Positions 1 through 38,589 of a stretch of 38,589 bases of DNA are shown in pieces (positions within the stretch are counted from its first letter, which is position 1; each line of letters starts with the position of its first letter). Below the pieces are notes generated by a model. It worked only from the letters and a program-made list of their open reading frames with translations. It was not told the DNA's origin and searched no databases. This DNA comes from Bacteroidota bacterium (GTDB taxonomy: Bacteria > Bacteroidota > Bacteroidia > Chitinophagales > Chitinophagaceae). The translations under genes and the position numbers were made by a program. The stretch lies in contig JAGWRO010000063.1 in NCBI GenBank assembly GCA_028876495.1, positions 1-38,589 of the forward strand, read 5' to 3'.

Positions 1-121
1 GTACAAAACCATCATTATAATCAGTATGTTCCCCTATGATATTGATGCGGCCAGGTGAGCGCACGATCATTGGATTACCTTCGAATAATTCTGAATACTT
101 TTTGGCTACTTTTTCCTTCAT
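1..121 (-). CDS. galK: Galactokinase, N-terminal part (runs off the window)
   Basis: Reading the minus strand from the ATG at 121 gives about 40 residues that include the motif [20 protein letters not shown]. This is the galactokinase signature of the GHMP kinase superfamily, in which GEHTDY contacts the sugar. The enzyme phosphorylates galactose to galactose-1-phosphate in the cytoplasm (Leloir pathway). Only the first 40 codons are present; the rest lies beyond base 1. The gene is transcribed away from the polysaccharide locus, on the same strand as its left arm but about 750 bases downstream of it, so it probably has its own promoter. Its position suggests that galactose is one product of the neighbouring locus, which is inference. 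The family call is secure despite the short length. Confidence 0.9.
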
Positions 122-870
122 TCTTACTATAAGTTTTTAAACCTGATTAATACGTTATATCATAAATAATTGACTCTTGAGTAAAACAGAAATAAATTTA
201 TTTATGAGGTCGGTAACTCAAATTATTTTGGATCGATATTCTTTTATCTTTCTATCATATTTTTCTACCAGATTATAGCCTTCTCCTGGATCTTATTCAA
301 CCAATCATATTTATTTTGAATTAGTGTATTTAAATGCTTGGTTTTATAATTCTTTTAATAAAATAATTTAATATAAAATCTAATGTACCTAAAGGCTTTC
401 TTATAAGAGCCGATTTAAAGTTTTAGTTATATGATTTTAAGAACGGGTTATAAATATTAGGTTTTTGAGTCCATTTAATATATTAGTTCTTAAATTCAGT
501 ACAATTTAAGAAATTAAAAAACTGAATACGAGCAAATAACATAGTATGAACAGAGAACCCCTCTAATTTGATATGTGATCCCAGCCTGATGCTTACAGAA
601 CATAACATTAGAATTAAATTTCAATTATTTGTTGGTTCACTACCTCTTTTAAACCAAATATTTGCAAATGATGTTTATAGATAAAAGTTTACATGCTGAA
701 GGGAAAAGAGCTTAATGCAATAAAAATATACAATTAATATTCAGACAATTTTATAACCGACAGGTTTTAAATAAAGTCCCATTTTAAGTGCTAATCCCTT
801 AATTGCTAAAACTATTTCAGTTTTGCTATATAGACAAAGAACTTTACCTTGATGAAGTAATAATTTAATT
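122..870. other. AT-rich intergenic region without a recognisable gene
   Basis: About 750 bases between the galactokinase start and the end of the GH128-like gene. It is very AT-rich with many stops in all frames. Short open frames exist, for example around 579-690, but none resembles a known protein. It must contain the galactokinase promoter and the 3' end of the left operon transcript. The imperfect hairpin near 803-825 (GCTAAAACT paired with AGTTTTGC) lacks a U-tract on the minus strand, so I do not call it a terminator. Confidence 0.6.
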
Positions 871-2073
871 TCAATTTAAAGTGGTGTCATTAGAAACTAT
901 ATTACCTGAAAAGGATTTTGTAGATACCAAACTTTTCCAATACGCCCCCACATCAGTAAGACTGAAATCGGGATTGACCTCCGGAACAGTATCTGGAAAG
1001 AAGTAAGAATACCTTTCTATATATGGTGTAGAATTCATCCATTCTGTGGACAATTTCATAAAATACTCATGAACCACCTTTGATGTTCGATTAATGTTAG
1101 CATTATATTCTGTAACCCAAATAGGTTGGTCCGGATATGCGTGATGAACATTTTGAACATAAGTAACAAACCTGTTGAAAATATTTTTAGCGGTTATTGA
1201 ATCAGTAGGTCCATTGTTGGTTTGATTTCCCCAATCATACCAGTGAATTGGAATAAAATCTATCCTTACTTTTTGTAACTGGGCATTAGCCATAAAATTG
1301 GTTAACCATTTCCCATTACCAAAAACCTGGTTTTGTGTAGTGGCAGGTGCGCCCAGTCTCAAGCCCGTTTTTTCCATAATCTTATAACGTTGTATAGCAG
1401 TGTCAATATTTGGAATATTGGATTGACCTGTATTATCAGGTTCATTAAAAGACAATAAATGATCTATATCTTGTCTCTCAATAAGGTATCTCACATTATC
1501 ATCTGTACAAGCGCCTTTTCCCCAGGTCATTGGAACAAATTGCTGACCCGTGAAAGAGGCTCTGTTTAAACTCCAGCCATAAAACCATTGTGCACCTAAA
1601 GCCTGAACAGTGGTGTCATTTGTAGAAGCCGTCCCTTTCTTGTCAGGATTCTTAATTGCGATATAACGGATATAAGAAATATTATTGCGCAACCTTTGAG
1701 GTAAGTTGGCATTGATTGCGCTGTCGAGAGCTACATAACAAACAGACTCTCCTGTCCCGTCAAAGTTCGCTGCAAATACAGCCATATACCCTTTTGGGAG
1801 GCGGAATGAAACAATCTTATCTTCATAACTGGCAGGCAAAGGCTTTACAAGCGGCTCCTGTAAATTATATGAAGTATAAACGGTATCAGGGTTAAGCTGA
1901 ACCCACGGCGAACCAACTTTCTCTGTTTTAGAAATAGCGAGAAGATTTTCCAAATAATTTCCCGTCTGGTTATTATTATTATTATTCTGATTATTATTGG
2001 TTTGTTTTACCTCTTTTTTGCAGGCAATAAATGGAACGATTAACACCATTAAAAAAATTTTGAGATAGCGCAT
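871..2073 (-). CDS. GH128-like glycoside hydrolase lipoprotein (left copy)
   Basis: Probable surface or periplasmic endo-glycosidase with the Asl1-like 'glycosyl hydrolase catalytic core' (GH128, clan GH-A; characterised members cut beta-1,3-glucans). I chose the ATG at 2073 because AGGA lies 9 bases upstream and a lipoprotein signal with Cys18 (IAC) follows; the ATG at 2079 is an alternative. After a poly-Asn linker (residues about 26-35), residues about 40-145 form a module with two repeats ending DKIVSFRLPKGY and NNISYIRYI, reminiscent of a beta-gamma-crystallin fold. The catalytic barrel follows: FNEPD gives the acid/base Glu211, HWYDWGN lies at about 277, and VTEYNAN gives the nucleophile Glu322. 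It is the last gene of the left operon, 66 bases after the sulfatase. A close paralogue lies at 23241-24458. Substrate is unknown; the sulfatase-rich context argues against plain beta-1,3-glucan. Confidence 0.8.
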   Translation of the reverse strand: MRYLKIFLMVLIVPFIACKKEVKQTNNNQNNNNNNQTGNYLENLLAISKTEKVGSPWVQLNPDTVYTSYNLQEPLVKPLPASYEDKIVSFRLPKGYMAVFAANFDGTGESVCYVALDSAINANLPQRLRNNISYIRYIAIKNPDKKGTASTNDTTVQALGAQWFYGWSLNRASFTGQQFVPMTWGKGACTDDNVRYLIERQDIDHLLSFNEPDNTGQSNIPNIDTAIQRYKIMEKTGLRLGAPATTQNQVFGNGKWLTNFMANAQLQKVRIDFIPIHWYDWGNQTNNGPTDSITAKNIFNRFVTYVQNVHHAYPDQPIWVTEYNANINRTSKVVHEYFMKLSTEWMNSTPYIERYSYFFPDTVPEVNPDFSLTDVGAYWKSLVSTKSFSGNIVSNDTTLN

Positions 2074-2139
2074 TTTCATTTTTCCTGTTTTAAAATGTTT
2101 TGAATAATAATTTAATATTGACTGCTCCGTCATTTAAAA

Positions 2140-3660
2140 TTATTTTTTTATCAATTCATTTAATTCTTCTGATAATTCTTTTACCTCGCCAGGATTTTGA
2201 TCTGCCACATTACGAACCTCTCCGGGATCTTTCTCCAAATTGTATAACTGTGGTGTAACTTGTAAGCCTGTAGGAACATCTTTATTCTTCAACCAGTCGG
2301 GTGTTTTGGCTGTTACAGGAGCTATATATTTCCAATCTCCTGATCTTAATGATAAGGTAAACGCTTCTTCTATCATCTGCTTTCTTCCTTCTTTTGATTT
2401 CCCTAATAAAACCGAAAGGAGATCCTTGCTGTCCGGAGCAGCTTTACTATGATCTACCTGCTCACCCACCAATTGTGCAAGGGAAGCATAAATATCTACC
2501 TGGCTGATTAAAGCATTGCTCTCTCCGTGTTGAATTTTTCCGAGCCAATACGTAATTGTTGGTACCCTGGTTCCTCCTTCGTAAGCGCTATACTTACCTC
2601 CTTTATAAATCCCGGCGGGATGATGATCGCCTAAAAGCTGTACTGCTTTATCAGCATAACCATCGTCTAATACCGGGCCATTGTCGCTACTGAAAATGAC
2701 TAATGTATTATCTTCCAAACCTAATTTCTTCAGCGTCTTCATTACTTCCCCAGTCATCCAGTCCATTTGCACAATATCATCTCCCCTTGGGCCCATTTTG
2801 GTAGCACCTACAAATTTTGCATTTGGAGCCCTGGGTACGTGAATGCTCGGTAAGCTGTAATAAAGAAAGAAGGGGCCGTCTTTATGTTGCGTAATAAATT
2901 CAGTAACTTTATCATTTAATACTGTGGCAAAATCTTCATCCTTCCAATAAGCCTGATGTCCTCCTTTCATAAATCCTATCCGGCTGATTCCATTTATAAT
3001 GGTTCCGCTATGCTGGCTATCTGCCTGCATTTTTAGCATTTCCGGGTGCTCCAGCCCAATAGGGTCATTTCCAACTCTTTGATTATAATTTATGGTAATT
3101 GGATCGTTTTTATCCAGGTTAACCACTTTATGATTTTCTACATAAACAGTAGGCACCCTGTCTGGTGTTGCAGGAATTAAAAAACTATAATCAAAGCCTA
3201 TTTCCAGCGGACCAGGTTTTATTTCAGCATTCCAATCTGGTTTACCATCTCCCAAACCTAAATGCCATTTCCCTATCACTCCAGTGGCATAGCCTGCTTT
3301 TTTTAGCATTGAAGCCACAGTTCCCTTATTAGGGTCAATAATGAGTGGAGCATCTCCCGGAAGAATAGCTGCGTTATTTCTGAAAGCATAACTTCCTGTT
3401 AGCAGCGCATATCTTGAAGGCGTGCAGGTAGAAGCTGAGCAGTGGGCATCAGTAAACTTCAAACCGTCTTTGGCTAATGCATCCACATTAGGGGTTTGCA
3501 CTGCAGTAGCTCCATAGCAACTGACATCTCCATACCCAAGATCGTCCACGTAAATAATCAAAATATTCGGTTTTTTTGCCACCACCGATTTCCGCCGATT
3601 TTGGTTACAGGAACAAATCAAAAAAAATATTGGAAAAGCTAAAAGATGTATCCGTTTCAT
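2140..3660 (-). CDS. Type I sulfatase, lipoprotein (left copy)
   Basis: Formylglycine-dependent sulfatase of the alkaline-phosphatase superfamily (family S1), removing sulfate esters from glycans. Lipoprotein signal with Cys18 (ICSC), then PNILIIYVDDLGYGD at 31-45 supplying metal-binding Asp39-Asp40. The maturation motif CTPSR at 79-83 is intact, so Cys79 should be converted to formylglycine. GKWHLG and the second metal site SSDNGP are also present. Its 506 residues are normal for the family. It is closely related along its whole length to the sulfatase at 19955-21478, sharing features such as SFxIPATPDRVPxVYVENH and MKGGHQAYWKD. It lies downstream of the dead sulfatase fragment and 66 bases upstream of the GH128-like gene. 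No maturase gene is in the window. The S1 subfamily and the regiospecificity cannot be told by eye. Confidence 0.93.
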   Translation of the reverse strand: MKRIHLLAFPIFFLICSCNQNRRKSVVAKKPNILIIYVDDLGYGDVSCYGATAVQTPNVDALAKDGLKFTDAHCSASTCTPSRYALLTGSYAFRNNAAILPGDAPLIIDPNKGTVASMLKKAGYATGVIGKWHLGLGDGKPDWNAEIKPGPLEIGFDYSFLIPATPDRVPTVYVENHKVVNLDKNDPITINYNQRVGNDPIGLEHPEMLKMQADSQHSGTIINGISRIGFMKGGHQAYWKDEDFATVLNDKVTEFITQHKDGPFFLYYSLPSIHVPRAPNAKFVGATKMGPRGDDIVQMDWMTGEVMKTLKKLGLEDNTLVIFSSDNGPVLDDGYADKAVQLLGDHHPAGIYKGGKYSAYEGGTRVPTITYWLGKIQHGESNALISQVDIYASLAQLVGEQVDHSKAAPDSKDLLSVLLGKSKEGRKQMIEEAFTLSLRSGDWKYIAPVTAKTPDWLKNKDVPTGLQVTPQLYNLEKDPGEVRNVADQNPGEVKELSEELNELIKK

Positions 3661-3679
3661 ATTTTAAATTTTATTTGTA

Positions 3680-3697
3680 AGTCAAAGGTTCAATAGC
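3680..3697. repeat. 18-base direct repeat, copy 1; leftover tail of a beta-helix gene
   Basis: The 18 bases AGTCAAAGGTTCAATAGC occur here and again at 5734-5751 in the same orientation. At 5734-5751 they encode part of the C-terminus GAIEPLTDS of the beta-helix protein. Read on the minus strand here, GAIEPLTYK and a stop appear in frame, although no beta-helix gene precedes them. It looks like the last codons of a second or former beta-helix-type gene, fused to the sulfatase fragment. Confidence 0.7.
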
Positions 3698-3953
3698 GCC
3701 CCGACATGATTTGGGACCAGCCAGGTGAACATGTCGGCGCAACGTGGAAGTCGGTTAACCGCACGCTCTCCTCCAAGTTGGTCAATGTTCGGAGTGCGAG
3801 GTGCATCATTTTAGTGATTGTAATAACTGAAATCACTGTAGCTCAAATCATTCGGCATGATGATCACTACATTGGGACGCTGTACCTGGCCCCCGTGGCT
3901 AATGCCGCCGTGAATGCCAGCAACAAAGTCAAGTAGATCGATTGTTTCTTCAT
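3690..3953 (-). pseudogene. Decayed N-terminal fragment of a GC-rich sulfatase gene
   Basis: Starting at the ATG at 3953 the minus strand encodes a signal peptide (MKKQSIYLTLLLAFTAALAT). After a frameshift come RPNVVIIMPNDLSYSDFSYYN, a TAA stop, then PRTPNIDQL. After a second frameshift come ESVRLTDFHVAPTCSPGWSQ and IMSGRY, then TGA at 3690. This is the first 85-90 residues of a type I sulfatase. It has two frameshifts, one nonsense codon, Arg to Trp in the CxPxR maturation motif, Asp to Asn in the metal-binding DD pair, and no remaining 400 residues. The composition is far more GC-rich than the neighbours and matches GH29 just upstream, so the two probably arrived together. It differs from the three intact sulfatases and is not a copy of them. 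Confidence 0.85.
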
Positions 3954-3960
3954 GCTATTT

Positions 3961-3968
3961 TTCCTCCT
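3961..3968 (-). promoter_or_regulatory. Perfect Shine-Dalgarno sequence of the dead sulfatase
   Basis: The minus strand reads AGGAGGAA, with nine bases between AGGAGG and the ATG at 3953. Bacteroidota genes usually lack such strong sites, and the other genes here have at most weak purine runs. It supports the view that this segment came from a Shine-Dalgarno-using donor. Confidence 0.65.
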
Positions 3969-3995
3969 ATATGGTTCATTCTAATCAATGTTTAG

Positions 3996-5372
3996 TTAAT
4001 GGGATTGTTCTTTCGCCGATGGTGTCACCTTCGCCGCATTATCCGCAATCTGGACACAGACAACGGAAGCAATTTTGTCAGGTGCTACAGACGGCAGATC
4101 GAGCGTCACGGCAGCATCGGTCTGAGTGAACTTTAGTTCCTGGTGGTCGGCCAGCAGGTAGGCCTTGGTGACTTTGCTTTCAAGGCCGGGTAATTCAAAT
4201 TTCCCATCCTCCGGCCAGTTGAAAATTATGATGTAAAGTTTGCCCGGCTTGGTCGTGCAACGCCAATCATTGCCTGATGAAACCATAATTTCCTTGCCAT
4301 ACCCGCTCCTGCCCTTAACGTCCTTGCCAAACTCGACGCCAAACGCTGTAGGGCCGGCGCCATAAATCGCTTCGCCATTTTCTTTCATCCATCGGCCAAT
4401 GGCCGCCAGCCGTTCCACCTCCGGCGAGGGAATGATACCCTTCGAGGTCGGACCAATGTTCAGCAAATAATTGCCGCCCTTGCTCGCGATGTCGCAGAGA
4501 TTGCGAATCAGGATTTCAGTGGATTTCCAGTTCTCGTCATCGCGCTTGTAACCCCAGGTGTTGTTGATCGTCATGCAGGTTTCCCAATCTTGACCAGGGA
4601 AACCTTGCGGGGGGATTTTTTGTTCCGGCGTCTTGTAGTCGCCTTCGAATCCGCCGCCGAGGCGGTTGTTCATAATGATGCCGGGTTTGAGGGCCTCGAC
4701 GGCATCGTAAAGTTTTTTAGCACGTTCGGGATTCATGTCCAGTGGAGTGTCCCACCAGAGCACGGCAGGGACATCCGAACCGTAATTCGTCAGCAGTTCC
4801 TTCACCTGCGGCACAGCAATTTTGTCAATGTAATCATCCATATCGTGCTGTTGCGTCGAATCCCATTTACCACCGGCGGCCGCGCCGCCGTTGTTCCAGT
4901 CCTGGGCCTGCGAATAATAGAAACCCAGCTTGATGCCGTATTTCCGGCAAGCCAATGCGAGTTCCTGCAAAGGGTCATGGTGCCACGGGGTCGCATCGTA
5001 AATGTTCCATTTGCTGACCTTGGTAGGCCACATGGCAAATCCGTCATGATGCTTGGCGGTAATTACAATGTATTTCATCCCCGCATCCCTGGCGATCTTT
5101 ACCCATTGGTCGGCATTGAAATCTGTCGGGTCAAATTTCTTGGCGAACTGCTGGTATTCGGCCATGGGAATCTTGCCTCGGTTCATGATCCATTCGCCGA
5201 TGCCTTTGACCGGCTGGCCGTGGTAATATCCGGCAGGCACTGAATAGACGCCCCAGTGGATGAACATTCCAAACTTCGCTTCGCGCCACCATTCCATCTT
5301 GTCTGGTTTACCTTGCGAAAAGAGATTGAACAAAAGAAAAAAAGAGATAATTGTTAATACAATTCGTTTCAT
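3996..5372 (-). CDS. GH29 alpha-L-fucosidase, horizontally acquired
   Basis: Secreted exo-alpha-L-fucosidase. After a signal peptide (residues 1-19, cleavage near LFSQ) the GH29 barrel begins with WWREAKFGMFIHWGVYS at 28-44. TAKHHDGFAMW lies at 105-115, and the conserved LWWD places the nucleophile at Asp208. NNTWGYKRDDENWKS and GGNYLLNIGPTSKG are typical family blocks. At 458 residues it has barrel plus a short C-terminal beta domain. The mature part is strikingly GC-rich (hand counts of three separate 60-base lines gave about 48, 57 and 63%), while flanking lines give about 20-33%. The first 60 or so bases, encoding the signal peptide, are AT-rich like the host. It begins 11 bases after the GH95 remnant and is followed by the dead sulfatase. 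It looks intact and functional. Fucosidase is the family's usual activity, though some relatives act on other L-sugars. Confidence 0.93.
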   Translation of the reverse strand: MKRIVLTIISFFLLFNLFSQGKPDKMEWWREAKFGMFIHWGVYSVPAGYYHGQPVKGIGEWIMNRGKIPMAEYQQFAKKFDPTDFNADQWVKIARDAGMKYIVITAKHHDGFAMWPTKVSKWNIYDATPWHHDPLQELALACRKYGIKLGFYYSQAQDWNNGGAAAGGKWDSTQQHDMDDYIDKIAVPQVKELLTNYGSDVPAVLWWDTPLDMNPERAKKLYDAVEALKPGIIMNNRLGGGFEGDYKTPEQKIPPQGFPGQDWETCMTINNTWGYKRDDENWKSTEILIRNLCDIASKGGNYLLNIGPTSKGIIPSPEVERLAAIGRWMKENGEAIYGAGPTAFGVEFGKDVKGRSGYGKEIMVSSGNDWRCTTKPGKLYIIIFNWPEDGKFELPGLESKVTKAYLLADHQELKFTQTDAAVTLDLPSVAPDKIASVVCVQIADNAAKVTPSAKEQSH

Positions 5373-5383
5373 CTGTAAATAAT

Positions 5384-5704
5384 TTATAAACTTCTACTTA
5401 AAAATCTAATTCGAATTTTTGAACCGGTAATATTATAGCGATTTGGAAATATGGCCACCGTACCAAAGTTTGTAATGATTGAACAATATACATTTGGTTT
5501 CAATTGAGGCATAACCCATTGTCCAATAATTTCATTGCCTGAAGGCAAACCCTCCCACCAATTTGAAGCTGGTGTTATCATGGGCATGCCCCGATTGAAA
5601 GATGGGCTTTTAATATCTGCCATATCTGTGTTTTTAGAATTATTACAACTCAGCAAAATCAATAATATAGCTATCCTTGATAATAAAATTCGAATTTTCT
5701 TCAT
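5384..5704 (-). pseudogene. Truncated, frameshifted GH95-type alpha-L-fucosidase (N-terminal stub)
   Basis: The ATG at 5704 overlaps the beta-helix stop by four bases (ATGA), so this was a translationally coupled operon member. The open frame of 106 codons has a lipoprotein signal (LLILLSC) and the block PASNWWEGLPSGNEIIG, resembling the GH95 N-terminus (WxEALPxGNGxxGAM). Near 5505 the frame is lost. In the next frame the sequence continues SIETKCILFNHYKLWYGG, matching the GH95 block around 'LNEETLWSGG', and stops at 5433. GH95 enzymes are about 750-800 residues and their catalytic centre is C-terminal, so only a dead stub remains. The GH29 gene starts immediately after. The GH95 assignment rests on two short motifs in two frames and on composition; a different family with a similar N-terminal domain cannot be excluded. 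Confidence 0.65.
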
Positions 5705-7419
5705 AAGCCGGTTATAGTTGAATTAAGTGAGTCAGTCAAAGGTTCAATAGCTCCCAAACCCGGTTGAGTTGGAACAGGATGACCCAAAATATCTTCTTTC
5801 ATGTTTAGCCCATGCAGTAAACCAAAGTAATCTCCCTTTAGGTAAGGAATCTTTATGCCTTTATTTTTAACCAAATTTATTTTTAGAGGCGTGTAATCAC
5901 CAGGATTTAAACCGCCTGGATTTTTAAAATCCGGATCTCCATAAATTGGTTTGCTATCTTTTATTTTCATTCCCCGGGGCCAGGAATCGGGTTTCAGAAA
6001 TAGATTATTCTCAAAAAAAACATTCCCCATTTCTTTATTTGATTTTGTATCGGGTTTATATTGATCTCCTAAAACCAATTGAGATGGATTAGCTAAGTAA
6101 AAGATATTATTAGCAATCAGCACGCCATTACTGGTGTTATCAAAAGCCATTTTTGAGTGAATGGTTTCGTCAGCATAAATGGTGTTATTATAGATGTAAG
6201 TATTCACCGGCCCCTTCCTCTCATTTTTACTTCCCTGGAAACCGCTTAGCCAAAGTGTTTTACCATCCTGAAAAGCTCCATCTACTCCTTTATTTCGATA
6301 TCCATCATTTATACTGATATTATACCTGTAGGTACAGTTGTAATTGTTACCTAATATTTCACAAAATCCGCCGGCATTATAGCCACTTAAATTATACTGA
6401 ATGACAATATTATCGCATCCAAAATCAATATGAGCTCCGTCAGAATCGCCAGGGCCATTGGCATGTAAAAATTTGTTTTTTTCTATCAACACGTCAGATG
6501 AGCCCCAGGTCCATAAGCCGCTTCCTCTTCCCCATTTCCTGCTATCATCGTTACTACCGGAATACTGTATATTATTATTCGCAACATAAACGAATTGTAC
6601 CCCAGACATTTGTATTCCCGGCCCCCCTGTTTTTAATACTTTATTATTCAGTATGTTCACCCGTTTAATATTTTTCCCGCTGCCAGTAAGTTTAATACCT
6701 GTATGACTCACATCTGTTATGCTGCAATTCTGAATGGTAATGTTTTCCATTACGTTTTCAGGATGATTATTGATGAGTTTTATTCCCCATCCATATTTTT
6801 GTGTTCCATTGGCACTTTTCACTTCTTCCTTGCCCCTTTTAAATCCTTTGTTTTCGAAGTAAACATCATTAATTGTTAAATGCTCAAGAAGGAAAGACTG
6901 CATTCGTTTTTTCTTATCTGAAAGAAGGAGCACTGCACATCTTTGATAAAAATCCTGTTGACCTTGCGTATATCCATCTCCCGTTAAATGAATATTGCTG
7001 ATTTTGATAAAACTGCAATCCTTCAATAAAATCCCGGTTTGCAGGTTTTTAAAATCTATAACAGCAGGAGCATCTTCTACTCCATCCCAGCTTGTTGATT
7101 GAACTTCGATGTAATGATCGTTGTTCCCTTCCTGGTTGACCAGTTTTAAACTACCGGGGTAAACCTGGCCGTTAGCCAGCATTATTTTATCCCCCGGCAT
7201 GAGATGTATCTTTTCAATTTGCTGCAGCGTCTTAAAGGGATGCTCTTTTGATGTACCAGGGTTATGATCATTTCCTAATTGAGGGTGAACAAAATAGGTT
7301 TTAGATAAAGTATCTGACTTTAGATTAGACACGTCATTGGCTGAATAGGAATAGGACTCAGCAAAGCTACATTCCAGAAGTATTAGAAGAGATATTGCTA
7401 AGAAGATCAGCTTTTTCAT
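5701..7419 (-). CDS. Secreted right-handed parallel beta-helix protein (pectate-lyase-like fold)
   Basis: Residues 1-20 form a signal peptide (cleavage near SFA-ES). YFVHPQLGNDHNPGTSKEHP followed by FKTLQQ is the usual opening of DUF1565/pectate-lyase-superfamily beta-helix proteins. The body holds successive helix turns with Asn-rich ladders (FIKISNIHLTGDGY, NVMENITIQNCSITDVSHTG, IKRVNILNNKVLKTGGPGIQ, VLIEKNKFLHANGPGDSDG). The 572 residues end with LGAIEPL, a terminal strand common in these proteins. The fold is used by polysaccharide lyases and by several glycoside hydrolase families, so it probably cuts or binds the target glycan; I cannot assign a family or catalytic residues. It lies 6 bases downstream of the SGNH gene and overlaps the GH95 stub by four bases. 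The cell location is probably periplasm or outside. Confidence 0.75.
   Translation of the reverse strand: MKKLIFLAISLLILLECSFAESYSYSANDVSNLKSDTLSKTYFVHPQLGNDHNPGTSKEHPFKTLQQIEKIHLMPGDKIMLANGQVYPGSLKLVNQEGNNDHYIEVQSTSWDGVEDAPAVIDFKNLQTGILLKDCSFIKISNIHLTGDGYTQGQQDFYQRCAVLLLSDKKKRMQSFLLEHLTINDVYFENKGFKRGKEEVKSANGTQKYGWGIKLINNHPENVMENITIQNCSITDVSHTGIKLTGSGKNIKRVNILNNKVLKTGGPGIQMSGVQFVYVANNNIQYSGSNDDSRKWGRGSGLWTWGSSDVLIEKNKFLHANGPGDSDGAHIDFGCDNIVIQYNLSGYNAGGFCEILGNNYNCTYRYNISINDGYRNKGVDGAFQDGKTLWLSGFQGSKNERKGPVNTYIYNNTIYADETIHSKMAFDNTSNGVLIANNIFYLANPSQLVLGDQYKPDTKSNKEMGNVFFENNLFLKPDSWPRGMKIKDSKPIYGDPDFKNPGGLNPGDYTPLKINLVKNKGIKIPYLKGDYFGLLHGLNMKEDILGHPVPTQPGLGAIEPLTDSLNSTITGL
5734..5751. repeat. 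18-base direct repeat, copy 2 (inside the beta-helix gene)
   Basis: Same 18 bases as 3680-3697, here within the intact 3' end of the beta-helix gene (codons for AIEPLT). The two copies lie 2054 bases apart and bracket exactly the GH95 stub, the GH29 gene and the dead sulfatase. Confidence 0.7.
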
Positions 7420-7425
7420 CTATCA

Positions 7426-8082
7426 TTAATCATTAATTAGTTTATCCAATCCTTCGCAAACCTTAACTGCAAGTTTCTGGTAACCTACTGCTTTATAGTG
7501 AACGTTATTGTCGCCCAGGCCATCATCTTTGTGTATTTGTTTAGAGATAGAATATAAATCATTTACAGGAATGTTATTTTCTTTCATTACCTGTATAGCA
7601 ATGGCATTGTAGTCCTGAACATCTTTATCGTATCGTCCGGGTTCATTATCCGGAACACAGGTAGTCGTTACAAAAATCAGTTTTGCTTTAGTTTGTTTTA
7701 AGCGACTTATAATTGCTTCTAAATTTGCTTTGTAGTCCTCCTTAGTAGTGTTAATTTTGCCATTAATTTTATCTCTGTTTGTATAATCAACAGGCTTATT
7801 GGGATCTCTGTAACAAATATCCCAAAGTCCCCAGTTAAATTGAATAATATCCCAATGTTCATTTCCTAACCAATCGTTTAGTTTGGTTAATCCGTAGGAA
7901 CTATATTGCGCATTTCCTTTACAATGGAAAACCAGAGCCTTATTTTCTAATTTACTTTTCACAAAAGGTGTATAACCAATAGAAATAGAATCACCAATAA
8001 TCAGAATTTTCGGTTTGGATGGTTCGAAACCAAATAAAACTGCTACCATGGAAATGCATACCAAGAAATTTTTTAAGCGCAT
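7426..8082 (-). CDS. SGNH/GDSL-type hydrolase, probable carbohydrate esterase
   Basis: An N-terminal signal sequence is followed by KILIIGDSISIGYTPF, the block I motif with the nucleophile Ser32. Later blocks include FNWGLWD (block II-like, Gly/Trp region), VTTTCVPDN and DNNVHYKAVGYQKLA near the C-terminus, giving the catalytic His195. Family members in such loci commonly remove acetyl groups from glycans. At 218 residues it is a single-domain enzyme. In the classical DxxH triad motif the Asp would fall at residue 192, which is Asn here; Asp191 is adjacent and may serve instead. It is the first gene after SusD (about 160 bases gap) and 6 bases upstream of the beta-helix gene. Secretion is likely; the acyl group and position are unknown. 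Confidence 0.85.
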   Translation of the reverse strand: MRLKNFLVCISMVAVLFGFEPSKPKILIIGDSISIGYTPFVKSKLENKALVFHCKGNAQYSSYGLTKLNDWLGNEHWDIIQFNWGLWDICYRDPNKPVDYTNRDKINGKINTTKEDYKANLEAIISRLKQTKAKLIFVTTTCVPDNEPGRYDKDVQDYNAIAIQVMKENNIPVNDLYSISKQIHKDDGLGDNNVHYKAVGYQKLAVKVCEGLDKLIND

Positions 8083-8246
8083 ATACTTAAATTTTAATAC
8101 TGACCTGACCTTACAGAGATCTTAAGTTATGATGATAACAAGTGCAGATGATGAGAATGAAGCAAAATATTACAACAATAGAATACCGGATATTATTAAA
8201 CTTTAACTACTTCTTTGCTCGCCATCATGCACTTATATCATTTTTC

Positions 8247-9785
8247 CTATTTCCAAACCGGATTTTGAACCAGATTAGTATTCGCATCTAATTCAGATTG
8301 CGGAATTGGGAAAATTTCCGATTTTGGCCCTTGATAGGATGGATTATAACCGGGAATATTATCATCCGTTGCCCGTTGGAAGGCTTGTTGAACCTCACCC
8401 CAACGTTTCAAGTCAAAAAATCTAAGCCCTTCAAAAGCCAACTCCACGCGTCTCTCATGTCTTACTATCGTTCTTAACTGATCCTGACTTAATGATGTTC
8501 CTTCCACACTTTCCACACTTGGCATACCCACTCTGCTTCTTACCTGGTCTACCAAACCAGGTACATCGCCAAGCTGATTCAATTCTACCATAGCTTCAGC
8601 TCTCATAAGTAATACATCGGCGTATCTTAACACGATAAAATCCTGACCACCCGGAGCATATGTTGCTATTCCGGTAGATGAAGCGCTGTTTCGGATGTAT
8701 TTTTTCAACCCATATTTTGTAGCTGTGTTACCGATAAACTTCTTATTAATATCAATCATGAATGTATCATTCTTAAAATATACTGAAGATGTTAACCTTG
8801 GGTCTCTGTTGGCCTTTTCATTGGCAGCATTATACAATGGAGATTGTGTAATAGGTAAACCGTCGGTACAATAATAGTCCTTAACCAGGTTTGGCATTGG
8901 CTGTTGATCTACTTTTGGAACTGCGGAATAAGTGGATGAGAAAGTCTCTCCGTTATTCGTGGCATCCTGAACAAATCTTACCGAAAAGATAATTTCAGGA
9001 GATTGCTCGCCCTGCAATGTAAACAACTGTGCATAACTTGGATTAAGGCTGTAACCCAATCCCATGATAGTTGTTGTAGCGTCTAAAGCATCCTGGTAGT
9101 CATGATTATATAAATAAAAACGAGCTAAAAGTCCTAAAGCGGCGCCTTTGGTAGCATACCCGTATTCTCCGCTCGGATAAGAAACAGGAAGGCCATCGGC
9201 AGCAGCTTTCAAATCTTTAATTATTTGATCGGACACTTCCTTGTAAGTGTTTTTTGGAACGTATGCCTGATCAAGCGTTTGTACTTGCAGTATTAACGGC
9301 ACATCCCCATAATAAACAGCCAGGTTAAAATAAAATAAAGACCTTAAGAACAATGCCTGACTGATTAATTGTTGTTTTTCAACATCAGAAATATTGGCAG
9401 CGGGGATATTGGGAATATTTGCCAAAGCAGTGTTTGCCCGGGCGATACCTTTATAGCATGAAGTCCACATATCAGTAAAAAAACTGGTGCTTGGGTTAAC
9501 ATTGGCAATCATAAAATTGCCAGGTCCTTCATACTTCCAAGCATTATAGGCGTTGTCGCCAAAATTATCGTACATAGGTATACCAGCATCACCATTTAAG
9601 TTTCCGCTATATAAAACCCGGTCCTGAAGAACATTATAAATACCATTGATTCCCAGCAGGGCATCCTGTTCAGTTTTCCAAAAATTATCCTGCCCGATCT
9701 GAGTTAATGAACTTCTATCCAGGAAGGTTTTAGAACAGCTTGATAAGCTTACAGTAAATAAACAAATTATTATTAATTTTTTCAT
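8247..9785 (-). CDS. SusD/RagB-family surface glycan-binding lipoprotein
   Basis: Partner lipoprotein that caps the SusC channel and binds oligosaccharides at the cell surface. I use the ATG at 9785, five bases after the SusC stop; an upstream in-frame TTG at 9794 is less likely. The signal MKKLIIICLFTVSLSSC gives a lipidated Cys. Family hallmarks are TFLDRSSLTQIGQDNFWKTE near the N-terminus, the TPR-like helices (QALFLRSLFYFNLAVYYGDV, NHDYQDALDATTTIMGLGY) and the C-terminal blocks FIVLRYADVLLMRAEAMVEL, RHERRVELAFEGLRFFDLKR and IFPIPQSELDANTNLVQNP. About 512 residues is normal length. The tight spacing to SusC indicates co-transcription and a 1:1 complex. Ligand specificity cannot be read from the sequence. 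Confidence 0.97.
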   Translation of the reverse strand: MKKLIIICLFTVSLSSCSKTFLDRSSLTQIGQDNFWKTEQDALLGINGIYNVLQDRVLYSGNLNGDAGIPMYDNFGDNAYNAWKYEGPGNFMIANVNPSTSFFTDMWTSCYKGIARANTALANIPNIPAANISDVEKQQLISQALFLRSLFYFNLAVYYGDVPLILQVQTLDQAYVPKNTYKEVSDQIIKDLKAAADGLPVSYPSGEYGYATKGAALGLLARFYLYNHDYQDALDATTTIMGLGYSLNPSYAQLFTLQGEQSPEIIFSVRFVQDATNNGETFSSTYSAVPKVDQQPMPNLVKDYYCTDGLPITQSPLYNAANEKANRDPRLTSSVYFKNDTFMIDINKKFIGNTATKYGLKKYIRNSASSTGIATYAPGGQDFIVLRYADVLLMRAEAMVELNQLGDVPGLVDQVRSRVGMPSVESVEGTSLSQDQLRTIVRHERRVELAFEGLRFFDLKRWGEVQQAFQRATDDNIPGYNPSYQGPKSEIFPIPQSELDANTNLVQNPVWK

Positions 9786-9790
9786 GAGAA

Positions 9791-12700
9791 TCAAAATTTA
9801 AGGTTTAAACCAAAAGTGTAAATTTTATAAAGAGGAGTCAACTGATCAGTACTTCCACCGTTTTGTCTTTCAGGATCAAAATTTTTGAGCTTGGTGAATG
9901 TCAGAATATTTTGACCACCGAAATAAAACCTTACAGTTTGCAATCCGATTTTTTGTGTAAGAAGCGTTGGCAATGTATAACCTACCTCAAGATTTTTTAG
10001 ACGCAAATAAGAGCAATCCTGAATATAAAAGTCAGAGACTATAGTGTTATTCTGACCACCAATCCTGGGTAAAGTGGTTGAAGGATTTTTAGGAGTCCAC
10101 CTGTTAATCCAATAAGAAAGAGAGTTGTTCCTATCCCCTGCAAAAGGTTGTTCTCCGTTCATATTCAAAATCCTATCAATTCTCTGAACCCCTTGAAAAA
10201 CAACATTTAAATCAAAACCTTGATAGCTTGCACTGGCCACCATATTGTAGGTCCATTTTGGATATGGGTTACCAATCACTGTTCTGTCATAGGCATCTAC
10301 AACGCCATCCGGAACTCCGTTTGGTCCCGATATATCCGCATATTGGAAATCACCGGGGGCAGTTTTGTTACTTCCAAATTGCTTAGGAGCATTATTCACT
10401 TCATCCTGGGTTTGGAAAATTCCAATAACTTTATATCCGTAAAATGCTCTAAAAGGTGCTCCAATTTCTATTATGTTTGATCCGTTAATCGTTGGTGCCC
10501 CTTTATCTCCAAGACCGGTTACTTTATTGTCTGCGAATTTGCTTACGCTTCCCCCAATACTAAAATTGATTTTCCTGATATGTCCACGGTAGTTTACCGA
10601 AAGCTCCACTCCGCTGTTCACCATGCTCGCCGCATTTTGTGCTGCCAGGTTCGTTACCCCGATAGAGCTGGGAATAGGGAAATTCGTATAAAGGATATTA
10701 GAACTGTTGCGCTTAAAATAATCAGCAGTCAGGGAAATATGATTTGCGAAAAGACCTGCATCAAGCCCAATATCGAACTGCTTTATTGTTTCCCAGGTAA
10801 TATTGGCATTAGCCAAACTGGTAAGGGCTACAGCTCCTACATCAACACCGTTACCTAAATTATAACCCAGATTAGAATTGTATGTTTGCTCATAAATGTA
10901 GTTCCCTATATTATCATTACCGGTAATACCCCAACTGCCTCTCAACTTCAATTCAGATAACCAGTTCACATTTTGAAGAAATTTTTCCTGGCTGATTCTC
11001 CATCCCGCTGATGCAGATGGGAAAGTTCCATAGCGGTGAGTCGGACCAAATCTTGACGAACCATCTCGCCTGATGTTAAATTCGAACAAGTATTTGTTAT
11101 CGTAGATATAGTTCAGCCTTCCGAAAAATGATTGCAAAGCCACTTCAAAAGCCCCTCCAGAAACTTTCGGATTCAAAACGCCTCCTCCATCAAACTCCTG
11201 TACCGCGTTAGATGGGAACCCTGATAATTGGCCGGTAAACCCGTCGTTTTTGGTATAACTTGCTGATTGACCCAATAAAATAGAAAAGTCATGAACATTA
11301 TGAAAAACCCTTGAATATCTGAGAATATTTTCATTTAATAAATTGTAATTTATGTTCGCAGTATTAGTTAATGTATTAACCAAATTCTGTCCAACCAGGT
11401 TTCCTGCCCAATCATATGTTGAATAGGTTGGAATAAAATTTGAAGTATTAAGAAACCCTAAATTGATACTACCACTGGTTTCAAAAGATAATGATTTCGT
11501 AAAATCAACTTTAACACCCAAACGGTCTGCTATGTTAATATCATCATTTTGATAATCTCCGAGTTGACCAGTCATAAGCGCATTTGTTGCACCAAAGCTA
11601 AAATTCACATTTTGATAGGCCCCATCAACAATGCCATATTTCCCATTGGAATAATAAGCAGGTATTGTGGGTGCCGACCTTTGGAATTGGTTGATAATCC
11701 CCGTCTCTCCGGTTATTGCGTTTGGCCCGCCGGCTGGTCCCTTAAATTTATCCCAGTAAGCATTGGTTACATTTGAAACTGTAAGCCAATCATTCACCTT
11801 AGAATTAAGATTAAAACTTAAATTATATCTTTCAGATTTGAATTTGCCTTTAACTACGGCTTGTTGATTTAAATATCCCACCGATAATCTATAGGTGGTT
11901 TTTTCATTTCCCCCCGAAAAGGACAAATAGTGATTCTGAACCGGAGCCTGCCTCAGAATTACATCAGACCATTTTGTATTAGCAAACTGATCAGGGTTTG
12001 AGCCATCAATGATGGCTTGAATGTCGGCATCTGAATATCTTATTGGAGCAGTGGGGCCGTTGGTATTTATATCATATTCATTTCGCAACCTGGCATAATT
12101 TACGGCATCGAGGTATTGAGGAACTACGGTGACTTGTTGTATTCCGCTGTACCCATTATAAGTTACCTGCATTTTACCACTTTTTCCCGATTTGGTGGTA
12201 ACTAAAATAACACCATTTGCTCCCCTCGCTCCATAGATAGCGCTGGCGGAAGCATCTTTCAATACAGAAATAGATTCAATGTCTGAAGGGGCAAGGTTAT
12301 TGAATGCTCCCAGTCCGACATACTGAATGTTGTCAATTACTACCAGGGGATCAGTAGAACCAAAAGTACCTACACCCCTTATTACAACCGATGATGCATC
12401 GGAACCGGGGAGACCGCTTGACTGAGTAATTTGTACTCCAGAGAATTTCCCGTACATCAATTGGCCGGTGTTGGTTACCGGTTGATTAACGGCATCATCA
12501 AATCTTACGGTTTCAGTTGCACCGGTTTGGTTTACCTTCTTTTGTTTACCATAACCTACAACAACAACCTCGTCTAATTGAGATACATTTTCATCGAGAC
12601 TAACATTTATTACTTTTTTCCCTTCGACAATAATAAGTTTAGGTTTGAAACCTGAATAACTAAATCGAAGGGCTTTAGTTTCATTACCTAATTTAATCTG

Positions 12701-12928
12701 GTAATGACCATCGGCGTCAGTGAGCACACCAATTTTTGGATTTTGGCTATCCTCCACAGTAACACCAGCAAGAGGCTTCCCGTCTTTTGAAGAAATCACT
12801 TTCCCAGTTATCACTTTGTCTTGTAGAGGCTTTGCCTGTGATTGACCAATTGAAAAGGTCAGTAAAGCAAAAATAAAGACCAGCTTGAACAGACTAGTCT
12901 CAGGTTTGGAATGTTTCAAAATTCTCAT
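9791..12928 (-). CDS. SusC/RagA-family TonB-dependent outer-membrane transporter
   Basis: TonB-energised outer-membrane channel that imports oligosaccharides bound by SusD. Order of parts in 1045 residues: signal peptide (about 1-32, QSQAKP); carboxypeptidase-regulatory-like beta-sandwich starting at VITGKVISSKDGKPLAGVTV; the box LDEVVVVGYGKQKK near 120-132; the plug domain with SGVQITQSSGLPGSDASSVV and the block PSDIESISVLKDASASAIYG; then the 22-strand barrel ending in an aromatic residue (TFGLNLKF), as required for outer-membrane insertion. The N-terminal segment has no STN domain, so it is probably not linked to an anti-sigma factor. This fits control by the HTCS encoded immediately upstream. 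It is the first gene of the transport operon, 179 bases after the HTCS stop. Confidence 0.97.
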   Translation of the reverse strand: MRILKHSKPETSLFKLVFIFALLTFSIGQSQAKPLQDKVITGKVISSKDGKPLAGVTVEDSQNPKIGVLTDADGHYQIKLGNETKALRFSYSGFKPKLIIVEGKKVINVSLDENVSQLDEVVVVGYGKQKKVNQTGATETVRFDDAVNQPVTNTGQLMYGKFSGVQITQSSGLPGSDASSVVIRGVGTFGSTDPLVVIDNIQYVGLGAFNNLAPSDIESISVLKDASASAIYGARGANGVILVTTKSGKSGKMQVTYNGYSGIQQVTVVPQYLDAVNYARLRNEYDINTNGPTAPIRYSDADIQAIIDGSNPDQFANTKWSDVILRQAPVQNHYLSFSGGNEKTTYRLSVGYLNQQAVVKGKFKSERYNLSFNLNSKVNDWLTVSNVTNAYWDKFKGPAGGPNAITGETGIINQFQRSAPTIPAYYSNGKYGIVDGAYQNVNFSFGATNALMTGQLGDYQNDDINIADRLGVKVDFTKSLSFETSGSINLGFLNTSNFIPTYSTYDWAGNLVGQNLVNTLTNTANINYNLLNENILRYSRVFHNVHDFSILLGQSASYTKNDGFTGQLSGFPSNAVQEFDGGGVLNPKVSGGAFEVALQSFFGRLNYIYDNKYLFEFNIRRDGSSRFGPTHRYGTFPSASAGWRISQEKFLQNVNWLSELKLRGSWGITGNDNIGNYIYEQTYNSNLGYNLGNGVDVGAVALTSLANANITWETIKQFDIGLDAGLFANHISLTADYFKRNSSNILYTNFPIPSSIGVTNLAAQNAASMVNSGVELSVNYRGHIRKINFSIGGSVSKFADNKVTGLGDKGAPTINGSNIIEIGAPFRAFYGYKVIGIFQTQDEVNNAPKQFGSNKTAPGDFQYADISGPNGVPDGVVDAYDRTVIGNPYPKWTYNMVASASYQGFDLNVVFQGVQRIDRILNMNGEQPFAGDRNNSLSYWINRWTPKNPSTTLPRIGGQNNTIVSDFYIQDCSYLRLKNLEVGYTLPTLLTQKIGLQTVRFYFGGQNILTFTKLKNFDPERQNGGSTDQLTPLYKIYTFGLNLKF

Positions 12929-13030
12929 ATCAAATTGTTTATTTTAAAAAGCTTAAAATTTGTTTTGTGAAAGTTCGATTTTTCACAACTCAATATTCGC
13001 TGTTTTTACTAAACCCAATAGGGGAAAATC

Positions 13031-13062
13031 AGTTCAAAAGAGGAGTTCTTTTAGTTCAAAAG
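13031..13062. promoter_or_regulatory. Candidate HTCS operator upstream of SusC: 10-base direct repeat, 22-base period
   Basis: AGTTCAAAAG occurs at 13031-13040 and again, perfectly, at 13053-13062. The start-to-start distance is 22 bases, two helical turns, which suits a dimer of AraC-type DNA-binding domains. It lies 103-134 bases upstream of the SusC start, in the gap after the HTCS gene. The core GTTCAA recurs with the same 22-base period upstream of the GH128-like gene at 23241, though in the opposite orientation relative to the gene. Binding by the HTCS is inference. Confidence 0.5.
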
Positions 13063-13107
13063 GTGCAGTAAACAGAGAAAAACTGCCTTTTTCTATTTTG
13101 CAATTAC

Positions 13108-16100
13108 TTATTTCTCATTTTTTATGTACTGAGAAGGTGTACAACCAAATTGTTTTTGAAAGCTTTTTCTATAATTTTTTAGATCGTTAAATCCTGCAGT
13201 ATAAGCAGCCATGCTTACTGTATATTCTCCAGACTTTAATAATTGAGCACTTCTTTTAAGTTTTATAAGGCGAATAAAATCTGAACCAGACATACCAGTT
13301 AGCGCTTTTAATTTTCTGTAAAAAGTTGATCGGCTCATAAACAGTTGGTTAGCCAGTTCATCAATCGAAAATTCGTCTTCGCCAATATTTTCTTCAATAA
13401 AATGTATAGTATTTTTAATAAACTCTTCATCAAAGGAACCCACTTCAACTTCGCCGGGCTCCAATTTTAAACGTTGGGCAAAAAGTTCTTTAAGTTTTTT
13501 ACGCGATTTTATTAAATTCTTTACATGCGACAATAAAATAGCCGGCCTGAATGGTTTGACTAAATAGTTATCTGCGCCCAACTTCATCCCTTCAATATGA
13601 GAAATGTCGTCTGACTTTGCCGTTAATAATATGATTGGAATATGAGAAGTCCGGTTATCTTCTTTCAAAGTTTTACATAATTGGTACCCGTCCATCTCCG
13701 GCATCATTACATCACTTACCACCAAATCAGGAATCGCTTGAAAAGCCTTAGTTACCCCTTCTTTTCCATCTTTTGCTGATATAACTTCACCGACTTTAGA
13801 AAGCGTTTTAACGAGATACTGGTTGAGATCCTCGTTGTCTTCTACTACTAATATTATAGAAATGTCTGATTCATCCTGCTCATCAACACTAATGTTTGTT
13901 TCTGCCAGATAAAACTCTTCAGTTAGAGATTCTTTTTTCATGGAAATTTCTTCAGCGGGTAGTTCAATTTTAAACCATGAACCCTGTGGGACATTGTCTT
14001 TTAAAACGATAGAGCCTTTATGAAGTTCAACTAAATCTTTCACAAAAGCCAAACCAATACCGGTTCCTGCATATCTGCCTGGTTCAGCTTGTGCAGCCTG
14101 GTAAAATCTGTCAAATATTCGTTCTTTCTCTTTTTCATTAACCCCTTTACCGGTATCAGCCACAATGATCTCACACGTTGGCTTTATACTATTAAGGTAA
14201 TTAATCTCAAACCTTATTTCGCCACCATTAGGAGTAAACTTAAACGCGTTGGAAAGTAAATTGTATTCAATACTTTCAATTTTATCTTTATCAACCCAGA
14301 TATAAAATTCCTTAATGTTTGATTTAAATGAAAAACTGATATCCTTTCGCCTGGCCTCATCGGCAAAAGTGTCTGCAATAGTTTTGGAAAAGGAAATTAT
14401 ATTCTCGTAAGTTGGATTCAGTTTTAATAAATTGTTTTCTGCTTTATTAAAATCCAATAATTGATTTACAAGACTCAGCAATCTTTTCGATTGATTTTGA
14501 ACCTTTTGAATCACATTTTTAACCGGTAGATCAATCTTTTCATCCTCTTTTAAATCTTCCAAAGGGCCCATCATTAAGGTAAGGGGCGTCCTAAATTCGT
14601 GTGAGATATTGGTAAAAACCTTACTTTTAATTTGAGCGATCTCATGCTCCTTTTCGTAATTTAAATTAGCAATTGCCAACTTATTTTGCAGACGAATCCG
14701 GTTTAAGGTTATATGACGGGAGAACCAAAGTAAACCCAAAATAATACTTGCGTAAATGAGATAAGCCCACCAGGTTTTCCATGGTGGTGGTAAAATTTGA
14801 ATGTGAATAGTTGCGATTTTATTACTCCAAATCTGGTCACTATTGGACGATCTTACCTGGAAAGTATAAGAACCTGAAGGCAAACTTGTATAGGTAACTG
14901 TCCTTTTGTTTCCGGCATTTACCCAGTTATCATCAAAACCTTCCAACTTGTATTGGTATTGATTTTTATCTGATGCGTGATAATCCAGTGCCGCAAAAGA
15001 TAAAGAAATTACATTTTCTTTGTAAGAAAGTTCAATTTTATTGGTAAGAAATAAGGCTTTGGTAAGAATTTTATTATTGGTAATTACTGATCCTACCCCT
15101 ACATTTTGATTGTTAATTTGAAGGCTTGTAATATAAACGGGAGGCTTGTAATGATTTAAATAAATACTGTCTGGATTAAAATAAGTAATACCAGAAATAC
15201 TACCAAAAAACATTTTACCATTTCCATCTATAAAAGAGGCGTTTTCTGAAAAAGTATTAGATGATAAACCGTCCCTTATGTCAAAATTTCTAAAATTATT
15301 AGTATGGACTTCAAATTTTGTAATCCCTTTATTAGTACTCAACCATGCATCATTCTCCTTATCAATTAAAATGGCATCAATATAATCATTAGGGAAGCCG
15401 TGATTTTGATAATAACTGGTAATTTTAAGTTTGCCATCCTCACTAAAAGTTAATTTATTCAGGCCCTGCTGGGTACCTACCCAAATATTACCATAATTAT
15501 CTTCGGCAATAGATAAAATAGTATTATTGGACAATCCATTTTCGATCCTGACATTTTTTTTGATCACCTCAAAATTATCTTTCTCCCTATTATATAAGTG
15601 CAGTCCGTCGTAAGTACCAACCCAAAGCCGGTTACTTTTGTCTACAAGCATGCAACTGATTCTATCATTTTGTAGAGCACCACTAACGCCAACCTGCTCC
15701 GGATATCTTTTGAAAACCGGTATATCTTTTTTAAAAGATATCACCCTATTTAATCCATGCTCCTGGGTTCCAACCCAAATAATTCCACTTTTATCTTTAA
15801 CTATAGATGTAATTTTTGGTCCGCTTAAAGATTGTGAATCCTTATTTGACCATCTTACTCTTATAAATTGAAGATTGGGCGAATGTTCGTAATCTTTAAT
15901 AATCACTAAACCATCACCGGTTCCTACCCATAAATCCTGTTTGTATTTAAAAAAGGAACTGATCCTGAGCGTTTCAAAACCAAGATCTTTTGTAATAAAA
16001 GTTTTTTTATTAGCTGAATAGTTTAGTCCTCCACCTTTTGTTCCTATCCAGAGTCCGCCCTTGTTATCCTCATAAATTGCGGTAATGTGGGTATTGTCTA

Positions 16101-17151
16101 ATACAGCTTTGTCTTCATCAAAATTAGTGATCGATTTAAATTTTTTTCTATAAGGATCCAGTTTACTAACACCTCCACCATCTGTACCAATCCATAGAAT
16201 ACCTGTGCTATCCTGGGTAATCGATAAAATGATATCATAATCTTTATTAAAAACATGATAGGGTTTTATTCTTATTTTCTCAAAACGCTCTGTTTGAATA
16301 TCAAATTTGTTTAATCCCCCTCCCCAGGTACCCACCCAAAGATTTTGATTTCTGTCAAGAAAAACCCTATAGGTATCTTTATTTGTTAAGCTTTCGGCAC
16401 TTTGGTCAGGTAAGTATTTCTTAAAAGCCCCACCATGAATTTCATATTTCACCAGTCCGTTTCCCCAGGTACCCAGAAATAAAGTTTCCGTTTGGTTATT
16501 TATAGCAATGGAGGTAACATCAAATCTTTTTGAACCAAGATCGATCTGTTCCAGTTTGTTAAGCTGAGGATTGTATAGGGATAACCCTATACCAGATCCC
16601 ACCCAAATCCGCCCCTTTTTATCTTCTGCTATTGCATAAACAGTAAGTTTATCATTTACAATACTAAATTTCCCATCCCGGAAAATATAGAGACCATGTA
16701 ATGCACCTATAAATAAGTTGCCGTTCTTTTCTGCAAGTAAAGCTTTAATCTCCTGTATCTTAACTGATTTTGGTGGGTCATAATGCGTAATAGAGTCTGT
16801 TAAGAAATCGAAGCTGTTTAATCCACCGGTTTTATTACCAATCCACAAGGTGTTTCTATATTCTGCAATAACTTCTACCGCCTGGTTACTTAAGTTATTG
16901 GATGACCCGGGATTAGACCTTATGGTATTAAAATCATAACCATTATATTTATTCAATCCTCCCCTGGTTCCAAACCAAATAAAACCAAATCTGTCCTGGT
17001 GAATAGCAGTTACTTCATTGTTGATCAGACCATTATCTGTAGTAATGTTATTTTCGGCATTCAGTTGGGAAAAAGAAGAACCATACTGTAGCAAGCCCAG
17101 CAAAAAGAATATGCTAAATACAGAAATGGGGGTTTTATTTACATCAAGCAT
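13108..17151 (-). CDS. Hybrid two-component system regulator (HTCS)
   Basis: A one-protein sensor and regulator, 1347 residues. A signal peptide or anchor at 1-29 precedes a periplasmic sensor of about 14 propeller repeats (IWFGTRGGLNKYN at 58-70, LWVGTWGGGLNKFD at 271-284 and similar, to about 655). A Y_Y_Y domain spans about 710-785 and one membrane segment about 794-811. The cytoplasmic kinase has phospho-acceptor His851 (NISHEFRTPL), the N box LLSNAFKFTPNGG at 965 and G boxes ADTGKG and GTGIGLAF. The receiver domain is at about 1098-1215 with phospho-acceptor Asp1147 (VVSDVMMP) and Lys1199. An AraC-type helix-turn-helix at 1245-1342 completes it. Such proteins bind an oligosaccharide in the periplasm and activate the adjacent locus. 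It is encoded on the SusC strand, divergent from GH2. All key residues are present. Confidence 0.97.
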   Translation of the reverse strand: MLDVNKTPISVFSIFFLLGLLQYGSSFSQLNAENNITTDNGLINNEVTAIHQDRFGFIWFGTRGGLNKYNGYDFNTIRSNPGSSNNLSNQAVEVIAEYRNTLWIGNKTGGLNSFDFLTDSITHYDPPKSVKIQEIKALLAEKNGNLFIGALHGLYIFRDGKFSIVNDKLTVYAIAEDKKGRIWVGSGIGLSLYNPQLNKLEQIDLGSKRFDVTSIAINNQTETLFLGTWGNGLVKYEIHGGAFKKYLPDQSAESLTNKDTYRVFLDRNQNLWVGTWGGGLNKFDIQTERFEKIRIKPYHVFNKDYDIILSITQDSTGILWIGTDGGGVSKLDPYRKKFKSITNFDEDKAVLDNTHITAIYEDNKGGLWIGTKGGGLNYSANKKTFITKDLGFETLRISSFFKYKQDLWVGTGDGLVIIKDYEHSPNLQFIRVRWSNKDSQSLSGPKITSIVKDKSGIIWVGTQEHGLNRVISFKKDIPVFKRYPEQVGVSGALQNDRISCMLVDKSNRLWVGTYDGLHLYNREKDNFEVIKKNVRIENGLSNNTILSIAEDNYGNIWVGTQQGLNKLTFSEDGKLKITSYYQNHGFPNDYIDAILIDKENDAWLSTNKGITKFEVHTNNFRNFDIRDGLSSNTFSENASFIDGNGKMFFGSISGITYFNPDSIYLNHYKPPVYITSLQINNQNVGVGSVITNNKILTKALFLTNKIELSYKENVISLSFAALDYHASDKNQYQYKLEGFDDNWVNAGNKRTVTYTSLPSGSYTFQVRSSNSDQIWSNKIATIHIQILPPPWKTWWAYLIYASIILGLLWFSRHITLNRIRLQNKLAIANLNYEKEHEIAQIKSKVFTNISHEFRTPLTLMMGPLEDLKEDEKIDLPVKNVIQKVQNQSKRLLSLVNQLLDFNKAENNLLKLNPTYENIISFSKTIADTFADEARRKDISFSFKSNIKEFYIWVDKDKIESIEYNLLSNAFKFTPNGGEIRFEINYLNSIKPTCEIIVADTGKGVNEKEKERIFDRFYQAAQAEPGRYAGTGIGLAFVKDLVELHKGSIVLKDNVPQGSWFKIELPAEEISMKKESLTEEFYLAETNISVDEQDESDISIILVVEDNEDLNQYLVKTLSKVGEVISAKDGKEGVTKAFQAIPDLVVSDVMMPEMDGYQLCKTLKEDNRTSHIPIILLTAKSDDISHIEGMKLGADNYLVKPFRPAILLSHVKNLIKSRKKLKELFAQRLKLEPGEVEVGSFDEEFIKNTIHFIEENIGEDEFSIDELANQLFMSRSTFYRKLKALTGMSGSDFIRLIKLKRSAQLLKSGEYTVSMAAYTAGFNDLKNYRKSFQKQFGCTPSQYIKNEK

Positions 17152-17450
17152 GTGGTGATTTCAATTTCTACGTTGAAGATTGCAGTGAGAAAAACAAATA
17201 ATTTCTGACTTAAAGGACTACCAGGTTTACTATGTCTTAAGCACTTAACTATTACTAAAAATACGAAAAAACCTAAATAAACCATCCAATTACCCACCGG
17301 GTTTTGGCGATTATGATTTGATTGTGCCCCTTATATGACGAGATACCCCCTTACTCATCATCAAATATATTCCAACTTTGAAAATAGAAAAGAATAAGCC
17401 CATGCATCTCCTGATTATACACCTAACGTTAAAAAATTAAAAACTATAGC
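17152..17450. promoter_or_regulatory. Divergent promoter region between HTCS and GH2
   Basis: The 299 bases separate the two arms of the locus and must carry the HTCS promoter (minus) and the GH2 operon promoter (plus). I found no clear Bacteroidota -33/-7 pair (TTTG and TAnnTTTG) and no GTTCAA repeat of the type seen upstream of SusC and of the right GH128-like gene. There is no open frame of note. The GH2 start codon follows an AT-rich stretch without a Shine-Dalgarno sequence. Confidence 0.55.
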
Positions 17451-19916
17451 TTGAAATATCTTTTTATTACATCAATTTTAGGATTCGTACTGATTTTCAC
17501 GAACTGTAAAAAAACATTTGCACAAGAAAATGGCAGGAAGATAAAAGAATTAAAGTCGGGTTGGTTATTTATTCATAAAGATATTCCTAACGGTGCCCAA
17601 CCCTTTTTAGATGAAAAAGGCTGGCAAGAAGTGAATATCCCACACGATTGGGCTATAAGTGGTCCTTTTAGCGAAAAAAACGACCTGCAAACCACAAGAG
17701 TGGCTGAAGATGGAGAATCAAAAGCAATGCTAAGATCGGGTAGAACCGGAGGGCTTCCCTACGAAGGGGTTGGTTGGTATAGAAAACACCTGTCCTTTGG
17801 CAAAAAAGACAAAAGAAAAACCTTTTCTTTAGAATTTGATGGGGCTATGAGTCATGCAAAAGTGTTCTTAAATAATCAGTTTGTGGGCGAATGGCCCTAT
17901 GGTTACTCTTCATTCAGTTTTGACATTACCCGGTTTATTCATTTTGGACAGGATAATTTGCTGGCCGTTAGATTAGAAAACCAGACTGAATCTTCAAGAT
18001 GGTACCCGGGAGCAGGTATTTACAGAAATGTTCGCCTGGTAGAAACCAATCCAATCCATATAGCACATTGGGGTACATTCATCACTACCCCCCAAATTTC
18101 GGCAAGTAAAGCTTTGGTAAAGATTCAAACCAAAGTTGAAAATCTTAATAATAAAGCCGAAAGCATCCGTTTGGAAACAATAGTCTATAATCGGGAGAAT
18201 AAGCAAGTTGCATCCATTTCAAGTTCGCAGCATATTACAAAAAACAGCACATTTATCCAGCAGATAACCATTCCTCATCCACAATTATGGTCGGCCCAAA
18301 TTCCGAATATCTATTATGCTGTCAGTACAATTAAAGAAGGAGAACTTGTTATTGATCAATATAAAACCGAATTTGGAATAAGACAAATTACTTTTAATCC
18401 TGAAACAGGAATGACGGTGAACGGGATCCCAACCAAATTGAAAGGGGTTTGCCTTCACGATGACTTAGGCCCTTTGGGAATGGCTTTTAATAAATCAGCG
18501 TTGAGATATCGCTTAAATCTGCTAAAGAAGATGGGATGCAATGCTATCAGGGGAACTCATGATCCTCATGATCCTGAAATGCTGGAATTATGCGATGAGT
18601 TAGGATTTTATTATATTGATGAGGCTTTCGATGAATGGAAGGCCGGTAAGGTTAAGAATGGCTACCATACCCTTTTTGATCAATGGGCAAAAAAAGATAT
18701 GGAAGCGATGATCCGAAGAGACCGGAATCATCCTGCATTGATCATGTATAGTATTGGCAACGAAATTAGAGAGCAGGAGGAAAAAGACGGGGCTAAAATT
18801 GCAGAATATCTCACCTCAATATGCCATAAGGAAGATAATACTAGACCAGTAACCGCCGCTTTTAACAATATGAATTCCGCCATTAAAAATGGCCTGGCTG
18901 GTGTGGTTGATATCCCAGGATGGAATTATAAGCCAAAATATTATTCAATTATTCATCAAAAACATCCAAACTGGGTGATATACGGCAGTGAAACCGCTTC
19001 TACCGTAAGTTCAAGAGGAGTCTATAAACTGCCCGCAAAAATTGAAATCATGAAAGTGTGGCCGGATAATCAGTCTTCTGCTTATGATTTAGAATATTGT
19101 AGCTGGTCGCAACTACCAGATATGGAGTGGAAAGCGCAAGAAAATGAGTCTGTTACAGGTGAGTTTGTTTGGACAGGTTTTGATTATTTAGGCGAACCCA
19201 CACCATATAATGCAAATTGGCCTAGCAGAAGCTCATATTTTGGTATTATCGATTTATCCGGAATCCCAAAAGACAGGTATTATTTATACCAAAGTCATTG
19301 GAGTAATAAAAAAGTACTGCATATTTTACCTCACTGGAATTGGAAAGGCCATGAAGGTGAAGTTGTACCTGTATTTGTTTATACAAATTATCCAAGCGCC
19401 GAAGTTTTTATCAATGGTAAAAGCTATGGTAGAAAAACCTTTGATCAGAGCAGTTTACTGGATAGCTACCGCCTGAGATGGGAAAATACAATTTACCAAC
19501 CAGGTGAATTAAAAGTGGTAGCTTACGAAAAGGATGGAAAAGTTGCTGAAACTAAAGTAATCAGGACAGCAGGCCCCCCCTCCACCATCGAATTGAAATC
19601 CAGCACCACTCAATTATCTGCCAATGGCGAAGATTTAGCCTTCGTTACCATTAGCATTAAAGATAAAAATGGAAATCTTTGCCCCCTGGCGGATAATATG
19701 ATCCACTTCAAGGTAATTGGAAAAGGCAAACTCAGAGCGGTAGGCAATGGAAATGCAGCTAGTTTAGAGCCGTTTGAAGCAGATTATCGAAAAGCATTTT
19801 ACGGTAAATGCATGGCTATTATACAGAGTGGCCACCAGAGAGGAGAAGTTACGATAGAAGCAAGCGGAGTTGGATTAAAGTCCTCGAGTTTAACCCTTGA
19901 AATTTCTAAAAAATAA
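17451..19916 (+). CDS. GH2 glycoside hydrolase, beta-galactosidase-like lipoprotein
   Basis: Exo-acting GH2 enzyme (beta-galactosidase, beta-glucuronidase or related). The reading frame opens after a stop at 17430 and its only sensible start is TTG at 17451, which yields the lipoprotein signal MKYLFITSILGFVLIFTNC. Domains: sugar-binding jelly roll about 35-200 (INIPHDWAI-type block at 62-70, RWYPGAGIYRNV at 183-194), immunoglobulin-like domain about 205-315, catalytic barrel about 318-610, then a DUF4982-like domain (about 620-690) and an invasin-like domain to 821. The acid/base is Glu438 (YSIGNEI) and the nucleophile Glu514 (YGSETAS). The usual RxxHNP block reads RGTHDPHDP, with Asp for Asn. 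It heads the right arm, 38 bases before the next sulfatase. The nearby galactokinase favours galactosidase, but this is inference. Confidence 0.9.
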   Translation: MKYLFITSILGFVLIFTNCKKTFAQENGRKIKELKSGWLFIHKDIPNGAQPFLDEKGWQEVNIPHDWAISGPFSEKNDLQTTRVAEDGESKAMLRSGRTGGLPYEGVGWYRKHLSFGKKDKRKTFSLEFDGAMSHAKVFLNNQFVGEWPYGYSSFSFDITRFIHFGQDNLLAVRLENQTESSRWYPGAGIYRNVRLVETNPIHIAHWGTFITTPQISASKALVKIQTKVENLNNKAESIRLETIVYNRENKQVASISSSQHITKNSTFIQQITIPHPQLWSAQIPNIYYAVSTIKEGELVIDQYKTEFGIRQITFNPETGMTVNGIPTKLKGVCLHDDLGPLGMAFNKSALRYRLNLLKKMGCNAIRGTHDPHDPEMLELCDELGFYYIDEAFDEWKAGKVKNGYHTLFDQWAKKDMEAMIRRDRNHPALIMYSIGNEIREQEEKDGAKIAEYLTSICHKEDNTRPVTAAFNNMNSAIKNGLAGVVDIPGWNYKPKYYSIIHQKHPNWVIYGSETASTVSSRGVYKLPAKIEIMKVWPDNQSSAYDLEYCSWSQLPDMEWKAQENESVTGEFVWTGFDYLGEPTPYNANWPSRSSYFGIIDLSGIPKDRYYLYQSHWSNKKVLHILPHWNWKGHEGEVVPVFVYTNYPSAEVFINGKSYGRKTFDQSSLLDSYRLRWENTIYQPGELKVVAYEKDGKVAETKVIRTAGPPSTIELKSSTTQLSANGEDLAFVTISIKDKNGNLCPLADNMIHFKVIGKGKLRAVGNGNAASLEPFEADYRKAFYGKCMAIIQSGHQRGEVTIEASGVGLKSSSLTLEISKK

Positions 19917-19954
19917 ACGGAATAATCAGACTACAAGTAAAATAAAATAAGCTA

Positions 19955-21478
19955 ATGACAAAATCTAAAATTTTCTTATTAATTCCTTTTGCATTACTTC
20001 TTGGTGCAAAGGTTTTAGCTCAGCACAGTTCTAAGCCTAATGTAATTATTATTTATTCTGATGATGTAGGCTATGGAGATATAAGTTGCTATGGTGCAGA
20101 TAAAATACAAACCCCAAATATCGATAAAATTGCTGAGCAAGGAATCAGATTTACCAATGCTCACGCATCTTCATCTACCTGCACGCCTTCCAGATATGCT
20201 CTATTAACCGGTAAATATCCCTGGAGAAAAAAAGGTACCGGAATTGCAGCGGGAGACGCGAGCTCCATAATCGATGAAAATCAATTCACTTTAGGTGATT
20301 TATTTCAAAAGGCAGGCTACCGAACAGGGGTTATTGGAAAATGGCATTTGGGTTTGGGCGGCCCATCCGGTCCAAATTGGAATGGTAGCATCAAACCCGG
20401 CCCAAATGAGCTGGGGTTTAATTACTCTTTCATTATTCCCGCTACTCCTGACCGGGTTCCTTGTGTTTACGTAGAAAATCATCATGTAGTTAATTTAGAT
20501 ATTAAAGATTCTATTGAGGTAAGCTACCAACATCCTATCGGGACTGATCCCATTGGAACATTACATCCGGAATTGCTTAAAGTCAAAGCAGACTTACAAC
20601 ACAGCGGAACCATAATTAATGGAATTAGCCGAATAGGATACATGAAAGGAGGGCACCAGGCCTACTGGAAAGACGATCAAATGAGTGATAAAATTACCGA
20701 TAAAGCTCTAAAATTTATAAAAGAAAACCAACTACAACCCTTCTTCTTATATTTTGCTATCCAGGATGTACATGTTCCCAGAGTACCTAATGAACGTTTC
20801 AGAGGAAAAAGTGGTATGGGTGCAAGAGGGGATGCCTTATTAGAATTAGATGAGAATACCGGAAAAATACTTCACCTATTAGACAGCCTACATCTAGCGA
20901 AAAATACAATTGTGATTTTTAGCAGTGATAATGGTCCGGTTTTAAATGACGGCTATCAAGACAGTGCAAAAATGCTGTTAAATGGACATCGACCCTCAGG
21001 TCCGTATAAAGGCTGGAAATACAGCAAATTTGACGCCGGAACCAGGATTCCAATGATGATTAGATGGCCCGGAATTATTAAAGAAGGTGAGGTTTCAGAT
21101 GCTTTAATTGGCCAGATCGATTTTTTGGCTTCTATGGCAAATCTGCTCCATTTCAAACTCCCTGAACATGCTGCCCCCGATAGCAAAGAGCTATTAAAAG
21201 TGTTATCAGGCAAATCCAAAAAGGGGAGGAAAAGTATAATTGAACAGGGCTTGCCGGGCTTAGCCATTCTTAAAGGAAATTGGAAATATATCCCACCTTC
21301 CAAGGGAGCAGCGGTGTTGAAAGAAAAAGACAATCTGGAAACAGGAAATAGCAACGTCCCACAGCTATATAATTTAAAAAATGATTTAGGTGAGACCAAA
21401 AATCTTGCTTCCAAATATCCTAAAAAAGAAAAAAAGCTGTCCAATCTTTTATTTCAAATACAAGAAGAGGTTAAGTGA
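19955..21478 (+). CDS. Type I sulfatase (right copy)
   Basis: Formylglycine sulfatase of family S1, 507 residues. A signal peptide (about 1-22, cleavage near VLAQ) is followed by PNVIIIYSDDVGYGD with metal-binding Asp36-Asp37. The maturation motif CTPSR at 76-80 makes Cys76 the formylglycine precursor, and SSDNGP supplies further metal ligands. Along its length it parallels the sulfatase at 2140-3660, including the block SFIIPATPDRVPCVYVENHH and MKGGHQAYWKDD. The two are clearly paralogues, but this one has a signal-peptidase-I type leader (no lipobox), whereas the left copy is a lipoprotein. So the same reaction may be placed at different sites: soluble periplasmic here, membrane-anchored there. 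It lies between GH2 and a second, more distant sulfatase (25-base gap), clearly in one operon. Confidence 0.95.
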   Translation: MTKSKIFLLIPFALLLGAKVLAQHSSKPNVIIIYSDDVGYGDISCYGADKIQTPNIDKIAEQGIRFTNAHASSSTCTPSRYALLTGKYPWRKKGTGIAAGDASSIIDENQFTLGDLFQKAGYRTGVIGKWHLGLGGPSGPNWNGSIKPGPNELGFNYSFIIPATPDRVPCVYVENHHVVNLDIKDSIEVSYQHPIGTDPIGTLHPELLKVKADLQHSGTIINGISRIGYMKGGHQAYWKDDQMSDKITDKALKFIKENQLQPFFLYFAIQDVHVPRVPNERFRGKSGMGARGDALLELDENTGKILHLLDSLHLAKNTIVIFSSDNGPVLNDGYQDSAKMLLNGHRPSGPYKGWKYSKFDAGTRIPMMIRWPGIIKEGEVSDALIGQIDFLASMANLLHFKLPEHAAPDSKELLKVLSGKSKKGRKSIIEQGLPGLAILKGNWKYIPPSKGAAVLKEKDNLETGNSNVPQLYNLKNDLGETKNLASKYPKKEKKLSNLLFQIQEEVK

Positions 21479-21503
21479 TCTCTCTTTAAAACCGTTAAAT
21501 ATC

Positions 21504-23102
21504 ATGAAAAGGAAAAATCTTAAATTTCTTGTCTTAATTCTATTATCAGGCACTTTCAAATTCAGTTTTGCCCAGGCACATCATGCTACAAAAGTGCAAA
21601 AAACCCAACCAAACATCATCGTTTTTTTAGTGGATGATATGGGATGGGAAGATACATCTGTTCCATTTTATAAAGAAAAAACTCCTTTAAACAGAAAGTA
21701 TCACACTCCTAATATGGAGCGTCTTGCGGCTATGGGTGTAAAGTTTACCCAGGCATACGCCAATTGCGTGTGTACGCCCTCAAGAGTAAGTTTACTAACC
21801 GGCATGAACGCTGCCCGGCATCGGGTAACCAACTGGACTGATTTCTTCGAAAATCATCCAACTGATTCTAAATATCCAAATATTAAATTACCTGAATGGA
21901 ATTATAACGGCTTAAGCCCGGTACCAGATACACCACATACCGTTTATGCCACCACTTTAGCCGAGATATTAAAAGAGCATGGCTATTTCACTATTCACAC
22001 CGGTAAAGCCCATTTTGCTTCCTATCCTACTTTAGGTTCAGATCCAAGAAATCTTGGATTTGATATTAATATTGCAGGCAATGCAGTTGGCGGACCTAAA
22101 AGTTATTTAGGAACAGAAAATTTCGGTAATGAAGTGAAAGGAGGTTATACTCCAAGGGCCATACCTGGTTTAGAGTTGTATCATGGACAGCATATTTTCC
22201 TTACTGAAGCATTAACACTCGAAGCAAAAAAAGCATTGGATGATGCCCGCTATCTTCAAAAACCATTCTTTCTTTACATGGCCCAATATGCCGTACATGC
22301 GCAATATAAACCCGATGACCGCTTTTATGGCCAATACATTAAAGAAGGTTTAGGGCGTGAAGAAGCGGAATATGCTGCACTTCTGCAAGGAATGGATAAG
22401 AGCTTAGGCGATTTAATGGATTATCTAAATAAATATCATTTAACGAAAAACACCATCATCATATTTATGTCAGATAATGGAGGATTGACACTAGTTCCTC
22501 CCCGTGGAGGCAAACCATTTACTCATAACTTACCTCTGAAAGCCGGTAAAGGATCTGGCTATGAAGGTGGAATAAGAGAACCTATGATGGTTTACTGGCC
22601 TGGGGTAACAAAACCTAATACAGTAAACAAACAATATCTGATGATTGAAGATTTCTTCCCCACTATCCTGCAAATGGCAGGAATCAATAATTATCAAACT
22701 GTACAAAAAGTAGACGGTAAAAGTATTGTTCCTTTCTTAAAAAATCCGGCTTTACAAGATACCACAAGAGCATTAATTTGGCACTTTCCTAATTACTGGC
22801 AGGAAGGGCAGCAAAGAGCCAAACAATACCAAATACAAGGCGAAAGTGAAGGTATGGGGCCTTACAGTGCTATTAGAAAAGGTGATTGGAAGCTGATTTA
22901 TTTTTATGGAACAAAAAGTACTGAACTTTATAATTTGAAAACAGACATCGGAGAGCATCATAACCTGGCAACTCAATACCCATCCAAAACCCTGAAGTTA
23001 GTAAACCTCCTAAATCAAAAACTAAAGGCAGAAAACGCCCAGTTCCCAATTGATGAAACTTCAGGAGTTACCTTGTATCCTGCCATCTCTCCAATTAAAT
23101 GA
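21504..23102 (+). CDS. Type I sulfatase, second subfamily
   Basis: A different S1 sulfatase. The frame is open from 21390, inside the previous gene, but I place the start at the ATG at 21504, which begins a proper signal peptide (MKRKNLKFLVLILLSGTFKF, cleavage near SFAQ) and leaves a 25-base gap. With this start it has 532 residues. PNIIVFLVDDMGWED at 36-50 gives metal ligands Asp44-Asp45. CTPSR at 90-94 gives formylglycine precursor Cys90. GKAHFASYP replaces the GKWHLG block of the other copies, and MSDNGG supplies the second metal site. The insertion around 105-140 and the GKAHF variant show it belongs to another subfamily than the mirrored pair, so it probably removes sulfate from a different position or sugar. 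A separate operator-like repeat follows it. Confidence 0.94.
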   Translation: MKRKNLKFLVLILLSGTFKFSFAQAHHATKVQKTQPNIIVFLVDDMGWEDTSVPFYKEKTPLNRKYHTPNMERLAAMGVKFTQAYANCVCTPSRVSLLTGMNAARHRVTNWTDFFENHPTDSKYPNIKLPEWNYNGLSPVPDTPHTVYATTLAEILKEHGYFTIHTGKAHFASYPTLGSDPRNLGFDINIAGNAVGGPKSYLGTENFGNEVKGGYTPRAIPGLELYHGQHIFLTEALTLEAKKALDDARYLQKPFFLYMAQYAVHAQYKPDDRFYGQYIKEGLGREEAEYAALLQGMDKSLGDLMDYLNKYHLTKNTIIIFMSDNGGLTLVPPRGGKPFTHNLPLKAGKGSGYEGGIREPMMVYWPGVTKPNTVNKQYLMIEDFFPTILQMAGINNYQTVQKVDGKSIVPFLKNPALQDTTRALIWHFPNYWQEGQQRAKQYQIQGESEGMGPYSAIRKGDWKLIYFYGTKSTELYNLKTDIGEHHNLATQYPSKTLKLVNLLNQKLKAENAQFPIDETSGVTLYPAISPIK

Positions 23103-23142
23103 TCATTTACCAATTGCAATTAAGTCATAAAAAGGTAGAAGG

Positions 23143-23170
23143 GTTCAAATAAAGTGGTATAACTGTTCAA
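23143..23170 (+). promoter_or_regulatory. Candidate HTCS operator upstream of the right GH128-like gene
   Basis: GTTCAA at 23143-23148 and 23165-23170, again with a start-to-start distance of exactly 22 bases, in the 138-base gap after the sulfatase and 71-98 bases upstream of the GH128-like start. The second copy also forms an inverted repeat with TGAAC (GTTCA to 23169, TGAAC at 23180-23184). Same core and period as at 13031-13062. It suggests the GH128-like gene has its own regulated promoter besides read-through. Confidence 0.45.
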
Positions 23171-23240
23171 CCTGTTAAATGAACTATTATTCCCAAAATT
23201 TTTTGTTGAAATTAGCAGTCTAACAAATAAATCTAAAAAA

Positions 23241-24458
23241 ATGAAAATTTATTTCAATCATATCATGGTATGCACGATGTTGTTTACCATGCCTATTTTA
23301 GGATGCAAAAAGAATTTAAAAAATCCTGAATCTCCTTCAATTACAAGTGATCTTGCCAATAAGGGCAATTTCGGACAAATGCTTACTATTTCAAAAGTTG
23401 CCAACCTTGGGATGCCAAAGATTTGGCTATATCCTGATACAGTTTATACATCATTGAGTATCGATGGCCCGATCTTTAAACCATTTCCAAGTGGATACGA
23501 AGACCAAATTGTGTCATTTAGATTACCGAAAGGTTATATGGCTGTATTTGCTGAAAACAGCGATGGAACGGGTGAGTCTGTTTGCTATGTAGCCACAGAT
23601 AGTGCAATAAATGCTAATTTACCTGAAAGATTAAAAAATAAAATTTCTTATATAAGATACATACCTGTAAATAATCCCGAAAAGAAAGGTACAGCCTCCA
23701 CAAGTGACCAAACAGTAAAGGCATTTGATACCCAATGGTTTTATGGGTGGAGTTTGTCAAGGTCGTCTTTTCCAAGACAACAATTTGTGCCTATGACCTG
23801 GGGAAAATGGACTTGTTCACTGGCAAATGTGGACTATTTGGTAGACAGGACAGATGTTGATCACTTACTTTCTTTTAATGAACCTGATAACATTTCCCAA
23901 TCAAATATTCCCAATATTGATACCGCTGTAAAACGGTATAAAATTATGCAATTGACCGGGCTTAGGTTGGGAGCACCAGCGACAACACAAAATCAAGTTT
24001 TTGGAGACGGTAAATGGTTAACAAAATTTATGGCAAAAGCCCAGGAAGAAAAAGCAAGAGTAGACTTTATACCCATACATTGGTACGATTGGGGAAACCA
24101 GTTTAACAACAAGGCCACAGATTCACTTACTGCCGAGGGTGTATTTAAACGATTTCAAACTTATGTAGAAAACGTTCATATCGCATACCCCGATCAGACC
24201 ATCTGGATTACTGAGTTTAATGCCAACCCTAACAGACATTCGGTATTGATCCATAAGTATTTCATGAAACTATCCACAGATTGGATGAATAATACATCAT
24301 ATATTGAGCGTTATTCCTACTTTTTTCCAAATACTGTTCCTGCTGTTAACAATGATTTCACTTTAACGGATGCCGGACAGTATTGGCACGACCTTAATTC
24401 GACTCAGTCGTTTTCGGGCAATATTGTATCTGCAGATACACAATTAAATGTTGAATAG
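23241..24458 (+). CDS. GH128-like glycoside hydrolase lipoprotein (right copy)
   Basis: Paralogue of the gene at 871-2073, roughly 70% identical by eye over the shared part. Lipoprotein signal with Cys22 (PILGC). Residues about 48-145 form the beta-gamma-crystallin-like module (YEDQIVSFRLPKGYMAVFAE, then LKNKISYIRYIPV). The clan GH-A barrel runs from about 160, with acid/base Glu214 (FNEPD), HWYDWGN at about 280 and nucleophile Glu325 (ITEFNAN). The poly-Asn linker of the left copy is absent. It ends the right arm, and a strong terminator follows at 24615. Its own upstream region carries the 22-base-period repeat. Probably an outer-membrane-anchored endo-enzyme that makes the first cuts; whether the two copies differ in specificity is unknown. 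Residues around the active site are conserved between copies, which argues for closely related substrates. Confidence 0.8.
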   Translation: MKIYFNHIMVCTMLFTMPILGCKKNLKNPESPSITSDLANKGNFGQMLTISKVANLGMPKIWLYPDTVYTSLSIDGPIFKPFPSGYEDQIVSFRLPKGYMAVFAENSDGTGESVCYVATDSAINANLPERLKNKISYIRYIPVNNPEKKGTASTSDQTVKAFDTQWFYGWSLSRSSFPRQQFVPMTWGKWTCSLANVDYLVDRTDVDHLLSFNEPDNISQSNIPNIDTAVKRYKIMQLTGLRLGAPATTQNQVFGDGKWLTKFMAKAQEEKARVDFIPIHWYDWGNQFNNKATDSLTAEGVFKRFQTYVENVHIAYPDQTIWITEFNANPNRHSVLIHKYFMKLSTDWMNNTSYIERYSYFFPNTVPAVNNDFTLTDAGQYWHDLNSTQSFSGNIVSADTQLNVE

Positions 24459-24614
24459 TTTGATAACCGGATTTGAGGTTAAACTTAAAAGGAAGCATTT
24501 ATGTTATTCGAAAGCTTGAAAAACAATAATCGTAATATTCGATTTAGAAAATGTAATTTGACAATTGTGTGTTTTGCCTTTTAGGAGTTACGGAGAAACG
24601 AATTATTTTTTTAG

Positions 24615-24650
24615 CAGCCGGTAATGAATCATTACCGGCTGTTTTCTTAT
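24615..24650 (+). terminator. Rho-independent terminator of the right PUL arm
   Basis: Perfect 12-base-pair stem CAGCCGGTAATG / CATTACCGGCTG with a 3-base loop (24615-24641), followed by TTTTCTTATATTCTTTT. On the minus strand the stem is followed by an A-run, so it works only for plus-strand transcripts. It closes the locus and insulates the convergent transporter gene at 24681. Confidence 0.9.
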
Positions 24651-24680
24651 ATTCTTTTACTGTAAATGATCTACTCCAAT

Positions 24681-25976
24681 TTATTCAACAGGAAGCACCA
24701 AATGTTCTTCTTCCATCTTAAGTTTAACCGATTTGCCGGGTTCTTTCACCGCGATGATGGTTATGAACGCGGAAAGGAATAATGAACCGGACATAAAAAT
24801 GTAGGAGGCATCAAAACTGCCGGTATTGCCATTTAAATATCCAACGAGGTAGGCACCGGCAAACGAACCTAATGCGCCAAAACTATTTATCAGCGCAATT
24901 GCTCCACCTGAAACATTTCGGGGTAAAATTTCGGTAATGATGGCAAAGAAAGGACCATAAGGCGCATACATGGCTCCGCCTGCAATAATCAGCAGCACAA
25001 AAGAAAGCCAGAAATGATGAGCGCCGGTTAAATAGGAAGCGTAAAAAGCAACAGCGCCAATTAAAAGGAAAGGCCACACAAAACGCTTTCTTTTTAATGA
25101 TTTATCAGAAAAATAAGAGGTGCCCACCATAGCAATAATAGCCAGTACGTAAGGCACAGAAGCAAGCCACCCTGTGGTAATCATATTGCTATTGGGCGCA
25201 GAATTAATTATGGAGGGAAGCCACATTACGAACCCATAAACCCCGATGCTCCAAAATGCATATTGAAGGCATAGTAAAACCACTTTTTTCGACTTAAATG
25301 CTTCTCCGTAATTTTTTACCGGGCGGATGCCTTCCTGCTCGTGTTGTAGTTGTTTCTCTAAGGCGTCCTTTTCATTTTGGGTTAACCATTTTGCATCTTT
25401 AGGCCTGTCGTTTACCATCCGGTACCAAAAAAAAGCCCAGATGATTGCGGGCAATCCTTCAAAAATAAACATCCAGCGCCAGCCCACATTACCTACGAGG
25501 TAGCCTGATAAAACAGACATCCAAAGTATGGTTACCGGGTTACCGAGAATTAAAAAAGTATTGGCCCGCGAACGCTCAGCCCTGGTAAACCACCTGCTTA
25601 AAAAGAGCAGCATAGAAGGGAAAACCGCGCTTTCTACTACTCCAAGCATAAAACGGATGATGATCAAAAATTTTACATCACTTATTATACCTGTGGCAAT
25701 GGCCAGCAATCCCCAAAAAATCAAGCACCAAAAGATCAGTTTCTTTGCACTTTTATTAGCCGCATAAATAGTTCCGGGAATTTGAAAAAAGAAATATCCC
25801 AAAAAGAACAAAGACCCCAGCAATGAAGACATTGAGGCAGAAATATTAAGGTCATTTGCCATTCCGCCCGCTGCAGCAAATCCATAATTGGCGCGATCTA
25901 AATACGCCAGGCTATAGGTAATAAAAACTATAGGTATTAAACGAATCCAACGTTTTTTTGCAATACTTTTTATCAT
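24681..25976 (-). CDS. MFS transporter, anion:cation symporter (ACS) type
   Basis: Inner-membrane transporter of 431 residues with about 12 hydrophobic helices. The opening RWIRLIPIVFITYSLAYLDR with ANYGFA, the block RFMLGVVESAVFPSMLLFLS and the linker NDRPKDAKWL are characteristic of the ACS family, which brings in sugar acids such as hexuronates, galactonate, glucarate or rhamnonate by proton symport. It is encoded convergently to the right arm of the PUL behind the terminator and divergently from the ABC ATPase gene. It may import a sugar acid released by the PUL, but no sugar-acid catabolic genes are in the window, so this link is weak. The substrate cannot be assigned further. Confidence 0.88.
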   Translation of the reverse strand: MIKSIAKKRWIRLIPIVFITYSLAYLDRANYGFAAAGGMANDLNISASMSSLLGSLFFLGYFFFQIPGTIYAANKSAKKLIFWCLIFWGLLAIATGIISDVKFLIIIRFMLGVVESAVFPSMLLFLSRWFTRAERSRANTFLILGNPVTILWMSVLSGYLVGNVGWRWMFIFEGLPAIIWAFFWYRMVNDRPKDAKWLTQNEKDALEKQLQHEQEGIRPVKNYGEAFKSKKVVLLCLQYAFWSIGVYGFVMWLPSIINSAPNSNMITTGWLASVPYVLAIIAMVGTSYFSDKSLKRKRFVWPFLLIGAVAFYASYLTGAHHFWLSFVLLIIAGGAMYAPYGPFFAIITEILPRNVSGGAIALINSFGALGSFAGAYLVGYLNGNTGSFDASYIFMSGSLFLSAFITIIAVKEPGKSVKLKMEEEHLVLPVE

Positions 25977-26148
25977 ATCTCTTCGCTTTTATGAGAGTTT
26001 AAAAGGGAAGTTCATAATGCTAATCTAAGAGATTTATGATATAGGTTCTCAATTATTTGATGGAAACCTTGGCAGAATGTACAGTAAACGAACAAATTTT
26101 CAGTTTTTTAATTTTCTCTTTTTCATTCATAATCGGTTGAGACAATTG

Positions 26149-26156
26149 TATTTTTG
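26149..26156 (+). promoter_or_regulatory. Possible Bacteroidota -7 element for the ABC ATPase gene
   Basis: TATTTTTG matches the TAnnTTTG consensus exactly, but no TTTG lies about 19 bases upstream. It sits so close to the coding region that transcription would start near 26163. Translation would then begin at the ATG at 26173 with a very short leader. Could be chance in AT-rich DNA. Confidence 0.3.
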
Positions 26157-26160
26157 ATGA

Positions 26161-27132
26161 ATGAGTTTAAGCATGGCATTACTGGAAGTACAGCACATCG
26201 GCAAAAGCGGGCCCGACAGAATCATTGTTGATGATATTAGTTTTCAGCAGAAAAAATTTCAAAAAATAGCGATCACCGGCGAATCCGGTGCAGGCAAATC
26301 AACATTGCTAAAGATGATCTCAGCGCATGTGCAACCTGATAGTGGTACGGTGATTTTTAATGGCGAAAGAGTAACCGGTCCTGAAGAAAAATTATTGGCC
26401 GGCCATAAAGATATTGCTTACTTATCTCAGCATTACGAACTGCATAACAATTATGTGGTAAAAGATTTAATCTGGTTTCAGATTAAAGTTGACGAAACCG
26501 CAGCAACACAGTTATTTGAAATATGCAGGATCAGCCATTTGCTGGAACGCAGGACCAACCAGCTTTCCGGAGGAGAGAAGCAACGAATCGCCTTATGCAT
26601 GTTGCTGGTGAAACACCCGAAGTTGCTGGTACTGGATGAGCCGTTCTCCAATTTAGATCCGATCAACAAAACGACCTTGAAGGCGGTGTTGGAAGACATC
26701 ACAGAACGATTGGAGATAACCTGTTTACTTGCGTCGCATGATCCGAACGATACGCTTTCGTGGGCGGATGAAATCATTGTGATGAAAGAAGGGAAAATGG
26801 TACAGCAGGGAACACCGAAGCAAATTTATTATCACCCGGAGAATGAATATGTAGCGGGAATGTTTGGTAAATACAATTTATTTACACCTGGGCAGGCTTT
26901 ACAGTTTGGAATTAATTCTAGTGAAAAAGATTTGATTTTGCGGCCGGAACATTTTCGTATAAGCAATACCGCTAGTGATGGCAGAAAAGGGACGATAGAA
27001 AAAATCAGTTTCTGGGGAAGTTATTATGAAGCGGAGGTGTTAGCTGAAGATTTAAGAGTTGTTGTAAGATTAATGAATAGCGATTTCGAAGTTGGTGAAG
27101 AAGTTTGGCTCCAAAATTCTCATAATCCGTAA
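26161..27132 (+). CDS. ABC transporter ATP-binding protein, orphan
   Basis: Cytoplasmic ATPase of an importer-type ABC system, 323 residues. Walker A GESGAGKST at 40-48, Q-loop near SQHYE at 89-93, signature LSGGEKQ at 135-141, Walker B LLVLDEP at 155-161 and the switch histidine in LLASHDPND. The part from about 225 (YYHPENEYVAGMFG, then LRPEHF) resembles the C-terminal regulatory extension with TOBE-like fold of the iron, sulfate and sugar importer ATPases. Start may be the ATG at 26161 or 26173. No permease or binding-protein gene lies next to it: upstream is the divergent MFS gene and downstream, 26 bases away, the GH20 gene. It may serve a permease encoded elsewhere. Function beyond ATPase is unassigned. 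Confidence 0.85.
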   Translation: MSLSMALLEVQHIGKSGPDRIIVDDISFQQKKFQKIAITGESGAGKSTLLKMISAHVQPDSGTVIFNGERVTGPEEKLLAGHKDIAYLSQHYELHNNYVVKDLIWFQIKVDETAATQLFEICRISHLLERRTNQLSGGEKQRIALCMLLVKHPKLLVLDEPFSNLDPINKTTLKAVLEDITERLEITCLLASHDPNDTLSWADEIIVMKEGKMVQQGTPKQIYYHPENEYVAGMFGKYNLFTPGQALQFGINSSEKDLILRPEHFRISNTASDGRKGTIEKISFWGSYYEAEVLAEDLRVVVRLMNSDFEVGEEVWLQNSHNP

Positions 27133-27158
27133 CTTACGCCTTTCTTTCACCTTTTACA

Positions 27159-29081
27159 ATGCTTAATATGAATTTAAAATCCAAATTTTCTGCACTGCGC
27201 AGTTATGTATTGCTTTGTTGTTTTACGCTCATTAGCCTCAATGTTCTGGCCGGTGATTCCATCTCCATCATTCCGAAGCCACTTGTGATGCATGTGCACA
27301 ATGGTCATTTTGTTTTGAATAATGCAACAATCATTTCAAGCAACTCTTCAGACAAGGAAGTTGCGCAGTCAATCAACTGGTTTATTAAACAAATTGCTAC
27401 TTCAACCGGCTATCATCTTTCAACAAAAAGATCGTCTAAAAATGACATCAATCTTGTGCTGAATAAACGTGCAGATACTTCTTTGCATGATGAAGGTTAT
27501 ACTTTAAAAGTTTCCTCTTCAATGGTAACGATTACTGCAAACAAACCCGCAGGACTTTTTTACGGACTGCAAACTTTGTTGCAATTATTGCCACCCCAAA
27601 TTGCCAGTGTTTCAGAAGTGAAAAATGTTAGCTGGACAATGCCGTGTGTTGATATAAAAGATGCACCCCGTTTTGGTTGGCGCGGTTTGATGCTGGATGT
27701 AAGCCGTCACTTTTTTACCAAGCAGGAAGTGGAAGAATATATCGACCAGATGGCGCGCTATAAATACAACATCCTGCACCTCCACCTTGCTGATGACCAG
27801 GGCTGGCGCATCGAAATAAAAAGTCTTCCTGAACTTACCAAAATAGGCGCATGGCGCGTGAAACGTACCGGCCGCTGGGGCACTTTTCTTCCCGCATTAG
27901 CAGGAGAACCAACACCTGACGGTGGCTTTTATACACAGGAAGACATGAAGGAAATTATCAAATATGCACAGGACCGATTTATTTCTATTCTTCCTGAAAT
28001 TGATGTGCCCGCGCATAGCCTTGCCCTTATCGCTTCTTATCCAAATTTAAGTTGTACTCAATTGCCTTACTCAGTTAATGCCGGAGGTAAAGGCTATGAA
28101 AGAAATGACAATGTTTTGTGCGTAGGTAACGATTCTACCTATACCATGCTCGACAAAATATTTACAGAGATCGCGGCACTTTTCCCTTTCCCCTACATAC
28201 ACATAGGCGGTGACGAAGCGTACAAAGGTTTTTGGGACCAATGCCCGAAATGTCAAAAGCTAATGGCCGACGAGCATTTGAAAAATGTGGATGAATTGCA
28301 AAGTTACTTTGTGAAAAAAGTAGAGAAGATCGTGGAATCGAAAGGAAAAAAATTAATTGGCTGGGATGAAATTTTAGAAGGTGGGTTAGCGCCGAATGCC
28401 ACCGTTATGAGCTGGCGGGGAATGAGCGGCGGAATTGCCGCAGCAAAAATGGGCCACAAAGTGGTAATGACGCCGTGGGATTATTGTTATCTCGATCTTT
28501 ACCAGGGCGAACCTGAAGGCGAACCGCCAACTTATGGTTTGTGTCGCTTATCAGATTCTTACAATTATGAACCCGTTCCGGATAGCGTGAACGAAAATTT
28601 AATCCTTGGCGGACAAGGAAATTTATGGACAGAATCGGTTCCAAATTTTCGCCATGCAGAATATATGACCTGGCCAAGAGCCATGGCGCTGGCTGAAGTA
28701 TACTGGAGTGCAAAAGCCAATAAAAACTGGAGCGATTTTGTAAACAGACTGGAAGAACAATTTCCGCGTCTGGATGCTGCGAATGTAAAATATTCTAGGA
28801 GCATGTACAATGCGATATTTGAACCCGCACGTATTAAAAACAGCGACTTTGGTGTAACACTTACCACCGAAGTAAAAGGACTGGATATTTATTACACTTT
28901 TGATCAAACTAATCCGGATAATTTTTCTCTTAAGTTTGACGGAAAGCCGATTCAGTTTCCTGTTGGCGCTACGCAATTGAATGTGATTACCTATCGTGAT
29001 GGAAAACCGATTGGCGAGCAAATCAATATGCCGAAGGATGTTTTAGTAAAAAGACTGGATGAAAAACACCACGTTTATTAA
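27159..29081 (+). CDS. GH20 beta-N-acetylhexosaminidase
   Basis: Exo-enzyme removing terminal beta-linked GlcNAc or GalNAc by substrate-assisted catalysis. Signal peptide about 1-31 (cleavage near VLAG). GH20b N-terminal domain about 34-165 and catalytic barrel about 170-530, starting FGWRGLMLDVSRHFF. The catalytic pair Asp352-Glu353 is in HIGGDEAYKGFW. HLHLADDQGWR at 207-217 and the Trp-rich blocks GWDEILEGGL and MSWRGMSGG line the -1 site. A C-terminal beta domain with chitobiase-like features ends at 640. An alternative start is the ATG at 27168. It follows the ABC ATPase by 26 bases and is closed by a strong terminator, so these two genes form a unit separate from the PUL. Likely role: chitin or peptidoglycan and glycoprotein sugar recovery. 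Confidence 0.95.
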   Translation: MLNMNLKSKFSALRSYVLLCCFTLISLNVLAGDSISIIPKPLVMHVHNGHFVLNNATIISSNSSDKEVAQSINWFIKQIATSTGYHLSTKRSSKNDINLVLNKRADTSLHDEGYTLKVSSSMVTITANKPAGLFYGLQTLLQLLPPQIASVSEVKNVSWTMPCVDIKDAPRFGWRGLMLDVSRHFFTKQEVEEYIDQMARYKYNILHLHLADDQGWRIEIKSLPELTKIGAWRVKRTGRWGTFLPALAGEPTPDGGFYTQEDMKEIIKYAQDRFISILPEIDVPAHSLALIASYPNLSCTQLPYSVNAGGKGYERNDNVLCVGNDSTYTMLDKIFTEIAALFPFPYIHIGGDEAYKGFWDQCPKCQKLMADEHLKNVDELQSYFVKKVEKIVESKGKKLIGWDEILEGGLAPNATVMSWRGMSGGIAAAKMGHKVVMTPWDYCYLDLYQGEPEGEPPTYGLCRLSDSYNYEPVPDSVNENLILGGQGNLWTESVPNFRHAEYMTWPRAMALAEVYWSAKANKNWSDFVNRLEEQFPRLDAANVKYSRSMYNAIFEPARIKNSDFGVTLTTEVKGLDIYYTFDQTNPDNFSLKFDGKPIQFPVGATQLNVITYRDGKPIGEQINMPKDVLVKRLDEKHHVY

Positions 29082-29103
29082 CGAATAGCGAAACAAAATT
29101 GTA

Positions 29104-29138
29104 ACGGGCGATCATCTTTTTTGATCGCCCGTTTTTTT
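29104..29138 (+). terminator. Rho-independent terminator after GH20
   Basis: An 11-base-pair stem ACGGGCGATCA / TGATCGCCCGT with a T-rich 7-base loop, then a run of seven T (29132-29138). It lies 22 bases after the GH20 stop and ends plus-strand transcription. Confidence 0.92.
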
Positions 29139-29215
29139 ATATAGACGATTGGGAGGTTATTATTGGCTATCCTTTCTAAAGGCAAGGCTGTATTCTTCCT
29201 CCTGTTTAGATATGC

Positions 29216-29232
29216 CATCACAAATTGTGATG
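29216..29232. promoter_or_regulatory. 17-base palindrome in the GH20 downstream gap
   Basis: CATCACAAATTGTGATG is an inverted repeat with an 8-base arm and a single central base. It lies in the 205-base gap between the terminator and the 3' end of the convergent membrane-protein gene, where no promoter is expected. Otherwise this gap holds no recognisable gene. Confidence 0.3.
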
Positions 29233-29343
29233 ACATAGATTTTTTTAAGGTTTCAATTTGCAACCTAAAATGAATCTGAAAGAATTAACCCTTTAACGAA
29301 GATGATAATCAATAGAAAACAGCCCTTTTGTTTAATGCTAGTT

Positions 29344-29874
29344 TTAGTTAATGACACCTGTTCTTTCAGTTTTAATTGATAGGCAAACTCCAATGGTAGT
29401 TAATGTCATCCAAAAAAACATAACTCCGAATTGACGTTCTATTTCAATAGAGAATTGCTTTGATAAAATATTTTCAGTCATTAAAATCCAAAACGGTACT
29501 GAAAAACCCGAAAGAAAAAATGTCAATGCAATTGTTTTGAAATTGGATTTTATAGTTTTGATTAAAAGTCCGTTTATTCCTAAAATTGCCACTCCTGCAA
29601 GGCCAGCCAGAAGTCCAGGAAAAATATATTTATCAAAGTCAAAACTTAAGGCAGTTAAAATTGACATTATAAAGATTGCAATCGAAACAATGATAATCAC
29701 GATTGTCTGTCCTATTTTTTGTTTTAAGGGCTGATCAATGTTAACTAAAGGAATACCAAGGCCGAAAAATATTGGAATAAGGATTATCCAATTTGTCAAA
29801 TAAGAAATTATCAGCCCGATTATTGACAAGGTAAAACTTATCAAAAAGGTTAAATATGGTTTTGATATTGTCAT
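29344..29874 (-). CDS. Hypothetical integral membrane protein
   Basis: 176 residues with five or six hydrophobic segments (about 8-27, 29-47, 57-76, 86-107, 114-132, 149-168), separated by short charged loops. No motif I recognise. Length, hydrophobic pattern and lack of a signal cleavage site suggest a small inner-membrane protein. Codon use and composition are like the neighbours, and the frame is clean from ATG to stop. It stands alone: the next minus-strand gene ends about 60 bases upstream of its start. Function unknown. Confidence 0.7.
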   Translation of the reverse strand: MTISKPYLTFLISFTLSIIGLIISYLTNWIILIPIFFGLGIPLVNIDQPLKQKIGQTIVIIIVSIAIFIMSILTALSFDFDKYIFPGLLAGLAGVAILGINGLLIKTIKSNFKTIALTFFLSGFSVPFWILMTENILSKQFSIEIERQFGVMFFWMTLTTIGVCLSIKTERTGVIN

Positions 29875-29935
29875 TCAGTTTGTCGTTTAACTTACCCAAC
29901 GTTCAGCTTGGCGCAAACATGACAGAATTGCTTCG

Positions 29936-30399
29936 TTAATTACAATCATTCATATCTTCTTTCGAAATCCCATTAGAAGTAAAGTTTAGTTCAAATATAT
30001 CTTTTTCGCCATCGGCGTAATAAAAAATATCCTTATAGTTATGATTCATATTAATTTCAACGTACACGGTTATTAGAGTTGGTTTGTAACTTCCAGAAGA
30101 CATTGTTGCAATACCGTTTTTGATTTTCAATGCATTTTCGTTTTGAAAGTAGTAGAAACTATCTGTATTGCTGTAATCTAATTTTATACACAATACAGAA
30201 TAATCTTTCCCAAATATTCATTATGAACTACTTTGTAATTTATCACCCTTCCTTTAAAGGATATTTTGCCTAATACTCCCGTCCGGATTTTTTGAAAATA
30301 TGGATCATTATAATGATCATTTTTAGGTAATTGCAACACAATTACTATTGCAAATGCAACGAAGATGATAAATAAGAATAAACAGCCTTTTTGTTTCAT
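29936..30399 (-). pseudogene. Small hypothetical membrane-anchored protein, probably frameshifted
   Basis: The minus strand from 30399 encodes MKQKGCLFLFIIFVAFAIVI and continues for 71 codons with one N-terminal membrane anchor, ending EYLGKIILYCV-stop at 30184. Overlapping it in another frame from about 30193 is an 85-codon stretch (CIKLDYSNTDSFYYFQNENA and on) that has no ATG, only TTG. Joining the frames at this point gives a smooth protein of about 150 residues (GKIILY, then CIKLDYSNTDSFY). This is the pattern of one gene broken by a single-base indel rather than two genes. It may also be a sequencing error. Function unknown; no family recognised with certainty. Confidence 0.55.
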
Positions 30400-30472
30400 T
30401 TTTGACTATTAAAATATATGAGTCGCCCAATTCCATCCAAGTCCCACAAGCTTCTGTAGGTGTGCAAAACAC

Positions 30473-31084
30473 TTAGATCTCTTTAATCTTTATATTTCTA
30501 AACCTCACTTTAATACCTCCGCCCTGGTGAATTTGCAAAGCAATTGAGCCGCTTCTGCTTCCTATTTTTTCGTCATTGAGATCAATCATTTGTACGCCAT
30601 TGAGCCACGTAGTAACATGATCACCGACCACACGGATCTTCATGGTATTCCATTTGCCCATTTTCAAAACTTTCTCTTTTGATGAATCGGGGATAATGAG
30701 CCAGCCTCTTCCATAAGATTCATAAATACCGCCGGTATGAAGTCCGGGAGGCGCTACTTCTGCCTGCCATCCGGAAATAGTGGTTCCATCTATTGAGGAG
30801 TGAAAAAATACACCACTGTTGCCATCGGCTTCCTGCTTAAAATCTATGGTCAGTTCAAAATCTTTGTATTGATTGATGGTGCCGAGATATCCATATTTTT
30901 TTTCAGGGCCACTTTCGCAAACCAAATCGCCTTTATCAACGTACCACTTTTCTGTTCCATATATTTTCCAACCGGAAAGATCTTTACCGTTAAAAATCGA
31001 ATGGTATTTTTTCTGCGAAAAGCCGGTAGTTGCTATTGAGACGAAAACAATAATTGCCGTAACGGTTTGAATGTATTTCTTCAT
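30473..31084 (-). CDS. DUF1080 family protein (3-keto-glycoside hydrolase type)
   Basis: 203 residues with a signal peptide (about 1-23, cleavage near GFSQ) and a concanavalin-like beta sandwich. Family blocks: SIFNGKDLSGWKIYG at 29-43, DFELTIDFKQEADGNSGVFF in the middle, GWQAEV with GGIYESYGRGWL, then WNTMKIRVVGDHVTTWLNG and a final basic strand KVRFRNIKIKEI. The family is named 3-keto-disaccharide hydrolase because characterised members cleave 3-keto-glycosides formed by an oxidoreductase. The gene immediately upstream on the same strand (62-base gap) encodes such a Gfo/Idh/MocA oxidoreductase, so the two probably act in sequence in the periplasm. Substrate not known. Confidence 0.88.
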   Translation of the reverse strand: MKKYIQTVTAIIVFVSIATTGFSQKKYHSIFNGKDLSGWKIYGTEKWYVDKGDLVCESGPEKKYGYLGTINQYKDFELTIDFKQEADGNSGVFFHSSIDGTTISGWQAEVAPPGLHTGGIYESYGRGWLIIPDSSKEKVLKMGKWNTMKIRVVGDHVTTWLNGVQMIDLNDEKIGSRSGSIALQIHQGGGIKVRFRNIKIKEI

Positions 31085-31145
31085 GATATTTTTTAAAGTA
31101 ACTAATCAGTAAACGAACCAATTCTCTATATTCTTATTTTCATAT

Positions 31146-32543
31146 TTACACCAGTTTCATATTCACCGGGTCCCAATGAATGATCTTCTTTTGAAAATAA
31201 CTGAGGTTGCAGGCAATTGCAGGTGCAGCGGCGCGTAAACCAAATGTGGCATCTTCCACCACCGGTTTTCCTCCCTGCATCGCATTAAAAAAATTATGAA
31301 AATGATCTACATGCTCGTCATAGCCTTGCGGGGCAGAATACACAATATCAGGTTCATTTTTTACCGTACGTGTAGACGGCGGATATTTTTTATCGTAGTC
31401 AGCAATGTACGCTTTCTGCATTTCATTTGAAAAAGTATCCAACGAATCCCATCCGCCATAGCCGGGCGCTTCCGGCAACTTGTTCATCTTAACTTTAAAA
31501 CTATTGCCTGACATTTCGATCATGCCTTCTGTGCCGATCAGCCGGGTATATTCGTCTTCACCGCCACCATCGGCGAAATTTACACTCAGCATCAGTTGGA
31601 ACTTCGGGTGTGTTTTTGTTTCGGGATAATCCATTATTGCAGTCATTACATCGGGTACATTGCGGCCATCTTTCCAATAGCTTAATTCGCCGCTGGCTAA
31701 AATTCTTTCAGGACCGAGGGAACTTGTAATAAAATGCAAGCCTGTTAAAAGATGAACGAACAAATCGCCGGGAATGCCGGTGCCATATTCATTATAATTT
31801 CTCCAGCGGAAAAACCGAACCGGATCAAAAGGCACTTTTTTAGTATTCTTCAGAAAAGTATCAAAGTCCATTGTTTTTGGAGAAGCATCGGGTGGAATAG
31901 AATATTGCCATGCGCCCAATGCATCGTGGCGGCTCATCTTTGCTTCCACCAAATTGAGTTTGCCTATTTTTCCTGACTCATAAATTTCTTTTGCTTTTTC
32001 AAATGCAATGCTGCTGATGCGCTGACTACCTACCTGCAGCACCTTTCCGGTTTTCTTCTGAGTGGCGATCACTGCATGGCCCAGGTCAATATGCTGCACC
32101 ATTGGCTTTTCGCAATACACTGCTTTGCCTGCGTTCATCGCATCAATGGAAATGGTATCGTGCCAGAGGTCGTGGGTGGTAACGATCACTGCATCAACAT
32201 CTTTCCTATTTAAAATTTCGCGATAATCTCGCGTAGTGAAAATGTCTTTTCCATATAATTCTTTCACGTGAGTCAAGCGACCATCATATAAATCCGCAGC
32301 CGCTACCAATTCTGAATTAGGAACTTTTAAAGCGGTGGCCGTATCGTTATAACCCATAATGCCCATGCCTATTGTCGCAAACCGTATTTTATCATTAGGG
32401 CTGATACGATTTTTGGGTTGCAGGATTTGTTTTTTCTTCAGATCTGCAGCATTTGATAACAAAGGACCTGCTGCTGCAAGCGCCGCGGTGGCGCTTAATT
32501 GTTTAATAAACTTCCTGCGGGAATTGTTGGATTTTTCTGCCAT
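31146..32543 (-). CDS. Gfo/Idh/MocA-family oxidoreductase with Tat signal
   Basis: 465 residues. The N-terminus has a twin-arginine signal, SRRKFIKQLSATAALAAAGP (Arg9-Arg10), so a folded, cofactor-loaded enzyme is exported to the periplasm. The Rossmann domain begins at IRFATIGMGIMGYND, with the typical EKPM block (AVYCEKPM) supplying the conserved Lys. The C-terminal half carries the Gfo/Idh/MocA beta-sheet domain (DLFVHLLTGLHFI for the catalytic His region). Relatives with Tat signals and DUF1080 partners oxidise the C3 hydroxyl of sugars or glycosides using tightly bound NAD. It is the first gene of the two-gene unit with the DUF1080 protein. It is not part of the PUL. The exact sugar is unassigned. 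Confidence 0.92.
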   Translation of the reverse strand: MAEKSNNSRRKFIKQLSATAALAAAGPLLSNAADLKKKQILQPKNRISPNDKIRFATIGMGIMGYNDTATALKVPNSELVAAADLYDGRLTHVKELYGKDIFTTRDYREILNRKDVDAVIVTTHDLWHDTISIDAMNAGKAVYCEKPMVQHIDLGHAVIATQKKTGKVLQVGSQRISSIAFEKAKEIYESGKIGKLNLVEAKMSRHDALGAWQYSIPPDASPKTMDFDTFLKNTKKVPFDPVRFFRWRNYNEYGTGIPGDLFVHLLTGLHFITSSLGPERILASGELSYWKDGRNVPDVMTAIMDYPETKTHPKFQLMLSVNFADGGGEDEYTRLIGTEGMIEMSGNSFKVKMNKLPEAPGYGGWDSLDTFSNEMQKAYIADYDKKYPPSTRTVKNEPDIVYSAPQGYDEHVDHFHNFFNAMQGGKPVVEDATFGLRAAAPAIACNLSYFQKKIIHWDPVNMKLV

Positions 32544-32640
32544 GATTAATTTTTTGAAAAATGAAAGGTTTGGTTAAGCAATACGTTATGAGAAATAAAC
32601 AGAAGTTGAATTTAGCCGTTAAAAACGAGTTTACAAATAA

Positions 32641-33246
32641 TTATTTTAGTTGAACATCCGGCTGGTGGTCAATTATAAATCGAATGGCGTCTTCCGGTTC
32701 AATTCCTACACGAAAACAGGCATCTACAATCTCTTCTCTTGAAACGTTGGCTGCAAAAGATTTTTCCTTCAATCTTTTTTTCACACCTTTCACTTCCATG
32801 CCTTCATAACTATTCGGCCTCATTAAAGAATAGGCGTGTATCAAACCCGACAATTCATCAAAAGCATACAACATTTTATCCATCTTTGTTTCGGGCTGCA
32901 CGCCAAAATGGTTTGGACCGTGAGAGGCAATTGCATGAATAATTTCCGGATCAATATTTTGTTGTTCCAGTTCTTCAATTATTTTTTTGCAATGTTGATC
33001 GGGCCATTGATCCCAATCCGCATCGTGAAGCAAACCCGCCATTTCCCAACGCCACTGGTCTTCTTCATCAAGGCTTTCTTTTTCTTCAGCCCAGCATTTC
33101 ATCAGGTGCGCTACCTGCAGCATATGCAAGCGTAATTTGTCATTCAAAACCCATTCGTTCAGCAGTAAATGAGCTTTTTCTTTAGAAAGTGATTTTCCCT
33201 TGTTGGCGGGATCTCCGAAAGTGGTTCTGTTTAATAATAGGCTCAT
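32641..33246 (-). CDS. HD-domain hydrolase
   Basis: 201-residue cytoplasmic protein of the HD phosphohydrolase superfamily. Metal-binding residues: a His in LRLHMLQVAHLMKCWA (residues 39-54), His74-Asp75 in GLLHDADWDQWP, His104/His109 in IIHAIASHGPNH, and an Asp in LYAFDELSGLIHAYSLMRP. The layout is that of small stand-alone HD proteins often annotated as hydrolases or HDIG-type proteins; the natural substrate (nucleotide or other phosphoester) is unknown. It starts five bases after the stop of the DUF4153 gene, so the two are translated from one transcript. No signal peptide is present. Confidence 0.85.
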   Translation of the reverse strand: MSLLLNRTTFGDPANKGKSLSKEKAHLLLNEWVLNDKLRLHMLQVAHLMKCWAEEKESLDEEDQWRWEMAGLLHDADWDQWPDQHCKKIIEELEQQNIDPEIIHAIASHGPNHFGVQPETKMDKMLYAFDELSGLIHAYSLMRPNSYEGMEVKGVKKRLKEKSFAANVSREEIVDACFRVGIEPEDAIRFIIDHQPDVQLK

Positions 33247-33251
33247 TTTAT

Positions 33252-35093
33252 TTAAAATTTATTATCACTAACAAAAAGAATTCCCTCCATCCCAAACTGG
33301 CTGATATTGCTTTCCTGTTTATAAAAATGCATATTTTTTAAAACAATTTTAGCTTTCAACTTTGAATTACCTGATATCAAGGTCATTTTTTCGGATGGAA
33401 TTGAATAATACTCGCTGACATAACTCTTTTGTAAGTTACTTATGAAAGCATTAATGTCAAACACTAATGCCGAATCCTTTTCGCTTTCATCAAAAACCTT
33501 TAATTGTTGTTTCTTAGAATCAAAGCATACAGAAATTTTGTTTTCTCCTAAGAGATATTGGTTGCACGCACTTCCATTATTGTTTTCATAGAGATTAAAA
33601 TCAGTAATAACGTTATCATATCCGCCAATGTTAATGAATTGATTTGAGTTTTCTGTATAGAAATTAATGTATTTATTGTCACTTAAATCTTCATTCATTT
33701 GATAGTCTGGAATGTAACTAAGATTCATCATAGAATGAATTTTATTAACTTTTGAATAACTATAATTATCATTCTTTTCCTTTTTCAATGCCGAATCCAA
33801 ATTTTGTACAAAAAAGGGTTGCAAGGTTTTGTAACCATGAACTTCAACCAAATAATTTATAATAGAACTGATTTGTTTATGGTCTTTAAATGGAATTTGG
33901 CTTTTCACTGTAACAATCTTTCCCTGAGAAAGCATAGAATTTTTTTGAAGTAGTTCTATTAAGCGATGCTTCTGGCTAGCCAAAGAAACTTTGAATGCAC
34001 CCCAAGGTCCAAATGAAGAAATCAGTGCCAGCAAGCATAATGAGATGGGAATAAGTTTGATATTCTTAGTTTTTGAAACAAGAAAATAAATGGCTATAAA
34101 TAAAAGCCATAAGGCAAGTACGAAAAGAAAATAACGTTGTTCAGTAATTCCATAATCGCTGATCCTTCGTTTAACAGCAAAAAATAATAGCACTACTAAT
34201 GGGAATAATGCAAAATAAAAAAATCTTGAAAAGATTAAAATCCATTTGTTGTTCTCATCATTTCTCACCGGGTAAATGAGCAATAAAGAAAGTATTCCCG
34301 CAATAGAAAATCCAATAACCAAATAAGAAACCCAGCCGACCGGCCATTGCCCGCTAACTATAATCTTAAACATATAGGCATATAAAATACCGAGGTAAAC
34401 GGTTACCAAAGGAAGCAAAACATATTGGGTAAAAATTTTCAATCCCTTTGGATAATCTTTTATTTTTTCAAGACTTTCAAAGTTTGATGGAAAACCTGCC
34501 AGGAAAAACCACGTATTAAATATTCCGGTTAGAATTATCCAGAGATCTAAATAAATTTTATTGTCAAAATTTGCATTGAACAACTTGTCAGTGGCAGCAA
34601 TAGCCAATATCAGTCCCAGGTAAAGAACAATAGTATATAAAGCCGCAGTAAGAATTCTTAGAAAAATAGTTTTGTTGTAATTCCAAAAACCATTAATTCC
34701 ACCATTATTGATAAAGGGCATAAATGAAATTATTAAATGTAAAACAAGGGTAAATAAGATGAATCTTGTAAGACTGATTGTCAGAAATTGTTGAGGAAGA
34801 GAAAAATAATAAGCAGCTACTAGAGCAATAGCAGCAAGTCTTGCAATTGTTTTCAATTTGCTGCTCCATCGCATTTTTTCGCTAAAAATGGTAACAGAAA
34901 TAGACAATAACATTCCGAGATAACAACTTCTGACAATATTTGAATAGAAGTAAGAATCACTTGCATTATAAGGTAAACGAGCCCAAGAAATACAATAGGC
35001 GGAACCCATAAAAGCGAAAAGGATAGCAAGGGGAAATCTTTTAAATGTTTCGGCAGCATAATCAATAACTGAGAAAAATGATGGTAATTTCAT
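33252..35093 (-). CDS. DUF4153-family integral membrane protein
   Basis: 613 residues. The first 370 or so contain about ten hydrophobic helices beginning FKRFPLAILFAFMGSAYCIS, followed by a soluble C-terminal part of about 230 residues (from SLASQKHRLIELLQKNSMLS) that is probably outside the inner membrane. The order, 10 to 11 helices and then a mixed alpha/beta tail, and the opening sequence fit the DUF4153 family of Bacteroidota and Firmicutes; members have no established biochemical role. It is the first gene of the pair with the HD protein. The promoter should lie in 35094-35187, next to a REP-like repeat. Confidence 0.8.
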   Translation of the reverse strand: MKLPSFFSVIDYAAETFKRFPLAILFAFMGSAYCISWARLPYNASDSYFYSNIVRSCYLGMLLSISVTIFSEKMRWSSKLKTIARLAAIALVAAYYFSLPQQFLTISLTRFILFTLVLHLIISFMPFINNGGINGFWNYNKTIFLRILTAALYTIVLYLGLILAIAATDKLFNANFDNKIYLDLWIILTGIFNTWFFLAGFPSNFESLEKIKDYPKGLKIFTQYVLLPLVTVYLGILYAYMFKIIVSGQWPVGWVSYLVIGFSIAGILSLLLIYPVRNDENNKWILIFSRFFYFALFPLVVLLFFAVKRRISDYGITEQRYFLFVLALWLLFIAIYFLVSKTKNIKLIPISLCLLALISSFGPWGAFKVSLASQKHRLIELLQKNSMLSQGKIVTVKSQIPFKDHKQISSIINYLVEVHGYKTLQPFFVQNLDSALKKEKNDNYSYSKVNKIHSMMNLSYIPDYQMNEDLSDNKYINFYTENSNQFINIGGYDNVITDFNLYENNNGSACNQYLLGENKISVCFDSKKQQLKVFDESEKDSALVFDINAFISNLQKSYVSEYYSIPSEKMTLISGNSKLKAKIVLKNMHFYKQESNISQFGMEGILFVSDNKF

Positions 35094-35187
35094 GAAGTTT
35101 TTTTAAATACTGGCAGTTAAAAGCAGAATAGTTTCTTTAAAGATGAGAAATATTTTTTAAAAAAGATTCGAAAATAAATTTGGATTA

Positions 35188-35252
35188 AAGGTTGCCAACC
35201 TTGCGTGTCAATGCACACAATAAAGTACAACTAATTGAAGGTTGGCAACCTT
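35188..35252. repeat. REP-like inverted pair of 15-base near-palindromes
   Basis: AAGGTTGCCAACCTT at 35188-35202 and AAGGTTGGCAACCTT at 35238-35252 are exact reverse complements of each other, 35 bases apart, and each is itself a near-palindrome. The spacer contains a second small stem (GCGTG with CACAC around 35203-35218). Such structure resembles repetitive extragenic palindromes or REPIN elements mobilised by RAYT transposases. It lies between two divergent genes. Confidence 0.6.
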
Positions 35253-35321
35253 AGCCAAAAAGATTTCCACTTATCAATAACTTTTCACTTTTTAACTCAC
35301 AAAATTCTTTCCTTTGCCGGG

Positions 35322-36167
35322 ATGTCTTTATTTATAACTTCTCTTAATTCAGGAAGCAACGGCAATTGCTATTATGTAGGTAACGAAACCGAAGCAGTTT
35401 TGGTAGATGCGGGCATTTCATGTAGGGAAATTGAAAAAAGAATGAAACGGTTGGGCTTGCTGATAGAGAAAGTAAAAGCCGTTTTTATTTCTCACGAACA
35501 TTCAGATCATATCAAAGGATTACCGGTTTTGGTAAAAAAATACCGAATGCCGGTTTATATTACAGATACTACACGGCGAAACGGAAGATTGGAATTTGAA
35601 ATCAATTTGATAAAACTTTTCAATGCACACGAAGCGGTAAACATCGGTAATTTATCCGTGACCGCTTTTCCTAAATTTCATGATGCAATCGACCCATATA
35701 GTTTTGTGATCAGTTGCAATAAAATTTGTGTAGGCGTTTTTACTGATATTGGAAAGCCGTGTAAAAACGTGATTAATTATTTTAAGCAATGTCATGCTGC
35801 CTTTTTGGAAGCCAATTATGATGAAGAAATGCTGCAAAACGGCAATTATCCTTTTCATCTTAAAAAGCGCATCTCCGGCGGCCTGGGGCATTTAAGCAAT
35901 AAAGAAGCGTTGGAACTTTTTATTACGCATAAGCCGCATTTTATGAGTCATTTGCTTTTGGCGCATCTTTCCCAAAACAATAATTCGCCTGAACTGGTAG
36001 AAGAAATTTTTAATGCACAGGCTGGCAATGTGCAGATAATGATAGCTTCGAGATTTCGTGAAACAGAAGTTTTTCATATCCGTTCAAACCAAGTGTCACC
36101 AACTATTCCTGGTTTAAAACGCCATAAAAAGCCGGCTCCAACACAACTCTCTTTTGGTTTTATTTAG
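35322..36167 (+). CDS. Metallo-beta-lactamase-fold hydrolase (YycJ/WalJ-like)
   Basis: Cytoplasmic metallohydrolase, 281 residues from the ATG at 35322. The frame is open further upstream to a TTG in the REP-like repeat, but the conserved start MSLFITSLNSGSNGNCYYVG fits 35322. The zinc site is the HEHSDH block (His58, His60, Asp62, His63), preceded by VDAGIS and followed by FHDAIDPYSF, VFTDIG and ANYDEEML. The block GHLSNKEAL and the final TxxPG region are typical of the YycJ-like branch, thought to process DNA or to act in cell-wall linked regulation. The gene is divergent from DUF4153 and the first of a plus-strand series. Confidence 0.9.
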   Translation: MSLFITSLNSGSNGNCYYVGNETEAVLVDAGISCREIEKRMKRLGLLIEKVKAVFISHEHSDHIKGLPVLVKKYRMPVYITDTTRRNGRLEFEINLIKLFNAHEAVNIGNLSVTAFPKFHDAIDPYSFVISCNKICVGVFTDIGKPCKNVINYFKQCHAAFLEANYDEEMLQNGNYPFHLKKRISGGLGHLSNKEALELFITHKPHFMSHLLLAHLSQNNNSPELVEEIFNAQAGNVQIMIASRFRETEVFHIRSNQVSPTIPGLKRHKKPAPTQLSFGFI

Positions 36168-36221
36168 TGCTGAGACTGGCACAATATTTAATAGTTTAAG
36201 GTTTTTAAAACCATTAAAATA

Positions 36222-36413
36222 ATGATCATGGAAGAGAAAAATAGTAACCAACCCAAAAAAGATCCGGTGATAAAAAATCCGGAAGAACACAAGAAGAACC
36301 TGGAAGCTTTTGAGCAGGCAGAAGAAGATATAGAAAAAGATCCTTCAATGGATTTAGGTGATGAGCCGGATCTGGATGAGGGCGAACTCGCAAGAAAAGA
36401 AGGTCATCCTTAA
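36222..36413 (+). CDS. Small acidic hypothetical protein
   Basis: A 63-codon frame rich in Glu, Asp and Lys (EKNSNQPKKDP, EEHKKNLEAFEQAEEDIEKD, DLGDEPDLDEGELARKEGHP). No hydrophobic segment, no cysteine, probably unfolded or helical. A second ATG at 36228 is a possible start. It has a clean stop and an upstream AT-rich region after the hydrolase gene. Sequences of this type are common in Chitinophagaceae-like genomes as short conserved hypotheticals, but I know of no function. It is likely real because its composition is protein-like and the spacing to the neighbours is ordinary. Confidence 0.6.
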   Translation: MIMEEKNSNQPKKDPVIKNPEEHKKNLEAFEQAEEDIEKDPSMDLGDEPDLDEGELARKEGHP

Positions 36414-36497
36414 AAAACTTTTTTAGAATATTTTCTTCCCTTCAAATTTTTTTTGTGAAAATTAAAGCATGATTTTCCCGGACAGATTTTGCGTTCG

Positions 36498-36505
36498 TAA
36501 ATTTG
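36498..36505 (+). promoter_or_regulatory. Candidate Bacteroidota -7 box for the MFS exporter gene
   Basis: TAAATTTG matches TAnnTTTG, 47 bases upstream of the start codon at 36553. No clear TTTG at -33. Plausible spacing for a promoter, but a short motif in AT-rich DNA. Confidence 0.35.
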
Positions 36506-36552
36506 TTTAAAGCAGCCAGGGTTTTCTTCTGCCTTCTTGTCAATAATTATTC

Positions 36553-37803
36553 ATGAAATTACCTCCTTCACTCAGGGCATTAAATTATAGGAATTTCCAG
36601 TTGTTTATCAGTGGCCAATCCGTTTCCCTTATCGGAACATGGATGCAAAGAATTGCAGTAAGCTGGCTGGTTTACGAGATGACACATTCTGCGTTTATGC
36701 TGGGTTTGGTTGCTTTTTCCAGCCAGATACCGATGATGTTTTTATCTCCGTATGCAGGCGCTTATGTAGACCGCCACAGCCGTTACAGAACTTTGTTGGT
36801 TACCCAATTTGCTTCCATGTTGCAGGCTGGTTTGCTGGCATTGGTTGTTCTTACCAATCATTATAACATAGTTATCATTATAATATTGAGCATTATGCTC
36901 GGCATCATTAATGCATTTGATGTGCCTTCGCGGCAAGCATTAATGATCGTGCTTGTTGAAAACGGACCGGATTTACCTAATGCTATCGCGCTCAATTCCA
37001 CTATGGTTACACTTGCGCGCTTGGTTGGCCCGGCAGTAGCAGGAATTTTGCTCAGCACAGTGGGTGAAGGAATTTGTTTTCTTATTAATTTTTTAAGTTT
37101 CATCGCCGTTATAACCACATTGCTGATGATGAAATTAAAAATACCGGAAAGAAAAAAGCATGTGGAACCGATTTGGAAAAATTTAATGCAGGGGTTTACT
37201 TACATAAAAAGAAGCCCCGCCTTGAAACATACAATTATTTTAATGGCCTTGATGAGCCTGTTCATTATGCCTTACCTAACGCTGCTACCTGTATACGCAA
37301 AAACGGTTTTTAAAGGTGACGCAACTACATTTGGATGGCTCAATGCTATTTCAGGATTGGGCGCAATGATGGGTGCGATTTATGTTGCCAGGCTTCACGC
37401 CGGAAGAAATTTATTGAAAGTAATGATCGGCGCGGGAATGCTGGTTTCAGTGGCTCTTATGCTGTTTTCTTACGTTACTTATTTACCGCTTTCTTTGGTT
37501 ATTCTTATGGCAGGCGAAGCAGGTTTGTTGGCCTTTATTGCTACCACCAATACCTATTTACAAACAAATGTTGAAGAAAACATGCGTGGCCGGGTAATTA
37601 GTTATTATGCAATGGCATTTGGAGGAATGCTTCCTGTTGGTAGTTTGATCGTTGGTTTTTTAGCGCATTTAACCAGTGCGCCTTTTACCGTTTTGGCAGA
37701 AGGAGTGGCCGGAATAATTACTCTTCTTTCATTTATACCAGCCTTTAAAAAAACAAGTAAAAGAGCAAAAGAAAAAGCCAGGAGATTAAAGCTTGCACAA
37801 TAA
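36553..37803 (+). CDS. MFS exporter, EntS-like (MFS_3 family)
   Basis: 416 residues with about 12 membrane helices. The N-terminal block RNFQLFISGQSVSLIGTWMQ with RIAVSWLVYEMTHSAF, then YAGAYVDRHSRYRTLL (the loop 2-3 motif) and NAFDVPSRQALM are hallmarks of the EntS/MFS_3 branch, which exports siderophores, peptides or drugs. The C-terminal tail is basic (SKRAKEKARRLKLAQ) and cytoplasmic. It precedes the DUF488 gene by 24 bases, so they share a transcript. No siderophore or antibiotic genes lie nearby, so the cargo is unknown. Confidence 0.9.
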   Translation: MKLPPSLRALNYRNFQLFISGQSVSLIGTWMQRIAVSWLVYEMTHSAFMLGLVAFSSQIPMMFLSPYAGAYVDRHSRYRTLLVTQFASMLQAGLLALVVLTNHYNIVIIIILSIMLGIINAFDVPSRQALMIVLVENGPDLPNAIALNSTMVTLARLVGPAVAGILLSTVGEGICFLINFLSFIAVITTLLMMKLKIPERKKHVEPIWKNLMQGFTYIKRSPALKHTIILMALMSLFIMPYLTLLPVYAKTVFKGDATTFGWLNAISGLGAMMGAIYVARLHAGRNLLKVMIGAGMLVSVALMLFSYVTYLPLSLVILMAGEAGLLAFIATTNTYLQTNVEENMRGRVISYYAMAFGGMLPVGSLIVGFLAHLTSAPFTVLAEGVAGIITLLSFIPAFKKTSKRAKEKARRLKLAQ

Positions 37804-37827
37804 TGATATCAACTTAAGAAAAGATAA

Positions 37828-38376
37828 ATGATTAAGGAATCGGCAAAAGACAAAAATATTTGGACGATCGGCCATTCCACGCGCACATTGGAAGAGTTCG
37901 TCAACCTATTGCATTCTTTTGAAATAGAAACGGTAGCAGACATAAGGAGTTTTCCGGGATCGCGAAAATTTCCGCATTTTAATAAAGAAGTTTTAGAAAT
38001 CTCTTTGCCTGCAAACGGAATTGAATATGTTCATTTAAAAAAATTAGGCGGAAGAAGAAAGGGAAACCGTGATTCAAAAAATACTTCATGGCGTCACATC
38101 GCTTTTCGCAGTTATGCCGATTATATGGAAACCACGGATTTCGAAGAGGGAATCAAAGATCTTGAGGAAATTGCAGCAAAGAAACGAGTTGCTTATATGT
38201 GTTCGGAAGCTGTTTGGTGGCGTTGTCATCGCTCAATGGTTTCTGATTATTTAAAAAATCGGGGATGGAAAGTCTGGCATATTATGGGAGTTAAAAAGGA
38301 AGAAGAACACCCCTACACGCAGCCGGCAAGAATTGTAGATAGCAAACTAACTTATCAACCTGAAGTAAAACAGTAA
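37828..38376 (+). CDS. DUF488 domain protein
   Basis: 182-residue cytoplasmic protein. Conserved blocks: IWTIGHSTRTLEEFVNLLHS at the start, ETVADIRSFPGSRKFPHFNK in the middle, then KKLGGRRKG and RVAYMCSEAVWWRCHRSMVS. The last, with Cys, Glu and a CHR-type motif, is the family signature. DUF488 proteins are widespread and small; their biochemical role is not established, though the fold and the conserved Cys have suggested nucleotide or oxidative-stress roles. It is the second gene of the unit with the MFS exporter and is followed by a terminator-like hairpin. Confidence 0.9.
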   Translation: MIKESAKDKNIWTIGHSTRTLEEFVNLLHSFEIETVADIRSFPGSRKFPHFNKEVLEISLPANGIEYVHLKKLGGRRKGNRDSKNTSWRHIAFRSYADYMETTDFEEGIKDLEEIAAKKRVAYMCSEAVWWRCHRSMVSDYLKNRGWKVWHIMGVKKEEEHPYTQPARIVDSKLTYQPEVKQ

Positions 38377-38505
38377 AACCACAAATATTACAAATTGCTA
38401 TTTTATAAAAACATTCTATCTCACCTTAGTAAAACAACAATCAATTGGAATTTTTCCTGACTTCCGCACTGGGACACCGCAATTTAAAAATTGAATAATC
38501 TTGCT

Positions 38506-38544
38506 AAATCCTTTTGTTCTTGAGTAAGCAAAAGGGTTTTTCTT
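38506..38544 (+). terminator. Probable terminator after the DUF488 gene
   Basis: AAATCCTTTTG at 38506-38516 pairs with CAAAAGGGTTT at 38529-38539 (one G-U pair) around a 12-base loop, followed by TTTTTCTTACTTTG. It is 130 bases after the stop codon, so it may instead close an unrecognised short transcript. Confidence 0.5.
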
Positions 38545-38589
38545 ACTTTGTTTTTTGTTATGGGTGATTCGATTTGTATTTCAAAGATA

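Follow-up and report, generated by a model that had tools for sequence, protein, structure and literature searches.

The window analysed here is the whole stretch of 38,589 nucleotides of contig JAGWRO010000063.1 (assembly GCA_028876495.1, a Bacteroidota bacterium of the Chitinophagaceae). Its minus strand carries an operon gene run with SusC, SusD and a sulfatase gene, of which a GH29 gene is a member. On the other strand nearby are GH2 and a second glycosyl-hydrolase-core gene, and beside them two further sulfatase ORFs which overlap as listed (19955-21478 and 21390-23102, plus strand). A glycosyl-hydrolase-core gene at 871-2133 separates the minus-strand sulfatase from the window's galK-like end (galK-like being a name given by eye). 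It is missing at that place in the sister species, genome G016, and in the outgroup, genome G159, it comes after the sulfatase with 74% amino acid identity. Searches of the window for tRNA genes and Rfam elements gave no match. The GH29 gene lies in a block between a beta-helix gene and a sulfatase gene, and everything on this block comes from one draft assembly of 99 contigs. The features are as follows.

2140-3660, minus strand: resident sulfatase gene (PF00884; aligned with G016; 78% amino acid identity in G159).
3680-3697, minus strand: right copy of an 18-bp repeat, collinear with G016 into the resident sulfatase.
3698-5733, no strand: inserted composite block of about 2.04 kb (2036 bases between the repeat copies; blastn against the sister locus L117), without counterpart in G016 and G159.
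3698-3953, minus strand: 5' scrap, with frameshifts and a stop, of a second sulfatase gene of higher GC (three-frame translation, tblastx).
3996-5372, minus strand: intact GH29 gene, alpha-L-fucosidase family, apparently a mosaic (PF01120; solved GH29 relatives).
3996-5277, minus strand: body of the GH29 gene, apparently of Verrucomicrobiota origin (amino acid identity to L037, DNA similarity, tree).
5278-5291, minus strand: 14-nt patch TGGTGGCGCGAAGC, common to loci L189 (Bacteroidota type) and L040 (Verrucomicrobiota type), the probable crossover region (sequence comparison; GC change point).
5292-5372, minus strand: low-GC leader of the GH29 gene (codons 1-27), made up of a signal peptide (by eye) and a linker and apparently of Bacteroidota GH29 type (GC, identity to L189, log-odds).
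5384-5704, minus strand: lipoprotein-like ORF, the stub, with an apparent frameshifted GH95 N-terminal remnant (frame translations, joined-frame PF14498, unjoined HMM).
5436-5572, minus strand: stretch of GH95 N-terminal similarity, in two frames (HMM and loci search).
5701-7419, minus strand: resident right-handed beta-helix gene (PF13229; 86% identical in the sister G016; junction sequences).
5734-5751, minus strand: left copy of the direct repeat (18 bp), close to the 3' end of the beta-helix ORF; the right copy matches it at 18/18 positions.

Of GH95 and of a second sulfatase the block holds scraps (a 5' one in the case of the sulfatase), and the GH29 gene is its sole intact gene. The GH29 product passes the gathering score of Alpha_L_fucos (PF01120, E=7.3e-93, profile positions 27-345 of 345) and matches solved GH29 enzymes (9rzy, E=1.3e-91, residues 27-448). 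Exo-alpha-L-galactosidases (7ljj) are also among the structure matches, and the GH29 family also contains alpha-L-galactosidase. No named family was found for the product in NCBIfam. Its LWWDTP motif carries D208, which we take to be at the position of the GH29 catalytic aspartate. The signal peptide is Bacteroidota-style and ends ..FSQ (by eye). We expect the putative product, if expressed and active, to be a periplasmic or surface exo-enzyme which would remove alpha-L-fucose or alpha-L-galactose from a sulfated glycan.

The stub overlaps the beta-helix ORF by four bases and is separated from the GH29 ORF by 11 bases (5373-5383), in agreement with an earlier sequence-only reading of this DNA. 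The same reading had pointed to GH95-like blocks in two frames of the stub strand. Both blocks were confirmed; PASNWWEGLPSGN is read in frame 0, FNHYKLWYGG being read in frame 2. As a single ORF, the stub gave no Pfam match up to E=10, chance-level matches only in the PDB (best 0.65) and, in 294 genomes of the family, weak matches to unrelated ORFs of 8 other genomes (best 2.6e-4). When the frames were joined by hand, PF14498 was matched at E=9.2e-6 over 42 of 234 positions, with 26.3 bits, 1.4 bits short of the gathering score of 27.7. A longer joined form with X at the join gave 19.6 bits (E=0.00099). The joined stub matched GH95 entries of the PDB weakly (2rdy, E=0.036; 4ufc, 0.063) and nothing in NCBIfam. 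In 395 genomes of the phylum its matches at E<=1e-4 were GH95-like ORFs with 37-39% in three other genomes, none of them closely related.

The frames were also scored unjoined, using a GH95 N-terminal HMM of 30 rows. The rows were 30 of the 32 loci found with the joined query; the ORFs around these loci are ordinary GH95-like ones, for the most part 785-957 aa long. Among 1146 six-frame fragments of the window of 20 aa or more, the two stub frames took ranks 1 and 2. They are collinear on the HMM, at positions 21-47 (15.2 bits) and 3-22 (14.4 bits), and the best of 1000 dinucleotide shuffles reached 6.9. Similarity to GH95 profiles, which had been proposed as a check, was thus seen below the Pfam gathering score for the joined frames and above all shuffles for the unjoined ones. 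Judged by its sequence, the stub appears to be a frameshifted remnant of a GH95 N-terminus. About 45 residues of similarity remain out of a protein of ~830 aa, with one frameshift, and the GH95 catalytic domain is absent from the ORF, which stops at 106 aa. At E<=0.001 the genome gave one PF14498 match, which lies on a different contig. A DNA search of the same genome with 5280-5760 gave no source copy of the stub or of the GH29 leader, returning a 25-base repeat partner and weak matches, and a plasmid search gave partial matches only, in 9 records. The end of the stub resembles its start (5377-5419 against 5656-5698, 43 nt, 72%, both with AAAATTCGAATT), and this internal repeat is probably due to chance in AT-rich DNA.

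At the other end of the block, the sulfatase scrap reads as the N-terminus of a secreted sulfatase in two frames with an internal stop; the GH29 frame, by contrast, is open. The last recognisable residues of the scrap, MSGRY, end in TCGGGGCGCTAT, which abuts the host sequence GGGAGCTAT. A microhomology join at this junction is plausible. The far-end junction reads GGGnGCTAT, and the 14-nt common patch on the other side would be a candidate homology anchor. As far as donor-side loci were examined, in none did a sulfatase come right after this GH29 as it does in the insert. Among 80 such loci with up to 6 kb of flank, a GH95 start was present in 4 and a sulfatase anywhere in 9. Where a same-strand sulfatase lay downstream, the intervening genes were inspected for L044, L074 and L085, with L084 left out. 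The nearest to the donor order is L044, a member of the GH29 clade described below, which has a same-strand sulfatase ~2.5 kb downstream with an opposite-strand gene between. This sulfatase has a weak tblastx match to the scrap (5e-4).

Comparison with the sister species defined the edges of the block. The gene order in G016 is regulator, SusC, SusD, SGNH, beta-helix, 9 bases, sulfatase and galK, with no GH95 or GH29 between the beta-helix and sulfatase genes; the names absent from the window (galK and beyond) were assigned by eye. G016 aligns with the window in three main collinear pieces of 83-88% nucleotide identity and a fourth, short piece of 77%. In blastn against L117 the pieces flanking the block overlap by 25 sister bases. 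The outgroup G159 has the beta-helix gene directly followed by the orthologous sulfatase, again with neither GH95 nor GH29. Among the genomes searched, only the window's own carries the block. The junction sequences show that the beta-helix gene has received a new C-terminal tail and stop codon from the insertion, and the right repeat copy is followed, just as G016 has it, by the intergenic stretch and the resident sulfatase's start codon. Since the repeat copies are alike at 18/18 positions and G016 differs from both at 3/18 (counted by eye), the duplication probably took place after the split from the sister species. The 18 bp are a minimum repeat length because a second event could have trimmed the repeat. 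A target duplication by a mobile element was weighed and rejected, there being no integrase ORF and no terminal inverted repeat by eye and by repeat scan.

The sequence-only reading had called the GH29 gene foreign and very different in composition from its neighbours. The difference in composition is true from about codon 28 (53% GC, GC3 0.64) and not of the first 75 bases, which at 29% GC are like the low-GC surroundings. The GC change point is at 5318 (support interval 5287-5332), with a lnL gain of 28.5, where 200 shuffles gave 7.7 or less. The foreign origin is borne out for the body. Its best relatives are Verrucomicrobiota-clade genes (L037 79%, L038 76% and L039 74% amino acid identity), and in a 104-row tree the GH29 nests at SH-aLRT 99 in a clade of 12 rows. 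Nine of these bear a Verrucomicrobiota title, L037 and L046 have just 'bacterium' as theirs, and the twelfth is the window. The tree was made by a quick method without bootstrap from 103 of 107 loci and the window; L008, L119, L120 and L127 were omitted as the window's own gene or for overlap with L007. Among the matches listed from 59 relatives, GH29s of the same genus reached at most 54% to the window GH29 and partial GH29 segments of the same family up to 67% (G023, residues 1-169). DNA similarity to Verrucomicrobiota GH29 genes starts at 5297. A query with residues 1-52 found GH29s of the window's own family to be similar through the leader (G089, 69% over residues 2-52; G137, 63%, and G325, 67%, both over 1-52). 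The leader of L189, the locus of G089, reads ..LVFNLSAQTSAKPDRMEWWREARFGMF.. against ..LLFNLFSQGKPDKMEWWREAKFGMF.. in the window.

Leave-one-out log-odds for the window were -43.8 for the leader (Bacteroidota) and +193.3 for the body (Verrucomicrobiota). Bodies were positive in all 11 other rows of the Verrucomicrobiota clade and in none of the 42 Bacteroidota-side rows. Leaders were negative in 41/42 Bacteroidota-side rows (the exception being L203, +0.3) and positive in 10/11 clade rows. The exception there, L046, has a negative leader (-18.8) with a positive body, which means that leaders carry a weak signal. The first test had 27 Bacteroidota-side rows, namely 20 of the 29 non-own loci found with residues 1-52 (open frames of at most 507 aa) and, from the 12-row Bacteroidota sister clade in the tree, 7 rows; the second added the 9 + 5 omitted rows and L009. 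The wider set weakened the scores, the leader changing from -50.1 and the body from +293.9 to the values above, the L046 leader becoming negative and the L203 leader falling to about zero. The gene starts for leader scoring were chosen by a rule of our own. The Bacteroidota rows L052, L203, L204 and L009 also read ..WW(R/K)(E/D)AK.. near the switch, and the breakpoint can therefore be placed only within ~5270-5332. These comparisons suggest that the GH29 gene is a hybrid, apparently consisting of a Bacteroidota-type leader and a Verrucomicrobiota body.

The best reading, in which we have good confidence, is that composite DNA was added to the operon and that in it a foreign GH29 body was fused in frame to a GH29 leader. 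It builds on the empty site in two relatives, the insertion edges, the two origins of the GH29 gene and the broken frames in both scraps. We infer the following order of steps. After the split from the sister species, a sulfatase-rich SusC/SusD operon would have gained about 2.04 kb of composite DNA between its beta-helix gene and its sulfatase gene. With this DNA came an intact GH29 and two dead scraps, one from the N-terminus of a GH95 and one from the 5' end of another sulfatase. In-frame recombination would have joined a Bacteroidota-type GH29 start (to about residue 27) to a Verrucomicrobiota GH29 body at the conserved WWREA motif. From the sequence, the recombination partner of the foreign GH29 appears to have been another GH29, with a Bacteroidota-type leader, rather than GH95. 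The native-type leader would direct the foreign enzyme into the host secretion route, and the position in the operon would put the GH29 under operon control. The likely route is a homology-anchored capture in which one end was guided by the shared GH29 patch and the other was joined illegitimately, the scrap ..GGGGCGCTAT to host GGGAGCTAT. The gene order of the pre-insertion parent was seen in no genome compared.

A sharper form of this explanation, which does not contradict it and to which we give somewhat less than an even chance, has two insertions on the lineage. A Bacteroidota GH95-GH29 cassette would have come first, and Verrucomicrobiota DNA, bringing the sulfatase scrap with it, would then have replaced the GH29 body and all that followed as far as the repeat. 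This would fit the two halves of the block, one AT-rich (5298-5730, 32% GC) and the other GC-rich, and the match of the leader to Bacteroidota GH29s. It would also fit the clusters of relatives, as GH95 and this GH29 share a cluster in three of the six relatives fetched (L219, L220 and L223). However, in these three clusters GH95 stands several genes from GH29, and the intermediate was found in no genome.

The hybrid nature of the gene would be illusory if the GH29 had come whole, without intragenic recombination, from some unsampled line of Verrucomicrobiota in which this leader is short and AT-rich. Leaders evolve fast, and that of L046 is ambiguous with 49% GC. The composition step in the window is sharp, however, and the codons from Met to WW have 30% GC there against 49-63% in 11/11 clade rows (the first nine of the 11 having been measured at 52-71%, then all 11 at 49-63%). 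The distance from Met to WW is also short, 27 in the window against 35-49 in 11/11 clade rows; it is 29-36 in 27/27 Bacteroidota rows of the first set and 30-63 in the 15 Bacteroidota-side rows added later. A whole-gene origin is thus improbable. The GC3 of L046 is 0.44, against 0.70-0.78 in five other donor-side genes, and with its ambiguous leader this clade-mate may have been transferred too, or be another hybrid.

The sequence-only reading had proposed an in-place swap, in which a native GH95 between the beta-helix and sulfatase genes was destroyed and the foreign GH29 put in its stead. Just upstream of the GH29 there is indeed what appears to be the remnant of a GH95 N-terminus, coupled by the four-base overlap to the beta-helix gene. 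However, this remnant is inside a repeat-bounded insertion, and the full-length GH95 that was to be looked for at this place in sister genomes did not appear. The beta-helix protein was found at E<=1e-30 in 8 of 294 genomes of the family sample, including the window's own. In 7/7 relatives examined the next gene is a sulfatase, and in 0/7 is it GH95 or GH29. The sulfatase is orthologous in G016 and G159 and distant in the other five (27-31% to the window sulfatases). This comparison took the best locus per genome, leaving out a weaker second beta-helix copy in G200 (L036). As G016 and G159 both lack GH95 at the site, a swap would require separate losses in each. The residence of a GH95 at the site is therefore not supported, and we regard the swap as quite unlikely. 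It is possible that a GH95 was gained on this lineage and then destroyed when the GH29 arrived. The beta-helix gene is present in 2/20 genomes of the genus (the window's own and G016), and the operon itself may therefore be mobile or widely lost.

An assembly or binning artefact, with foreign contig sequence stitched into the operon, might be suspected of a block seen in one draft genome of 99 contigs, but is very improbable given that both block edges continue into operon sequence, that the two repeat copies share a state unlike the sister, and that the GC3 of the body is below the 0.70-0.78 of five of the six donor-side genes measured (the sixth being L046).

Returning to the capture of composite DNA, the empty-site comparison corrects the story of a GH95-for-GH29 swap, and the locus suggests a way in which a SusC/SusD operon could put to use an enzyme secreted in another phylum, namely through a signal peptide of local type. 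We would tentatively go further and regard the locus as a readable fossil of a cross-phylum, homology-anchored capture at the 14-nt patch with microhomology at the far end. The conserved starts of catalytic domains might then be docking points which give foreign glycosidases a signal peptide and operon control at once. Genome surveys could test whether joins recur at conserved N-terminal motifs of secreted glycosidases. Among the matches listed from the open-licence PMC literature, none described this locus.

The GH29 gene has the full catalytic domain of the GH29 alpha-L-fucosidases (PF01120) and differs from them in that its signal peptide and body appear to be of different origin. The stub resembles GH95 (PF14498) over ~45 residues of the N-terminal domain; frameshifted and without the catalytic domain, it would be a remnant and not a working member. 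In situ gene displacement, reportedly described in a study of 2003, places a foreign gene inside an otherwise native operon, and the GH29 gene is likewise a foreign gene in an otherwise native operon. In contrast, the sister site is empty here, indicating an addition, and the gene itself would be a hybrid; a displaced gene was sought at the site, and GH95 or GH29 was there in none of the seven relatives. Homology-facilitated illegitimate recombination is said to have been described by de Vries and Wackernagel in 2002 and by Meier and Wackernagel in 2003, with homology at one end, a microhomology of a few bases at the other, and foreign DNA added. This locus may be comparable, with added DNA, a shared patch as candidate anchor at one end and a plausible microhomology at the other. 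It would differ in being a fossil that joins two phyla, in its short stretch of duplicated host sequence and in a mechanism that is putative. The event is of a known kind, and the locus is an unusually legible example of it.
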